Part shown: one piece after another, positions 1-57,795 of the stretch
How the letters are laid out: each line of letters begins with the position of its first letter
Position numbering within the stretch: the stretch's first letter is position 1
From: an uncultured Mucilaginibacter sp.
GTDB lineage: Bacteria > Bacteroidota > Bacteroidia > Sphingobacteriales > Sphingobacteriaceae
Length of the DNA: 57,795 nucleotides
NCBI GenBank assembly: GCA_903887275.1
Contig: CAISPD010000032.1
Span: forward strand, 1-57,795
Reading direction: 5' to 3'
Translations under genes and position numbers: made by a program
The notes under the pieces: generated by a model
Told to the model about the DNA's origin: nothing
The model's input: only the letters and a program-made list of their open reading frames with translations
Database searches by the model: none

Positions 1-1
1 A

Positions 2-27
2 AGCCCGGGCTTTTTATTTCCCGGGCT
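2..27. terminator. Hairpin at the window edge, probable terminator
   Basis: An 8-bp perfect stem (AGCCCGGG/CCCGGGCT) encloses a T-rich 10-nt loop. It probably terminates a gene lying outside the window, or the minus-strand AI-2E/ATPase operon that ends at 131. The feature is cut by the window edge, so its full form cannot be judged. Confidence 0.4.
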
Positions 28-130
28 AAAACAGAGCCAGCGTGGTGACCGACGGTAAAGCATTGCAGCCAGCTTTACATCAAATGCTAATGCTATCGTG
101 CTGTCAGGAATATTGGTTGAAATGATCAAT

Positions 131-1174
131 TTAATTAGAAGCAGGCTTGATCTTGCTTAGGTCGCTAAAGAATCCAAATTCATTTAAATAAATTTTTATC
201 AGCAGGATAACATAAGAGATGAGCAAAGGCCCAAATATTAAACCCATAAAACCGAACAGTTTCAAACCTAACAAAACGCCAAAAACTGTGATCAGCGGAT
301 GAACGCCTGCCGGTTTCTTTAATACACCAAACCTGGTAAACACATCAACATTTCCGGTTACCAGTGAGCTGTAAATGGCTAAGCCTGTGGCTGCATAATT
401 TTGTCCGGTTGAGTAGAGGTAAATAACCAGTGGCACCCATACAACCATGATACCTACAAAAGGGAAAAAGGCAAATACGGCGGTCAGGCAAGAATATAAC
501 ACCCATCCCTTGATACCTAAAATTAAAAACCCAATAGCGGCTACGGCACCGTGAATAATTGATATAAGGGGAATACCGAGTGCGTTTGCTCTAACCATTA
601 CAATAGTTTCTTCTGCCAATTGTTGAATATTCGACTCTTTTAAAGGGATAATTTTTGCTAAACCTTTTTCAATATCAAGGCCAGAGATCAGGAAATAGTA
701 AAGGAAAAAAAACATCATGCAAAAGTTTGTTAACAGCGTAACAGTATTGTTTACCAACGAAGGGATATAACCTGAAATGGCTTTAGCGACAGATTGTGCA
801 TTGTCCATGGTAAATAATTTAACCGTTGTAATGCTTTCGATCTTGTTTGAAAAATCTTCAAGTGTTTTGGCAATTTCGGTCTGATAGTTAAGCAAGAGAC
901 TAATTTTCGGCGATATCAGGATCACTGAGAAATAAACCGGGACTGCAATTAAGAGTATACAAACTAAAATAAATAATACTGCCGTCACCGATTTACGCCA
1001 TTTTCTTTTTACAGTGAGGCTGTAATAAAACTTTCTTGTCAATATAAACAATGTAATTCCGCCCAGTAAACCTGGCAGGAATGCATACAGACTTGTAGCC
1101 AGCAAAATAACCAGTGTGAATATCAAACTCAATAGTATGACCTGTCGCAACCTATTGTTAAATATGTCTTTCAT
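131..1174 (-). CDS. AI-2E family transporter (PF01594 permease)
   Basis: A 347-residue inner-membrane protein with about eight hydrophobic segments: a pair near the N terminus (residues 13-45), one at 60-90, one near 145-165 and a dense cluster at 205-335. The length and the pattern of a long soluble stretch between TM3 and the C-terminal helices fit the AI-2E/PerM exporter family (Pfam PF01594). The C-terminal part carries the glycine/proline-rich GLKLFGFMGLIFGPLL-type segment typical of the family. Family members have been linked to autoinducer-2 export or Na+/H+ antiport, so the substrate cannot be read from sequence. It lies 62 bp downstream of the P-type ATPase on the same strand and is probably the last gene of that operon. 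The ATG start is followed directly by a basic N terminus. Confidence 0.85.
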   Translation of the reverse strand: MKDIFNNRLRQVILLSLIFTLVILLATSLYAFLPGLLGGITLFILTRKFYYSLTVKRKWRKSVTAVLFILVCILLIAVPVYFSVILISPKISLLLNYQTEIAKTLEDFSNKIESITTVKLFTMDNAQSVAKAISGYIPSLVNNTVTLLTNFCMMFFFLYYFLISGLDIEKGLAKIIPLKESNIQQLAEETIVMVRANALGIPLISIIHGAVAAIGFLILGIKGWVLYSCLTAVFAFFPFVGIMVVWVPLVIYLYSTGQNYAATGLAIYSSLVTGNVDVFTRFGVLKKPAGVHPLITVFGVLLGLKLFGFMGLIFGPLLISYVILLIKIYLNEFGFFSDLSKIKPASN

Positions 1175-1236
1175 GTTTTAATCATTGGAAACCGAATCAT
1201 CTGTAAAATTTTGGTTCAGCACAATAGTTTTACTTT

Positions 1237-3741
1237 TTAAGCTGTAGCGTTTCGCCTTTTCCCCCACTTTATTATTTCAAACCAGATCACACTGGAAAAG
1301 CCTATAATAACACTTAGCAACAGTTGTGGTAGGTTTAAAAATTCAAATCCAAAAAAGTCTGATAGCGGTTTCAAATACACGAGCAAGGCAGAAATCAGTA
1401 TTGTAATTGCGATGATCAATAACACCAGGCTGTTCTTATACCTTGCTGTAGTGAAGATTGAATAATAAAAAGACCGGTTAACGATGGTAAGCAATATATT
1501 GGCTGCTATTAAACAGGTAAATACCATAGTACGGGTTAGTTGTTCATCTGCACCTTTATTGATGGCGTACTGGTAGGTTGCCAGCGTACCTGCGGTAATA
1601 GCCAATCCCTGAACAATACTTGTAGTTAATTCTTTCCAATTGAAAAATGTATTACTGAAAGGGCGTGGCTTTTGAAGCATAGTATTCTTTTCCATCGGCT
1701 CATTCTCGTAAATGATAGAACAAGTTGGCCCCATAATTAATTCGAGAAAAATGATATGAACGGGTGAAAAAATATTGGGGTATACCCATCCCAAAGCAAG
1801 GGGAATAAATACTGTTAGTAAAATTGGAATATGTATCGATATTATGTACTGTATCGCTTTTTTAAGGTTGGTATAAATACGCCTGCCCATAGCAACTGCA
1901 TCTACCATTTTTAACAGATCGTCGTCAAGCAGTATCAACGACGCTGCCTGCTTGGCAATTTCGGTGCCTTTCTTACCCATGGCTATACCAATATGTGCAG
2001 CTTTAAGCGCCGGGCCATCATTAACGCCGTCACCCGTCATTGCAACGATCTCCTGGTTAGCTTTTAAAGCATTGATGATTTTCAGCTTTGCATCCGGAAA
2101 TACCCTCGTGAAAATATTTACATTTTCAACCTGTGACTTCAATTCCTGGGTTTCCAGCTCCATCAGCTTTTCGCCACTGATAAATTTGTCCGAGCCATGA
2201 AAATCAATTTGGCGGGCAATGGCCATGGTTGTTGCTGCGTTATCGCCGGTCAGAATTTTAACAGCAATACCTGCTTTATAAAAAGCTTGTAAAACTTCGC
2301 TTATATTTTTCTTTGGAGGATCGTAAAATGAAACCAATCCCTTAAAATGAAACTTAAATTCCTGTTGTAAAGCGGGGAAATTATCACCGGTAAATATTGC
2401 TTCGGCAACCGCCAGAATTCGGAATCCTTCAACCGCCAGCGTTTCAATAGCTTCCGCTATACGCTCTTGCTGTCCGGCTGTTAAATCGCTGATCTCCAGG
2501 AGTGCCTCTGGTGCCCCTTTTGCTGCAATAATGCGTTGCCCTGCCGTATTTTCAAACAGGTGCGTCATCATTGGCGGCTTACCCCCCAGGGGGTACTCAT
2601 GGATCATTTCAAAATCAGGTCTTTCATCATGCGGGTAAAGCTTTACATAGGTTTCATGCAGGGCAATTTCCATCGGATCAAACGGAATAGGTTCGCTGGC
2701 CCACATGGCTATTCGGATCAAAGCCTTTGTATCTTCATCCGGCTGTTTTTCAATAGCAGTTATTTTATTTTGATGCGGCAGATATACCCTTGCCAGGCTC
2801 ATCTTGTTCTCTGTAAGTGTTCCGGTTTTATCTGTGCATATTACCGAAGCGCTACCCAGGGTCTCTACCGTTTTCATTTGTTTTACAACGATGCCCATTT
2901 TCATCATACGCCAGGCCCCAAGCGCCATAAACGTTGTAAAAGCAACAGGAATCTCTTCCGGCAGTATACTCATGGCCAGTGTTAAAGCTTTGATCAGGCT
3001 ATCGAGGATATTAGCCGAATGGTAAAAATTGATACCCCATACCACCAGAAATAAGACAGCCCCGGCAATGACCATCTTTTTCACAAAATTATTGATCTGT
3101 AATTCAAGGGGTGTCTTTTCTTGCTGAATAGCCTCCAGACTCTGGCCAATTTTTCCAAGGCGTGTTTGATTGCCTACCGCCGTTATCGTGGCAATCGCCA
3201 AGCCACTTGCTACCGTTGTGCCATGAAATATTAAGTTATCACCAGACGCTTTGTCCTTATATACTGCAAGGGATTCGCCCGTTAAAATACTTTCATTTAC
3301 CGAAAAATCATTCGATTGAACAATTATGCCATCCGCTGTGATCAGGCCACCTTCCTCTACTACCAGGCTATCGCCAACTACCAGGAATTCGCTTTTGATT
3401 TCTTCAAACTCTCCATTTCTTATCACTTTACAAAATGGCTGGGTAAAGTCCTTCAGCTTTTCTAAAGTATTTCTGCTCCGCGAATCCTGATAAAATGAAA
3501 TGCCCCCAACAAGGGTAATTGCTAAAGTCAGAAAAATACCGTCCCCGGTTTTACCGGTGATGAAATAAATGCAAGAAGTAACAAGCAACAAAAGAATCAT
3601 AGGTTCTTTCAAAAGGCCTTTCACAGCATCTATTAACCTGTTCGACTTTGCAGACTTTAATTCATTCGTTCCATATTTGGCTCTGGATTCCTCGATCTCA
3701 GTGTTGTTAAGGCCAGAAATGTTATAATTATTTGACGGCAT
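1237..3741 (-). CDS. Cation-translocating P-type ATPase
   Basis: An 834-residue P2-like ATPase. In order: N-terminal cation-ATPase domain, actuator motif TGES (154-157), membrane helix 4 motif PEEIP (261-265), phosphorylation motif DKTGTLT with catalytic Asp304, nucleotide-binding KGAPE (408-412), hinge GDGVND (570-575), and C-terminal membrane helices to residue 825. The layout matches Ca2+/cation pumps of the PacL/Pmr1 type, but helix 4 has PEEIP rather than PEGLP. Helix 6 reads FLELIMGPTCSIIYENEP (665-682), with Gly where I recall an Asp in related pumps. Ion specificity is therefore uncertain, with Ca2+, Mn2+ or another divalent ion possible. It is followed 62 bp later by the AI-2E protein. 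A possible 46-aa ORF ends 12 bp upstream of its ATG. Confidence 0.9.
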   Translation of the reverse strand: MPSNNYNISGLNNTEIEESRAKYGTNELKSAKSNRLIDAVKGLLKEPMILLLLVTSCIYFITGKTGDGIFLTLAITLVGGISFYQDSRSRNTLEKLKDFTQPFCKVIRNGEFEEIKSEFLVVGDSLVVEEGGLITADGIIVQSNDFSVNESILTGESLAVYKDKASGDNLIFHGTTVASGLAIATITAVGNQTRLGKIGQSLEAIQQEKTPLELQINNFVKKMVIAGAVLFLVVWGINFYHSANILDSLIKALTLAMSILPEEIPVAFTTFMALGAWRMMKMGIVVKQMKTVETLGSASVICTDKTGTLTENKMSLARVYLPHQNKITAIEKQPDEDTKALIRIAMWASEPIPFDPMEIALHETYVKLYPHDERPDFEMIHEYPLGGKPPMMTHLFENTAGQRIIAAKGAPEALLEISDLTAGQQERIAEAIETLAVEGFRILAVAEAIFTGDNFPALQQEFKFHFKGLVSFYDPPKKNISEVLQAFYKAGIAVKILTGDNAATTMAIARQIDFHGSDKFISGEKLMELETQELKSQVENVNIFTRVFPDAKLKIINALKANQEIVAMTGDGVNDGPALKAAHIGIAMGKKGTEIAKQAASLILLDDDLLKMVDAVAMGRRIYTNLKKAIQYIISIHIPILLTVFIPLALGWVYPNIFSPVHIIFLELIMGPTCSIIYENEPMEKNTMLQKPRPFSNTFFNWKELTTSIVQGLAITAGTLATYQYAINKGADEQLTRTMVFTCLIAANILLTIVNRSFYYSIFTTARYKNSLVLLIIAITILISALLVYLKPLSDFFGFEFLNLPQLLLSVIIGFSSVIWFEIIKWGKRRNATA

Positions 3742-3753
3742 TTTTTAATTTAT

Positions 3754-3894
3754 TTATACCTGTTCATTGCAATACACCTGAAGGCTAATTGCAGGCGTAA
3801 CATCTTTTAAAATTGGGCATTTTTGTTCATCAAAATAATGCGGCTTATCAAAGGTCGATTTGATCCCGATCACATATACTTTGCCGGGTATCAT
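3754..3894 (-). CDS. Possible small protein, 46 aa, upstream of the ATPase
   Basis: I read an uninterrupted 46-codon ORF by hand on the minus strand: ATG at 3894, TAA at 3754-3756, ending 12 bp before the ATPase ATG. It begins MIPGKVYVIG and has a mixed, soluble composition with two Cys (CPILKD and YCNEQ). An in-frame TGA lies just upstream of the ATG, so it cannot extend further. Gap and orientation fit the first cistron of the ATPase operon. The residue mix looks protein-like, but the ORF is short, has no recognised domain and could be chance or a gene remnant. Confidence 0.35.
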   Translation of the reverse strand: MIPGKVYVIGIKSTFDKPHYFDEQKCPILKDVTPAISLQVYCNEQV

Positions 3895-4210
3895 TAAGCC
3901 GGCAAAAAAACGTCAAAGGCAAAATTTAAGATAGCCTTATGCCTATCAACTCAACTGTTTAAATCAAATTGTGTTTTGAATGAATCAGTTATAAAAAGGC
4001 GGTAGTTAAAATTATAAAATTATCGCCCCTTGCGACAACAATTATCCGATTGATACCCGATGAACGTAAAGACCAAACTGACCGCCCGGAAACCCGTAGC
4101 AATTTCAGTCAAAATTCAGGGCTGAATCAACTTACTATTTGTGACAACCATCATGGCAAATGGTGCGGTGTATCACTTGATGACAGCTGCAATGCCGCTA
4201 AACTTGTATT
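3895..4210. other. Intergenic region between divergent genes
   Basis: About 316 bp separate the minus-strand ATPase operon from the plus-strand helical protein. It should hold promoters for both directions. I found no clean TTG-N20-TAnnTTTG promoter, no RNA gene and no repeat. The sequence ATTTG...CAAAT at 4137-4161 is only weakly symmetric and I do not call it a site. Confidence 0.4.
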
Positions 4211-4591
4211 ATGAAACACCTGAATATTAAAACTATAACTGATTTGCATAATGATGCCCTTCGTGGTATCGATTTTTATACTCAGGAATTGGGTATAGTA
4301 CAGCAAAGATTACAGGAAATAGCCGAAGCCAATACTGCAACGCCGGTATTGATGGCTGTTGAGCATTTCCAGGATGAGTTGATCATTCATAACCGGGAGT
4401 TGAGCGCACTAATGGCAGCGTTCCATAAGAATCACCGAAAATTAGAACAACAATTGGTAGAATTGGCGGGGTATGCAGACGAAGCCGTGTTTAACGAAAA
4501 CGACGACTTATATGAGCGCTATGTGACCGAAGAAAAAATGGTTAACGAATTGCGGCACGATTTTAACCGCTTTGCCAGTAGATGGCTTTAA
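4211..4591 (+). CDS. Hypothetical alpha-helical protein
   Basis: A 126-residue protein with no signal peptide or membrane segment. It is rich in Glu, Leu, Ala and His and is predicted by eye to be almost wholly helical, like a four-helix bundle. Several His and acidic residues (for example EHFQDELIIHNRE near 51-63 and FHKNHRK near 70-76) recall hemerythrin- or DUF892-like bundles, but I cannot match the conserved metal-ligand spacing and do not assign a family. It stands between the cation ATPase and a universal stress protein, which suggests a general-stress neighbourhood. That is inference from context only. Confidence 0.7.
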   Translation: MKHLNIKTITDLHNDALRGIDFYTQELGIVQQRLQEIAEANTATPVLMAVEHFQDELIIHNRELSALMAAFHKNHRKLEQQLVELAGYADEAVFNENDDLYERYVTEEKMVNELRHDFNRFASRWL

Positions 4592-4702
4592 ACAGTAATA
4601 AAACGTTTTCTACGAAGGTCATGGCAGATCCGGGGCAAGGAATCTCTTTTGACTTGATTAAAAACTAATCTCTATATGATTTGTTGCCGAAATGTGCCTA
4701 AG

Positions 4703-4717
4703 ATCAGCTGAGCTGAT
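4703..4717. promoter_or_regulatory. 15-bp palindrome upstream of the stress protein gene
   Basis: ATCAGCTGAGCTGAT is a perfect inverted repeat (7-bp arms, 1-nt centre) about 60 bp before the chosen start of the universal stress protein. Its position fits an operator, but nothing else in the sequence supports this. Confidence 0.3.
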
Positions 4718-4777
4718 GATATGGGTCATAGGTTATAGTAACTTTTGGAGGCAAATTTGTTTATTAAACTAACAGTC

Positions 4778-5641
4778 ATGAAAAATATTCTCGTACTTAC
4801 CGATTTTTCAGCAAACGCGGCTCATGCTGCCCTAACGGGTACAATGCTGGCCAGGCATCTGAATGCCAACGTATTGCTTTTTAATGCGAATGTTACGCAA
4901 CCCGTGGTACCAGTTTATGCCGGGGGGCCAACAGTTTTCGATGAGGTTAATTTTATGGAGGAAGAGAATACCGGACAACTAAAGAAACTGGCTGAATCTT
5001 TAAAACCCTTCCTCAACGAAAACGGAGCTGATAAGCCCAATAATGTATATTTTGAGGAAGGACTCGGCGATCTGGCATTTCAGGTAAAAAATATTATCGA
5101 AAATAAAAACATCGAAATGGTGGTGATGGGCTCGCGTGAGGGTAGCAGGGTTGATCATTTTCTAACTGGCAGTGATACTTTTTCAGTAATTGATCATGTT
5201 GCCAGACCAGTACTGATAGTACCTTATAATGCTGATCTAAAAAGCATAAAGAAGGTAATTTTCGCAACAAATTTTGCGGACACTGACGCAAAAGCGATCA
5301 GTTACCTGATCAGGTTAGGCGAAATTTTTAATTTCCATATAGAAATTGTCCATATCAATGTTTTGGGCGATGATGATATTACAAAAGATTTGAAGAAAAA
5401 AGACTTTTTGAAACATATTGTACACCTGCCCCACCAGCACCTGGTTGTTACCGAAATTTACGGTAAGGATATTGTGGACCGCCTTAATAACCTTTGCAAT
5501 GATCCTGCATGTGAAATAATAGCATTCAGTCATTATAAAGACTCTTTCTTCTCGAGACTTCTGGCACCCAGCACTACCCGAAAAGCTTTGGAGAAACAAA
5601 AGGCTCCATTATTGATCTTCCCTTCGGCGTTTTTAGTATAG
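4778..5641 (+). CDS. Universal stress protein, tandem Usp domains
   Basis: A 287-residue protein with two UspA-type domains (about 1-145 and 150-285). The first starts with the typical MKNILVLTDFS strand and has the VVMGSREGS loop near 110-118, which resembles the nucleotide-binding G-2x-G-9x-G(S/T) region of Usp proteins. The second domain starts IKKVIFATNF and lacks an obvious ATP-binding glycine loop, as is common in Bacteroidota tandem Usp proteins. I chose the ATG at 4778 because the upstream TTG start at 4745 would add 11 residues before the conserved first strand. It is cytoplasmic, of unknown client, and commonly induced under oxygen or energy stress. Confidence 0.9.
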   Translation: MKNILVLTDFSANAAHAALTGTMLARHLNANVLLFNANVTQPVVPVYAGGPTVFDEVNFMEEENTGQLKKLAESLKPFLNENGADKPNNVYFEEGLGDLAFQVKNIIENKNIEMVVMGSREGSRVDHFLTGSDTFSVIDHVARPVLIVPYNADLKSIKKVIFATNFADTDAKAISYLIRLGEIFNFHIEIVHINVLGDDDITKDLKKKDFLKHIVHLPHQHLVVTEIYGKDIVDRLNNLCNDPACEIIAFSHYKDSFFSRLLAPSTTRKALEKQKAPLLIFPSAFLV

Positions 5642-5662
5642 ATAGACCTAACCTTAGTGTTA

Positions 5663-5697
5663 AATAAGCCTCTGCTATAATACAGCAGGGGCTTATT
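5663..5697. terminator. Bidirectional terminator hairpin
   Basis: A 14-bp stem with one G-T wobble (AATAAGCCTCTGCT/AGCAGGGGCTTATT) and a 7-nt loop lies between the converging universal stress protein and LOG-family genes. It overlaps the last codons of the LOG gene. The stem ends are A/T rich in both directions, fitting a shared terminator. Confidence 0.7.
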
Positions 5698-6412
5698 CGC
5701 GTTCGAACAACCATTTCAAGGGCTTTAGTTTATTTTTAGGTTTCAGATTGTACTGGCGGATACTTCTCTCTATGAGCAGATTTTTTGCTTCCTCAATATC
5801 GTCAGTTACCAGGAACAACCGGTCGTCGGTAGCCCCAATGGTACCTTCACTTTTCATTGCTTCTATATAGGCGATCAGCTCGCGGTGGTAGGCTTTCCCA
5901 AAAATAATGATTGGAAAATTCTCGATCTTATGGGTTTGTATCAACGTAAGCGCTTCAAAAAACTCGTCCATGGTGCCGAAGCCACCTGGCATAACGACAA
6001 ATCCGAATGAATACTTTACCAGCAATACTTTACGCAGAAAGAAGTGCTTTACGTCCACCCATTTATCGAGATAGGGATTATGCTTTTGCTCTACCGGCAA
6101 ACGAATATTGCAGCCAACCGAGCGGCCGCCAACTTCTTTAGCACCTCGATTGGCCGCTTCCATCAAACCCGGACCACCGCCGGTAAGTATAGTAAAACCC
6201 AATTGCGCGAAGGCGCCCGAAGCTTGCCGGGTCAATTCGTAGTAGGGATGCCCTTCATGGAAACGTGCTGAGCCAAATACTGTAATGCATGGCCCGATAA
6301 AATGCAAGGCCCTGAAGCCGCGGATAAACTCAACCATGGTTTGAAACGCAAATTTGAATTCTTTGAAACGGGAATGGGGCCCTTCCAGAAAAACGATCTC
6401 TGATTTACTCAT
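5693..6412 (-). CDS. LOG family protein (TIGR00730 Rossmann fold)
   Basis: A 239-residue cytoplasmic protein with both family signatures: the nucleotide-binding loop GGGPGLMEAANRGA (about 79-92) and the PGGFGTMDE motif (about 142-150). Proteins of this family (Pfam PF03641, often mislabelled lysine decarboxylase) are phosphoribohydrolases that split nucleoside 5'-monophosphates such as cytokinin ribotides into base and ribose 5-phosphate. The bacterial role is often nucleotide salvage. An N-terminal extension of about 40 residues precedes the first strand, as in longer bacterial members. It converges with the stress protein and is likely monocistronic. Confidence 0.9.
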   Translation of the reverse strand: MSKSEIVFLEGPHSRFKEFKFAFQTMVEFIRGFRALHFIGPCITVFGSARFHEGHPYYELTRQASGAFAQLGFTILTGGGPGLMEAANRGAKEVGGRSVGCNIRLPVEQKHNPYLDKWVDVKHFFLRKVLLVKYSFGFVVMPGGFGTMDEFFEALTLIQTHKIENFPIIIFGKAYHRELIAYIEAMKSEGTIGATDDRLFLVTDDIEEAKNLLIERSIRQYNLKPKNKLKPLKWLFERE

Positions 6413-6619
6413 ATGTGGAAGTTACATAATTTTTAAAAACCATCGGAAAAACACTATCGTTATTAAATTTCAGGGAGCCTTTTGGGTGGTATAATCAACC
6501 TTTTTTTTTGATGGCTGTCATTATTCAGCCTCTTCGCCTTTATTTTGGGGCAATTGCGTATTTGATGCGGCTATTATTGATATATTTAGCTCATCCAATT
6601 AAACCGCAGGATATTTCCC

Positions 6620-7354
6620 ATGCGCATAACGTTCGTCTATCTACTGGCGTTTTTCGTCATAATGAGCAATCTTGCCGTCGGTCAACAGCAATTGTCTGAT
6701 ACATCGGCTGCTTTTTCGGCGAAGGATATGGCGATCAACAGCTACACTACAGCCATGGGTGATCACTCCGAAATACTCAGTGGAACAGCTTACCAAAAGA
6801 TGCCTGCCGGCAGCCGTGGCTCGGCCTACTACCCTGATTACAGTTACCTTGCACCTTCTACTATCCATTATAATGGCACATGGTATAAACAGATACCCCT
6901 TCTTTTTGATGCTACCGCCGGAGTGATGGTATCGAGCAGGGCAGATAGCCTATTTATATTGCGAAGCGATAAACTTTCTGATGTTCTGCTTTTAGGGCAT
7001 CACTTCATTTATATCGCAACAGTAAATAATTTCGGTCTTGAAGACGGGTATTATGATCAGTTGTATGCCGGCAATTCGGCTGTCCTTGTCAAAAGAACAA
7101 ATACCATGCAAAACCAGGTAAGCCAACGAGGCGAAGATATTTTTTACGAGCATAAAGACCAGGTCTATCTCAAAAAAGGTCGTACTTATATTGCAGTTAA
7201 TGGCAAAGGCGCTGTATTGGATATTTTTAAGGATAAAACCAAACAGTTGAAGCAATTCCTGAAAGACAATAAGATCAGGTACCAGGATAATAAAGAAAAC
7301 TGGATAGTCCGGTTAGCAAGCTATTACGACCAGATAAATAAAAGTGATGAATAA
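6620..7354 (+). CDS. Hypothetical secreted protein, first gene of the TonB receptor operon
   Basis: A 244-residue protein with a clear signal peptide (MRITFVYLLAFFVIMSNLAVG, cleavage near 21-23). The mature part is mixed alpha/beta with a Tyr-rich middle and a Lys-rich C terminus. I recognise no named domain. The 3' end overlaps the TonB receptor gene by 8 bp (receptor ATG at 7347, this stop at 7352-7354), so the two are almost certainly co-translated. Its role is probably periplasmic or outer-membrane-associated, as a partner of the receptor or MG2 protein. That is inferred from position alone. Confidence 0.8.
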   Translation: MRITFVYLLAFFVIMSNLAVGQQQLSDTSAAFSAKDMAINSYTTAMGDHSEILSGTAYQKMPAGSRGSAYYPDYSYLAPSTIHYNGTWYKQIPLLFDATAGVMVSSRADSLFILRSDKLSDVLLLGHHFIYIATVNNFGLEDGYYDQLYAGNSAVLVKRTNTMQNQVSQRGEDIFYEHKDQVYLKKGRTYIAVNGKGAVLDIFKDKTKQLKQFLKDNKIRYQDNKENWIVRLASYYDQINKSDE

Positions 7355-10121
7355 GATCTGCCTGGTACTATTGCTTCTAATTGGCCTGCCTTGTTTATTG
7401 TCGGCGCAAAAGATAGATCCTGTTTTGATCGATGTTGACTATAACCAGGCAAATATTTCGCAGATAACCACAGATCTGAGCACAAAAACCGGCTATCGTT
7501 TCTATTACAAGCCTTTGCAATTTGACAGCCTTAAGGTCACGCTCAGGCTTACACAAAAAACCTTAAATGAAGTACTTGAAAAAGTAGTTGAAAATACCAA
7601 ATACCATTTTGTGATCACAGCAAACCGGGAAGTAATATTAACGCTCAATTGGCGGATCAATACCAGCCTGGCGCCCGGCTTTTTTGATGATATGACAAAT
7701 ACATCTGGCGCATCAGTTCCATTGGCCAATTACAATGAGGATACAGAAACTGATAAAGGAGTCACCACGGCTACATCAGAAACTAAACTGTATACAATCG
7801 GTATCAGGGGTAATAATACCAAAAAGGGTAACCTGACGCTGGCGGGCTATATTCGTAATATCAGTTCGGGTGAGGCTATTCCGGGTGTCAGTATTTATGA
7901 AGCAAGCAGTCATACGCGAACGACAACAGACCAGTTTGGGTATTATTCGATCAGTTTGCCTCCCGGGCGCTATACGCTTATTATAAAGGCGAGTGGCATG
8001 AAGGACACGCGCCGGCAGGTGATACTCAATGCCAACGGCGAACTGAATATCGAAATGGCTGAACAAGTGATCTCCCTGAAAGAAGTAAAAATATCGGCCG
8101 AAAAAGTTGCCAATGTACGCAATGTGGAAATGGGGGTATCTAAACTTGATATCAAAAGCATCAAACAAATACCGGCTGTTTTTGGGGAGGCTGATGTTTT
8201 AAGAGTTATACTGACTTTGCCCGGCGTACAAAGCGTCGGCGAGGCCAGCACCGGATTCAATGTCAGGGGTGGCTCGGCCGATCAGAACCTGATTTTATTA
8301 AACGGATCCACCATATATAATCCCTCCCATTTTTTTGGCTTCTTTTCGGCTTTTGATCCGGATATCATACAGGGTGTTGAATTATACAAAAGCAGTATAC
8401 CAGAGAAATTCGGTGGTAGGCTTTCCTCTGTACTTGATATAACCGAACGGGATGGCAACGCGAAAAAGTTTAGCGGTTCGGCAGGGATAGGTTTGTTGAC
8501 CAGTCGTTTGAATATTGAGGGCCCTATTGTTAAAGATAAAACATCTTTCATTTTTGGCGCTCGTACAACCTATGCAAATTGGTTGCTAAAAGCGCTTCCA
8601 AGCCAATATAAAAACAGCAATGCTTCGTTCTACGACCTTGATCTGAATATCACCCATCATCTTGACAACAAAAACACGCTATATTTTTCTGCTTACCTGA
8701 GTAGCGATAGCTTTAAACTAAACAGTGATACCAGCTATAGTTATGGCAATCGCAATTTGTCTGTTCGTTGGAAACATAACTATAATAATAAACTTTTTAG
8801 CATTTTTTCGGGTGGTTATGATGGCTACCAGTATAACATCGCAAGCAGCGCAAATCCAGTTGATGCCTACCGTTTTAAATTTGCTATTGACCAGCTATAT
8901 TTAAAAGCCGATAATACTTACTACCTAAGTGCCAAACACACGCTTTCATTTGGTCTGAGTACTTTGCGCTACCACATCGATCCGGGGAGCAACCTTCCTT
9001 CGGGCAGGTTATCGCAGGTTCTCCCGGTTACGGTGCCCGCCGAACAGGCATTGGAAAGTGCATTGTATATCGGCGATAAGTTTGATATCAATTCAAACCT
9101 GACCTTTAATTTTGGGCTACGTTATTCTGTTTATAATTATCTGGGCCCGCAAACCATACGACAGTATGCGCCGGGTTTGCCGCGAAATACCGACAACCTG
9201 CTGGATAGTACCAAATACGGTAGCGGCAAGTTTATTAATACTTATCATGGGCCCGAGATAAGGCTGTCAGCCCGATACTTGATTACTGACGACTTCTCGA
9301 TCAAGGCAGCATACAACACGCTTCGGCAATATATTAACCTGCTGTCCAATACAACAGCCATATCGCCTACCGATGTTTGGAAATTAAGTGATCCCAACAT
9401 TAAACCGCAATCGGGCGACCAGCTTTCGCTGGGCTTATATAAAAACTTTAGCTCAAATACGATCGAAACTTCGGTCGAAGCCTATTACAAGCATTTAAAT
9501 AATTACCTCGATTATCGCAGCGGCGCTAACCTTGTACTTAATACCCATATAGAAACAGACGTTGTGGAAACCCGGGGTAAAGCCTATGGCATCGAGTTCC
9601 TGGTAAAAAAAGCAACCGGGCAGTTGAACGGATGGTTGAGCTATACCTATTCGCGAGTATTTCTGCAGCAAAACGATGCCGGAGCCAGCCTGCCTGCTAT
9701 CAACAATGGGGCGTTCTATCCGGCCAATTACGACAAACCGAACAGTTTTAACCTGGTAGGCAATTATCGTTTTACACACCGCTATAGTTTTTCTGTCAAT
9801 GTGATTTACAGCACCGGCCGACCCATTACCTACCCTATAGGTGAATTTAATTACAACGGCGCAGAGCGTGTATTGTACTCCGATCGCAACGAATACCGAA
9901 TACACGATTACTTCAGGACAGATCTTTCCATCAATATTGATGGTAACCATAAGGTGCATCAGCGTTTTCATAGCTCATGGACTATTGGCGTGTACAATTT
10001 AACCGGGCGTAATAATGCCTATTCAACCTATTTTACCGAACAAGGCGGCGGGATTCAAGGTTATCAGCTTTCAATTTTTGCGCACCCGATTCCATTTGCG
10101 AATTATAATATCAGGTTTTAA
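7347..10121 (+). CDS. TonB-dependent receptor with N-terminal STN domain
   Basis: A 924-residue outer-membrane receptor. In order: signal peptide (1-21), an STN (secretin/TonB short N-terminal) domain at about 25-105, a linker, a carboxypeptidase-regulatory-like beta sandwich at about 155-240 (AGYIRN...SIYEASS...GYYSISLPPG), a plug domain with GGSADQNLILLNG near 305-320, and a 22-strand-type barrel ending in a C-terminal Phe, as outer-membrane barrels do. STN domains usually contact a FecR-type anti-sigma factor, but no sigma/anti-sigma pair is next to it. I prefer the ATG at 7347 to the adjacent GTG at 7344. The MG2 gene starts at the next base after its stop. The ligand is unknown; there is no SusD partner, so polysaccharide import is less likely. 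Confidence 0.93.
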   Translation: MNKICLVLLLLIGLPCLLSAQKIDPVLIDVDYNQANISQITTDLSTKTGYRFYYKPLQFDSLKVTLRLTQKTLNEVLEKVVENTKYHFVITANREVILTLNWRINTSLAPGFFDDMTNTSGASVPLANYNEDTETDKGVTTATSETKLYTIGIRGNNTKKGNLTLAGYIRNISSGEAIPGVSIYEASSHTRTTTDQFGYYSISLPPGRYTLIIKASGMKDTRRQVILNANGELNIEMAEQVISLKEVKISAEKVANVRNVEMGVSKLDIKSIKQIPAVFGEADVLRVILTLPGVQSVGEASTGFNVRGGSADQNLILLNGSTIYNPSHFFGFFSAFDPDIIQGVELYKSSIPEKFGGRLSSVLDITERDGNAKKFSGSAGIGLLTSRLNIEGPIVKDKTSFIFGARTTYANWLLKALPSQYKNSNASFYDLDLNITHHLDNKNTLYFSAYLSSDSFKLNSDTSYSYGNRNLSVRWKHNYNNKLFSIFSGGYDGYQYNIASSANPVDAYRFKFAIDQLYLKADNTYYLSAKHTLSFGLSTLRYHIDPGSNLPSGRLSQVLPVTVPAEQALESALYIGDKFDINSNLTFNFGLRYSVYNYLGPQTIRQYAPGLPRNTDNLLDSTKYGSGKFINTYHGPEIRLSARYLITDDFSIKAAYNTLRQYINLLSNTTAISPTDVWKLSDPNIKPQSGDQLSLGLYKNFSSNTIETSVEAYYKHLNNYLDYRSGANLVLNTHIETDVVETRGKAYGIEFLVKKATGQLNGWLSYTYSRVFLQQNDAGASLPAINNGAFYPANYDKPNSFNLVGNYRFTHRYSFSVNVIYSTGRPITYPIGEFNYNGAERVLYSDRNEYRIHDYFRTDLSINIDGNHKVHQRFHSSWTIGVYNLTGRNNAYSTYFTEQGGGIQGYQLSIFAHPIPFANYNIRF

Positions 10122-12494
10122 ATGTCAATGAATAGCATCAAACGATTCTTAGTTGCCCTGCTGGTATTAACTGGTTGCTTTGGATTGCCCTACAGCCGGG
10201 CCCAGGTATTGACTGGTTTGCAAAACGATTTTGCAGTTTACCAGCGCTCAAACCTGCGTGAAAAGATCTATTTGCATACCAGCAAAAGCTTTTACCTGTC
10301 TGGTGAAATATTATGGTTTAAGGTGTACTGCCTTGACGGCAATACACATCAATTACTGGACCTGAGCAAAGTGGCTTATATTGATTTGCTCGACAACAAT
10401 GGAACGGCTGTTATTCAAATAAAAGTTAAATTAGAAAACGGTACCGGTAATGGCTCAATAGTACTTCCTTTTTCGCTCAATAACGGAAATTACAGACTTA
10501 GAGCCTATACCAACTGGATGAAAAATTTCGGTTCTTCATGCTATTTCCAGCAGCAGCTAAGTATTGTTAATGCATTGCGACCACCGGCAACTGACCTGAA
10601 ACCAGCCTCGTCCACTTTTGATGTGCAATTTTTCCCGGAGAGCGGTCATTTAGTAGCTGGAATAAACAGTAAAATAGCCCTTAAGGCGATAGGAAGCGAT
10701 GGTAAAGGCGTGCCTTGTTCGGGGGCTGTGATCAATGGTCAAAATGATACGGTCGCTCGTTTCAACACTTTAAAATTCGGGATAGGAAGTTTTAGCCTTA
10801 CCCCTGCAGCAGGCCAAACCTATCAGGCGAAGATCAAAATCGCTAAGCTTACGATCACCAAAGAGCTTCCGCAGGTTTACGCTACAGGCTATGTATTACA
10901 CGTTTCAGAAACGGATGACAGCTGGCACGTTAGCGTTACAGCTTCGGAAACCCCGGCGACCGCTTATCTGTTACTTCATAACGATTTTTCAATCGGGCAT
11001 GCCGAAAAAATTGAGCTGATTAACGGAAATTCAATTATTATTATTGCAAAAAAAGACGCCAGTGAGGGTACCAACTACCTGACACTATTCGATGATCAGA
11101 AAAGAGCCATCGCCGAAAGGCTTATTTTCAGGCAACCCGGCAAAAAATTATCTATACAAGGAAAGCCCGATAGTAGCCACTACGGTGTCCGAAGAAAAGT
11201 CAATATCGATCTGTTTACAAGTGATGAAAAGGCTAAAAACCAGGCTGCTAATTTATCTGTTGCCGTTTATCGTGATGATAGTTTAAAGAATAGCGACGAA
11301 GCGCATCTGGCAGGATACCTATGGCTCAGGTCTGTTCTGAAAGGTGAAATCGAATCGCCTGATTATTACCTTGAAAATAATGGCCAGGAATCCAAAGAAG
11401 CGCTTGACAATTTACTGCTTGCCCAGGGTTGGACACAGTTCGACTGGAGCAAGACCGGCCCTGCGTTTAAATATGTGCCGGAGTATACGGGCCCATTGCT
11501 ACAGGCAAGGATTACCGATGCCGCTAGTCACACTCAGGCAAAAAATATAATGGCCTACCTTACGGTACATGGTCAGCCCGACCAGCTTTATGTAGCAAAG
11601 AGCGATTCAACAGGTCGCGTGCTTTTTAACACACATCCTTTTTTTGGGCGCCACGAAATATCGGTACAAACAAATACGCTGCAAGATAGCACCTATCATA
11701 TCGATGTAGAAAACACCTTCGATGAGCATGGTACGGCAGCCGGAAAATTGCCTGATCTGTTGATATCACTCAATGCAAAGAACGCACTCACCGAAAATAA
11801 CCTGGATATGCAGGTAGTTAATATTTTTAATGCCGATCAGATCAAAACCTTTTATCCGCCGAAGGTTGATAGCCTGGCGTTTTACGGAAAACCAACTCAT
11901 ACATACCTGCTCGAAAACTACACGCGTTTCCCTACTATGGAAGAAGTGTTGCGGGAATATGTTAGTTCGATAGCCGTTACCAGACACCAGGGGAAATTTA
12001 ATATTAAGATGTTCAATGTCGATCATTTGTTGGGTAGTCCATTGGTTTTAGTTGATGGTGTACCGGTGTTTGATAACGACCAGATTTTTAAAGTTGATCC
12101 GCTCAAAGTAAATAAGCTGGAAATGGTTAGCACAAATTACCTTTATGGGCCGGCATATTTTAATGGTATCATGAGCTTTTCTACTTATAAAGATGATATG
12201 GCAAACCTGCAGATCGATCCTCATGCCGTTATTTTAGACTATGAAGGCCTGCAGCAGGAACGCAAGTTCTATTCGCCTGCCTACGAAACAACGGGCGAGT
12301 TAAATAGCACGATCCCTGATTTCAGGACAACACTTTACTGGGACCCGAAAGTGGAAACGGGCACAAAAGGAAAAAGCACTTTATCATTTTATACCGGCGA
12401 CAAGCCTGGCCGGTATATTGGCATCATCGAGGGAATTAGCGCTAATGGTTCGGCTGGCAGCGGCTATTTTACTTTTGAGGTAAAACGTAAATGA
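10122..12494 (+). CDS. MG2-domain envelope protein with plug-like C terminus
   Basis: A 790-residue exported protein (signal peptide to about residue 28). The segment around 45-75 (EKIYLHTSKSFYLSGE, then IWFKVY-like) is the classic start of an MG2 macroglobulin-like domain, as in alpha-2-macroglobulins, and further beta-sandwich domains follow. No thioester CxEQ motif is seen. Near residues 640-690 a segment with VLVDGVPV and a YGPAYFNGIMSFST-like stretch resembles the end of a TonB receptor plug, although no barrel follows. Such proteins often sit next to STN-type TonB receptors in Bacteroidota and are thought to be periplasmic or surface partners. It starts directly after the receptor stop; an alternative ATG lies at 10128. 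Its stop is 3 bp from that of the converging DUF4249 gene. Confidence 0.85.
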   Translation: MSMNSIKRFLVALLVLTGCFGLPYSRAQVLTGLQNDFAVYQRSNLREKIYLHTSKSFYLSGEILWFKVYCLDGNTHQLLDLSKVAYIDLLDNNGTAVIQIKVKLENGTGNGSIVLPFSLNNGNYRLRAYTNWMKNFGSSCYFQQQLSIVNALRPPATDLKPASSTFDVQFFPESGHLVAGINSKIALKAIGSDGKGVPCSGAVINGQNDTVARFNTLKFGIGSFSLTPAAGQTYQAKIKIAKLTITKELPQVYATGYVLHVSETDDSWHVSVTASETPATAYLLLHNDFSIGHAEKIELINGNSIIIIAKKDASEGTNYLTLFDDQKRAIAERLIFRQPGKKLSIQGKPDSSHYGVRRKVNIDLFTSDEKAKNQAANLSVAVYRDDSLKNSDEAHLAGYLWLRSVLKGEIESPDYYLENNGQESKEALDNLLLAQGWTQFDWSKTGPAFKYVPEYTGPLLQARITDAASHTQAKNIMAYLTVHGQPDQLYVAKSDSTGRVLFNTHPFFGRHEISVQTNTLQDSTYHIDVENTFDEHGTAAGKLPDLLISLNAKNALTENNLDMQVVNIFNADQIKTFYPPKVDSLAFYGKPTHTYLLENYTRFPTMEEVLREYVSSIAVTRHQGKFNIKMFNVDHLLGSPLVLVDGVPVFDNDQIFKVDPLKVNKLEMVSTNYLYGPAYFNGIMSFSTYKDDMANLQIDPHAVILDYEGLQQERKFYSPAYETTGELNSTIPDFRTTLYWDPKVETGTKGKSTLSFYTGDKPGRYIGIIEGISANGSAGSGYFTFEVKRK

Positions 12495-12497
12495 CCA

Positions 12498-13670
12498 TTA
12501 TCGCCAGAATGGCGGTGGCGAGGTTTTTCCGCGCAACGTACAATCTGAACAAATCCTGGTTGAAAAAGTATAAGCCGTTGGCGAACCGTTAATATTTGGC
12601 GGAGGAAGGTACAATCCCCTGACAGGCATATAAATCGAAGCTGCTGGCACTAAAATATCCTCACCTTTTTGCGGAGGTGGACCTGCTGCCGGGTTTTGGA
12701 AGGCAGTATCCAATACACAAACCGAAGGATAAATAGGGCTATAAGTTGATAAAAGCTGGTCGGGGGTAATAAAAATACGTTTGTACGCGATGTTGCCAGC
12801 GCTTAAATAACCAATGACCAATTCGTTAGGGTTACTGACACAATGAAAATTGGTCTGTGTTTGCGAAGGTAAAACATCAAATATACTCCCGAGGTTTTGG
12901 GTATTCTTTTGCAGGTTTTGCCAAAAACTATAGGCATCACTGGTAAGCGCATATTGCTTAACCAGGATACTGTATTTCTGCTCTATTTTTTCGGAAGTTG
13001 AGGCGATTGTTGTGATTGGGGCCTGGTAAATAATATCATTAGCCAATTTCGCTGTCGAAGCAATAACTATTGTGCTCGAGGTATCATTTCCAAAACAGCT
13101 GTAAACCTGTTGAGCCACGGTCCGTGCTTGAAAACCCATTCCATTGCTGTAATAGGCAGAATGGTATTGTGCATGAAACTGCCAGGTTTCGGTGTAATCC
13201 CATCGATAATAGCGTGTCTTACTGGCATTATCGTGCGCGTTAACATATATCTGCAGTCCCTCGGGTTTGGCAACAAATCCTACACTGTCAATAGCAGGGG
13301 AATTTTTTAAGACCACAAAATCAGAAACATACTTTTTACCATCCGCTGTCTTTACGCTAAGGCGGTATTTGTGCGCAGCATCAAGGTTAAGCACACCAAC
13401 GGCATATTCGCCGGCCTTTATTTCAGTAAGTCCGAAACTGCTTCCGGCATCACTTTCTATATTTACTACCGCATTACTTTCCGGGAATACTGTACGTAGC
13501 GTATCTACCTTTTTACTTCGACTAAGATGTACGATTGTAGAATCGTTACCCGTAATGACGCCCTCAACTACCAGGAACCGGGTATTGTCGGTCACTAAGG
13601 TAGGAGTAAAAGGCTTTTTACAGGCTAGCATTGCAACCAAAACACATGCCCACGGTATTAATTTCTTCAT
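12498..13670 (-). CDS. DUF4249 family lipoprotein
   Basis: A 390-residue predicted lipoprotein. The signal peptide ends in a lipobox-like VAMLACKK (Cys at about 17). The start of the mature chain (FLVVEGVITGNDSTIVHLSRS) is the hallmark first beta strand of DUF4249, a Bacteroidota-specific family usually encoded beside TonB receptors. The C terminus carries a CSDC motif and a Pro-rich tail. It is probably anchored in the outer membrane. Here it faces the receptor operon tail to tail, with a 3-bp gap, instead of lying inside it. Co-function with the receptor is inferred from known association, not from co-transcription. Confidence 0.9.
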   Translation of the reverse strand: MKKLIPWACVLVAMLACKKPFTPTLVTDNTRFLVVEGVITGNDSTIVHLSRSKKVDTLRTVFPESNAVVNIESDAGSSFGLTEIKAGEYAVGVLNLDAAHKYRLSVKTADGKKYVSDFVVLKNSPAIDSVGFVAKPEGLQIYVNAHDNASKTRYYRWDYTETWQFHAQYHSAYYSNGMGFQARTVAQQVYSCFGNDTSSTIVIASTAKLANDIIYQAPITTIASTSEKIEQKYSILVKQYALTSDAYSFWQNLQKNTQNLGSIFDVLPSQTQTNFHCVSNPNELVIGYLSAGNIAYKRIFITPDQLLSTYSPIYPSVCVLDTAFQNPAAGPPPQKGEDILVPAASIYMPVRGLYLPPPNINGSPTAYTFSTRICSDCTLRGKTSPPPFWR

Positions 13671-13841
13671 TTCACAGGTTTGGCCGCTTAGTTTGCTTTA
13701 GGTAACAATAAATGGCGATACAACAAATATATACTATTGACAGCTATAAGCCAAACCCTGCTTCGCTGCGTTTGGCTCTGATATTCCCTAAGGTTCATTT
13801 TAAATAAACCTGTTAAAGACCAGCAAAAAAAATAAAATAAA

Positions 13842-13872
13842 TTGCGTAACTCAAAAGTTACTTATATATTTG
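13842..13872 (+). promoter_or_regulatory. Promoter of the first ArsR/SRPBCC cassette
   Basis: TTG at 13842-13844, a 20-bp spacer, and TATATTTG at 13865-13872 match the Bacteroidota housekeeping promoter (TTG-N19-21-TAnnTTTG). The start codon is 22 bp after the -7 box. One operator copy lies in the spacer and the other directly after the -7 box. Confidence 0.75.
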
Positions 13873-13889
13873 AGTAACTTAAAGGTTAC
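13846..13889. promoter_or_regulatory. Double operator GTAACTYAAARGTTAC (probable ArsR site)
   Basis: Two 16-bp inverted repeats, 13846-13861 (GTAACTCAAAAGTTAC) and 13874-13889 (GTAACTTAAAGGTTAC), are 28 bp apart start to start and flank the -7 box. Arm length and centre fit the winged-helix ArsR operators. The likely binder is the ArsR protein encoded second in the operon (14328-14657), giving autorepression. Confidence 0.7.
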
Positions 13890-13894
13890 ACATT

Positions 13895-14335
13895 ATGGCA
13901 GCAAGCATCAAACACCAATTATTTTTCCCTCACCCGCCGGCGGCAGTTTGGGAATTTCTTACCAACGCAGAGTTAATGGAACTCTGGTTAATGAAAAGCA
14001 ATTTTGAACTGATCGAAGGGCATGAGTTCCAGTTCAGGAACAAACCCGTACCGCAACTGGATTTCGATGGGATAGTTTATTGCAAGGTACTGGAAATCGT
14101 CCCTTACAAAAAACTAAGCTATACCTGGAAGCTGGGCCCGGGCGACGGAACCATCAATGTTGATTCGATAGTAAGGTGGGAATTACAGGAAAAGGATAAT
14201 GGTACTGAACTCCTACTAGTACATGGCGACTTTACCGTGCTTGAAAACACCGGCGTATTTGAAGCAATGAACAAAGGTTGGTTGGATAATATCCAAAAGA
14301 TCGCCGCACGTTTAAATTCTGAACGACATGGCTGA
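13895..14335 (+). CDS. SRPBCC (AHSA1-like) domain protein
   Basis: A 146-residue cytoplasmic protein with the AHSA1/START-like fold: an opening strand with the HPPAAVWEFLTNAE motif, the central KLSYTWKLG strand, and a C-terminal helix with GWLDNIQKIA. In this family a hydrophobic cavity binds small lipophilic ligands, and several members pair with ArsR regulators. It is the first gene of a three-gene operon. Its stop overlaps the ArsR start by 8 bp. The ATG lies 22 bp after a strong -7 box with flanking operators, so expression is probably autoregulated. Ligand unknown. Confidence 0.85.
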   Translation: MAASIKHQLFFPHPPAAVWEFLTNAELMELWLMKSNFELIEGHEFQFRNKPVPQLDFDGIVYCKVLEIVPYKKLSYTWKLGPGDGTINVDSIVRWELQEKDNGTELLLVHGDFTVLENTGVFEAMNKGWLDNIQKIAARLNSERHG

Positions 14336-14657
14336 ACCGAGGCTCGACGCATTTCAGGTGATCGCTGACGCAAGCCGGCGGCAGATACTGATGTTGCTGT
14401 CGAAAAACAATTTAACGGTCAACAACCTTGCCGGCAATTTTGACATGAGCAGGCCCGCAGTGTCAAAGCATATTAAAATATTGCAGACGACGGGCTTCAT
14501 CAGCATTACAGATAAAGGCCGTGAACGCTATTGCAGCCTGAAAAAAGAAGGCTTTGACGCATTGAACGAATGGCTCAGTTATTTCGACCAGTTCTGGGGG
14601 TCAAAATTGAAAAATCTGGAAAACTTAATGAACGACAAATTAAAAATCAAAAATTAA
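14328..14657 (+). CDS. ArsR-family winged-helix transcriptional regulator
   Basis: A 109-residue regulator. The N-terminal DAFQVIADASRRQILMLL block and the recognition helix region with MSRPAVSKHIKIL are the typical ArsR/SmtB-like HTH seen in regulators paired with SRPBCC proteins. There is no Cys metal site (no ELCVCDL-like motif), so it is not a metal sensor of the classic type. Translationally coupled to the upstream SRPBCC gene (8-bp overlap) and 4 bp from the next one. It probably binds the two GTAAC inverted repeats around the operon promoter. A close paralogue lies at 23134. Confidence 0.92.
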   Translation: MAEPRLDAFQVIADASRRQILMLLSKNNLTVNNLAGNFDMSRPAVSKHIKILQTTGFISITDKGRERYCSLKKEGFDALNEWLSYFDQFWGSKLKNLENLMNDKLKIKN

Positions 14658-14661
14658 ACCA

Positions 14662-15096
14662 ATGACAACAACTGATTTTACCACCACAGTTGTGGTAAAC
14701 AAAAGCCCGCAAGCAGCATTTGACGCTATAGCCAACGTAGGCGCCTGGTGGTCAAAAAACTTCAAAGGCCAGGCTGAAAACAAGAACGACGAGTTTTCAG
14801 TAAAATTCGGGGATACCTTTGTTGACTTTATCATTACGGAATCCATACCCGGACAAAAAGTCGTATGGCTGGTAACGGATTGCAATCTGCATTGGATCAG
14901 CAATAAAAAGGAATGGAACGATACGCAGGTAGTTTGGGAAATCGGTGAGGTAGCCAACGGCACTGAAATTATCCTGACGCATATTGGCCTGGTGCCAGCG
15001 TCGGAGTGTTATAAAGATTGTTACGCAGGATGGACCGGACTATTAAAGGAAAGTCTATATAATCTGATAGAAGAAGGGATCGGTAATCCGGAATGA
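14662..15096 (+). CDS. SRPBCC domain protein
   Basis: A 144-residue START-like protein and last gene of the ArsR operon (4-bp gap). It opens with the TTVVVNKSPQAAFDAIANVGAWW strand-helix unit, continues with VWLVTDCNLHWI, and ends with a Tyr/Trp-rich C-terminal helix (CYAGWTGLLKESLY). This differs from the first SRPBCC protein, so the operon carries two non-identical ligand-binding folds around one regulator. A Rho-independent terminator follows at 15191. Confidence 0.85.
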   Translation: MTTTDFTTTVVVNKSPQAAFDAIANVGAWWSKNFKGQAENKNDEFSVKFGDTFVDFIITESIPGQKVVWLVTDCNLHWISNKKEWNDTQVVWEIGEVANGTEIILTHIGLVPASECYKDCYAGWTGLLKESLYNLIEEGIGNPE

Positions 15097-15190
15097 TTAG
15101 CTAAGCTAAAGAAACATAATCAACACCATCCCATATCTTAATTTGTAGAACATTACCCGCGATCTCAGTAGGAATTTTCATAAAACAAAA

Positions 15191-15218
15191 AAGCCCCGGA
15201 ACTCAAGTTTCGGGGCTT
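15191..15218. terminator. Bidirectional Rho-independent terminator
   Basis: AAGCCCCG/CGGGGCTT stem with a 12-nt loop, preceded by an A-run and followed by T-rich sequence. It lies between the ArsR/SRPBCC operon (plus) and the M1 peptidase gene (minus) and can serve both. Confidence 0.85.
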
Positions 15219-15239
15219 TCTATGCTCGTATTGGATGGT

Positions 15240-17096
15240 TTAGTTAGCCGTCCAGGTATTGTTTTTTGTGTCAGCATCCATAAATATACCGCCATCAAGC
15301 GTGATAGATTTAACTTCTTTTGACGCTTTGATACTGATGGTTGTATTCTTCTGATCGTGTTCCCAAACAGCTGGCGTTTGATGGAAGCTTTCGGTGGTAC
15401 CATCACCATAAGTTACTATCGCATCAAACGGAACAGCGAAACCGCCGATATTTTTGATTGATAACGAATAGTTACTTCCAGCTTTTTCAACTTTTTCAAG
15501 GCTCAGATCGATATAGGATGGTGTAAAAAACCAGTTATAAAAAAACCAGTTAAGGTCTTTGCCTGAACCTTTGTTCATCGAATAAAAATAGTCCCACGGA
15601 ATAGGGTGTTTGCCATTCCAATTTTCCATATAGGTATGCAAGGCTTTTTTGAATAATTCTTCCCCCAGCAAATCTTTAATCGCAAGGTAACTCAATGAAG
15701 GTTTTCCATAGGCGTTATTTCCTGCCCCAAAAGTAACTTCGGGCGAAGGGGTGATGATTGGGTTCTCTTTGGCATGTGGAGCATGTATCCATCCATCAAC
15801 CCTAAACTTCTTGTAAAAATCATCGGCAACCGCTTTGCCATGTTCAGCTGTACCGATCAGCAATTCAAAAGTTGTTGCCCAGCCTTCATCCATAAACGCG
15901 TAACGGCTTTCATTTGTACCCATATAAAATGGGAAATAGGTATGCGCTATTTCGTGGTCTTGCACTAACTGCGCAAATACAAGGTCTTTTTCGTGACTGT
16001 CATTGACCATCATCGGGTATTCCATATCTGCAAATCCCTGTACCGAAGTAGTTTTCGGGAATGGATAAGGCACGCCAGGAAGGTTATGTGCAAACCAATC
16101 AAGTGTATTATGCGCAAATTGCACGTAATGGTGGAAATCCTCCGAAGCATCGGCAAACGCGGCCTGTATAGCTACGCGGCGTTGTGCCTTATCATCAACC
16201 ACCACACTGGCTCCATCCCAAACGTAATGATTACTGACTGCGAGGGCCGCATCGGATATATGGGTCGAGGTCCATACCCAGGTATTCGTTGCGTTTTGTG
16301 CCGTTATGTTTTTATTGGACAGGTCCTGTGCTGTCACGATATGAATAGTTGAATCGCTGCTGAAGGAGGTTTGCAATTTCTGAGCATAATCCGGCTGCAA
16401 AACCGCTGAAGTATTACGCAGGGTTCCTGTTGCCCAAACAAGGTAATTTTTAGGTACAGTAACCTTGAGCGTATAGTCATTAAAATCATTATAAAACTCC
16501 AGCCCACCGGTATGTGGCTGGGTATCCCATCCTTTATAATCATCATAAACGGATACCCTTGGGTAAAAATAGGCCAGGTAAAAGGTCGTTGAATCAAGTA
16601 CCCCTTCACGGCTGCGCGTTTTTGATAAAAGATAATGCCAGTTGATATTGATTTTTAGCGAATCGTGTGGCAATAATGGCGATTTAAGGTCGATTGCATA
16701 ATTGGTAGTAATGGCTTTACTGTTATCCCAGTCGGTTTTTGAACCATTGATCTGCAGGTTATCTACACGAATACCGGCAGTAGTATCTGTAGTTCCATTC
16801 CTGCCGCGATGAACATTCATGATGAGCTTAAAGTTTAAACTGCGCAGTGTATCCGGACTATTATTCACATAGCTGATTTCCTCAACGCCGTTAATGATGC
16901 GGGAAGGTGGCGTCATTGTAACCGAAATATCGTAACGGCCCTGGTTTTGCCAATATTTTTTACCCGGCTTGCCGCTAAGCGAACGGGTTCCCTTATCGTA
17001 GGCTTGTTTAATTTCGGGTGGCATGGTCAGCGTTTGCGCATTGGCCGTAAAAACGGCAAGGCAAAACAGGACGAACAGACTGATTGATTTGAACAT
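15240..17096 (-). CDS. M1 family zinc metallopeptidase (aminopeptidase), secreted
   Basis: A 618-residue exported peptidase. The start at 17096 is chosen because it gives a signal peptide (MFKSISLFVLFCLAVFTANA). The longer frame from 17159 would bury this signal behind 21 residues. The N-terminal half is the beta-saddle domain. The catalytic domain has the zinc motif HEIAH (381-385) followed by 18 residues and Glu404. Upstream, the ADMEYPMMV segment (357-364) replaces the usual GAMEN exopeptidase motif, a variation common in Bacteroidota members. It should trim N-terminal residues from peptides in the periplasm. Monocistronic by context; the upstream region carries palindromic repeat units. 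Confidence 0.92.
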   Translation of the reverse strand: MFKSISLFVLFCLAVFTANAQTLTMPPEIKQAYDKGTRSLSGKPGKKYWQNQGRYDISVTMTPPSRIINGVEEISYVNNSPDTLRSLNFKLIMNVHRGRNGTTDTTAGIRVDNLQINGSKTDWDNSKAITTNYAIDLKSPLLPHDSLKININWHYLLSKTRSREGVLDSTTFYLAYFYPRVSVYDDYKGWDTQPHTGGLEFYNDFNDYTLKVTVPKNYLVWATGTLRNTSAVLQPDYAQKLQTSFSSDSTIHIVTAQDLSNKNITAQNATNTWVWTSTHISDAALAVSNHYVWDGASVVVDDKAQRRVAIQAAFADASEDFHHYVQFAHNTLDWFAHNLPGVPYPFPKTTSVQGFADMEYPMMVNDSHEKDLVFAQLVQDHEIAHTYFPFYMGTNESRYAFMDEGWATTFELLIGTAEHGKAVADDFYKKFRVDGWIHAPHAKENPIITPSPEVTFGAGNNAYGKPSLSYLAIKDLLGEELFKKALHTYMENWNGKHPIPWDYFYSMNKGSGKDLNWFFYNWFFTPSYIDLSLEKVEKAGSNYSLSIKNIGGFAVPFDAIVTYGDGTTESFHQTPAVWEHDQKNTTISIKASKEVKSITLDGGIFMDADTKNNTWTAN

Positions 17097-17166
17097 AAAT
17101 TTGTGCTGATTTAATGATTGCGTTACAAAAGCTAAGTTAGGGAAAAATATTGTGACCATTTGCTAT

Positions 17167-17240
17167 AAGCGCAGACGCTTAAACAAAGCTCCCACCTATT
17201 TTTACCACCGCATGTCCAAGCGTGCCGCTTGAATGGGCGG
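17167..17240. repeat. Composite palindromic intergenic repeat, copy 1
   Basis: Two short palindromes (AAGCGCAGACGCTT at 17167-17180 and CAAGCGTGCCGCTTG at 17217-17231), the second followed by AATGGGCGGGG. The same order and the same tail occur at 30397-30455. It lies upstream of the M1 peptidase and downstream of nothing annotated, so it is intergenic. REP-like. Confidence 0.55.
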
Positions 17241-17314
17241 GGTAATAATAACGTCTACCATGTGTTGATGCTAATCTAAAGGAAATAACATGGGTTTCAA
17301 TTAGCAAACTCAAC

Positions 17315-17896
17315 TCACTCATCCTCCAACCCCTTACCTCCTAATATCTTCGGTATAAATTTTTCGACCCGTTCGGTTCGGGTTTTGGATTGCTTGGCTT
17401 GTGAAAAATAAAACAGGTAGCCCCGTTGCCGGCCTGGCGTCAATGCTTCAAAGGCGGTCTTTAATTCGGGGATATGGTCCAGTTTATATTGAAACTCCTC
17501 GGGGACTTTAAAATCGGAGGTCTTTTTGAGTTCAACTTTTAGCCCTGCTTTATCTACTTCAATAGCCTCATTGATATAGGCTTTGATAACTGGTGCCATG
17601 TCTGCTATCTCAGCCGCACTGGTAAACCGCAACTGCCGCTGCGACTGCACATTTTCTGTTTGTTGTATCAGTATTCCTTCCGGATCTTGAAGCAACGCGC
17701 CTTTAAAAACCAGCAATGCGCAATATTCTTTGAAACCATGTATAAGCACGATATTACTTTTCCCTGCAGTATAACAAGGTTGCCCCCATTTCAGTTCTTC
17801 GGTCAAGCCGGTGCTGAGGCATATCGAGCGTAAAAGCTTGTAGGATTCCTGCCAGGCAGATTCCTTCTCAAAAAACCAGTCGACTTTTGGGTTCAT
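17315..17896 (-). CDS. YdeI/OmpD-associated family protein (DUF1801-type)
   Basis: A 193-residue cytoplasmic protein. The N-terminal 100 residues form the DUF1801/YdhG-like fold (TEELKWGQPCY, then KEYCALLVFKGALL). The C-terminal part is the OmdA/YdeI helical region with FEALTPGRQRGYLFYFSQAKQSKTR, a family signature. YdeI proteins have been linked to envelope stress and antimicrobial peptide tolerance, but the biochemical activity is unknown. Start ATG at 17896. A terminator hairpin at 17932-17953 separates it from the upstream VOC gene, so it probably has its own promoter. Confidence 0.85.
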   Translation of the reverse strand: MNPKVDWFFEKESAWQESYKLLRSICLSTGLTEELKWGQPCYTAGKSNIVLIHGFKEYCALLVFKGALLQDPEGILIQQTENVQSQRQLRFTSAAEIADMAPVIKAYINEAIEVDKAGLKVELKKTSDFKVPEEFQYKLDHIPELKTAFEALTPGRQRGYLFYFSQAKQSKTRTERVEKFIPKILGGKGLEDE

Positions 17897-17931
17897 GACG
17901 TTATATTAGTGAATCTGATCAAATTTAAAAA

Positions 17932-17953
17932 ACCGGGCGAATAATCGCCCGGT
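17932..17953 (-). terminator. Rho-independent terminator of the VOC gene
   Basis: A 9-bp perfect stem (ACCGGGCGA/TCGCCCGGT) with a 4-nt loop, followed on the minus strand by TTTTTTAAATTT. It lies just after the VOC gene that ends at 17997. Confidence 0.85.
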
Positions 17954-17996
17954 CGTAAAAAAATTCGCTTATCCGTATTTTCGCTAAAATCATATT

Positions 17997-18431
17997 TTAC
18001 ATTGGATTCATAATGTTAAACATCCAACGGATGCCGAAACGATCTTTGCATGTTCCCCAGTATCCCCAGAATTCGTCATGTGGTGGTACGCCATCGGTTA
18101 TACCTTCAGACAATTTCTGATATAGGCTATCAGCTTCTTCTCTGGTATCCGGATTTAAGCTGATGGTGAAATTGTTGCCTTCTACCAGCTGTTGTCCCAT
18201 ACCTGGTAACACGTCAGTGGCCATAATGATCATACCGCCAAGGATTGGCAGGCCCACATGCATCACTTTTTCTTTGTCTTCATCAGAAAGTGGCGGCATA
18301 GGAGGATTTGGCGGAGCATCTTTCATCCGCATAATTGGGGCTAAAAACTCAGTCCCGAAAACATTTTTGTAATGGTTAAATGCTTCTTCAGCATCACCGT
18401 CGAAGTTTAAATAAATTGAGACACTTGCCAT
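17997..18431 (-). CDS. VOC family protein (PhnB/glyoxalase-like)
   Basis: A 144-residue protein with the two beta-alpha-beta-beta-beta modules of the vicinal oxygen chelate fold. Signatures are SIYLNFDGDAEEAFNHYKNVF at the start (PhnB/3-demethylubiquinone-9 3-methyltransferase-like subgroup) and the C-terminal WGTCKDRFGIRWMFN strand. The start at 18431 is preferred to 18512, which would add 27 unconserved residues. Members bind small ligands, some with a metal ion, and many have no known reaction. Monocistronic with its own terminator. Confidence 0.88.
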   Translation of the reverse strand: MASVSIYLNFDGDAEEAFNHYKNVFGTEFLAPIMRMKDAPPNPPMPPLSDEDKEKVMHVGLPILGGMIIMATDVLPGMGQQLVEGNNFTISLNPDTREEADSLYQKLSEGITDGVPPHDEFWGYWGTCKDRFGIRWMFNIMNPM

Positions 18432-18740
18432 ATTGTTGGTTTTTAATTTGGTTGTTGTTTTGGATTTATGAATTGGTCGGTAATATAAATGTAAACAGTA
18501 TTTTATCGGCAAGCCTTAAACTCCATTTAGCTCCGCTTGATCTTATTACATATAAAGATATATAGTTTTAAGACTTGCAACAACGAAGCCGATTTATTTG
18601 TTCAAAATAAATACTGAAAAGGCATACCACAAATTGCAACTAAAATGACTTCTGATAATGGGCTCACAAATTAAGCTGAAACTGGCGATTAGGATTAATT
18701 TAACCTGCTTTTTGCTTAAATTTACAAGCATCGTTAGGAT

Positions 18741-19466
18741 ATGATTAAAAGTATGAACGGCGGCCATAAAATTGTTGCCAGGCTGTTAAAAGCTGGAAAA
18801 GAATACAAAACAGGTGACACTCTAATTACCGCATTAGCGCCTGCTACGGTCGACCTTCTATCAGGCGAACTTACGCTGATCATTGGCCCATCCGGCTCAG
18901 GCAAAACAACTTTGCTCTCGCTTTTTGGCTGTGTTATATACCCAAGCTTTGGCGAGGTGTGGATCAATGATGTAAACATTACCGGCCTGAGCGAAAAAAA
19001 ACTGGCCAGGATTCGCCTGGAAAAAATTGGCTTTGTATTTCAAAAGTTCAACCTGATTGCCCCTTTGACAGCACTGGAAAATGTGATGATGCCCTTGCAG
19101 TTACAAGGTATAGCTGAAAAAGACGCAAAACAGAGGGCAACCAATGCATTGGTTAAAGTTGGTATGGGCGATAGGCTCAGGAACTTATCAAACGACCTGA
19201 GCGGCGGACAACAGCAACGCGTTGCCATTGCAAGAGCATTGGTAACTAACCCCGAAATTATGCTTTGCGATGAACCAACTGCATCCCTGGATATCAAAAG
19301 TGTAGGTGTGGTGATGGATGAACTTAGAGGACTTGCCAAACAGGGCAAAGCCGTTGCTGTAGTTACGCATGATACCCGCCTGAGGCCCTTTGCCGATCGC
19401 ATCCTTTATGTATCGGACGGCGCTGTTAGCGATAAACCTAATGAAGACGAAATTGTACCTCATTAA
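18741..19466 (+). CDS. ABC exporter ATP-binding protein (DevA/MacB-type)
   Basis: A 241-residue ATPase with Walker A GPSGSGKTT (about 49-57), the Q-loop in VFQKFNL, signature LSGGQQQR (about 152-159) and Walker B IMLCDEPTAS. It belongs to the MacB/LolD/DevA group, which powers mechanotransmission-type exporters. It is followed 9 bp later by a membrane-fusion protein, then by a permease and a TolC-like gene, giving all four parts of a tripartite pump. An alternative ATG lies at 18753. No obvious -7 box was found upstream. Confidence 0.92.
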   Translation: MIKSMNGGHKIVARLLKAGKEYKTGDTLITALAPATVDLLSGELTLIIGPSGSGKTTLLSLFGCVIYPSFGEVWINDVNITGLSEKKLARIRLEKIGFVFQKFNLIAPLTALENVMMPLQLQGIAEKDAKQRATNALVKVGMGDRLRNLSNDLSGGQQQRVAIARALVTNPEIMLCDEPTASLDIKSVGVVMDELRGLAKQGKAVAVVTHDTRLRPFADRILYVSDGAVSDKPNEDEIVPH

Positions 19467-19475
19467 AATATATAT

Positions 19476-20432
19476 ATGAAGCACCTTGTTTATTGTTTTA
19501 CCCTTTTGATGGTGCTTGCTGGCTGTACCGATCATTCAAAAGACCAGAGTTCTGCAGCCAAAAACCCTTCAAAGCAGACTGCACCTATTACCCAGGTTGT
19601 AGGTATCGGTAAAATCATCCCCGAAGGCGACATTATCCAGCTATCATCCCAGGTAACTGGTATCGTTGAGCATATTTATAAAAAAGAAAATGATTCCGTT
19701 AAGGTTGGGGAGAAGATTCTGGAGCTACAACATTTTGTAGAAGATGCACAGGTGAGTCAGCTTTCAAGCGAAATCAAAACCCAAACCGAACAGGTGAAAG
19801 CTGATGAAGCAGCAATTGAAGAATATCAGGCAAAATATGATAATGCCGTTAACCAACTTGAGCGCTTAAAAACCCTGCTTGATAAAGGTTCCGAAACACA
19901 ACAGGCTGTAGATGATGCTGCCACCACGCTCAAAGGCTTTAAATCGAATCTTAACCGCTTACATGACAATGTGCTGGTCTCAAAAAGCAAGCTGGAGGAA
20001 GCCCGCGCCGCGCTCGATGTATCACAACAACAGCTCGAACAAAAGATTATTCGTTCTCCTATCCGTGGAAAACTATTGGAGATCAGTCCACGCGTTGGCA
20101 GTGCTATTGATAATAAAACTCCATTTATTCAAATCAGTCCGCAGGGAAGAACGATAGCAGATTGCGAGATCGATGAGTTATTTGCTGACAAGATTACCGA
20201 TGGCCAGAAAGCCTGGATCAGAAACACGGGAAACCTGGATACGCTTTCTACCGGTACGGTTTACTTTACGGCTGGATTCCTGAAAAAGAAATCGCTGTTT
20301 ACCGACCAGGCCGGGGAAAAGGAAGACCGGCGGGTGCGCGAAATAAAGATCGTACTGGACAAACCTGAAAAGTTGCTGCTGAATGATAGGGTTGAATGTG
20401 TGATTGTATTGAGCCCCAATAAAACAAAATGA
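19476..20432 (+). CDS. HlyD/DevB-like membrane-fusion lipoprotein
   Basis: A 318-residue periplasmic adaptor. The signal peptide ends in a lipobox (VLAGC, Cys at about 17), so it is probably lipid-anchored. The halves of a biotinyl-lipoyl domain (IVEHIYKKENDSVKVGEKIL and IIRSPIRGKLLEI) flank a long heptad-rich coiled-coil hairpin at about 85-185. This is the DevB/MacA architecture that links an inner-membrane permease to a TolC channel. Its gene is 9 bp after the ATPase and 4 bp before the permease. Confidence 0.9.
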   Translation: MKHLVYCFTLLMVLAGCTDHSKDQSSAAKNPSKQTAPITQVVGIGKIIPEGDIIQLSSQVTGIVEHIYKKENDSVKVGEKILELQHFVEDAQVSQLSSEIKTQTEQVKADEAAIEEYQAKYDNAVNQLERLKTLLDKGSETQQAVDDAATTLKGFKSNLNRLHDNVLVSKSKLEEARAALDVSQQQLEQKIIRSPIRGKLLEISPRVGSAIDNKTPFIQISPQGRTIADCEIDELFADKITDGQKAWIRNTGNLDTLSTGTVYFTAGFLKKKSLFTDQAGEKEDRRVREIKIVLDKPEKLLLNDRVECVIVLSPNKTK

Positions 20433-20436
20433 TGAT

Positions 20437-21564
20437 ATGCTAAAGACCGCCTGGGAATTTATCCGATTCGACAAACCCAAAAGTATTGGGGTAATTGTTG
20501 GTATCCTCATCAGTACTTTCCTCATCGGGCAGCAGCTCGGTGTATTCTTTTTTTTAACAGGTTTAATGGGTTCGCTCGCCACCAACGTAAAGGCCAATAT
20601 TTGGGTGGTCGACAGCAAAACCGATGATGTCAACCAACTAGGCAAATTAGATATCCGAACACTGCGTGCCGTGCAGGGACTGCCCGGTGTAAAAGAAGCT
20701 TTCCCAATATTGATCACTGGCGCTTCGTGCAATTATAATAACGGCACCAGCGGCGCGATCACACTGATAGGAGTTGACATTACCAAACTGAACACCGTAT
20801 TAGATTCCGCCAAAATCATCGCGGGAAAACCTGCCGATCTGGAGATGGATGGTGCCGTGAGTGCAGAATTTTTTGAAAAGAAGAATATTGGCAACAAGAT
20901 CGATCTCGGGACCGATTTTGAGATCAATGGGAAGCGTGCTTTTTTTGCGCTGCAAACAAAAGGTTTTAGGGGATTTGGGAGCAGCATCAGTGTTACAACG
21001 ATCGAGCGGGCGAGGTTTTATGCTAATCAATCGGTCAATAGTATCAGTGCAGTTCTGGTCGATGTGCAACCGGGTAGTAATGTGGATGAAGTAGTAGCCC
21101 GTATCAACCACACTATAACCGGCGTTAGGGCATGGCCATCCGAAAAACTCGCCAAATCTTCGATAGAAAAGATACTTGGATCCAGCGGAATAGCCTTAAG
21201 TACCGGAACGCTCATCATCTTCGCACTAATAGCCGGATTTTTTATCATTGGCTTAACCATGTATTCATCGGCACTTGATCGTTTGAAAGATTATGGCACA
21301 CTAAAAGCAATCGGAGCAGGCAATGCCTATATCAGACGATTGATCTTAACTCAGGCTATTTTATTTGCAATAGTGGGTTTTACGGTTGGGATGCTTTTAT
21401 TAGAGGGTTTCCGAATTGGAGTGGCTAAATCAGGCCTGATATTCAACTTTTCACCTTTGATCATACTATGCATGTTTTCAACCATTGCGTTGATATCGGT
21501 AGGTGGTGCCTCTTTTGCTTTGCGCAGGATAAGCAGCGTTGAACCGGCAGCAGTATTCAGATGA
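20437..21564 (+). CDS. ABC exporter permease (DevC/FtsX-MacB family)
   Basis: A 375-residue permease. One N-terminal membrane helix (about 15-40), a large periplasmic domain of about 200 residues and three C-terminal helices (about 255-370) give the FtsX/MacB layout. Length and the N-terminal FIRFDKPKSIGVIVGI segment fit DevC better than full MacB, which carries its own ATPase domain. It completes the inner-membrane complex with the upstream ATPase. The N-terminal Asn/Asp-rich periplasmic domain may bind the lipid or peptide substrate, which is unknown. Confidence 0.9.
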   Translation: MLKTAWEFIRFDKPKSIGVIVGILISTFLIGQQLGVFFFLTGLMGSLATNVKANIWVVDSKTDDVNQLGKLDIRTLRAVQGLPGVKEAFPILITGASCNYNNGTSGAITLIGVDITKLNTVLDSAKIIAGKPADLEMDGAVSAEFFEKKNIGNKIDLGTDFEINGKRAFFALQTKGFRGFGSSISVTTIERARFYANQSVNSISAVLVDVQPGSNVDEVVARINHTITGVRAWPSEKLAKSSIEKILGSSGIALSTGTLIIFALIAGFFIIGLTMYSSALDRLKDYGTLKAIGAGNAYIRRLILTQAILFAIVGFTVGMLLLEGFRIGVAKSGLIFNFSPLIILCMFSTIALISVGGASFALRRISSVEPAAVFR

Positions 21565-21647
21565 TCCTAAAATTTACTTATGAACGATTTGATATTAAGT
21601 TTATCCAAACCAAATGATCAATGATGCTGATCTTTAATTTTTAGGCT

Positions 21648-23000
21648 ATGAAAAGACTGCTAGTCATCTTATACATTATTCCGGTGCTGTTGATCTGCTC
21701 AAAAAACGTTGTGGGGCAAACACCATTATCGTTAAAGCAAGCTATTGTTAGCGCGCTGGCAAACCGCAAAAACATACAGGCCGGCAAGCTGGATATAGCC
21801 ATCCGCAGGCTTCAAACCCAGGCTTTACTTAAAAAGTACTGGCCGCAGGTGTCATTGGATTATAACTACCTGTACAATCCTATCCTGCAGACATCCATAT
21901 TACCGATAGGAATTTTCAATCCAAATTACCCGATCGATGCAACAAAGAGTGTACAATTCGGCACCAAATGGACACAGGCTGCGGGACTGACCATCACACA
22001 ACCTTTGCTTGATCTCTCGATAGCACGGTCGAGAAATGAAGCTGAACTCCAGGAGAAAATCACGGCCGTAGCCCAGGCCCAAACCGAATACGATCTGGCT
22101 TACAACATAGCGCAGGCCTATGGCGATATTGGCCTGCAACAGGAACAAATAAAAATAGCCATAGTAGATACTACCCGGACCTGGATCAGCTACCAATTGC
22201 AAAATGATAAATTCAAGGCAAAACGTTTGCTAAAATCAGAGCTTAACGCGGCCATTATCAATCATAATAATGCCGTACAAAAATTATTGGATGCCATATC
22301 ACAATTGGTAGAAAACAAAGTGTACTTGCTGTACCTCATAGGGCAAAACAGTCAGGCTATTACCGACTTTGCAACTGATTCTGCTTTTTTAAAGGATAAT
22401 ACCCTTGAACAAATAACTCCCCAAACGATGATGGATTCGATACCTGAATTACGGCAATTGGCACTTCAGGCAAAACTTTCGGGTATGCAGACCCGGTCCG
22501 AAGACGCTAAATACCTTCCTACCATAAATCTCAAAGGTTTTATCGGCGCCAACCAGTATACCAATCAATTTAACCCGGTAGCATCAGACTCCTGGTTTGG
22601 GCTCAGCTACGTTGGGCTCTATGTAAAACTACCTCTGCTGATCGGCGAAGACAAACAAAATAAATTGCGGCAATTTCAACTACAATCGCAGCAGTTTAAC
22701 CAACAGCTCGAAGATAAATCTGCCCAATACAACAAAGATGCCTTAACCGCCAGGATAAAAACCGATCGCGCTTTAGCGCAAATAAGAACTCTGGAAAGTA
22801 ATATCGCGCTAACAAAGGAAACCGTAAAAATATTACAGGACCGATTTAAAGCAGGCCAGGAATCCGCATCAACATTAAACACCGAAGAAGCTAACCTGCA
22901 AAATATCCAGGCAAATCGACAGTACGACGAAGCACAGCTACGACTCTTTTGGCTTGATTATTTAAAAGCTACAGGGCAGCTATCCAAATTGTGGAAATAG
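21648..23000 (+). CDS. TolC family outer-membrane efflux protein
   Basis: A 450-residue protein with signal peptide (about 1-24, ending in VVGQ) and two repeated OEP domains (about 26-225 and 240-450), rich in long amphipathic helices. Motifs include LSLKQAIVSALANRKNIQAGK at the start and the C-terminal LQDRFKAGQESASTLNTEEANL block. It should form the trimeric channel for the DevABC-like exporter. It is 83 bp after the permease, so probably in the same operon or a closely linked unit. Confidence 0.92.
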   Translation: MKRLLVILYIIPVLLICSKNVVGQTPLSLKQAIVSALANRKNIQAGKLDIAIRRLQTQALLKKYWPQVSLDYNYLYNPILQTSILPIGIFNPNYPIDATKSVQFGTKWTQAAGLTITQPLLDLSIARSRNEAELQEKITAVAQAQTEYDLAYNIAQAYGDIGLQQEQIKIAIVDTTRTWISYQLQNDKFKAKRLLKSELNAAIINHNNAVQKLLDAISQLVENKVYLLYLIGQNSQAITDFATDSAFLKDNTLEQITPQTMMDSIPELRQLALQAKLSGMQTRSEDAKYLPTINLKGFIGANQYTNQFNPVASDSWFGLSYVGLYVKLPLLIGEDKQNKLRQFQLQSQQFNQQLEDKSAQYNKDALTARIKTDRALAQIRTLESNIALTKETVKILQDRFKAGQESASTLNTEEANLQNIQANRQYDEAQLRLFWLDYLKATGQLSKLWK

Positions 23001-23080
23001 GAAATACTCTTTTATTGAGATTCCCGGTATCAGAACTAAGCTCGCCTTTTCCCTAGGAAAAAAATAATATAAAAATAAAC

Positions 23081-23111
23081 TTGCGCAACCGAATAGTTGC
23101 GTTTATATTTG
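23081..23111 (+). promoter_or_regulatory. Promoter of the second ArsR/SRPBCC cassette
   Basis: TTG at 23081-23083, a 20-bp spacer and TATATTTG at 23104-23111. The spacing, the -7 sequence and the 22-bp distance to the ATG equal those of the promoter at 13842. Confidence 0.75.
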
Positions 23112-23126
23112 CAACCAATCAGTTGC
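23085..23126. promoter_or_regulatory. Double operator GCAACCRAWYAGTTGC (probable ArsR site)
   Basis: Two 16-bp imperfect inverted repeats, 23085-23100 (GCAACCGAATAGTTGC) and 23111-23126 (GCAACCAATCAGTTGC), are 26 bp apart and flank the -7 box. They have the same arm positions as the operator at 13846-13889 but a distinct sequence. The binder is likely the ArsR protein starting at 23134. Confidence 0.7.
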
Positions 23127-23133
23127 CAATATA

Positions 23134-23439
23134 ATGAGACGAGATGTATTTCAGGCTATAGCCGATCCTACCCGCCGTGCCATCATTGCTTTACTTGCAT
23201 TGCAGGCTATGACCCCACAGGGGCTTGCCGGCCATTTCGAAAGCAGCAGGCAGGCGATCTCAAAACACATTAAAATTCTGACCGAATGCGAAGTGGTCAC
23301 ACAACAGCAAAGCGGGAGGGAAAATTATTATTACCTCAACCCGGAAAGGATGAAAGATATTGACATCTGGCTCGAACGTTTACGTCAAATTTGGGAAAAT
23401 CGATTCCATCAGTTAGATAACCTATTAAACGACCTTTAA
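23134..23439 (+). CDS. ArsR-family winged-helix regulator, paralogue
   Basis: A 101-residue regulator with VFQAIADPTRRAIIALL and the recognition region ESSRQAISKHIKILTE. It is a paralogue of the protein at 14328 but differs in the recognition helix (SSRQAIS against MSRPAVS), which fits its different operator. No metal-binding Cys are seen. It is the first gene of a cassette, followed by two SRPBCC genes, whereas in the other cassette the regulator is second. Confidence 0.92.
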   Translation: MRRDVFQAIADPTRRAIIALLALQAMTPQGLAGHFESSRQAISKHIKILTECEVVTQQQSGRENYYYLNPERMKDIDIWLERLRQIWENRFHQLDNLLNDL

Positions 23440-23450
23440 ATAAACACGCA

Positions 23451-23945
23451 GTGTCAAACAATTTTAATTTCGAAGCAGATATTGCTGCTAAAAAGATCCT
23501 GGTTACCAGAGAATTTAATGCACCTGTTGAGAAAGTATGGCGTGCTTATACCGAACCCGAACTTCTTGCAAAATGGATAGCACCCAAACCCTGGACCATT
23601 GAAAAACATACATTGGAGCTGGTAATTGGCGGAGTATCAAAATACGCCATGGTTAGCCCTGAAGGGCAGGTGCATTGGATGTATGACGAATTTACTGCAA
23701 TAGACCCTGGCAAAGCAATTGCAACCATGGGTGTATTTTGTGACGCCGATGGAAACCCAAATCTGGAGGGGCCAAAATCATATACCGAGACAAAATTTAT
23801 CCCGATAGATAGTAACAGATCCAGGGTTGAGGCAATACATCTATTTGATAGTGAAGAAACCATAAAATGGTTTGTAGAGGGTGGCTTTAAAGAAGGTACA
23901 GCTTTTGCATTTGCGCAATTGGATGAGGCTCTGGCCGCATTATAA
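23451..23945 (+). CDS. SRPBCC (AHSA1-like) domain protein
   Basis: A 164-residue START-like protein starting at a GTG, 11 bp after the ArsR stop; no in-frame ATG lies before the conserved ILVTREFNAPVEKVWRAYTEPE unit. Signatures include LAKWIAPKPW near 40-50 and the C-terminal TAFAQLDEAL-like helix. It shares about half its residues by eye with the next SRPBCC protein (for example KPW, MVSPEGQ/MVGPEGQ and HW), suggesting tandem duplication. Ligand unknown. Confidence 0.85.
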   Translation: MSNNFNFEADIAAKKILVTREFNAPVEKVWRAYTEPELLAKWIAPKPWTIEKHTLELVIGGVSKYAMVSPEGQVHWMYDEFTAIDPGKAIATMGVFCDADGNPNLEGPKSYTETKFIPIDSNRSRVEAIHLFDSEETIKWFVEGGFKEGTAFAFAQLDEALAAL

Positions 23946-24008
23946 TTCATTATTAAAAAATAACATTCATATCAACAATAAATTTTGTAGTGTATTAAAA
24001 AAATCAAC

Positions 24009-24494
24009 ATGCCCAACAACTTTATTATAGAGAAATACCCAGGTGATAAAAGAATACATATTGAACGTGAGTTTAATGCACCAGTTGGCGTCGTTTGGAA
24101 AGCCTGGACCGACCCTGCAGTACTCGAAAAATGGTGGGAGCCAAAGCCCTGGGTTGCCAAAACCAGGTCAATGGATTTTAGGGTAGGCGGCGCCTGGCTG
24201 TATGCTATGGTGGGACCAGAGGGCCAGCAACATTGGAGCAATGTGATATTTACGGCAATTGAACATGAAAGCAGTTTTGCAGCAGATGCCATTTTTACCG
24301 ACGACAAAGGCAATGCCGTACCCGGTGCGCCCATAGGTCATTGGGATAACAAGTTCATCAACCAGGGCGATAAAACCCGTGTAGTAGTTGATTTGAGTTT
24401 TGATAATGAAGCCGATTTTAAATTATTAGTAGAAATGGGCTTCGAAGGAGGCTTTACCATCGGGCTAAACCAGTTGGATGCTTTGTTGGGATAG
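24009..24494 (+). CDS. SRPBCC (AHSA1-like) domain protein, tandem paralogue
   Basis: A 161-residue protein closely similar to its upstream neighbour: IHIEREFNAPVGVVWKAWTDP, LEKWWEPKPWVAKT, then AMVGPEGQQHWSN, ending in FTIGLNQLDALL. The gap of 63 bp holds no clear terminator, so it is probably in the same transcript. A strong terminator follows at 24592. Confidence 0.85.
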   Translation: MPNNFIIEKYPGDKRIHIEREFNAPVGVVWKAWTDPAVLEKWWEPKPWVAKTRSMDFRVGGAWLYAMVGPEGQQHWSNVIFTAIEHESSFAADAIFTDDKGNAVPGAPIGHWDNKFINQGDKTRVVVDLSFDNEADFKLLVEMGFEGGFTIGLNQLDALLG

Positions 24495-24591
24495 GTAATA
24501 ATAAATATACCCTGACAATTAATTACGCTGGCAGTATCATAGAAACCCTCATTCGGCAAACCTATCACTTCCGCCAAAATCAACTTAAAGC

Positions 24592-24628
24592 AAAACGCCC
24601 TGGAACATATGAACCAGGGCGTTTTTTT
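24592..24628. terminator. Bidirectional Rho-independent terminator
   Basis: A perfect 12-bp stem (AAAACGCCCTGG/CCAGGGCGTTTT) with a 10-nt loop, A-rich on the left and T-rich on the right. It lies between the SRPBCC gene (plus) and the LruC gene (minus). Confidence 0.9.
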
Positions 24629-24651
24629 AGCTTTAACTGCTAGTAAAGACG

Positions 24652-26766
24652 CTATTTCGTGTATAAAAGGGTATTGTCGCGATAGCTCGTGGTTGTGTTA
24701 CTGTACCAGTCGGGGTAACTTGTACCACCGTAAAGTGCCCAATCAGCAAAATGCAGGTAAGCTTTGGTAATTGGCACTGTTTCGAGCGGGTAGATAAATG
24801 TTTGTCCGAAACTGATGGCCCACGGCATATTTTCTTTCGAAATATAATACTGGCCGGCTGATGGCACTGAATTGTCATCAAGGGCACCAAACAGCGTTTT
24901 ATCTACAAGGTCGGTCGGCGCATACCCCGCCATATGTATCTCGTAGCCGCGACGCTGGTTACTGATCAGGAATGGATTGATCGCAGAAGGTGTTAAAACT
25001 GAACCGTCGACAGGCGTAGCAAAACTTATATTGACAGTAGCAGTATCGCTCACAACCTTACTTTTCGATGTCAGGGTATTGACGAAGTATGAAAAATCAT
25101 AGTTATGTGCAAGCAGGTCAGAATTGTCAAATGGAATAAAAACTGCTTTACTCTGGCCCGATTCCAGTCCGCTCGCATCCGTCTTCACATAGGTTCCTGA
25201 AGAATACTTACAACCGGTAACAGAAGCTACAGCAGCGGGATCCACTGGCAATTGAACGCCAAATCCATTTTTGAACGATGCACCGGAAGCTAGCACATTA
25301 TAGGTACCTGTCATGCTTACGATCTGGTTTTGAGCATTACTAATAAATGTATAACGGTATTGTAAAACAAGATCGTTCATATCGTAATCGCCTTTAGAAG
25401 GCCAATTATCTTCAAAAGCTATATTGGCAAAGGTAGTTTGCGATGGGTAGTAACTGATGAAAGCCCGGGTTGGATCGTTTGGAAACGCATCCGTTTGATC
25501 CGGAACACCATCACCATCAGAATCCTTGCCTGGATCTACAGGCGGTATGCCGGTTTGCGATATTGCAGTAACCGGATTTGATGAAGCATAAAAAACAACA
25601 TCGTTAAAATCGTTGTCGGAACCTCCGGTTTGTCTATCCTGATCATCAAAACCCAAAAGGTAAACCTGATGAATGTCATCATACAATATAATTGCATGTT
25701 GTTTCAGGGTAGGGTCTTTTTCCGGGTTTAGGTTATTGAGTGAATAAAACTTGGTGGCATTAGCATTTACACCGCTGCCGGTCCATGCATTTTGCAATAA
25801 AACAAAAGCAATTGTTGTACCGGCATCAAAGGTACCCAATTTCACCTTGTCACCTGCGATCAGGCCGCCACCCGACCCCTTGGCCGAGGCATTAGGGTAA
25901 ATATAGGTGATCTTATCTATCCCGCCTTTGGCTGTGCCGCCGGTTGCAGAAGTTGGAGGGCTCCCGGTCTTGAAAGTAAAATACCCCAAAACGTTCTGGT
26001 AACCAGCACCCTCTGAAACGAAGGTAATCCATACGTCGGATTTTTCTACGATCACAACATTGTTCACCGTATTTTGAAGATATTGCGGATGCGTTTTCAC
26101 GACAGAAATACTTTCGGGCAGCGACGAATTTACAAAGGATAGCATTGTCGCGTCAACCGGGTCAATGGTTGGCTCAAGGTATGCCGGAACACCAAGATTA
26201 GCAGGAGCTGCAAATGCATTAGCCACCGTGTACCCCGCAGGATAACCAATATCGGTTGTTGAAACACCATCTATTCTTAAGCGCGAACTTGTGGTAGTTA
26301 ACGATGGATTGTTATTGATAGAGTCGGCGACAATATCACCACTGTATCCCGTTGGTCCTCCAATCACCACACCCAACGAATTACCATTGATCATGGCAGT
26401 AGCATTGCGTAGCAGCCCTGCAAAAGCCGGATCGATCACCAACTTGCTTACATAGGAAGGGACAGTAACCACTGCATTTAAATCTCCACCGCTATTGGTA
26501 AGACCATGAAAAATAGCTGAACCAGGAGCAGTGCTTCCCGGTAAATAAATACTAACAAGCACGCCTTTTAAAGGCTGATTGTTATTGGTACGTAATGCAA
26601 TACTTACGTTAATTTGTTTGGTGGTTGCAAAATTGAAACCATCCGGAGCCAGTTTTGAAGTTCCGGGTACACCGGTTGTGCCTTGATTCCCCTTAGTGCT
26701 ATCCTTCTTGCACGACGCAAAAGCAGCAATGGCTAAAATGGCCAGTAGTATAAATTTTTGTTTCAT
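24652..26766 (-). CDS. LruC domain-containing lipoprotein
   Basis: A 704-residue predicted lipoprotein. The start at 26766 puts the lipobox (IAAFASCKK) directly after a short signal peptide; the upstream ATG at 26781 adds five residues. The mature chain has an N-terminal DUF-like beta domain, a segment with FDDQDRQTGGSDNDFNDVVFY (DUF4114-like, about 370-395), the calcium-binding-like DSDGDGVPDQTDAFPNDP block (about 410-430), then the LruC domain itself. LruC is named from Leptospira, and the family is widespread in Bacteroidota surface lipoproteins. No neighbour suggests a partner. Confidence 0.88.
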   Translation of the reverse strand: MKQKFILLAILAIAAFASCKKDSTKGNQGTTGVPGTSKLAPDGFNFATTKQINVSIALRTNNNQPLKGVLVSIYLPGSTAPGSAIFHGLTNSGGDLNAVVTVPSYVSKLVIDPAFAGLLRNATAMINGNSLGVVIGGPTGYSGDIVADSINNNPSLTTTSSRLRIDGVSTTDIGYPAGYTVANAFAAPANLGVPAYLEPTIDPVDATMLSFVNSSLPESISVVKTHPQYLQNTVNNVVIVEKSDVWITFVSEGAGYQNVLGYFTFKTGSPPTSATGGTAKGGIDKITYIYPNASAKGSGGGLIAGDKVKLGTFDAGTTIAFVLLQNAWTGSGVNANATKFYSLNNLNPEKDPTLKQHAIILYDDIHQVYLLGFDDQDRQTGGSDNDFNDVVFYASSNPVTAISQTGIPPVDPGKDSDGDGVPDQTDAFPNDPTRAFISYYPSQTTFANIAFEDNWPSKGDYDMNDLVLQYRYTFISNAQNQIVSMTGTYNVLASGASFKNGFGVQLPVDPAAVASVTGCKYSSGTYVKTDASGLESGQSKAVFIPFDNSDLLAHNYDFSYFVNTLTSKSKVVSDTATVNISFATPVDGSVLTPSAINPFLISNQRRGYEIHMAGYAPTDLVDKTLFGALDDNSVPSAGQYYISKENMPWAISFGQTFIYPLETVPITKAYLHFADWALYGGTSYPDWYSNTTTSYRDNTLLYTK

Positions 26767-27262
26767 AATCGCTTTTAACAATATTCGTTTATTTTTAATT
26801 TTTACGCAATATTGCCAATCACTGTTCCAATTAATTTACATTTCTATATAATGCTGTATTTCAATTATTTAAAATGTTTATTGATTATAATAGCTCTCCT
26901 AAAGCTGGAAAATTTGTCTTATTTCTGGAATTTTTATTTGCTTTTTGATTAATTATTAAGCAACATTGGAATAACATGAGCTAATGGAGGTATCCATTGG
27001 CTCAAACAAGTGGCAAGCCGGTTATCTGGCGTTATCAAAAATTAAGACCAGAGGCGCTGCAGGAGTAAGTTCGATTTTTGCCTGCCCGACCCAATGAGCG
27101 TTATATCGGTTTAGCCGGGAGAAAAATGGCATGAAAGTTTTTAGAAACACCTTCAAGCCTCGATAAAAAAGGAATCCTGTAATAACCGATGATCAGGTCG
27201 ATCTAAACACCGCGTTGTTAGCTCGCTATCATAACCAGGCTAAGAAAAAGTGTGATATCAAT
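26767..27262. other. Intergenic region with a possible gene remnant
   Basis: About 500 bp without a clear gene. The half nearest the LruC gene is AT-rich, likely holding its promoter, but no full TAnnTTTG promoter was found. On the minus strand, 27022-27132 reads as a 36-codon ORF (MPFFSRLNRY...) with protein-like composition, and an overlapping second frame is also open for about 30 codons. This may be a decayed gene, but I do not assign one. Confidence 0.4.
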
Positions 27263-28519
27263 TTATTTGCTTTCAAGCTTATCGGCAAGGACAGCCCAAC
27301 GGTTTAGGCCATTAACGGGCCCTTCGATATAAACTTTATAAAAAGCCGAGGGTCTTTCTTTAACCGAAACCAAAACATGCTGATCGGTAACCGGCACTTC
27401 GGCCAATAACTCGAAGCTATCAGGTTTGCCCTCTTTGAAGTTATTGGTAGTTGCAACCCATATTTTTACTTTGCCAAAAGTGTCCAATGCCTTCCACGAG
27501 ATATCTATTGCGCCTTGAATAAAATTTGCCTGCGGTACAGCAATTGAAATGGGACCTACCATTGATGTTCCATCCAATTCGCGGGCTTGTTCAACCGGTA
27601 GCTTAATGCCCATAAAGCTTGTGATAGACGGTGTAATGTCTATAATACCCGGGGTAAAGTAACGCGCATAGTCATTTAGCTTACTATAATTGCTTACCAT
27701 CCAGGTGCTTCGTTGCCTTGCTGATTGACCCCCATGTCCCCTGCCGGTTTGTTCATCACGCCCATGGTCGGTCGTGATAAAGATGATCCAGTCCTCGTTG
27801 AAATGGGCCTCGCGGTATTTGACCGCCTCCCATACCCTACCTACCTGCGCGTCCATTTTTTCGATAGCATCGTAGTACTGCGGACTATCGCCATAGCGGT
27901 GACCCATATCATCGGTATACTCCAGGTAAACCCAACTCAGGTCTGGTGCTTTGTCTTTGATACAGCTGGCCGCTGAATTAGCTACCTGTTCATCTATCAG
28001 GTGCATATAGTTACCAGCCTTATCATGCGGGAATTTTACCGTGTCCAATTCGTAGCCGTCAAAAGCATAGTCGACTTTAATATTTCCGGTTTGCGGCAGA
28101 CCTTCACCTACCAGTTTGGTCCGGTTATCTGTCCAGCTCGAAAACACGGCAATTTTCTTTTCCGGGGCAGCATTTTTTACCATGCGGAAAATGGTCCAGT
28201 AATTATAATCGGGTGCTTTGATGTCGTTACCCCATACATTGTGTTTGTTTACCCAGGTGGCCGTTAATAAACTATTATAACCATTAGCCGATATGGTTGG
28301 CGTTTGCGAATAGCCACCTTTTTCACCACCAACATAGGCCCTCAAATAATGTCCTTGTGCTGCAATCTGTTTAAGGTTGGGCGTATTTAGTTTTTCAATA
28401 ACGTCAGCGGGTATACCATCAGCAATGATAAAAACCGCTTTCTTTATTTTGTTCTGGGCCGAAACAATAGTGGAAACAAACAGTAATAGCAGGAACGAAA
28501 AAATTTTCAGGATACGCAT
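27263..28519 (-). CDS. Alkaline phosphatase superfamily protein (nucleotide pyrophosphatase-like)
   Basis: A 418-residue exported hydrolase: signal peptide (to about 21), metal-binding strand [12 protein letters not shown] (about 29-40), central [17 protein letters not shown] motif (about 250-265), and a C-terminal beta region of about 90 residues. The DG and DHGRD/GHGG elements match the metal ligands of the NPP/phosphodiesterase group in the alkaline phosphatase superfamily. The nucleophile is expected to be Thr, in the loop around the [10 protein letters not shown] segment (about 70). The substrate is unknown: phosphodiesters, pyrophosphates or phosphonates are possible. The C-terminal fibronectin-like part may mediate surface association. 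Confidence 0.88.
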
Positions 28520-28601
28520 ACGCCAGGGTTTTTGAACGAGGGTAAAGGTATAGCTCTTGCTAAATCCACGCGTTAAAAAATTGTTACCTTATTTCCTCTT
28601 A

Positions 28602-29675
28602 CTAACCTACCAGCCATTTGCTCTTCGGCAAAAAGGAAAGTAGTTTGATCAATATTACCGTGGTAATAAATGTAGATAATGCGATCAGCGGTATTTTTAT
28701 TGCTGCAGTTTCGAAATGCGGATTGATCACATTGTAATAAAAATTGAGCACCATGATATGCGCCAGGTAAGCACCATAACTGATAGACGAAATGCCTGCG
28801 ATAACCCTCACAAATAAAGAATTACTATTTCCGAAAGTAACGTTTTTAAAGATTAGGATGATCCCGGTAGTCATCATTGCGACATTGATCGTATCAAAAC
28901 CCCAGGAAAGTTCGAGTGTATTAACCATTTTTTCGGTACCTAAACGCTGCTCAAAAAACCCTGCGGTTATGGCATATCCTACAATAATCAGTACCAGCCC
29001 CAGCGGGATATTCCAGGCCTTTGCCTCCATATGAAATTTCCTGATATAAGCCGCCAGGATCACATAGCCCAACAGGCCCGAAAAATAGTAAAGCAATGGG
29101 GTCCGGTTCCAAAAGCACTCACCCAAAACTTCCGGAAAAACCAGGTGGATAAATGGCAGACTTAACGCTACTGCCCAAATGATCAGGTACAATTCCATCC
29201 CTTTTTTATCGGCTTTTTCAATCCATGGAGATAAAATAGGAGCAAACAGGTAAATGCCTATCAGCATATAAACAAACCAAAGGTGACCAATCTCAGTGCC
29301 GTAATTCACCGGTATATGCCAGATATGGTTCAGGGTGTCCCCCAAACTAACATTGGTGGTAAAATAGAAGTAGAAAGTATAAAGTATACACCACAACACA
29401 AAGGGCACCACAACCCGGCTCAGACGCTTTTTAAAAAACGTAGAATTATCCCCCACCGGAAAAAGAAAAAACCCGGATATCACCACAAACAAGGGCACAC
29501 AAACACGAAACAGTGAATTGTACCAGCCCACTATATGTGCATCGGGCGTGTTTAAAACATTGCCTACCGGGCCTATATAAAAAAACTCTCCGGTATGTAT
29601 CTGCATCACCATATAACAGGCAATTACGCGCAGCAGATCGATCCCGTAATTACGGGCAGGTTTACTATTGGTCAT
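28602..29675 (-). CDS. Acyltransferase 3 family membrane protein (OafA-like)
   Basis: A 357-residue integral membrane protein with about ten TM helices. The N terminus (NYGIDLLRVIACYMVMQIHTGE) carries the family's catalytic His/Asp region, with H27 as the likely key residue; RxxR-like basic loops follow the early helices. This family O-acylates surface sugars, lipid A, peptidoglycan or exopolysaccharide. No glycosyltransferase or polysaccharide gene is next to it, so the acceptor cannot be inferred. It lies 82 bp upstream of the phosphatase gene on the same strand and could be co-transcribed with it. Confidence 0.9.
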   Translation of the reverse strand: MTNSKPARNYGIDLLRVIACYMVMQIHTGEFFYIGPVGNVLNTPDAHIVGWYNSLFRVCVPLFVVISGFFLFPVGDNSTFFKKRLSRVVVPFVLWCILYTFYFYFTTNVSLGDTLNHIWHIPVNYGTEIGHLWFVYMLIGIYLFAPILSPWIEKADKKGMELYLIIWAVALSLPFIHLVFPEVLGECFWNRTPLLYYFSGLLGYVILAAYIRKFHMEAKAWNIPLGLVLIIVGYAITAGFFEQRLGTEKMVNTLELSWGFDTINVAMMTTGIILIFKNVTFGNSNSLFVRVIAGISSISYGAYLAHIMVLNFYYNVINPHFETAAIKIPLIALSTFITTVILIKLLSFLPKSKWLVG

Positions 29676-29758
29676 GGTTGAAAGAAAAGTGAATTTATAG
29701 TTTTTTGGTGGAGAATATTTGAGTAAGCAAAAATTTTTGCGTTTAAAAAGCGGGGCGT

Positions 29759-30283
29759 TTATTCTAATATCGATAGTACCTGCCCGCGATGCCGCTCTAT
29801 ATGAAAACGCAAAAACTCCAGCCGTTGCTGAAAATCCATGGCACCTGATATGGGATGCGGATGCGCCTGCAGGCGGAGTTCATCATCAGTCAGGTCATCC
29901 CCAAAAGCTTGCAATACTTCCTGTAGACTTAGTAAAGAAGATTTCCAGAAAGCAAGTGTACCACCAAGTCTTGGTGCTGCAACAGCGGGCACTATTTCCT
30001 TTTCATTCCAGGTTTCATCGATTATTTGTTCAACGCTCCATTCCCTGTGGGGCGATTCATAGCTGCGTTCGAAGGTGCCATTACGAATGGCATATAAGGT
30101 CTTCCACATACCATAAATGGCACCCTGCTCAGCCCAAAACAAATGTTCCGTGATATCAATTACATTCCATTCATTTTCAGCTCGCCTAAAAGCGGCGGCA
30201 GTTTCACCCAGGTTTGCTATAAGCGAAATATAGGCACTTCGCGCCGCAGCAACTTCGCCAATAAGTTCGAACACTTTGGCCAT
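29759..30283 (-). CDS. DinB family protein
   Basis: A 174-residue four-helix-bundle protein. The putative metal His residues are H47 in DITEHLFWAE and two His in FHIERHRGQV (about 157-161), matching the DinB/DUF664 three-His motif. Some members act as thiol S-transferases (bacillithiol or mycothiol dependent), and others are uncharacterised. Bacteroidota usually lack mycothiol, so a different thiol would be needed. Upstream (30397-30455) lies a REP-like repeat. Confidence 0.88.
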   Translation of the reverse strand: MAKVFELIGEVAAARSAYISLIANLGETAAAFRRAENEWNVIDITEHLFWAEQGAIYGMWKTLYAIRNGTFERSYESPHREWSVEQIIDETWNEKEIVPAVAAPRLGGTLAFWKSSLLSLQEVLQAFGDDLTDDELRLQAHPHPISGAMDFQQRLEFLRFHIERHRGQVLSILE

Positions 30284-30396
30284 AATTTTTGAGACTTGGT
30301 TTGGAAATGTTTATCAATGAGCTAATGCCTAGATGGCAGCCCGTATCATCGAAACAAGATAAAAAAAACTTTAAACTTTTAGACTGCACACATGCA

Positions 30397-30455
30397 AGTT
30401 TAAGCCTGACGCTTAAACTTTTCAGCATTCAAGCGGGATGCTTGATTGGGCGGGG
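30397..30455. repeat. Composite palindromic intergenic repeat, copy 2
   Basis: GTTTAAGCCTGACGCTTAAAC (30397-30417) and CAAGCGGGATGCTTG (30430-30444) are two palindromes, followed by ATTGGGCGGGG. The order and G-rich tail match the copy at 17167-17240. This points to a dispersed, REP-like family. Confidence 0.55.
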
Positions 30456-30471
30456 GGAAACGAAAAAAGGT

Positions 30472-30547
30472 AGTGGGAGCAGGACTCGATCCGACTGAGT
30501 CGGACCGCCTTAGGCGGATATGAGCCAGGCGAGCTACCAACTGCTCC
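30472..30547 (-). pseudogene. Degenerate tRNA-Met copy with inserted palindromes
   Basis: On the minus strand this keeps an 18-nt block identical to the D-arm of the intact tRNA at 30616-30688 (GGAGCAGTTGGTAGCTCG), the GGCTCATA anticodon loop block, and the 3' block TCGAGTCCTGCTCCC with CTACC and a T-run. The 5' acceptor strand is lost (CGTTTT-like instead of TGCGGGA) and the segment between CATA and TCGAG is replaced by 29 nt of palindromic DNA. It cannot fold as a normal tRNA. It reads as a tandem duplicate that has decayed after element insertion. Confidence 0.7.
30491..30517. repeat. Two abutting 13-nt palindromes inside the tRNA copy
   Basis: CCGACTGAGTCGG (30491-30503) and CCGCCTTAGGCGG (30505-30517) are palindromes with 6-bp (CCGACT/AGTCGG) and 5-bp arms around 1- and 3-nt centres, separated by one A. 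They replace 17 nt of the ancestral anticodon/T-arm region. Confidence 0.7.
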
Positions 30548-30557
30548 AAAACGAAAA

Positions 30558-30600
30558 TAGTCTCAAGACTCCCGATAGCTATCGGGACGACTTGAGACTA
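30558..30600 (-). terminator. Nested hairpin, terminator of tRNA-Met
   Basis: An outer 10-bp stem (TAGTCTCAAG/CTTGAGACTA) surrounds an inner 16-nt palindrome (CCCGATAGCTATCGGG, 30571-30586). On the minus strand it follows the tRNA by 15 nt and is itself followed by ATTTTCGTTTT, fitting Rho-independent termination. The inner palindrome recurs with one change at 39375. Confidence 0.65.
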
Positions 30601-30615
30601 TTGACTTAAAAAAGG

Positions 30616-30688
<73 letters not shown>

Positions 30689-30730
30689 CTCTATTTCCAA
30701 TGCAAACAGGCGAAATCCTATTTTTTATTG

Positions 30731-30765
30731 GGACTGCAAAGATATAATTCGTTTCTTTGCAGTCC
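30731..30765. promoter_or_regulatory. Perfect 11-bp inverted repeat between tRNA and era
   Basis: GGACTGCAAAG (30731-30741) and CTTTGCAGTCC (30755-30765) are exact complements with a 13-bp spacer. The repeat overlaps the tRNA promoter elements. It could be an operator or a fold in DNA/RNA; function unknown. Confidence 0.55.
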
Positions 30766-30768
30766 AAA
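30737..30768 (-). promoter_or_regulatory. tRNA-Met promoter
   Basis: Minus-strand TTTG (30765-30768), 20-bp spacer, TATCTTTG (30737-30744). An almost ideal Bacteroidota housekeeping promoter, about 48 bp upstream of the mature tRNA 5' end. Confidence 0.75.
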
Positions 30769-30788
30769 TTATATTTTATATATTTTTT

Positions 30789-31667
30789 ATGAGTCACAAG
30801 GCGGGGTTTGTTAGCATCATCGGGAAGCCGAACGCGGGTAAGTCGACCCTGATGAACGCGCTTGTGGGCGAAAAAATGTCCATCATTACGCCTAAAGCGC
30901 AGACAACCAGGCATCGGATACTTGGTATTGTAAATACTGATGATTACCAGATCGTATTTTCGGATACGCCCGGCATCATTAAACCGCATTACGCGCTGCA
31001 GGAAACCATGATGCACCAGGTTGAAGGTTCTATCGTAGATGCCGACCTGGTATTGCTGGTGACCGACATTAATGAGAAATACGACGAAAGTGATATTTTC
31101 GAAAAGCTGCAGGGTTCTTTAGCGCCCCTGGCGGTTATCATCAATAAAATCGACCAGTCGGACGAGGAAACGGTTAAGAAGAAGATCGAATACTGGCAGG
31201 AGAAACTGAATCCTAAAGCAATTTTTGCGGTATCGGCACTAAAAGAACATAACGTATTAGCAGTGATGAACTTTGTGCTGGATAACCTGCCCGAACACCC
31301 GGCCTATTACGAGAAAGATTTTTTGACCGACCGTAACGACCGATTCTTTGCTTCCGAGATTATCCGCGAAAAAATATTCAAGATCTACGAAAAAGAAATA
31401 CCCTACAGCACCGAGGTGATCATCACCGCATTTAAGGAGGGTGACGAATTATACCGCATCAGTTCTGAGATCATCGTGGAACGCGATTCGCAAAAGAACA
31501 TACTAATTGGTAAAGGCGGCGAAACATTGAAAAAAGTAGGCACCTACGCCCGAAAGGACATGGAAGAATTTTTCCAGCGGAAGGTATTCCTGGAAATGTT
31601 TGTAAAAGTGATCCCCGACTGGCGCCAAAAGAAAAATTACCTGAAGAAATTTGGGTACGAGAATTAG
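30789..31667 (+). CDS. era: GTPase Era
   Basis: A 292-residue GTPase with G1 GKPNAGKST (about 12-20), G2 within QTTRHRI, G3 DTPG, and G4 NKID. A C-terminal type II KH domain (about 200-290) includes the GKGGETLKKVGTYARKDME helix. Era binds the 3' end of 16S rRNA and assists 30S assembly. The length matches the family. The ATG at 30789 sits only about 20 bp after the inverted repeat at 30731-30765. der follows 136 bp later on the same strand. Confidence 0.97.
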   Translation: MSHKAGFVSIIGKPNAGKSTLMNALVGEKMSIITPKAQTTRHRILGIVNTDDYQIVFSDTPGIIKPHYALQETMMHQVEGSIVDADLVLLVTDINEKYDESDIFEKLQGSLAPLAVIINKIDQSDEETVKKKIEYWQEKLNPKAIFAVSALKEHNVLAVMNFVLDNLPEHPAYYEKDFLTDRNDRFFASEIIREKIFKIYEKEIPYSTEVIITAFKEGDELYRISSEIIVERDSQKNILIGKGGETLKKVGTYARKDMEEFFQRKVFLEMFVKVIPDWRQKKNYLKKFGYEN

Positions 31668-31797
31668 ATTTGAGATAGGAGATTTAAGATATGAGATCAA
31701 AATATTTCAGTCTTATCGATTAATCAGATTTTTAACCAGGTGTGGGCAGAGTACGGGACCAAAGTCTCTTAGCTTAAATCTCACATCTCACATCTAA
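31665..31797. repeat. Inverted low-complexity repeat between era and der
   Basis: 31665-31695 (rich in GAGAT/TTTAAGAT) and 31773-31797 (TTAAATCTCACATCTCACATCTAA) are related in inverted orientation: blocks of GAGAT-type pentamers around AGATTTAAG. Such AGATGTGAGAT-like tracts occur in many Sphingobacteriaceae intergenic regions, from memory. They could form a long hairpin in the era-der mRNA. Confidence 0.5.
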
Positions 31798-31803
31798 AAA
31801 AGA

Positions 31804-33105
31804 ATGAGCAATTTAGTAGCCATAGTTGGCCGCCCCAATGTAGGCAAATCAACTTTATTTAATCGCCTTACCGAGACACGCAAAGCCATCGTAGATGACT
31901 TTAGCGGCGTTACGCGAGATCGTCATTATGGCGTAGCGGAGTGGACACACCACAGCTTCACCGTAGTGGATACCGGCGGCTATGTGGCAAATTCTGAAGA
32001 TGTATTTGAAGCGGCTATACGCGAACAGGTAGTGATCGCCATTGAAGAAGCTACCGTGATCCTGTTTATGGTTGACGTTACTACGGGCATCACTGATCTG
32101 GATGACGAGATCGCTTCGCTGCTGCGCAAAAGTAAAAAGCCAGTGTTGGTTGTCGTAAACAAGATCGATAACAATGCGCTGATACCAGAGGCAGCTATTT
32201 TCTACAGCCTGGGTTTGGGCGAGATCTACAATATCTCCTCCATGACAGGTTCGGGCACAGGCGAACTGCTGGACGAAATGGTAAAGCATTTTGACGAAGA
32301 GCCCGTTGAAGAAAATACCCTGCCGAAATTTGCTATTGTTGGCAGGCCTAATGTGGGTAAATCGTCCATCATTAACGCATTTGTAGGTAAGGAACGTAAT
32401 ATCGTAACGCCAATTGCAGGTACCACCCGCGATTCGATCCATATCCATTATAACCAGTTCGGTCATGATTTTATGCTGATCGATACTGCCGGGCTGCGTA
32501 AAAAAACCAAGGTTAAAGAGAATATCGAATTTTACTCAGTAATGCGTACCATCAAGGCGCTGGAAGAAGCCGATGTGGTTATCCTGATGATAGATGCCGT
32601 TGAAGGCATTGAATCGCAGGACATCAATATTTTTCACCTGGCCGAAAAGAACAAAAAAGGTATCGTCATTGTGGTGAACAAATGGGACCTTATCGAGAAA
32701 AACACTAAAACCACCAAAGTTTTTGAGGAAATGATCCGCGAAAAAATATCGCCTTTTGTAGACGTGCCTATCGTATTTACATCAGTAACCGAAAAGCAAC
32801 GCGTATTAAAAGTGATCGATATTGCCGAAAAGGTATATGCTGATCGTGCCAAAAAAATACCGACTTCGAAGCTAAATGATGTAATGCTTCCGATCATCGA
32901 AAGCTATCCGCCGCCTTCCATCAAGGGTAAATACGTTAAAATAAAATATATCACCCAGATCAAAGGCACCTCCCCGATGTTCGCCTTTTTCTGCAATCTG
33001 CCCCAATACATTAAAGAGCCTTACCAACGTTTTATCGAAAACAAACTGCGCGAAAATTTCGACTTTTCGGGCGTACCGGTTCAGATATTCTTTAGACAGA
33101 AGTAG
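31804..33105 (+). CDS. der: GTPase Der (EngA)
   Basis: A 433-residue protein with two tandem GTPase domains: GRPNVGKST near residue 8 and GRPNVGKSS near 181, each followed by DTGG or DTAG and NKID/NKWD motifs. A C-terminal KH-like domain (about 350-433) completes the family layout. It acts in 50S ribosome assembly. It is adjacent to era, as in some Bacteroidota; the 136-bp gap carries inverted repeats. Confidence 0.97.
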
Positions 33106-33112
33106 GAGTGTT

Positions 33113-33150
33113 TGTTGAAACGTTGTAATGTTGGAAGGTTGTAACGTTGT
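33113..33150. repeat. GTTGNAACGTTGTAA-type repeat after der
   Basis: Three imperfect repeats of about 12 nt with the theme GTTG(T/A)AACGTTG/GTTGTAATGTTGGAA lie directly after the der stop. This low-complexity tract looks like a member of a common Bacteroidota intergenic repeat family. Confidence 0.45.
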
Positions 33151-33237
33151 TTGCGGAGATTTAATTAAAAAGCCTGTTTATTTCGTACTACCTGTTGCAA
33201 AGCCTTGCTTTTCTGCGTATTATTATAAAAAGACGGT

Positions 33238-33927
33238 ATGAGAAAAGTTTGGATTTTACTGCTCGGGGTGTTGGTAATGGTATCCTGTAAAAAAGGAATC
33301 AATTATCCTCCCAATGAAAATTGCATCACCCGTGTAAGTTTTCCTTTGGACAAGGTGAGTTCGGCGGATTCTGCCGCTGCAATTGCTTTGCTGGACCAGC
33401 ACAATATCCCCCATAAAAACGTTATGCCGGCATATGTATCCTTTTACAACGTTCCCTCCGGAGATAACGCGGGTAATTATGCCAATATTTTTGTTACGCA
33501 ATATATTAACGGCTTGCCGGTAATTTCCGGCGATATTTGGTACCAATTCTACAATAACGTGTTGCAATCTACATACGGTACAATTTATAAGGGCTATTAT
33601 CCTAATTCACTGCCGCAACATTCATTACCTGATTTGCGGACATTGTATTATAATGCTGTAGCTAAAAATGCAAGTCAGCAATTTGCGACCAGCCTTCAGG
33701 ATTCATGCCTCAAAGCTACCCTGGGCTATTATGATTTAAATGTGAATTTAAATACAAAACCAAATTTAGCAAGAGTCTGGCTGATCATGCCCGAACATGG
33801 GAGTTTCCCACATGTTTATCTGCGCGATGATAACAGCGCATTGATCCTTTATGACCCAGGTTTTGTATTTTACGACGTCCACAAGGATCAAAAAACAATA
33901 ACAGGCAACGCCTTTAAACGCCAATAG
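33238..33927 (+). CDS. Hypothetical lipoprotein, tandem paralogue 1
   Basis: A 229-residue predicted lipoprotein: MRKVWILLLGVLVMVSCKK signal, Cys at 17. The mature part is beta-rich. It shares clear blocks with the next gene, such as NGLPVISGD/NGLPIFSED, LQDSCLKATLGYYDLN/IQDSTLVALLGYYNLN and LRDDNSALI/FRDDSGAVM. No family is recognised. The gap to the next gene is 11 bp, so the two form an operon. Confidence 0.8.
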   Translation: MRKVWILLLGVLVMVSCKKGINYPPNENCITRVSFPLDKVSSADSAAAIALLDQHNIPHKNVMPAYVSFYNVPSGDNAGNYANIFVTQYINGLPVISGDIWYQFYNNVLQSTYGTIYKGYYPNSLPQHSLPDLRTLYYNAVAKNASQQFATSLQDSCLKATLGYYDLNVNLNTKPNLARVWLIMPEHGSFPHVYLRDDNSALILYDPGFVFYDVHKDQKTITGNAFKRQ

Positions 33928-33938
33928 TAAAACGCGCC

Positions 33939-34625
33939 ATGAAAAAAACGGTTCTTTCGCTATTGATAGTTCTCTTGAGCATAGCTTGTAAAAAAGATTC
34001 CAATACGAATGGATACGGGTCCATCGTTCAGGATCAATCGTTGTTTACCAACCCCGGCGGACATTTCATACCGCCTGCCATCACTATACAGGACAGCCTT
34101 ACGGTATCGCAGTTGATGACCGGTAATAATTTGGCAACCGACGGCTTTCAATTTTATTTCTATGAAAGTTACAATGCGATAGATCAGCAAAACCAGATAG
34201 GCTTTTACCAGATAGCGATCGCCAGGCAAATAAGAAATGGCCTTCCGATATTTTCTGAAGATATTACCTTTGGTTTTGAAAACGGTAAGCTAAACGGACC
34301 AGCTCCGGCTGCACAGTTTATCGTTGGTACGATAGCACTTGACAATAAACCGGTCCTTAGCCTGCAGGCATTAAGGAACATTTTTATTAAAACCGATAAT
34401 GCAAATGAAGCCAGGAAAATTGGGATTCAGGATTCAACTTTAGTTGCTCTATTGGGGTATTACAACCTTAATATCAACCAAATATCGGTTGGAGGCGTAC
34501 CCAATTATGTCAAAGCCTGGTATGTACATCCCGTTCGCTCCTTATATCCATTTGGTTTTTTTCGCGATGATTCGGGAGCTGTAATGGGATTCAGGGCAGC
34601 AACCAGTAATAATTTATTCCCCTGA
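33939..34625 (+). CDS. Hypothetical lipoprotein, tandem paralogue 2
   Basis: A 228-residue predicted lipoprotein (LLSIACKKD lipobox, Cys at about 18). It is a diverged duplicate of its upstream neighbour, with the same order of beta blocks but a longer Gly/Pro-rich stretch after the lipobox. The stop lies 10 bp from that of the converging S41 protease gene. Role unknown; outer-membrane or periplasmic location inferred. Confidence 0.8.
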   Translation: MKKTVLSLLIVLLSIACKKDSNTNGYGSIVQDQSLFTNPGGHFIPPAITIQDSLTVSQLMTGNNLATDGFQFYFYESYNAIDQQNQIGFYQIAIARQIRNGLPIFSEDITFGFENGKLNGPAPAAQFIVGTIALDNKPVLSLQALRNIFIKTDNANEARKIGIQDSTLVALLGYYNLNINQISVGGVPNYVKAWYVHPVRSLYPFGFFRDDSGAVMGFRAATSNNLFP

Positions 34626-34635
34626 CCGTTTGGAA

Positions 34636-36216
34636 TTAATTGATAGCGGCAATAGCTTTTCTAAGGGTATTATCGCTGCTGTTCAATACTTCAAAATAAG
34701 CGTTATCACCCCATTTATACCTTGCGGCGAAGGCTTTGAGTATCAATTTTATGCTTTCCTTCGATGCCTTGATCTCATTCGAATCCATCTCTTTTACCGT
34801 TGATGAGGCGTAAAGGATAAAATTGTCAAACTCGTCATTACCGAGGCTAAAGCTTTTTATAAAGTTTTCGTCGGTTTTAAAACCAGCTAGAACCGGCTGC
34901 ATACGGTCAATCACATAAGCATTGAACAATTGCCGGTCACTTAGTTCCTGGATCAACTGAGTATTTCCCGTAGTATCGGCGGGAACAAACACATCAGGCA
35001 TAATTCCTCCGCCACTATATACTTTACGACCGGCAGCTGTATGGAAAGTTTTAGCACGTTTAAATGCACTATCGGCCAGGTAATTTTCCTCCGAGAATAG
35101 TTCGCCTTTGTGCATGCGCTCCGACACTTCATTGCGGTAACTCTCGATGCCATCCCGGTATGATTTCTGGATCGATCGGCCGGAAGGGGTATAATAACGG
35201 GCAACTGTAAGATTCACTGCCGAACCATCATTAAAACCAAACTGTTGCTGTACCAGGCCCTTGCCAAAAGAACGGCGGCCAACGATTATTGCGCGGTCGA
35301 AATCCTGCAATGCACCAGCCAGAATCTCGCTTGCCGACGCTGAATATTCATCGATCAGCACCGCCAACTTACCATTATGGAACAAGCCAGAGTCTGAGGC
35401 AAAATAATCGGTACGTGGTTCGTGTATTCCCCTTGTATAGACAATCAGTTTGCCTTTTTCTAAAAATTCGCTGGCCAATGCAGTTGCCGAATTAAGGTAT
35501 CCGCCACCATTTCCGCGCAGGTCGAGCACCAATTTTTTCATGCCGTTTGCCTGCAGGCCATTAAGCGCCTTGCGAAAATCAATATCCGTAGTGGATGCAA
35601 ATTTACTGATCTTGATATAGCCCACTGCGGGTGCCACCATGTAGGAAGCATCCAGGCTGCTAAGATCAACATGCCCGCGTTTTATCTTAACTATCCGCTG
35701 GTCTTTTTCGCCCGGGGCCAATATCGATAAAGCAATGAGCGAATCTTTATCGCCCCGAAAAACTTTATTTACTGCTCCCGAACTTAGGTGTGTACCTGAA
35801 AATTTTTTGCCGTCAACGGCTATTACACGGTCGCCAATGTTAATGCCCGAACGCATAGCAGGTCCACCGTCATAAACCTGGGTGATCACTAAAGTATCAC
35901 GGAGAAGCTGGTATTCGATGCCTATGCCATCAAAACCGCCATCAAGCCGCTCGTTAACCGATTCAGCTTGTTGCGGAGGAAGATAAAGTGAATGCGGATC
36001 AAGGTTTTGCAGGAGGTTGTTAACTGCTACGCCCTCCAGACTATCAGTATTAACGGAATCGACATAATCATGATGTACCAGTTGCAGTACTTTGGATATC
36101 TTGCCGCCGCTATGTGAAAATCCCGGACGAATACGATCGGCCAAAAACAAACCGATGGCAATGCCGATCAGTAACACGATAAAGCTTCTGAAAATAATTG
36201 ATGCCGCTCTCTTCAT
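34636..36216 (-). CDS. S41 family C-terminal processing peptidase
   Basis: A 526-residue protease. The start at 36216 is chosen because MKRAASIIFRSF begins a membrane anchor (TM about 9-28). A longer frame from 36315 would place 33 unlikely residues in front. In order: PDZ domain at about 90-175 with IGDRVIAVDG, and S41 catalytic core with SASASE (nucleophile Ser294) and SFGKG (Lys319), giving the Ser-Lys dyad of CtpA/Tsp. It degrades or trims periplasmic proteins from their C termini. A Bacteroidota-type C-terminal domain of about 170 residues follows. Confidence 0.93.
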   Translation of the reverse strand: MKRAASIIFRSFIVLLIGIAIGLFLADRIRPGFSHSGGKISKVLQLVHHDYVDSVNTDSLEGVAVNNLLQNLDPHSLYLPPQQAESVNERLDGGFDGIGIEYQLLRDTLVITQVYDGGPAMRSGINIGDRVIAVDGKKFSGTHLSSGAVNKVFRGDKDSLIALSILAPGEKDQRIVKIKRGHVDLSSLDASYMVAPAVGYIKISKFASTTDIDFRKALNGLQANGMKKLVLDLRGNGGGYLNSATALASEFLEKGKLIVYTRGIHEPRTDYFASDSGLFHNGKLAVLIDEYSASASEILAGALQDFDRAIIVGRRSFGKGLVQQQFGFNDGSAVNLTVARYYTPSGRSIQKSYRDGIESYRNEVSERMHKGELFSEENYLADSAFKRAKTFHTAAGRKVYSGGGIMPDVFVPADTTGNTQLIQELSDRQLFNAYVIDRMQPVLAGFKTDENFIKSFSLGNDEFDNFILYASSTVKEMDSNEIKASKESIKLILKAFAARYKWGDNAYFEVLNSSDNTLRKAIAAIN

Positions 36217-36329
36217 TATCCAACTCCAAAAGTAAGCCTTTGCTTGTAATCGAAAATAATTAATAAAAATTTGTTGTCCATTGCTTTTGACGTTTTTTAA
36301 CGATTTTTGTTGCAATAATTTACAATAAG

Positions 36330-37142
36330 ATGGAAAAGACCACCGAACAGGATTCCCATTACAGTAATCTGGAAAAAATGCCGGTGTTTGAAATACTGCA
36401 AAGTATTAATAAAGAGGACCATACCGTACCTGATGCTATCGCAAAGGCACTGCCTCAGCTGGAAAAATTAGTAACAGCAACCGCTGAGAAAATGAAAGCA
36501 GGCGGCCGGCTTTTTTACATTGGAGCAGGTACCAGTGGTAGATTAGGTATAGTTGATGCATCTGAATGTCCCCCCACCTTCGGGGTACCATTTGATCTGG
36601 TAGTTGGTATCATTGCCGGTGGTGATGGTGCCATCCGTAAAGCTGTAGAGTTTGCTGAAGACGATGCCGAACAGGCCTGGAAAGATCTTTCAACTTATAA
36701 TATCAGCAGCAAGGATGTACTGGTTGGCATTGCTGCTTCAGGGACCACACCCTATGTGGTAGGGGGCTTGCGGAAGGCTAATGAGCACCACATCATCACC
36801 GGCTGCATTGTGTGCAACGGCGGCAGCCCGGTTGCGGCAGTTGCCAAATACCCGGTTGAAGTAGTAGTTGGTCCCGAATTTCTGACGGGATCTACCAGGA
36901 TGAAAGCGGGCACTGCACAAAAATTAGCGCTCAATATGCTTTCTACAACGGTAATGATACAATTGGGGAAGGTAAAAGGCAACAAAATGGTTGATATGCA
37001 ACTAAGTAACCATAAACTGGTTGACAGGGGCACCCACATGGTAATGAACTACACGGGCTTGCCCGAACAGGAAGCAGCGGCCTTACTGCTAAAACACGGC
37101 AACGTCCGTCAGGCAGTGGAAGAGTTCATGCAAAAACAATAA
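36330..37142 (+). CDS. murQ: N-acetylmuramic acid 6-phosphate etherase
   Basis: A 270-residue SIS-domain enzyme. GAGTSGRLGIVDASECPPTFG (about 68-88) is the MurQ active-site signature, with further blocks GTAQKLALNMLSTT and HKLVDRGTHM. It cleaves the lactyl ether of MurNAc 6-phosphate to give GlcNAc 6-phosphate in peptidoglycan recycling. It is shorter than the about 300-residue E. coli enzyme, as in many Bacteroidota. No anhydro-MurNAc kinase (anmK) lies next to it. Divergently oriented to the S41 protease. Confidence 0.95.
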   Translation: MEKTTEQDSHYSNLEKMPVFEILQSINKEDHTVPDAIAKALPQLEKLVTATAEKMKAGGRLFYIGAGTSGRLGIVDASECPPTFGVPFDLVVGIIAGGDGAIRKAVEFAEDDAEQAWKDLSTYNISSKDVLVGIAASGTTPYVVGGLRKANEHHIITGCIVCNGGSPVAAVAKYPVEVVVGPEFLTGSTRMKAGTAQKLALNMLSTTVMIQLGKVKGNKMVDMQLSNHKLVDRGTHMVMNYTGLPEQEAAALLLKHGNVRQAVEEFMQKQ

Positions 37143-37234
37143 GCAAGAAATAACGCGGACTTACAATTTATTTAACAGGATTTGGTTATTATAGCATTAA
37201 AATTTTACCCTGCAAAGGGAGTAAGGAGAGGGTT

Positions 37235-37801
37235 ATGCACGAGATAGAGCCCTATTATAAATGGCGCGATGATTATGTGGCGGCAGAAGATGAGTTATCG
37301 CCGTTTTATGCAACAGAATACAGTGAGTTTGAATTTGACAAGCAGATCTACAATTACCTGCTGCATCCGCAGTGGGATTCGTTCGGGTCAAATACCTTGT
37401 ACCTGAAGGTACTGTTTGCCGATTATGATCGTCAGTATGCCATTATTGAATTTATTGGCGAATGGAACGATGCCATAACCAATGATGTGATGCTGTTAAA
37501 GCGCGAACTGATAGACCTGATGGTTGATAGTGGCATCAACAAATATGTGCTTATCGGCGAGAATGTGCTTAATTTCCACTCTTCCGACGATTGTTATTAC
37601 GAGGAATGGTTCCAGGACCTTGACGACGGCTGGATAGCCGGCATCAATTTCAGGGACCATGTGATCGATGAGTTTAAGCGCAATAACATAGATTATTATA
37701 TCAACTTTGGCGGCGAACTGGATGAAATGAGCTGGCGCAGTTTGAAACCACTTCAATTTTTTAAGAAAGTGGAAGAGCAGTTGGTAAAGCGACTAAGTTA
37801 A
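37235..37801 (+). CDS. Conserved hypothetical acidic protein
   Basis: A 188-residue cytoplasmic protein with no signal or membrane segment. It is rich in Asp, Glu, Tyr and Trp (for example DDYVAAEDELSPFY near the N terminus and SSDDCYYEEWFQDLDDGW near 113-130). I recognise no domain. It follows murQ by 92 bp on the same strand and may be in its transcript, but nothing links it to wall recycling beyond position. Confidence 0.75.
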   Translation: MHEIEPYYKWRDDYVAAEDELSPFYATEYSEFEFDKQIYNYLLHPQWDSFGSNTLYLKVLFADYDRQYAIIEFIGEWNDAITNDVMLLKRELIDLMVDSGINKYVLIGENVLNFHSSDDCYYEEWFQDLDDGWIAGINFRDHVIDEFKRNNIDYYINFGGELDEMSWRSLKPLQFFKKVEEQLVKRLS

Positions 37802-37875
37802 CAGGCCTGTTACATGACAAATTTTCAGGTTGGATAACCTAGGCATAATTTATGCGCTCGGAAGTATGTATAAAT

Positions 37876-37890
37876 CGTGCATATTGCACG
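37876..37890. promoter_or_regulatory. 15-bp palindrome upstream of the BI-1 gene
   Basis: CGTGCATATTGCACG is a perfect palindrome with 6-bp arms and a 3-nt centre, 47 bp before the ATG at 37938. Position fits an operator or an attenuating hairpin. No regulator is encoded next to it. Confidence 0.35.
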
Positions 37891-37937
37891 CAAGTAAAAA
37901 TTTGTAAATTCGTTTAATTAAATAGTCAATTTAAAAA

Positions 37938-38663
37938 ATGGAAAATCAAACACCGGATTACACCAATGTGATCCAAATAGATGAAGCAGATTCGTCACGT
38001 AGATACCTGGCAAAAGTATTTACGTGGATGTTTATCGGGTTAGGTTTATCAGCGGCGGTAGCTTTTGAATTTTACGGAAGCACGGCGTTGCGAAGTCTTT
38101 TGATAGATCAAACCACGCACCAACTAACCGGCCTTGGATATGTTGCAATTTTTGCTCCTGTTGTTTTTTCATTTGTAATAAGCTTCGGGTTTAATCGCAT
38201 TTCATACCCGGCATTATTATTTTTATTCATTGCTTATGCTGTTACAACAGGCATAAGTTTAAGCTTTCTAGGCTTGATGTATACTGCCGCATCAATATTT
38301 GGGGTATTTCTAAGTTCCGCCGCGGTGTTTGGTATCATGGCTATTGCCGGGTATACAACGCAAATGGATTTAAGCAAATTTGGTTCGATCCTAGTTATGG
38401 CATTTTTTGCGCTATTTGCAGTAAGTCTGATCAATTTCTTTTTAGGCAGTGCACAAATTGAATATCTGTTAAGCTTTGCATTTGTGGCGATCATGATTGG
38501 CCTAACTGCTTATTACATGCAAATGTTGAAAAGAATTGGAGCTGGAATTGAATTTGGGACGGACAGTGCTGCCAAATTAGTGCTCATTGGCGCCTTCGTG
38601 CTCTACACTACTTTTATCAATTTGTTTATATCAATGCTGAGGATTTTCGGAAGCAGAAAGTAA
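37938..38663 (+). CDS. Bax inhibitor-1/YccA family membrane protein
   Basis: A 241-residue protein with seven predicted TM helices and the BI-1 family layout: a polar N terminus (about 25 residues), helices beginning near 28 (FTWMFIGLGLSAAVAF), and a C-terminal pair ending FVLYTTFINLFISMLRIFGSRK. In bacteria YccA-type proteins inhibit FtsH; BI-1 homologues can also leak Ca2+. The actual role here is unknown. Followed by a clear terminator. Confidence 0.92.
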   Translation: MENQTPDYTNVIQIDEADSSRRYLAKVFTWMFIGLGLSAAVAFEFYGSTALRSLLIDQTTHQLTGLGYVAIFAPVVFSFVISFGFNRISYPALLFLFIAYAVTTGISLSFLGLMYTAASIFGVFLSSAAVFGIMAIAGYTTQMDLSKFGSILVMAFFALFAVSLINFFLGSAQIEYLLSFAFVAIMIGLTAYYMQMLKRIGAGIEFGTDSAAKLVLIGAFVLYTTFINLFISMLRIFGSRK

Positions 38664-38684
38664 TAAGCACCAAGAACTCTTTTT

Positions 38685-38710
38685 AAAAGCCCCGCAACTG
38701 CGGGGCTTTT
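38685..38710 (+). terminator. Rho-independent terminator after BI-1 gene
   Basis: An 11-bp stem (AAAAGCCCCGC/GCGGGGCTTTT), 4-nt loop, T-rich tail. Confidence 0.9.
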
Positions 38711-38919
38711 GCTTTTATGTCCCGTCCTAAAAAATAACCCTGCTACCGGCATTAGCCTTACAGTAGAAGTTTATAAATCTGCCTTTATCTATCGCCTTTT
38801 TTACTTTGAATAGACCATCAACAATTGCTCAACATCAAATGCTTATCGCGATATTTTTGACTATGGTATTAATTAACTTATTTTTAAGCAGTCATTTAAC
38901 ATTAAAATCATCAACCAAA

Positions 38920-39294
38920 ATGAAACGAATCCTATTAATTTGCTGCCTCTTTATCACTTATGCTGCGGTTGCGCAGGTTAAATCTATCAACGATCCCGCT
39001 GAAAAAGCTAAAGGATTGCAAAAGCAATTAAAGCTGTCCGACGCCCAGGCAAGTAAAATTGCAGCGATTTACAAAGAATCTTCGCAACAGTTTGATAAAA
39101 TAAAAGAAGCTGAAAAAGGCAATACCAATAAAATTGCTGCAGCTATCGCGCCGCTTCGTACAGCAACCATCAAAAAGATCAAGGCATTATTGACACCCGC
39201 TCAGGCTGTTAAATACGATAAACTGGTAAAACAAACCACCACTGCTGCAGGCAGTGGCTGGAGCGATGGCTGGACAGCAGCATCCACCAATTGA
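38920..39294 (+). CDS. Small secreted helical protein
   Basis: A 124-residue protein with signal peptide MKRILLICCLFITYAAVAQ. The start at 38920 is preferred to the TTG at 38806, which would add 38 residues in front of the signal. The mature chain has the layout of LTXXQ/Spy-like periplasmic proteins (QLKLSDAQASKIAAIYKES, then LLTPAQAVKYDKL), two amphipathic helices joined by a Lys-rich loop. A chaperone-like or metal-responsive role is possible but is only a family analogy. A terminator follows. Confidence 0.75.
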   Translation: MKRILLICCLFITYAAVAQVKSINDPAEKAKGLQKQLKLSDAQASKIAAIYKESSQQFDKIKEAEKGNTNKIAAAIAPLRTATIKKIKALLTPAQAVKYDKLVKQTTTAAGSGWSDGWTAASTN

Positions 39295-39318
39295 TTGCAA
39301 GGCAAACTAAAGAACAAC

Positions 39319-39348
39319 AAAAACGCCCCGAAATTCGGGGCGTTTTTT
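39319..39348 (+). terminator. Rho-independent terminator
   Basis: A 13-bp stem (AAAAACGCCCCGA/TCGGGGCGTTTTT), 3-nt loop and T-run after the small secreted protein gene. It could also serve pdhB on the minus strand. Confidence 0.88.
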
Positions 39349-39374
39349 ATTTTACGATCAGCGCAATCAGCTAT

Positions 39375-39390
39375 CCCGATAGCTACCGGG
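39375..39390. repeat. CCCGATAGCTAYCGGG palindrome, second copy
   Basis: CCCGATAGCTACCGGG differs by one base from the inner palindrome of the nested hairpin at 30571-30586. It suggests a dispersed short repeat family. Confidence 0.6.
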
Positions 39391-39408
39391 ACAAACTAAT
39401 CAGCGGTC

Positions 39409-40392
39409 TTATTTTGTTACGTATAAAACTTCCTTAACAGCCTTAATAACTCTTTCCGGATTTGGTAAATATTCCTGGATCAATGTTGGTGCGTAAGGAA
39501 GCGGAACATCACCACCCATGATACGCAGGATAGGCGCATCGAGGTAATCAAAAGCATCTTTTTGTACTTTGAAAGCAACTTCAGTGGCGATAGAACCTAA
39601 AGGCCAGCTTTCCTCAACGATCACCAGTCGGTTGGTTTTTTTAACTGAGTTGATCACAGTGTCATAATCGATCGGCCTTACTGTACGCAGGTCGATCACT
39701 TCGGCATGGATGCCTTCTTTTTCCAACTCGGCAGCAGCAGCGTTAACCACTTTCATGATCTTTCCGAAACCCACCAGGGTAACATCCGAACCTTCTTTGG
39801 TAATTTTAGCCTTTCCTAATGGAATATAATAGGTCTCTTCAGGAACTTCACCTTTGTCACCGTACATCAGTTCGGATTCCATAAAGATTACGGGATCCGG
39901 ATCAATGATCGACGACTTCAACAAACCTTTTGCATCATAAGGATTAGAGGGAACAACCACCTTTAAACCCGGGCAATTGGCATACCAGTTCTCGAAACAC
40001 TGACTATGCTGTGAGCTTAACATACCCGCATTACCTGTTGGCCCGCGGAAAACAATTGGAACCGAAAACTGTCCGCCACTCATCGACATGATCTTGGCGG
40101 CGCCATTGATGATCTGGTCAATTGCAACCAGCGAGAAGTTGAAGGTCATGAATTCAATGATAGGCCTTAAACCGTTCATTGCCGAACCGATTCCGATACC
40201 TGCAAAGCCTAATTCAGAGATAGGTGTGTCAATAACCCGCTTCGCACCAAATTCATCCAGCATACCCTGGCTAACTTTGTAAGCGCCGTTATATTCGGCC
40301 ACTTCCTCGCCCATCAGGTATATTTTGTCGTCATTACGCATCTCTTCGCTCATAGCTTCGCGGAGTGCTTCCCTGAATTGTATTTCTCTCAT
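39409..40392 (-). CDS. pdhB: Pyruvate dehydrogenase E1 component, beta subunit
   Basis: A 327-residue subunit of the alpha2beta2-type E1. The start MREIQFREALREAMSEEM is typical, and residues 45-75 (RVIDTPISELGFAGIGIGSAMNGLRP) hold the thiamine diphosphate binding Glu region. The transketolase-like pyrimidine domain and C-terminal domain follow. It oxidatively decarboxylates pyruvate with E1 alpha, E2 and E3, none of which is adjacent. The length fits pyruvate dehydrogenase or a closely related branched 2-oxo-acid dehydrogenase; PDH is preferred by similarity to memory. It has a strong promoter at 40419-40447. Confidence 0.9.
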   Translation of the reverse strand: MREIQFREALREAMSEEMRNDDKIYLMGEEVAEYNGAYKVSQGMLDEFGAKRVIDTPISELGFAGIGIGSAMNGLRPIIEFMTFNFSLVAIDQIINGAAKIMSMSGGQFSVPIVFRGPTGNAGMLSSQHSQCFENWYANCPGLKVVVPSNPYDAKGLLKSSIIDPDPVIFMESELMYGDKGEVPEETYYIPLGKAKITKEGSDVTLVGFGKIMKVVNAAAAELEKEGIHAEVIDLRTVRPIDYDTVINSVKKTNRLVIVEESWPLGSIATEVAFKVQKDAFDYLDAPILRIMGGDVPLPYAPTLIQEYLPNPERVIKAVKEVLYVTK

Positions 40393-40418
40393 TATAATTT
40401 AAATGAATTTTGCGAACG

Positions 40419-40447
40419 CAAATATAGGCAATGAACTTATAAAAACA
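40419..40447 (-). promoter_or_regulatory. pdhB promoter
   Basis: Minus-strand TTG (40445-40447), 18-bp spacer, TATATTTG (40419-40426), with the ATG 26 bp downstream. Good Bacteroidota housekeeping match. Confidence 0.7.
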
Positions 40448-40939
40448 ACTTTACAAAAGGGCTTTGCATCAGCCGCGTGATCAGTTAATGAAAATATGAA
40501 CTAAAGCTGACGATATCGTTAAGTTAAAGGCACCTCATTTCGGGGAAAACAAAACCCCGTCCCGGTTTCAATTTTCAATTAACTCCTGAGATGTAATTAA
40601 AAAATTACTGACATATATTGAAAAAATGTTGTTTTTTTCACAAATTTAACAAATCTATAAATGATTGTTTTTCATATATTTACAAAGTTTATTTTAACCA
40701 TAGTGAAATTTTTTTCGTTTAATGAAACAAGTTTTCCTTATATTCGTATAAAGGATGCAGATGCACCTGTTGTGTCTTATTATATAGTTTACCTGGTCTA
40801 AGGTTGGAAATTGTGCCGGACAGTTCCGGAGTCACAATCGCCTGAGGTTGATGTGAAATGGTTTAGATTTTGGTAGCAATTAATTGGATAATTAAAAAAT
40901 ACTAGAGGCTATTTTATATTCAACCTTAAAGGTAACCTA
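40448..40939. other. AT-rich intergenic region before the giant repeat protein
   Basis: About 490 bp. It holds a weak hairpin (CGGGG/CCCCG at 40541-40559), AT-rich stretches, and a bulged stem-loop at 40811-40837 about 100 nt before the ATG. No small ORF or RNA gene was recognised. A TAGATTTTG sequence near 40864 is close to, but not exactly, a -7 box. Confidence 0.4.
40811..40837 (+). promoter_or_regulatory. Stem-loop in the leader of the T9SS cargo gene
   Basis: TTGTG-CCGGA-CAGT-TCCGG-AGT-CACAA pairs in two stacked 5-bp helices with a 3-nt bulge. It might be part of a 5' leader element. No known riboswitch is recognised. Confidence 0.35.
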
Positions 40940-43900
40940 ATGAAAACATTTTTACGCTCACTCAGTGCCTTATTGCTCTTGCTCGCCCTCTCTGCGGAGG
41001 CTTTTGCAGCTACAATCACGGTATCTGGCACACTTGTAGCTGTACCCACAACCTATGGTACCGCTTCGTCAAATACTACATTCACCGTATCGGGAACCAC
41101 ATTGACTGCAGGTATAACAGTAGCGGCACCAGCAGGCTACGAAGTTAGCACATCAAGTGGTGGCCCATTTGCTGCATCGATCCTTGTAGGGTCAGCGCCA
41201 ACGGTATTATCGACCACCATTTATGTCCGGATAGCTGCAGCGACGGTTCCGGGATCCTACTCTGGTAACGTTACCTGCAGCAGTACAGGTGCTGTAAGTA
41301 AAACTGTAGCTACAGTAGCAAGCACGGTAAGCAAAGCAGTATTAACGATCTCGGGCCTAAGCGGTGTCAATAAAGTTTACGACCGTACTACTACAGCAAC
41401 ACTTTCAGGTTCGGGATCATTGGTTGGTATTATTGGGGCAGATGTAGTAACACTAACCGGATCGCCTTCACCAGTTTTTGCCAGCGCTAACGTGGGTAGC
41501 GGTGTTGCCATTACGGTAACCGGATATACACTTGGAGGAGCAAATGCGGGTAACTATACCCTAACCCAACCAACGGGACTTACAGCCAATATTACAGCAA
41601 AAACGTTGACCGTTTCGCTTGTTAGTGCCTCGAATAGATCCTATGATGGCACAACCAACGCAACGGTGTCTGGTGGCGTATTGTCTGGCGTTGTTTTAGG
41701 TGATGTGGTATCCGTTAGCACAACAGGCACTTTTGCAAGTCCGAATGTGGCTAGTGGTATAATTGTAACAGTAGCGCTAACAGGTGCAAATGCGGGTAAT
41801 TATATCTTAACTCAACCAGGAATAACAGCAAATATTACCACAGCAGCTTTAACCATTACTGCTAATGACGTTTCAAAAGTTTATGGCACTACCATTACCG
41901 GGGGAGCAGGTTCGGTAGCATTTACAAACTCAGCATTGCAAAACGGCGAAACAATAGGCACAATCACCATTGCCTATGGTACAGGTTCGGCTGCAAATGC
42001 CGTCGTAGCAGTTAATAACAATCAGGTAACGCCATCTGCTGCCACCGGTGGCACGTTTAATCCAGCCAATTATAACATTACTTATGTCACCGGAAAGATC
42101 ACCGTTACTCCGGCAACTTTAACCATTATTAACCTTGCTGGTGTAAATAAAGTTTATGACCGCACTACAACAGCTACTTTGAGTGGTACACCTGCATTGA
42201 GTGGCATTCTTAATTCTGATGTAGTGAACCTGGGTGGTTCAGCAACAGCAAACTTCCCATCAAAGAATGTTGGTACCGGACTGGCTATAACTGTCAGCGG
42301 ATATACCATTAGCGGGGCGGGTGCAGGAAATTATACATTAACACAACCATCTGGACTGACCGCCAATATTACAGTAGCGAGCCTGACTATCACTAGTGCA
42401 GCGGCCAGCAATAAGGTTTATGATGGCACCACAGTGGCAACTATAACAGGTACACTGTCGGGTATTATCGGTGCTGACGTGGTTACGCTTGTTGGTACAG
42501 GTACTTTCGCAACAAAAAATGTGGGCACCGCTATTGCTGTTACTTCCACCAGTACCCTGGGTGGAGCCGATGGTGGCAACTACGTGGTACTACCGCAACC
42601 ATCAGGGTTAACAGCTAATATTACCGTAAAAACACTTACTATTACCGGCATTAGTGCCAGCAATAAAATTTATGATGGCACTACAACTGGTTCATTAACG
42701 GGCTCAGCTGCATTAAATGGTGTTGTAGGCGCAGATGTAGTGGTACTTGGTGGTGCCGGTGCAGCTACTTTCTCAAGCAAAAATGTTGCTTCAGGCATCG
42801 CTGTCACCGTTTCGGGATATTCGATCAGTGGAACAGATGCAGGAAATTATTCGTTGACGCAACCTGCCGGCCTTACCGCAAATATTACTGCTGCAACGCT
42901 GGTTATTCAGGCTATTGGTCCAACAAAAACTACTGGAAACACTTCACCTGTGATAACCGGAAGTACAACTAATTTTATTTATTATGGTAATGTTAATGGC
43001 GAAACTGTTACCAGCGTAACCCTTACGCCAAGCCCAACAACTTCGCAGGCGGCTGGAGCTACTTATACAGTTACGCCTTCAGCTGCGGCAGGTGCCGGTG
43101 GATTTTCTACCAGCAATTATTCTATCACCTATACGGCTTATAATGGCGTATGTTCTGGTCATGTTTATACCTGGACCGGAAACAACAGTACTACCTGGAG
43201 CTCGAGTAATAACTGGTCTCCTTCAACTGGTACACCAACAAGTACAGATGACGTTGTAATCCCTGGAAGCACTGCACGTGCACCAACAGTAACAGCCAGC
43301 ACCTCGGTAAATACCATCACTTTTTCCGGTAACAACACCATAACGATCAACTCCGGCTTCAATCTGACAACAAATAACGGTTTTACAGTTAATTCAGGTG
43401 TAACAGCAGCCAATGTAAATTTTGTTGGCGCTTCTACTTCTACTGTTCTTGAATTCAGCAGCTCTATATTTGCGAATTACGGTACTTTCAATTTAAGTGG
43501 TACGGGGCTTTTTCAAATAGACAATAACGGCTCCTACATCTATAATTCCGGTACCTTCACTGCTAATAATAATGCAACGCTTTACCTGCAGGGGGGGTCA
43601 AACGTAACCCACGCGTTAACCAATGCCGGTACTTTCTATGCAGGTACTTCAGGTTCGCCCTGCTTTATCGAAATGGACGACTACGGCTCGATTGAAAATT
43701 CGGGTACTTTCAAACTGGGGCCAACTTCATTGATGTACTTCTTCAACGACAACGCACAATTTGTGAATATCCATAACCTCAGCGGTGGTACCTTTACCCT
43801 TCAATCGGATGCAACAGGTTCCGCAAGTATCGGTGAGGTGCCACAGGGTAAAAACAATCTGTTCATAGGAAACTTTAATGTTGAAAGATATTACCAGGGT

Positions 43901-45883
43901 AGTAATATCTATTCGGGCGGAAGATGGGTAGAACGAGCTTACCGTATCATTTCCTCCTGTGTAAATACCGGATCATTAGTGAATGGAAACTACGTTTTCG
44001 GACTAAATTACATTGTTGGTGGTACTGCCGGTCAGACCACAGCAGCTAACAGCCTTACCAATTCGTTTATTACCGGTTGTACAGGAGGAAGCACCAGTGG
44101 GGGAAATCCATCAATTTATTTATATAACGAAAGCTATACCCCAAGCAACGCAACCTACGTCAGTGGCAACTTTTTAGGTATAACCAATATCACCAACTCT
44201 TCTACAGGCGGTACTATTACAGCCAGCGATGGTGGCAGCTATAGTATGCCGGTTGGTACGGGTGTGCTTTTCTTTTTCAGGGGTGCCGCTACCAATTGGT
44301 CTACCCGTACGGTTTATCCATATATCGCTCCAGAAAATGTTACGCTGACTTCGGTAGGAAACATGAATTCTGGTGCCTATACTTTCAAAGATTGGTATAA
44401 TCCAAGCCAACCAACCCTGGCCTATACAGGTTCAGGGGGCGGAGGAAATGCTGCGGTACGAGGTTTTAACATGATCGGTAACCCTTATCCATGCGCAATT
44501 GACTGGCTTAAGTTTTATACTGCAGCAAACGGTAATGCACGTACCAATTTAAGTACTACTATCTGGGTATTTAACCCGGTTACTTACCAGTATGATACTT
44601 ATCAGGCTACATCTTCCTCAACAGGAATAGCCACTGGAAATGCAAGCAGGTATATCGCCAGCGGGCAGGGTTTTATAGTTCAGGGAACTGCTGCAAGTCC
44701 GGCGCTTACTATTTCAGAATATGCTAAAGTTGTGCTGAATGCTAATGGTACGGTAGGTACCGGTACTATTCCGGCGGCGGCACAGTTGACAGGTGCAAAC
44801 TTATTAATGACCAGGGCGCTGCCGCAGGATCAGATCGACCGTTCGCTTCGACTTAAACTGGAAGTTGATTCATTAAACTATGATGATATTTTCATTGGTT
44901 TCAATCCATCGGCATCAGTGGGATACAATCCAAATGAAGACAGCAGATACCTGGCGGGTATGGCAGCCGCAGAAGGGTTATCCAGTATGACAAGTGATAA
45001 CGTACCGGTATCTATCAATTATGTGCCTTTCCCAAAGCAAACTGCACAAGTGATAAAGCTGTATGTTACCGGTAAAACTTCGGGCACCTATAACCTTTTG
45101 CAAACCAGCCTGAAATCTATACCGCAGATCTATGAACTTTGGTTGATTGATAAATACAAAAAAGACTCAGTTAACCTTCGGACCCAAACGAAGTATACCT
45201 TTAAAATTAACCTGGCGGATACCAATAGTTATGGAAGCAACCGCTTCAGTGTTGTCATCAGGCAAAACCCGACATTGGCGCTTAAATTATTAACATTTAC
45301 CGGTAAAAGGACCAGCGATGGTTCTCTTGTCAGCTGGAGCACTAAGAACGAAGAAAACTATACCAACTTTACTGTCGAGCGTAGTACTAATAATGGCGCT
45401 AGCTATACTATAGTTGGAGGCCTTGCCGGATCGGGCGTTGGTCAGTACAGCCTGGTGGATAAGAATCCACAGCTTTCGGTCAATTTATATCGACTCAGGA
45501 TGGAGGATTTGAACGGAAATATCTCTTACTCCAGCCCGGTTACACTTATTTATGGCAATAACGGTGATGTTGAATCGAATCCGGTTACGCTATATCCTAA
45601 TCCAACGCGCAGTACGATCAACTTAACAATAAATCCGGTATACGCTGGCGGACGTAACGCGGTGCAGGCAATTTCCGGACGGCTAAATGCCGGAATCGCG
45701 GGAAGTAGCTTCTATAATATCCGGATCATGAATGCCTCGGGCCTGATCATTAAAAACGAATCCACAAAAACGAATACCTGGCAGGCCGATGTTAAAAATC
45801 TATTGCCCGGTACCTATGTGATGCAGGTATATGATGGTTCTAACAATAGTTTGGTTGGTAAAGGCACTTTTGTAAAAATGTAG
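40940..45883 (+). CDS. Giant secreted YDG/MBG-repeat protein with T9SS C-terminal sorting domain
   Basis: A 1647-residue surface or secreted protein. Signal peptide (1-23), an Ig-like domain (to about 135), then repeats of about 85 residues. YDG-type repeats (NKVYDRTTTATLSG/YDGTT) start near 143, 231, 403, 490 and 574; MBG-like repeats lie near 310 and 657. A TWTGNNSTTWSSSNNW segment near 740 begins a beta-helix/G8-like region. The last about 150 residues include a WSTKNEENYTNFTVERS domain and the Por-secretion tail (LYPNPTRSTINL, then MQVYDGSNN, GKGTFVKM), which targets type IX secretion and gliding-type surface attachment. A catalytic domain is not recognised, so an adhesin or matrix role is inferred. 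Terminator at 45907. Confidence 0.92.
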   Translation: MKTFLRSLSALLLLLALSAEAFAATITVSGTLVAVPTTYGTASSNTTFTVSGTTLTAGITVAAPAGYEVSTSSGGPFAASILVGSAPTVLSTTIYVRIAAATVPGSYSGNVTCSSTGAVSKTVATVASTVSKAVLTISGLSGVNKVYDRTTTATLSGSGSLVGIIGADVVTLTGSPSPVFASANVGSGVAITVTGYTLGGANAGNYTLTQPTGLTANITAKTLTVSLVSASNRSYDGTTNATVSGGVLSGVVLGDVVSVSTTGTFASPNVASGIIVTVALTGANAGNYILTQPGITANITTAALTITANDVSKVYGTTITGGAGSVAFTNSALQNGETIGTITIAYGTGSAANAVVAVNNNQVTPSAATGGTFNPANYNITYVTGKITVTPATLTIINLAGVNKVYDRTTTATLSGTPALSGILNSDVVNLGGSATANFPSKNVGTGLAITVSGYTISGAGAGNYTLTQPSGLTANITVASLTITSAAASNKVYDGTTVATITGTLSGIIGADVVTLVGTGTFATKNVGTAIAVTSTSTLGGADGGNYVVLPQPSGLTANITVKTLTITGISASNKIYDGTTTGSLTGSAALNGVVGADVVVLGGAGAATFSSKNVASGIAVTVSGYSISGTDAGNYSLTQPAGLTANITAATLVIQAIGPTKTTGNTSPVITGSTTNFIYYGNVNGETVTSVTLTPSPTTSQAAGATYTVTPSAAAGAGGFSTSNYSITYTAYNGVCSGHVYTWTGNNSTTWSSSNNWSPSTGTPTSTDDVVIPGSTARAPTVTASTSVNTITFSGNNTITINSGFNLTTNNGFTVNSGVTAANVNFVGASTSTVLEFSSSIFANYGTFNLSGTGLFQIDNNGSYIYNSGTFTANNNATLYLQGGSNVTHALTNAGTFYAGTSGSPCFIEMDDYGSIENSGTFKLGPTSLMYFFNDNAQFVNIHNLSGGTFTLQSDATGSASIGEVPQGKNNLFIGNFNVERYYQGSNIYSGGRWVERAYRIISSCVNTGSLVNGNYVFGLNYIVGGTAGQTTAANSLTNSFITGCTGGSTSGGNPSIYLYNESYTPSNATYVSGNFLGITNITNSSTGGTITASDGGSYSMPVGTGVLFFFRGAATNWSTRTVYPYIAPENVTLTSVGNMNSGAYTFKDWYNPSQPTLAYTGSGGGGNAAVRGFNMIGNPYPCAIDWLKFYTAANGNARTNLSTTIWVFNPVTYQYDTYQATSSSTGIATGNASRYIASGQGFIVQGTAASPALTISEYAKVVLNANGTVGTGTIPAAAQLTGANLLMTRALPQDQIDRSLRLKLEVDSLNYDDIFIGFNPSASVGYNPNEDSRYLAGMAAAEGLSSMTSDNVPVSINYVPFPKQTAQVIKLYVTGKTSGTYNLLQTSLKSIPQIYELWLIDKYKKDSVNLRTQTKYTFKINLADTNSYGSNRFSVVIRQNPTLALKLLTFTGKRTSDGSLVSWSTKNEENYTNFTVERSTNNGASYTIVGGLAGSGVGQYSLVDKNPQLSVNLYRLRMEDLNGNISYSSPVTLIYGNNGDVESNPVTLYPNPTRSTINLTINPVYAGGRNAVQAISGRLNAGIAGSSFYNIRIMNASGLIIKNESTKTNTWQADVKNLLPGTYVMQVYDGSNNSLVGKGTFVKM

Positions 45884-45906
45884 TTTAATAGTAATAGTCT
45901 TATAGC

Positions 45907-45940
45907 AAGGGCGGTTCCATTAAATTGGGCCGCCTTTTTT
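45907..45940. terminator. Imperfect bidirectional terminator
   Basis: AAGGGCGG pairs with CCGCCTT with a one-base bulge, followed by a T-run on the plus strand. It lies between the giant repeat gene and the minus-strand membrane gene. Confidence 0.6.
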
Positions 45941-45942
45941 AT

Positions 45943-46425
45943 TTACTTTTTTATACCACTTTGCTCCAGCTTGCGGATATAATAACCGGAAAGAAAAAGT
46001 GGTATGATACCAACCAGGCCAAAAGTGCAATCGATCAAACGCCAGAAAATTGGGATATAACGAATATGACCCGCAATAAATGCCAGGGGAAAAACAGCAA
46101 TACAGGCTATCATCCCAAATTGCACTACCCAAATATTTTTTGTTGGATTACGTAATACCCCAAAAAACAAAAGTGCCAGCAATAGGTGCGCAAATGCCAA
46201 CCAATCGGTGCCATAGCTCAGCGATGGAAACTGGCGGTTAGTTGTCTGAACCGCGAAATAGGTGTGATGCAACCATGAAGTCATTAGTCCCGACCCTTTT
46301 ACGTTGTTGCTAAGAAATCTCAATTCGGTTTCTAGTGGAAATGCAGTAATTCCACTCAATGCAAGACCAATGATAACCACCCAAAGGCAGCGTTTGATTT
46401 TTAATTGTAGTTTTTGTTCGTTCAT
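45943..46425 (-). CDS. Hypothetical four-TM membrane protein
   Basis: A 160-residue inner-membrane protein with four hydrophobic segments (about 12-30, 72-92, 97-120 and 128-150). A conserved-looking loop (GLMTSWLHHTYFAVQ near 46-60) carries two adjacent His, which could bind haem or metal. It is separated by about 290 bp of repeat-bearing DNA from the TIGR01777 gene, on the same strand. Not a known named family to me. Confidence 0.75.
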   Translation of the reverse strand: MNEQKLQLKIKRCLWVVIIGLALSGITAFPLETELRFLSNNVKGSGLMTSWLHHTYFAVQTTNRQFPSLSYGTDWLAFAHLLLALLFFGVLRNPTKNIWVVQFGMIACIAVFPLAFIAGHIRYIPIFWRLIDCTFGLVGIIPLFLSGYYIRKLEQSGIKK

Positions 46426-46530
46426 AAACTGGGTTATTGGGTCATTATTATCAGATTGGCTACTGTTCGTACAGGGCTTGATTTTGCTGATTCCGCTGAG
46501 GCAAATTTCAAAATTTTGCGTGCGTTGGGG

Positions 46531-46694
46531 GTGTCATGCTGAGCTTGTCGAAATGCGAAGTGCGGAATGTCGATTGCGAAATTTAAATGTGCGAATGGTG
46601 TCATGCTGTGCTTGGCGAACCTTGGCAGGGTGGGCATATCTAAGCATGGCAGGATAGCCTTTGCGCTCGTGCTCCGACAGGCTCAGCATGACAT
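46531..46694. repeat. Intergenic GTCATGCTGAGC repeats, two inverted and one degenerate
   Basis: 46531-46553 (GTGTCATGCTGAGCTTGTCG) and 46672-46694 (CTCCGACAGGCTCAGCATGACA) are inverted copies with one changed base in the core, and 46598-46621 (TGTCATGCTGTGCTTGGCGA) is a degenerate third copy in the same orientation as the first. The TCATGCTGAGC-TGTCGAA core is a widespread Bacteroidota intergenic repeat, from memory. The rest of the 291-bp gap has no gene. Confidence 0.65.
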
Positions 46695-46716
46695 CGCTCA
46701 TTATAAAGTTAAAATA

Positions 46717-47646
46717 TCAGTTTTGAGCTTTTTTCAGACATTCTTCTACCGCTTCCTTCATACCAGGGTATTTAAATTTAAAACCGGCATTCAACAATCT
46801 CGCGGGTACTACCCAGCGGCTTTTCAAAATTAATTCAGTTTCCGTGCCGATGATGATGGAGCCGATCTTCAACAACCATTCCGGAGCTGGCAAACCAAAT
46901 GGCATACCATAAACGCTGCGAATCACCTGCATCTGCCTGACATTTTGTATTGGATTTGGTGAAACTGCATTGATCGTACCTTCAATTTCGGGGTGTTCCA
47001 GCAGCCATCCGGTAATTGCGGCCAGGTCTTGTTCATGTATCCATGATACATATTGTCTGCCATTACCTTGTTGTCCACCCAGGCCGATTTTAACCAGGTT
47101 AAGCAAGCGGGGGAATACCCCGTCGGATTTGCCAAAAACGATTCCGATACGTAAAGCTACTTTGCGGGTTTTCGGTGTTTCGAAACTAAAAAATAGACTT
47201 TCCCAGGCTTTACAGATATCTACCGAAAATCCCGCTCCGATCTCGCCTGTAAATTCATCTTGCGGGCGGTCTTCAGCATGCCGGTAAATGGTAGCCGATG
47301 CAGCATTGATCCATAATGCCGGAGGATATTTAAGTTTTGCTATTACTTTACCCAGCAAACCCGTCGGATCTATCCGCGAATCCAGTATCGCCTGCTTGTT
47401 TTTTGTATTATAGCGGCAATTCACATTTTTACCGCAGAGATTTATCAGCAGATCGGAATTTTCGAGTTCGGTGGCCCAGTCGCCTTCGTTCTTACCATCC
47501 CAAACTAAAGTTCTTACATTTCCATTGCTGGCACCAGCTTTACGTGCAAGGATAATGATCTCACTTGCAAGAGGCCGATAGTATTCGGCCAATACGTTGC
47601 CGATGTATCCATTGCCACCGGCCATTATAATTTTTTGATATTTCAT
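46717..47646 (-). CDS. TIGR01777 family epimerase/oxidoreductase (SDR39U1-like)
   Basis: A 309-residue Rossmann-fold protein of the atypical short-chain dehydrogenase group. N-terminal nucleotide-binding GGNGYIG (about 10-16) with VLAEYY; the C-terminal DUF1731-like part includes GLPAPEWLLKIGS near 250. Related proteins in this family reduce or epimerise nucleotide-sugars or interact with cell division in cyanobacteria, but the substrate is unknown. It overlaps the upstream DCC-family gene by 4 bp (ATG at 47646 within its stop region), so translation is coupled. Confidence 0.88.
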   Translation of the reverse strand: MKYQKIIMAGGNGYIGNVLAEYYRPLASEIIILARKAGASNGNVRTLVWDGKNEGDWATELENSDLLINLCGKNVNCRYNTKNKQAILDSRIDPTGLLGKVIAKLKYPPALWINAASATIYRHAEDRPQDEFTGEIGAGFSVDICKAWESLFFSFETPKTRKVALRIGIVFGKSDGVFPRLLNLVKIGLGGQQGNGRQYVSWIHEQDLAAITGWLLEHPEIEGTINAVSPNPIQNVRQMQVIRSVYGMPFGLPAPEWLLKIGSIIIGTETELILKSRWVVPARLLNAGFKFKYPGMKEAVEECLKKAQN

Positions 47647-48473
47647 TTGATAAGCATTAGTATAACGATCAAAACAATAATCCGGTAAAGAATCCAGGTG
47701 ATGCTCATCAGCCAGCCCAATTGCAGCAATTTGCTGCGGCGTATATGTTCAAGCAACATCAAACCTGCAACCAGCATGAACCAGGCCGGATAGAAAAGCG
47801 GTACTATTAACAGGAGCCTATTCAAAAACAAAAGGGGTAAAAGCAACAGTACACCCGCAAATGATATGGTCATCATATTGCCCAGATAATCCCAGCGCTT
47901 TGCAGGGGCATAAAAACTGATAATAATAGCCTGGAAGATTATTTGCCCTCCACAAATCACATACTCGCGATAGGGATTTCCAACAGGTACAAAAGGGCTT
48001 AATAACAGTGCATATCGGGTTAGTATAAATCCAACAATAAACCACGTAAAAAGCAAATAGGCGATACGATGTTTAATACTTAAGGCTGGGGCGATGCCGT
48101 GCGCCTGATTAATAGCTGAGGGAACAATGATTCGGCGATTATAGGATACCAGGCTGTAGGCACGGGCCATCAACCAGGTAAAGGGAGCAAAGTTGAACAG
48201 CCCGCCAAGCAGCGGAAATGAATGCGCTATTACCCTGAACAGACTTTTGACCCCATACTCCACTTCGCCGGTTTGGGTATTCACCAGTGCGATCTCGTTC
48301 ATCGCTCTTTGCCGGTCGACATAGGGGCAAACCATTTCGGGCATTTGCTGATAAGGCGCTCTGCCTTCAGCATCGAGCATTCCTTTCTTTACAAACTGAC
48401 CGGTATACAGCTTACACATCGGGCAATCGGCGTCGTAAAGAATGATATGGTTTTTCAGTGTTTTCATAATCAT
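47643..48473 (-). CDS. DCC family thiol-disulfide oxidoreductase with membrane domain
   Basis: A 276-residue fusion-like protein. The N terminus carries the DUF393/DCC motif LYDADCPMCKLY (about 12-23), a CxxC thioredoxin-like site. From about residue 140 it has about four to five TM helices. DCC proteins are small redox proteins of unknown substrate; a TM extension is common in Bacteroidota. An alternative ATG lies at 48467. It follows the GbsR/MarR gene by 89 bp, with an operator-like palindrome in the gap at 48536, and is coupled to the TIGR01777 gene. Confidence 0.85.
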   Translation of the reverse strand: MIMKTLKNHIILYDADCPMCKLYTGQFVKKGMLDAEGRAPYQQMPEMVCPYVDRQRAMNEIALVNTQTGEVEYGVKSLFRVIAHSFPLLGGLFNFAPFTWLMARAYSLVSYNRRIIVPSAINQAHGIAPALSIKHRIAYLLFTWFIVGFILTRYALLLSPFVPVGNPYREYVICGGQIIFQAIIISFYAPAKRWDYLGNMMTISFAGVLLLLPLLFLNRLLLIVPLFYPAWFMLVAGLMLLEHIRRSKLLQLGWLMSITWILYRIIVLIVILMLIK

Positions 48474-48535
48474 TATATTATTGCCTGTTAATAAGATACT
48501 TTAGTTGAAATAAATATTTTCATATTTTCAGAAAA

Positions 48536-48556
48536 TTTTGAAACATATTTTCAAAA
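48536..48556. promoter_or_regulatory. Probable GbsR/MarR operator before the DCC gene
   Basis: TTTTGAAA and TTTCAAAA are perfect 8-bp arms around a 5-nt centre. Another half-site pair (TGAAA...TTTCA at 48506-48522) lies nearby. The sequence resembles the palindrome over the regulator's own promoter at 49088. Confidence 0.6.
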
Positions 48557-48562
48557 AATATA

Positions 48563-49069
48563 TCACTTAAAAATCTTAAAGATCGAACCCCAAAACCAGC
48601 TTTCATCGGCTTTCACCATGGTAGTTAAAGTACGGTCAACATTCTTTGCCAGTTTATTGATATCGCCGACAGATTTTTTAAATGTTTTATAAGCAGGATC
48701 TTTTTCATCGCCCGAAACAGCATTCAATTCATGCAGCACTTTTAATACCGGGTCGAGCTCCCTTTTCTTGCGCTCCTGGGCAACCTGCCTGGCAATGGTC
48801 CATACATCCTTTTCGGCAAAAAAATACTCTTTGCGTTCTCCGGGCCGATGCTGTTTTTCGATCAATCCCCAGTTGATCAGATCGCGCAGGGTCATATTGG
48901 CGTTGCCGCGGGAAATGCTCAACTGTTCCATCACTTCTTCCGTAGTAAGAGCATCAGGCGAGATCAAAAGCAAAGCATGTACCTGCGCCATGGTGCGGTT
49001 GATACCCCACTCTGAGCCCAGCTTTCCCCATGCTTCAATAAACTTTTGCTTGCCTTCGGCTAATTCCAT
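48563..49069 (-). CDS. GbsR/MarR family transcriptional regulator
   Basis: A 168-residue regulator. The start ATG at 49069 is chosen over a TTG at 49102. Winged-helix core at about 25-95: VHALLLISPDALTTEEVMEQL, then SRGNANMTLRDLINWGLI, with the wing KQHRPGERKEYFFAE. This is the GbsR subgroup. It has a strong promoter directly upstream with a palindrome over the -33 box, so autorepression is likely. The downstream genes on the same strand (DCC, TIGR01777, four-TM protein) are its likely targets. Confidence 0.92.
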   Translation of the reverse strand: MELAEGKQKFIEAWGKLGSEWGINRTMAQVHALLLISPDALTTEEVMEQLSISRGNANMTLRDLINWGLIEKQHRPGERKEYFFAEKDVWTIARQVAQERKKRELDPVLKVLHELNAVSGDEKDPAYKTFKKSVGDINKLAKNVDRTLTTMVKADESWFWGSIFKIFK

Positions 49070-49072
49070 AGT

Positions 49073-49103
49073 CAAAGGTAAATTATGTTTTTGAATTTTC
49101 AAA
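49073..49103 (-). promoter_or_regulatory. Promoter of the GbsR/MarR gene
   Basis: Minus-strand TTTG (49100-49103), 19-bp spacer, TACCTTTG (49073-49080). Only 3 bp separate the -7 box from the ATG, so the transcript would be leaderless or nearly so. Confidence 0.75.
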
Positions 49104-49105
49104 AA
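49088..49105. promoter_or_regulatory. Perfect 18-bp palindrome over the -33 box
   Basis: TTTTTGAATTTTCAAAAA is a perfect palindrome (8-bp arms TTTTTGAA/TTCAAAAA around a central TT). It overlaps the -33 element and part of the spacer of the regulator's promoter, the expected place for an autorepression operator. Confidence 0.7.
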
Positions 49106-49116
49106 ACAATGAAAGT

Positions 49117-50730
49117 TTATTTTTGCGATGCCGTCATCTTTGAGGCAATGTCAAGTGCACGATAAGCATTTACAACTCCGCCGGCTTTAGACAGCGTGCT
49201 AAAATCGACCAGGTTATGGGTGCCCGGTTTATAAACCATCAATCCGTGTAAAGGCTCCGCGGATTGCATTATGGCTTGTTTTACCTGCCTAACGTTCAGG
49301 TCTGGATAGTATTCCATGATCAAGGCTGCAATCCCGGCTACAATAGGTGAAGAGAAGCTGGTACCATCGTCAGTAGTTGCTTCTGCATCCATATCTAAAG
49401 AGGTGATCTTTACCCCGGGAGCAAACAGATCGACACTGTTTTTCCCGTAATTGCTGAAATCGGTAGCAAGAATAAAGTCTGCTTTTAAACCGGACGCGCC
49501 AACGTTCAAAACATTTTCATCGCCATGCAATGAGCCGTCCAGATAATGGCAGTTTGGAAATTCAGGTTCTATATCCAGATCGAGGTTTTCATTGCCTGAT
49601 GCCTGTACAAGCAGCACATCATGGGCAGCGGCATATTTAAAAGCCGAATCTAACCAGTCTTTATGTGGCGATACTTTTTTACCAAAGCTCATATTGATGA
49701 CCCTGGCACCATGGTCCACTGCAAAAAAGATAGCATTAGCTTCGTCTTTATCATATTCATCTCCTACCGGAACGGCTTTGATGATCATCAGTTGCACATT
49801 ATCTGCAATACCGTCTATACCGTAAGCATTTCCGCGCTTTGCACCAACCAAACCGGCAACTTCGGTCCCATGTGCGCTGTCTTCAAACTTAAGCTGATTA
49901 TTGCCGTAGGTTTTATCACGAAGTACATCCGGGTTGTCGCCAACAATACGGCGTCTTACATCCAGGTCTGGATTAAGCTCATTGTTAAGTTTGGTAAGGT
50001 ATTCGCCTAACTCCCTGATCACTTTTACATTGGTGCTGGTAGAAACATCCTGGCTAAAGGCAAGCAACCAAAGGTTTTTAACCTGAATCATAGTATCACT
50101 TTTAGCAACGATCTTGTCCAGGTCAGTACGCGAGAAAGTTTGGTTGTTTTTTAAACCCAATGCATGCCGAACGTAACCACTGGTTTCAACCATGGCATTT
50201 AATACCTGACTTAGTTGCGGCAATTCGGTCTTTGCTTTGGCAATTGTAGCGTCGTATTCGGCTTTTACCTTTAACCAAAAGGCATATTCTTTTTTGTTAG
50301 TATCTGATGGTGCTATGGTATTCAGATACTTGTCCTTCAGTTTAAAATATTGACGCACCTCTTCAGCAGTTTCACTGAAATCGCATTTACGGCCGGGTCC
50401 GCCTAAAAAATTCCAGCCATGTACGGCCCCGGGAAAATCTTTGTCTTTAGTGGTATTTACCCAAAGCACTCCCTGCAGATCTTGCTGCAAAGTATCCACA
50501 CCACTATCAATGATAGCTACAATCACGGGCCTGCTCTTCTTTCCCTGTAATAACTCGTAGGCCTGCTTTAAACTAATACCCATAAACCCATCGGCCTTTG
50601 GATCCAGTGCAAACCAGTTTTTTGGCGGATCGGGCTGAAAGGCCGGCAATTGCTGCGCCTGCGAAGGGTAACTTAAAATTAGCGCGCATGCAATGATCAG
50701 GCTTAACAGGTATAGACGGGTTTTAAACAT
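49117..50730 (-). CDS. S8 family serine peptidase (subtilisin-like), secreted
   Basis: A 537-residue peptidase with signal peptide (cleavage near 26). Catalytic triad: Asp75 in AIIDSGVD, His287 in HGTEVAG, Ser458 in GTSFSSP, with the oxyanion Asn380 in ASGN. About 210 residues separate Asp from His, instead of about 30 in subtilisin. This is a helical insertion seen in some Bacteroidota members. It could bind a propeptide-like or specificity element. It starts 6 bp after the ALDH gene on the minus strand, so the two form an operon. Confidence 0.92.
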   Translation of the reverse strand: MFKTRLYLLSLIIACALILSYPSQAQQLPAFQPDPPKNWFALDPKADGFMGISLKQAYELLQGKKSRPVIVAIIDSGVDTLQQDLQGVLWVNTTKDKDFPGAVHGWNFLGGPGRKCDFSETAEEVRQYFKLKDKYLNTIAPSDTNKKEYAFWLKVKAEYDATIAKAKTELPQLSQVLNAMVETSGYVRHALGLKNNQTFSRTDLDKIVAKSDTMIQVKNLWLLAFSQDVSTSTNVKVIRELGEYLTKLNNELNPDLDVRRRIVGDNPDVLRDKTYGNNQLKFEDSAHGTEVAGLVGAKRGNAYGIDGIADNVQLMIIKAVPVGDEYDKDEANAIFFAVDHGARVINMSFGKKVSPHKDWLDSAFKYAAAHDVLLVQASGNENLDLDIEPEFPNCHYLDGSLHGDENVLNVGASGLKADFILATDFSNYGKNSVDLFAPGVKITSLDMDAEATTDDGTSFSSPIVAGIAALIMEYYPDLNVRQVKQAIMQSAEPLHGLMVYKPGTHNLVDFSTLSKAGGVVNAYRALDIASKMTASQK

Positions 50731-50736
50731 GGGGTA

Positions 50737-52278
50737 TTATAGGTCGAATTTGATGCCCTGAGCCAGTGGTAATTTAGTTGAATAGTTGATGGTATTTGTT
50801 TGGCGCCGCATATAAACTTTCCAGGCATCAGAACCCGACTCGCGTCCACCACCGGTTTCTTTTTCTCCACCAAATGCCCCGCCTATCTCGGCGCCCGAAG
50901 TGCCAATATTTACGTTAGCTATGCCACAATCAGAACCTGCATACGACAAAAACTGTTCGGCTTCCCGTAAATTAGTAGTCATGATCGCCGAAGAAAGTCC
51001 CTGTGGAACACCGTTCTGCAAAGCTATAGCCTCTTCAATGGTTTGGTATTTTATCAGGTATAGGATAGGCGCAAATGTCTCATGCTGGACAATATCGTAG
51101 TGGTTTTCAACCTCGGCAATACAAGGCTTTACATAACAGCCGGAGGTATATCCCGGACCTTCAAGAACGCCGCCTTCTACTATAAATTTGCCTCCTTCGG
51201 CTTTACATTTCCCTATCGAATCAAGATATGCTTTGACAGCATCCCGGTCGATCAGTGGCCCCATATGGTTATTTTGGTCGAGCGGATCACCGATACGAAC
51301 CTGCCTGTATGCTTTTACCAGTTTTTGCTTGAACTGCTCATAAATGCTTTCGTGAATAATCAACCGGCGTGTACTGGTGCAACGCTGTCCGGCTGTACCT
51401 ACGGCACCAAAAACAGCACCGATCAATACCGTATCCAGGTCGGCATGCTGACTAACAATGATGGCATTATTTCCTCCAAGTTCTAACAAGCTTCTACCTA
51501 AACGGGCACCAACGGCTGCGCCTACAGCTTTACCCATACGGGTAGAGCCGGTTGCCGATACCAGGGGAACACGTTTGTCATTAGCCATCAGCTCGCCGAT
51601 CACCCGATCAGCAATAACCAGACAGGATACACCTTCTGGAACATCATTCTTTTCGAAAACATCCTGTATGATGCGCTGGCATGCAATAGCAGTTAGTGGC
51701 GTTTTTTCAGAGGGCTTCCAAACGCAGACATCACCACAGATCCAGGCAAGCGCAGCATTCCAGCTCCACACTGCAACCGGAAAATTAAAGGCAGATATGA
51801 TGCCAACGATACCAAGGGGGTGGTATTGCTCATACATGCGGTGTTCCGGCCTTTCAGAATGCATGGTTAAGCCGAACAATTGCCTGCTTTGGCCTACTGC
51901 CAGGTCGCAAATATCGATCATTTCCTGCACCTCGCCATAACCTTCCTGCAGGCTTTTGCCCATTTCATAAGAAACAAGGGCGCCGAGCTCCTGTTTATGT
52001 AAACGAAGCGCATCTCCCAATTGCCGTACAATTTCGCCGCGCTTAGGCGCCGGTATAGTGCGCCATTTAACAAAGGCTTCAGATGCTTTTGCAATAACCG
52101 CTTCATAATCGGCTTCGGAAGCTATTTGTACCGAAGCTATTTCATTGCCGTCTACCGGCGAAAATATTGATCTGGTGATACCGTCTTTACTATCGCCCCA
52201 AAAACTACCCGTACTAAAAGCCGGGTTAATGTCGTTGATATGTAAATGCTTCAGGATATCGGAAATATTAAGGCTCAT
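50737..52278 (-). CDS. Aldehyde dehydrogenase, ALDH7/antiquitin-like
   Basis: A 513-residue enzyme with the ALDH motifs LLELGGNNAIIV (about 266-278) and the catalytic Cys in GQRCTSTRR (about 300). The C-terminal block NIGTSGAEIGGAFGGEKETGGGRESG is characteristic of ALDH7 (antiquitin, L-2-aminoadipate-6-semialdehyde dehydrogenase, and bacterial AmaB). The expected reaction is oxidation of 2-aminoadipate semialdehyde or piperideine-6-carboxylate in lysine degradation. No other lysine pathway gene is adjacent. The next gene, a secreted S8 peptidase, is 6 bp downstream. Confidence 0.93.
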   Translation of the reverse strand: MSLNISDILKHLHINDINPAFSTGSFWGDSKDGITRSIFSPVDGNEIASVQIASEADYEAVIAKASEAFVKWRTIPAPKRGEIVRQLGDALRLHKQELGALVSYEMGKSLQEGYGEVQEMIDICDLAVGQSRQLFGLTMHSERPEHRMYEQYHPLGIVGIISAFNFPVAVWSWNAALAWICGDVCVWKPSEKTPLTAIACQRIIQDVFEKNDVPEGVSCLVIADRVIGELMANDKRVPLVSATGSTRMGKAVGAAVGARLGRSLLELGGNNAIIVSQHADLDTVLIGAVFGAVGTAGQRCTSTRRLIIHESIYEQFKQKLVKAYRQVRIGDPLDQNNHMGPLIDRDAVKAYLDSIGKCKAEGGKFIVEGGVLEGPGYTSGCYVKPCIAEVENHYDIVQHETFAPILYLIKYQTIEEAIALQNGVPQGLSSAIMTTNLREAEQFLSYAGSDCGIANVNIGTSGAEIGGAFGGEKETGGGRESGSDAWKVYMRRQTNTINYSTKLPLAQGIKFDL

Positions 52279-52292
52279 AATTGTAAATTTGT

Positions 52293-52300
52293 CAAAGGTA
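52293..52300 (-). promoter_or_regulatory. -7 box of the ALDH/S8 operon
   Basis: TACCTTTG on the minus strand, 14 bp before the ALDH ATG. A good -7 match, but no well-spaced -33 TTG/TTTG is seen, so the promoter call is partial. Confidence 0.5.
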
Positions 52301-52538
52301 AAAATCTTTAAGGCAATTTAACATTAACCCACTCATTGCCTGATAAGCGCGCATTTGCTTTTCATTTATTATCAGGCAATTGACAAATCGCCTGTTAACA
52401 ATGTTCGAATGTTGAAAACTTAATTGCTTTTTGGATATCTGTAAGTTGTAATTTGAACACAGCAAAACAAATAAGCCCTGGTTGTTTCAAATTATAAACA
52501 GGATAATATAGCCGCTAGCGTTCTGAAAAATATATTTA

Positions 52539-53942
52539 ATGGAAGAAGACTTTGAATTTGGATTCACCGAAGACCCCAAGTTTTCGGTGGAGCGTTACGA
52601 AGAAATGATTCGTAATAAAGACCAGTATTTTTTTGATGCGCATGCGTTTGAAAACATAATCGATTACTATATCGAAAAAAATGACCCGGCTAAAGCCTTG
52701 CAGGTAGTTGGGTATGCTTGCAATCAGCATCCATTTGCCGCCGTATTTCTCATCAAAAAAGCACAACTGCTGGTAGTAACAAACCATGCAAGCGAGGCAT
52801 TTGTGGCACTTGAAAAAGCAGCCATGCTGGAAGCATCAGACCCGGACATTTACATTATCCGCGGAAACATGTACGAAAACATGGAGCGTTATGCAGAGGC
52901 CCTGGAAAATTATGAGAAAGCACTTGACCTGGCTGAAGAAACGGATGAGATATTATTGCACATATCTTACGTGTACCAGAACATGGGCGACTATGATACC
53001 GCCATCACCTATCTGAAGCTTTGCCTGAAACAAAATATGGAAAACCAGGATGCCCTTTACGAGCTGGCTTTTTGCTATGACGTAATGGACAACCAGGAGG
53101 AAAGCGTACAGTTTTACCAACAGTATATCGACAGCGAGCCCTATAGCTATGCCGCCTGGTATAACCTGGGTAATGCCTTTACCAAACTGGCCCTGTTTGA
53201 AAAAGCGATAGATGCTTACGATTACGCCATCCTGATCAAGGATAGCTTTGCCTCCGCTTATTTCAACAAAGGTAACGCCCTGGTCAATCTGGAGAAATAT
53301 GCCGATGCGATAGAAGTGTACCGCCAGACTTTTGAATATGAGCAGCCCAATGCCGATACCTACTGTGCTATTGGCGAATGCTATGAAAAGCTGGAACAAA
53401 TGGATGAGGCCCGCGCTTTTTACAAAAAAGCGGTAAAAATGGACTCCAAGCTAGCCGATGGCTGGTTTGGCATCGGTGTGACGCTTGACTTTGAGGAGCG
53501 TTACTTTGAAGCCCTACATTTCTATAAAAAAGCCCTGGACCTTGATATTGCTAATGCCGATTTTTGGTTTGCTATTGCTGATGCCGAGTATAAACTGGGT
53601 CACTTGGCTGAAGCCGAGCAGGCTTATGAAAAGGTAGTTGAACTGAACCCTATTGATGTAGATGCCTGGCTCGATTACTCGTCGATATTATATGAACAAA
53701 GCCGGCTTGTTGATGCCGTTGAAGTAATGGCACAGGCAATAAAGTCGAATCCCGATTCAGCTGAGTTGTATTACCGGATGGTTGCCTATCTGTTTGCGGC
53801 GGGCGACTATAAAGAAGCACTCAATCATTTGGAAATGGCCCTGGCTGCCGACCCCGAAAAACACTATATCTTGTTTGATTATTTACCTCAATTGCAAAAA
53901 AACAAGGTGATATTGGATATTATCAACCGATACTCCAGGTAA
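52539..53942 (+). CDS. Tetratricopeptide repeat protein
   Basis: A 467-residue cytoplasmic protein made almost wholly of TPR units (at least ten), with repeated features such as A-x-x-x-Y-x-x-A-L-x-L. There is no signal peptide or membrane helix, so a scaffold role in the cytoplasm or at the membrane is likely. No enzymatic domain. Divergent from the ALDH operon over a 260-bp gap, and followed by a terminator. The partner cannot be inferred from neighbours. Confidence 0.92.
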   Translation: MEEDFEFGFTEDPKFSVERYEEMIRNKDQYFFDAHAFENIIDYYIEKNDPAKALQVVGYACNQHPFAAVFLIKKAQLLVVTNHASEAFVALEKAAMLEASDPDIYIIRGNMYENMERYAEALENYEKALDLAEETDEILLHISYVYQNMGDYDTAITYLKLCLKQNMENQDALYELAFCYDVMDNQEESVQFYQQYIDSEPYSYAAWYNLGNAFTKLALFEKAIDAYDYAILIKDSFASAYFNKGNALVNLEKYADAIEVYRQTFEYEQPNADTYCAIGECYEKLEQMDEARAFYKKAVKMDSKLADGWFGIGVTLDFEERYFEALHFYKKALDLDIANADFWFAIADAEYKLGHLAEAEQAYEKVVELNPIDVDAWLDYSSILYEQSRLVDAVEVMAQAIKSNPDSAELYYRMVAYLFAAGDYKEALNHLEMALAADPEKHYILFDYLPQLQKNKVILDIINRYSR

Positions 53943-53964
53943 TTAAAAACCTGACCTGCCAAAA

Positions 53965-53997
53965 AAAAACAGCCACCGCTCGCCGGGGGCTGTTTTT
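53965..53997. terminator. Terminator after the TPR gene
   Basis: AACAGCC-ACC/CGGGGGCTGTT stem with one mismatch, T-run downstream and A-run upstream, between the TPR gene (plus) and the beta-helix gene (minus). Confidence 0.75.
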
Positions 53998-54024
53998 GCT
54001 AAACAACTTCACTAAACTAACTAT

Positions 54025-54423
54025 TTACATATGCTGATCATAAGGCAGGTCATTGTCGGCGCAGTAATTATGGGTTTCCATAGCTTCTGCAATTGTATTC
54101 TGAAATCTAACCAGCACGCCCCTGGGGGCAATTTTACTGATCGAGTTATTTCGTACTTGTATATTCACACCATTAACCGACTGCACGCCTCCCCACACAT
54201 TATCTACATGGCAGTCTTCAATGATCACATTGGCGCATTGATTCAGGTTGATCCCCAATTGCTCGGAGTTGTATAATTCACATTGCGCAATGTGTATATT
54301 ACTGCAATTAACCAGGTCGATACAGGAAGAACTCCCACCCTTGATCGAATACCCATAGATCGTCATATCATGTACCCCATTTAGTGCGATCGGGTTCGAG
54401 TTTCTATATTCCATTGCTGCCAT
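54025..54423 (-). CDS. Small right-handed beta-helix protein
   Basis: A 132-residue protein with repeated beta-helix coils: NIHIAQCELYNSEQLGINL, NVIIEDCHVDNVWGGVQ, and NIQVRNNSISKIAPRGV. It looks like the Beta_helix/NosD fold but with only about four turns and no signal peptide. The frame stays open for 11 codons before the ATG (ending in a stop), and those codons read like protein, so it may be the 3' fragment of a longer protein. An ATG also lies at 54414. Confidence 0.65.
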   Translation of the reverse strand: MAAMEYRNSNPIALNGVHDMTIYGYSIKGGSSSCIDLVNCSNIHIAQCELYNSEQLGINLNQCANVIIEDCHVDNVWGGVQSVNGVNIQVRNNSISKIAPRGVLVRFQNTIAEAMETHNYCADNDLPYDQHM

Positions 54424-54649
54424 CTCTTCCTGCTCCCTGGTAAATTTATGGTTCTTTTACGGGTTCGGACGAGTCGAATATTGTCATCCAGATTATGAAA
54501 TTACTGTCATATTTTGATTGACAAAACAGGGCATTAATGGGGAATGTATTAAACTATTTACGCTGCCTGTACTATAATATCCAGTATTTTTTTATGATCT
54601 TTGTGCCATTAAAACTTTTCGTTATAGTCTATAACTAAACGTTACCTCT

Positions 54650-55450
54650 ATGAAGCTGAACGGTTTTCCCGCTCCTACAGCACAACACATGAATTACCCG
54701 CTGAGTAATATACCCTACCGTACTGCTAAACCCCGAAGCAGTGGCATCACGATGATCATGGATAAGGGCTTGAGTTTACGGCAAACCGAAGATTTTTTAG
54801 AAGTTGGAGGCATCTACACAGATCTCGTGAAACTGGGCTGGGCAACTTCATTTGTAACTCCAAATCTCGACGAAAAGCTGCGTATTTACAGGGATGCCGG
54901 CATTCCGGTTTATTTTGGAGGTACTTTATTTGAGGCCTTTATAGTACGGGGCGAATTTGACGAATACCGCCGCATATTGGATAAATACCAAATGAGCTAT
55001 GCCGAGGTTTCAGATGGTTCGATCGAAATAGAACACGACCTGAAATGCGAATATATCCGCAAACTCAGCGAACAGGTAACTGTAATTTCTGAGGTTGGAT
55101 CGAAAGATGTCACCAAAATATTTGCCCCCTACCGCTGGATCAAACTGATCAATGCAGAAGTGGAGGCAGGTGCATGGAAAGTTATTGCCGAGGCCCGCGA
55201 AAGTGGCAACGTGGGTATCTACCGCGATTCAGGCGAAGTTCGTCAAGGCCTTATCGATGAAATACTGACCCAAATACCGGAAGAAACTATTATTTGGGAA
55301 GCACCCCAAAAAGCGCAACAGGTTTGGTTCATTAAATTGATCGGAGCCAATGTTAATCTGGGTAACATCGCCCCGGCTGATATCATCCCGCTTGAAACCC
55401 TGCGCTTGGGTATCCGAAGCGATACGTTCGACCACTTTTTGAATAAATAG
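54650..55450 (+). CDS. Phosphosulfolactate synthase-like protein (ComA family)
   Basis: A 266-residue TIM-barrel protein of PF02679. Characteristic blocks: GITMIMDKGLSLRQTEDFLE near 31-50, VKLGWATSF near 62-70, GIPVYFGGTLFE near 84-95, and YAEVSDGSIEI near 117-127. ComA adds sulfite to phosphoenolpyruvate to make (R)-2-phospho-3-sulfolactate, the first step of coenzyme M synthesis in archaea. Bacteria do not need coenzyme M, and Bacteroidota make sulfonolipids, so a sulfonate precursor such as cysteate is a plausible product. No partner gene of that path is adjacent. Promoter not recognised. Confidence 0.88.
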   Translation: MKLNGFPAPTAQHMNYPLSNIPYRTAKPRSSGITMIMDKGLSLRQTEDFLEVGGIYTDLVKLGWATSFVTPNLDEKLRIYRDAGIPVYFGGTLFEAFIVRGEFDEYRRILDKYQMSYAEVSDGSIEIEHDLKCEYIRKLSEQVTVISEVGSKDVTKIFAPYRWIKLINAEVEAGAWKVIAEARESGNVGIYRDSGEVRQGLIDEILTQIPEETIIWEAPQKAQQVWFIKLIGANVNLGNIAPADIIPLETLRLGIRSDTFDHFLNK

Positions 55451-55494
55451 GCGCAGTTAAATTGCCCTTATTAAAAGCTCAGTTTTACCTCCAA

Positions 55495-56202
55495 TCAGGT
55501 TATCGGAAGCTTTTCAAACCAGGTAGCGAAGGCTTCCCAGGGAGCGATATGAACGTTCAAAAGCAAAATGGCGTGCATTATTATATACAGGCCGAGTATA
55601 AGCGGGAATACCCACCTTCCTTTTTTTTGTTTTCGCTCCAGGATGATGAGGGTTATCAAAATGGCATAGACTAAACCTATTGTGAGCAAATACGAATAAA
55701 TAGTTTGCGTAACTGCATTATACAAAAACCTTGATAGTGCGGGTTCAATAAAAACAATACCAGCAGCAACCATGCCTCTTGCATGCAGATCGATAATATG
55801 CCGATACCTGATAGCAATAAAATAAGCCACGCCAAGTACGATCAGATCTTTAAAAGATACCAATAGGGCGATGCCGAGGTCCTTTTCACCTACCGCATGC
55901 CGGCTATGCGCCAGTAAGATCACTGAGAGCAAAACCAAAGGAAATAACACATAACTTATTTTACCGATCATCCGGTGCAGTGGCAATTTCTTCTTCCTGA
56001 TCAGGATAGGCTGTACAATCAGCATCAACAGCCATAGGCTAACCATGATGGCGTGAAAATGAAAGTAGAATTTAAAATTTGCAGTGCCGTTAAAGAACTT
56101 TACGAAATAAGTTGGCCAGAACCCGAGGATCACGAGACCGATCAGCCCGATAAAATAATAGCCCGACGAATCGAAGCGTAGCTTTCGTACCGAATTGGCC
56201 AT
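55495..56202 (-). CDS. Hypothetical integral membrane protein
   Basis: A 235-residue protein with about six or seven TM helices. The loop region with FYFHFHAIMVSLW (about 45-57) and PLHRMIGKISYVL (about 75-87) includes His residues placed at membrane boundaries, as in DUF2306-like or haem-related proteins. I do not name the family with certainty. It converges with the ComA gene, 44 bp apart, and probably has its own promoter upstream of 56202. Confidence 0.8.
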   Translation of the reverse strand: MANSVRKLRFDSSGYYFIGLIGLVILGFWPTYFVKFFNGTANFKFYFHFHAIMVSLWLLMLIVQPILIRKKKLPLHRMIGKISYVLFPLVLLSVILLAHSRHAVGEKDLGIALLVSFKDLIVLGVAYFIAIRYRHIIDLHARGMVAAGIVFIEPALSRFLYNAVTQTIYSYLLTIGLVYAILITLIILERKQKKGRWVFPLILGLYIIMHAILLLNVHIAPWEAFATWFEKLPIT

Positions 56203-56372
56203 AATTAGTGAGGGTTAAAGTTTAGCATAAAACTAAGCTTATTTGGCTGATTTCTAAAATACGGTGTGCCGTTCGAACCGAAACACCCACGCTGCAAATC
56301 AGACGCCGGCTTATTTATTGAGTTTGGCTTTATATAGGTAAAACCTTACTTTTAAAAATCAAAAAACAAACA

Positions 56373-56753
56373 ATGAAAAAAATCAGCCTAATTATGACCC
56401 TGGCACTCGGGTTTTTCCTGACATTTAATGCAAAAGCACAAACCACCACCGATTACTATCCTGGCAAATGGAACATAGTAGTTTATGGAACTCCGAATGG
56501 CGATGTTAAACTTAATTTTATTCTCGAACGCAAGGACGGAAAAATTGCCGGTGCTATCCAGGACACAACCGGAAAAGAGCTCACCAAGCTTTCACAGGTT
56601 GATGAAAAGGAAAAATCCATCACCGCCTATTTTAACCTGATGAATTACGATTTGACCCTAACGCTTGATCCGGTTGATGATGACCACGTAAAAGGCAGTC
56701 TTCTGGGTATGTTTGACGCAAAAGGTGTCAGAATTAAAGAAACAACCAAATAA
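56373..56753 (+). CDS. Small secreted beta-rich protein
   Basis: A 126-residue protein with a signal peptide MKKISLIMTLALGFFLTFNAKA. The mature part has alternating beta strands (GKWNIVVYGTPNGDVKLNFILERK, then DHVKGSLLGMFDAKG). It resembles single-domain lipocalin-like or DUF-type proteins, but I do not recognise a family. Monocistronic with a hairpin after the stop. Confidence 0.75.
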   Translation: MKKISLIMTLALGFFLTFNAKAQTTTDYYPGKWNIVVYGTPNGDVKLNFILERKDGKIAGAIQDTTGKELTKLSQVDEKEKSITAYFNLMNYDLTLTLDPVDDDHVKGSLLGMFDAKGVRIKETTK

Positions 56754-56763
56754 TTTTTAGGGC

Positions 56764-56795
56764 TTAAAGCGATGGGCCTGTGCCCATCGCTTTAA
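56764..56795 (+). terminator. Strong hairpin after the small secreted protein gene
   Basis: A 14-bp perfect stem (TTAAAGCGATGGGC/GCCCATCGCTTTAA) with a 4-nt loop. The T-tail is poor, so it may be an imperfect terminator or an mRNA-stabilising hairpin. Confidence 0.7.
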
Positions 56796-56827
56796 TTACC
56801 GCTCTTTACTATATTCGGATTCCCAAA

Positions 56828-57640
56828 ATGCCGAAGCTGATCCAGAACGATATCGACGAATTTTATGCTGCTACCTCTGAAGAGGGCAGGCTTCAATTGG
56901 GGCTGGGGCCTTTGGAGTTTGAACGCAATAAGGATCTTATAAGCAGGTATCTTCCCAAAGAGGGTGTCGTGATCGATATTGGTGGCGGGCCCGGTATTTA
57001 TGCAGAATGGCTTGCCCAACTGGGCCACGAGGTTCACCTGATCGACCCGGTTGAAAAACATATCAGGCAAGCCAATAAACGCTCGAAACAAGCAAAAAAA
57101 ACTTTCAAATCGCATTTAGGCGAAGCGCAAAAGCTAGAGTTTGCTGATGAATTTGCCCACGTGGTCATCCTGCACGGACCGCTTTATCACCTGCAACGGC
57201 TAAAACAACGTATAAAAGCTTTCAGAGAAGCCAAAAGGGTATTGAAACCCGGAGGTATCGTATTGGGTTTTGCCATCAACCATTCAGCATCTACCATTGC
57301 CGCACTGCTCAATGGATTTATTCATGCACCCGAAATTTTTGAAATGTGTAAGGTTGAATTAAACAGCGGTATCCATAGCCCACCCAAAAACATGCCGGGT
57401 GTTTTACCTTCTGCCTATTTTCATCGGCCAGATGAACTGAAAGAAGAGTTGGAAGCAGCCGGATTAGCTTACCTGGATACTTATGCCGTTGAGGGTATGA
57501 TCTGGATGGACAAAAACTATTTTGAATCGCGCTCTGATCCTGCAAAAAAAGCAAAGATGCTGGAGTTGATGCGGATCACCGAAAATGACAAGGCCTTATT
57601 GTCGTTAAGCCCGCATATGATGATAGCTGGGAGGAAATAG
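56828..57640 (+). CDS. SAM-dependent methyltransferase
   Basis: A 270-residue class I methyltransferase. I chose ATG 56828 because the upstream frame from 56780 starts inside the terminator hairpin. The SAM motif I is VIDIGGGPGIYAEWLA near 45-60, motif II around HLIDPVEKH, and the motif near 110-120 reads VVILHGPLYHL. The C-terminal domain includes a MIWMDKNYFESRSD-like region. Substrate unknown. Nothing adjacent suggests a pathway. Confidence 0.9.
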   Translation: MPKLIQNDIDEFYAATSEEGRLQLGLGPLEFERNKDLISRYLPKEGVVIDIGGGPGIYAEWLAQLGHEVHLIDPVEKHIRQANKRSKQAKKTFKSHLGEAQKLEFADEFAHVVILHGPLYHLQRLKQRIKAFREAKRVLKPGGIVLGFAINHSASTIAALLNGFIHAPEIFEMCKVELNSGIHSPPKNMPGVLPSAYFHRPDELKEELEAAGLAYLDTYAVEGMIWMDKNYFESRSDPAKKAKMLELMRITENDKALLSLSPHMMIAGRK

Positions 57641-57725
57641 CAGGACGCTGCTGATCTGGAAAACCATGAAATTTTTCATGCGCGATTGTTATTTTGGCTA
57701 AAGCCCCTTTCTATTATACATTATT

Positions 57726-57745
57726 CCGTCCCTTAAAAGGGACGG
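57726..57745. repeat. Palindrome at the window end
   Basis: CCGTCCCTTAAAAGGGACGG is a perfect palindrome (7-bp arms, 6-nt centre) in the 155-bp tail after the methyltransferase. It may be a terminator or a REP-like unit. The rest of the tail carries no recognised gene. Confidence 0.45.
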
Positions 57746-57795
57746 CAATATTTCGATTTCCAATTGCATTGCCGTAGACTTCAGCCAACGGACCA

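Follow-up and report, generated by a model that had tools for sequence, protein, structure and literature searches.

The window analysed here, a stretch of 57,795 nucleotides from an uncultured Mucilaginibacter sp., carries next to an intact initiator tRNA-Met gene a second, tRNA-like segment with palindromes in its interior, and the question raised by this locus is what kind of event places palindromes inside a tRNA. The features of the locus are listed in Table 1. ARAGORN and Rfam both reported a single tRNA in the window, the tRNA-Met at 30614-30688 (-), and neither called a tRNA in the neighbouring segment. The intact gene is located just upstream of era, a GTPase gene on the opposite strand; it has no atypical features, and its sequence is identical in the 13 genus relatives compared, except for two bases in one of them (L320).

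Table 1. Features of the tRNA-Met locus, in window coordinates.
Feature	Position	Strand	Remarks
Dead tRNA-Met copy	30469..30548	(-)	Retains D-arm, anticodon-loop block, T-loop and 3' acceptor; lacks 5' acceptor strand
Palindrome 2, CCGACTCAGTCGG on the tRNA strand, CCGACTGAGTCGG	30491..30503	(-)	In this genome, found here only
Palindrome 1, CCGCCTAAGGCGG on the tRNA strand, CCGCCTTAGGCGG	30505..30517	(-)	Directly after CATA plus T
Terminator-like hairpin, loop containing TCCCGATAGCTATCGGGA (30570-30587)	30556..30602	(.)	Perfect arms of 12 nt; between both tRNAs
Intact initiator tRNA-Met (CAT)	30614..30688	(-)	ARAGORN; Rfam RF00005, 65.1 bits

The segment is a dead tandem copy of the initiator gene, as the first-pass annotation had proposed. 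It aligns with the intact gene in two 33-nt blocks of 91% identity (30463-30495 and 30516-30548), and its last 21 nt are one base off the intact sequence. The alignment also bears out the loss of the 5' acceptor strand and the retention of the D-arm, the anticodon-loop block (CTCATA) and the 3' block; the tRNA-homologous span is slightly wider (30469-30548) than the 30472-30547 originally given. The 17 nt that separate CATA from TCGAGTCC in the intact gene (ACCCGAAGGTCGTAGGT) are replaced in the copy by 29 nt, which consist of two perfect 13-nt palindromes, CCGACTGAGTCGG and CCGCCTTAGGCGG, with flanking T and A. Palindromes thus stand in place of tRNA sequence, and their description as abutting was nearly exact, a single A lying between them. 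The first-pass annotation had also allowed for an unrelated chance match, which was ruled out: with up to one mismatch, CCGNCTNAGNCGG matched three times in the window, against 0.59 expected (three were reached in one of 100 shuffles), and both exact matches of the window lie side by side within the segment that aligns with the tRNA.

The same locus was compared in the genus. The era gene was sought in 61 genomes, including that of the window, and found in 55, and loci were available for 30 (29 relatives and the window). A tRNA-Met lies beside era in all 29 relatives. Whether the copy is intact in sister species, a point raised at the outset, has a divided answer: a second, ARAGORN-intact tRNA-Met stands in tandem in eight of the 29, and a dead copy, called at a score cut-off of 30 that we set, is present in five, two of which (L314 and L323) carry the intact second copy as well. 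The dead copy of L323 carries TCCGCCCCAAGGCGGA, that of L300 contains a decayed palindrome, L322 shows a partial palindrome about 1 kb on, and those of L306 and L314 have none. No GIY-YIG nuclease match was found in the 30 era/fMet loci, up to 1.5 kb on either side of era. Among 200 family relatives, CATATCCGNCTNAGNCGG had one match, in G025, which lies in repetitive coding-like DNA with no tRNA there and was taken as chance.

Intact tandem duplicates and palindrome-free dead copies (2 of 29) are what would be expected if the initiator tRNA had simply been duplicated in tandem and had decayed, with dispersed palindromes landing at any non-essential site and with the nuclease described below unrelated to the window locus. 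The absence of GIY-YIG matches from the era/fMet loci and the near-identical 3' end of the copy fit such a plain local duplication as well, and count against the homing reading favoured below. It is possible that the window copy is a plain tandem duplicate that acquired palindromes.

The distribution of the palindromes in the rest of the genome bears on this account. The 27-nt double unit occurs only once, even allowing three mismatches, while single palindromes recur; uniqueness to the locus, named by the first-pass annotation as evidence against its claim, is therefore true of the double unit and untrue of the single palindrome. CCGNCTNAGNCGG has eight genomic sites, a count that is uninformative alone because the reversed control pattern also gave eight. 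Of these sites, six are in tRNA-Met copies, and in five the palindrome follows immediately on the anticodon-loop CATA. The palindrome is therefore not dispersed at will in this genome. Two of the six lie in the window, two on contig C28 and two on contig C274, which presumably adjoin. CCGCCTNAGGCGG is also present in copies of the other, elongator-type tRNA-Met of the same genome, and palindrome 1 has the same position in the elongator tRNA-Met copies of both contigs. One C28 site and the two C274 sites belong to a tandem array in which 5' tRNA halves repeat every 81 bp; the array lies at the contig ends, both contigs breaking off inside it, and stands in front of an intact elongator-type tRNA-Met. 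The second C28 site is in a copy with a 3' end, located behind the elongator tRNA-Met, and behind this copy lies a GIY-YIG ORF, a Met-type nuclease elsewhere in the genome than the window. On a further contig (C191), a GIY-YIG ORF with one stop follows an intact tRNA-Asn and is itself followed by a palindrome and tRNA-like remains, as judged by eye.

A dispersed palindrome family does exist in this genome, TCCCGA-N2..8-TCGGGA having 41 matches and its control none. TCCCGATAGCTATCGGGA (30570-30587), in the hairpin loop between the two tRNAs, is a member of this family. The idea that the dispersed palindrome generally inserts at hairpin tips was rejected, since by eye complementary flanks were found at only some of 15 sites. 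The original proposal of a palindromic element inserted into a tRNA duplicate hence stands in part: the tandem copy is dead and a dispersed family exists, but CCGNCTNAGNCGG is not freely scattered, and a larger, nuclease-linked pattern had been missed. The context of the window is more interesting than the dead copy itself. Dispersed palindromes, of which TCCGCCTNAGGCGGA is another example with 1 to 64 copies in each of 32 other genomes chosen for the tRNA-Met pattern, would supply the plain duplication with its material; the recurrence of the palindrome at one position of tRNA-Met copies, the concentration of CCGNCTNAGNCGG in such copies and the nuclease association at other loci argue against it, and we consider this account doubtful, though it deserves attention.

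A collection of 84,980 genomes was scanned with YTCATATCCGCCTNAGGCGG, a pattern that selects for the palindrome, and gave 103 stretches with 133 sites. By record title, 92 stretches come from Bacteroidota, three from Balneolota and six from other phyla, two having no taxon label; all six other-phylum stretches are among the sites judged not tRNA-like. Loose text rules classified 109 of the 133 sites as tRNA-like, and the remaining 24 were judged by eye as tRNA-like (14), not tRNA-like (nine) or unclear (one); about 123 sites thus lie in tRNA-Met copies. An intact tRNA-Met was present within 1.6 kb at 63 of the 103 loci and a GIY-YIG ORF at 59. The order tRNA-Met, GIY-YIG, palindrome copy was found in 35; in 17 the palindrome copy precedes the tRNA, and in four such copies stand on both sides. 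A locus with a Met-type GIY-YIG gene is present in Flavisolibacter ginsengisoli DSM 18119 (L099). Several taxa have arrays of 5' units. A Cytophagales genome with 64 palindromes (G230) was rejected as a tRNA-array genome, since of 45 palindromes read, five were in a tRNA-Met array, one was elsewhere and 39 were in another dispersed repeat. In this repeat (L169-L208), which starts with AACCCAAACTATGCATTAGGAATGCATAGTTTG, TCCGCCTNAGGCGGA lies between GGTTGACGA and TGTCAAGG at 39 of the 45 sites (by eye). The Met palindrome pattern had no match in viral_contigs, and the nuclease had none among 50,697 phage records at E 1e-5; viral carriage was rejected on these grounds. In a distant search of plasmids, the best 20 of 430 records match the intact tRNA part only.

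To escape this selection, the nuclease was surveyed independently of the palindrome, with the C28 protein as query against 149 genomes of the class of the window (Bacteroidia). A homologue is present in 77 of them, its own included. The 89 loci examined (29 plus 60 fetched) are part of all matches, and 86 rows were long enough for analysis. Sixty-six of these 86 lie beside an ARAGORN-intact tRNA, with 13 amino-acid identities represented, among which Met is over-represented because the query is a Met-type protein. The nuclease is behind the tRNA (within 900 nt) in 51 rows, and before it or overlapping it by up to 40 nt in 15. By our own arithmetic, with 33 tRNA genes above the cut-off in 3.9 Mb, about 0.3% of random places would fall 700 nt or less behind a same-strand tRNA. 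The other 20 rows have no intact tRNA nearby by our rule, which is an upper figure because L223 and L239 are one and the same tRNA-Met array; a second known flaw is the mislabelling of L236, where a dead tRNA-Ala was called tRNA-Phe. An Rfam scan of 17 of the 20 tRNA-less rows and of L221 matched tRNA families only, in L211, L221 and L232. One GIY-YIG clade (L263, L292, L266, L277, L278, L284 and L291) shows neither an intact tRNA nor another Rfam RNA; its seven rows have a support of 86 and an inner group of five a support of 98, and it is perhaps a differently targeted subfamily. At L239 (G338 C9:904800-911600), ten tandem GIY-YIG units with nearly equal match scores follow a tRNA-Met, most of them 457 bp apart.

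The ORFs are about 90 aa long. The protein encoded beside the C28 elongator copy matches PF01541 (GIY-YIG) with 58.6 bits, against a cut-off of 22.6; searches of NCBIfam and, at E 0.001, of PDB sequences gave no match. Residues Y5, Y16, G18, R26, H30 and E63 are conserved in at least 65 of the 66 tRNA-associated homologues, and we take Y5, Y16, R26, H30 and E63 to be the catalytic Tyr, Tyr, Arg, His and Glu. A quick tree of the 86 rows, built from few columns (82 inner branches, nine starred), follows tRNA identity, which changes 26 times, compared to a mean of 43 and a minimum of 38 after shuffling (0 of 1000 as low); leaving out the Met rows, the numbers are 22 and 32.8 (again 0 of 1000 as low). 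Host family gave no signal (54 changes versus 56.4; 114 of 1000 as low) in a test that is low-powered because most family labels are rare, with few rows in most families. The side on which the nuclease lies changes 11 times versus 13.8 (32 of 1000 as low), and initiator and elongator Met are unseparated (six changes versus 6.8).

Dead tRNA pieces accompany these nucleases. At 54 loci the nuclease follows the tRNA, and at 39 of them a tRNA copy was found behind the nuclease; a copy was called when its score exceeded that of the best of 30 shuffles by 8 or more, a threshold of our own. In both arrangements together, 55 aligned copies passed, 38 of them with a palindrome; five were misread or double-counted (the tRNA-Lys calls of L228 and L248, the second intact tRNA-Val of L228, L236, and the copy common to L234 and L297) and were removed, leaving 50 distinct copies. 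Within 25 nt of the copy, 33 of the 50 have a perfect palindrome (arms at least 7, loop at most 8); in two of these 33 (L229 and L257) the sole palindrome is the hairpin behind the copy, and the other 17 copies have none with arms of 7. Most of the tRNA copies listed hold a single palindrome. Palindrome density is about 9 per kb in the copies versus 1.4 per kb outside them in these loci, L296 being counted twice. The tRNA-Lys(ttt) called by ARAGORN in L228 and L248 resembles a dead tRNA-Val copy with a palindrome replacing the anticodon arm.

Pairing was counted with a fixed text pattern in tRNA-Met copies of loci that were not selected for palindromes, segments of other lengths or with other T-loops falling outside the count. 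Of 10 distinct segments, nine pair at all six positions considered; altogether 56 of 60 pairs are formed, whereas shuffling gave 18 on average and never more than 30. At the fifth pair, C-G, G-C and T-A all occur. Such changes on both sides that preserve the pairing, together with the 5'-unit arrays in several taxa and the fold of the window copy's RNA, which is better than that of shuffles (z -3.6, 0/200), might point to a functional RNA or DNA part under selection, for example a decoy, an attenuator or a processing signal. We regard this as improbable: the pairing could also come from the repeated arrival of ready-made palindromes, the copies are eroded and often broken, and just five of 29 sister species have a dead copy.

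The clearest indication of what the dead pieces are comes from the genus of G355, with five genomes. The tRNA-Met of G243, G421 and G323 has the T-arm GGGAG-TTCAAAT-CTCCC (that of G420, the fourth relative, is cut by a contig end within the tRNA), and no GIY-YIG match was found in the loci of these relatives. The intact tRNA-Met of G355 has an atypical 3' half, with the T-arm ACGGG-TTCAACT-CCCGT, and the form of its relatives sits behind a nuclease and a palindrome, three palindrome-bearing 5' units standing in front. By parsimony, the intact gene of G355 probably gained a new 3' half and the old half was pushed aside. Partial tRNA copies flanking an insert resemble the ends of genomic islands, and a displaced native half could be the attL- or attR-like piece of a tRNA-integrated island with a tyrosine integrase. 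This origin appears very improbable, given that what the pieces enclose is, time and again, a GIY-YIG ORF of about 90 aa and that the tRNA pieces hold palindromes, which att cores usually lack. The case for displaced halves is made by this one clear genus and by one family of unsure direction (G298), excluded as proof because the native tRNA-Leu(CAA) type depends on the chosen outgroup. In L381 (G423) and L379 (G298), two tRNA-Leu(CAA) types are nested with palindromes, one of them with a GIY-YIG gene between. In pairings of intact and dead tRNA-Met, the T-arm and acceptor are identical in 30 of 59 (several per locus counted); gene conversion or movement within species is therefore needed if the element brings its own half.

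These results lead us to the reading, to which we give an even chance, that the dead copy is a remnant of recurrent tRNA invasion in Bacteroidota by free-standing small GIY-YIG nucleases, each lineage specific to one tRNA identity. Either as a leftover or as damage, the dead copy is then best ascribed to a GIY-YIG homing system that targets tRNAs and provides a substitute tRNA piece. The nuclease would cut a tRNA gene (close to the anticodon loop in the case of tRNA-Met), and repair would bring in the nuclease gene and a replacement piece, leaving one working tRNA, with the displaced native piece persisting alongside as a dead copy. The palindrome, which may mark or plug the cut site, would occupy the target region of the displaced piece and prevent further cutting or rebuilding. 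Local recombination could then multiply or delete units, giving rise to nuclease-free relics such as the window locus. Alternatively, the nuclease beside the C28 elongator tRNA-Met may have acted in trans at the window. The presence of the same palindrome behind CATA in copies of both tRNA-Met types, one of them beside a GIY-YIG ORF, is consistent with homing; with no nuclease gene at its locus, the window fits the pattern weakly.

A bolder version, which we put forward tentatively and hold to be rather unlikely, is that the chromosomes of Bacteroidota harbour a large and hitherto undescribed class of selfish elements acting as a natural cleave-and-rescue drive. Each element would cleave an essential tRNA gene and make good the loss with a whole tRNA or half of one; its nuclease lineage would be dedicated to a single tRNA identity, a palindrome would block the displaced target against cutting and restoration, and the window locus would be a nuclease-free scar. 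If the homing reading is right, many odd tRNA pseudogenes and short palindromes of Bacteroidota would share one cause, annotation errors such as dead tRNA-Val copies called tRNA-Lys would follow from it, essential tRNA genes would be the arena of a homing system, and the arrival and persistence of short palindromes at fixed positions would have a concrete example.

No description of this arrangement of nuclease, tRNA and palindrome was found in titles or abstract starts of the open-licence literature, among the matches listed. SegB, a free-standing GIY-YIG homing endonuclease of T-even phages, is described in the accessible part of its report as cutting tRNA-containing DNA and driving tandem amplification of a tRNA segment by recombination (PMC13096335). 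It resembles the present nuclease in being free-standing, in its tRNA-gene neighbourhood and in the many isotypes involved, and tRNA-targeted cutting and arrays are therefore plausible here. However, SegB is phage-borne, unlike the present protein as judged from the phage search above, and displaced tRNA halves, palindromes and tRNA-specific lineages are not mentioned in that part of the report (PMC13096335).

REP palindromes, associated with RAYT tyrosine transposases and including GTAG/CGTC families, are, according to the part of the source available to us, short palindromic repeats of bacteria hypothesised to be mobile (PMC3733652). The tRNA-Met sites differ from them: GTAG or CGTC occurs within 8 nt at nine of 133 sites at most (CGTC seven, GTAG two), all on the T-stem side, and the neighbours are GIY-YIG genes. 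Y1_Tnp (PF01797) has five matches in this genome. As to dispersal in high copy, TCCCGA..TCGGGA has 41 matches there and CCGNCTNAGNCGG eight sites, six of them in tRNA copies.

Mobile double-hairpin elements of fungal mitochondria, as far as the accessible text of their report goes, consist of two adjacent GC-rich hairpins, are potentially mobile and in one case lie within an rRNA gene (PMC10085805). The window copy likewise has two adjacent GC-rich hairpins, whereas those elements are mitochondrial, no sequence in common is shown, and most tRNA copies here hold one palindrome. The displaced tRNA 3' half of G355 has a counterpart of another kind. In fungal mitochondria, homing endonuclease insertions replace the end of the host gene and displace the native end, and the same logic would apply to G355, with protein genes there and tRNA genes here.
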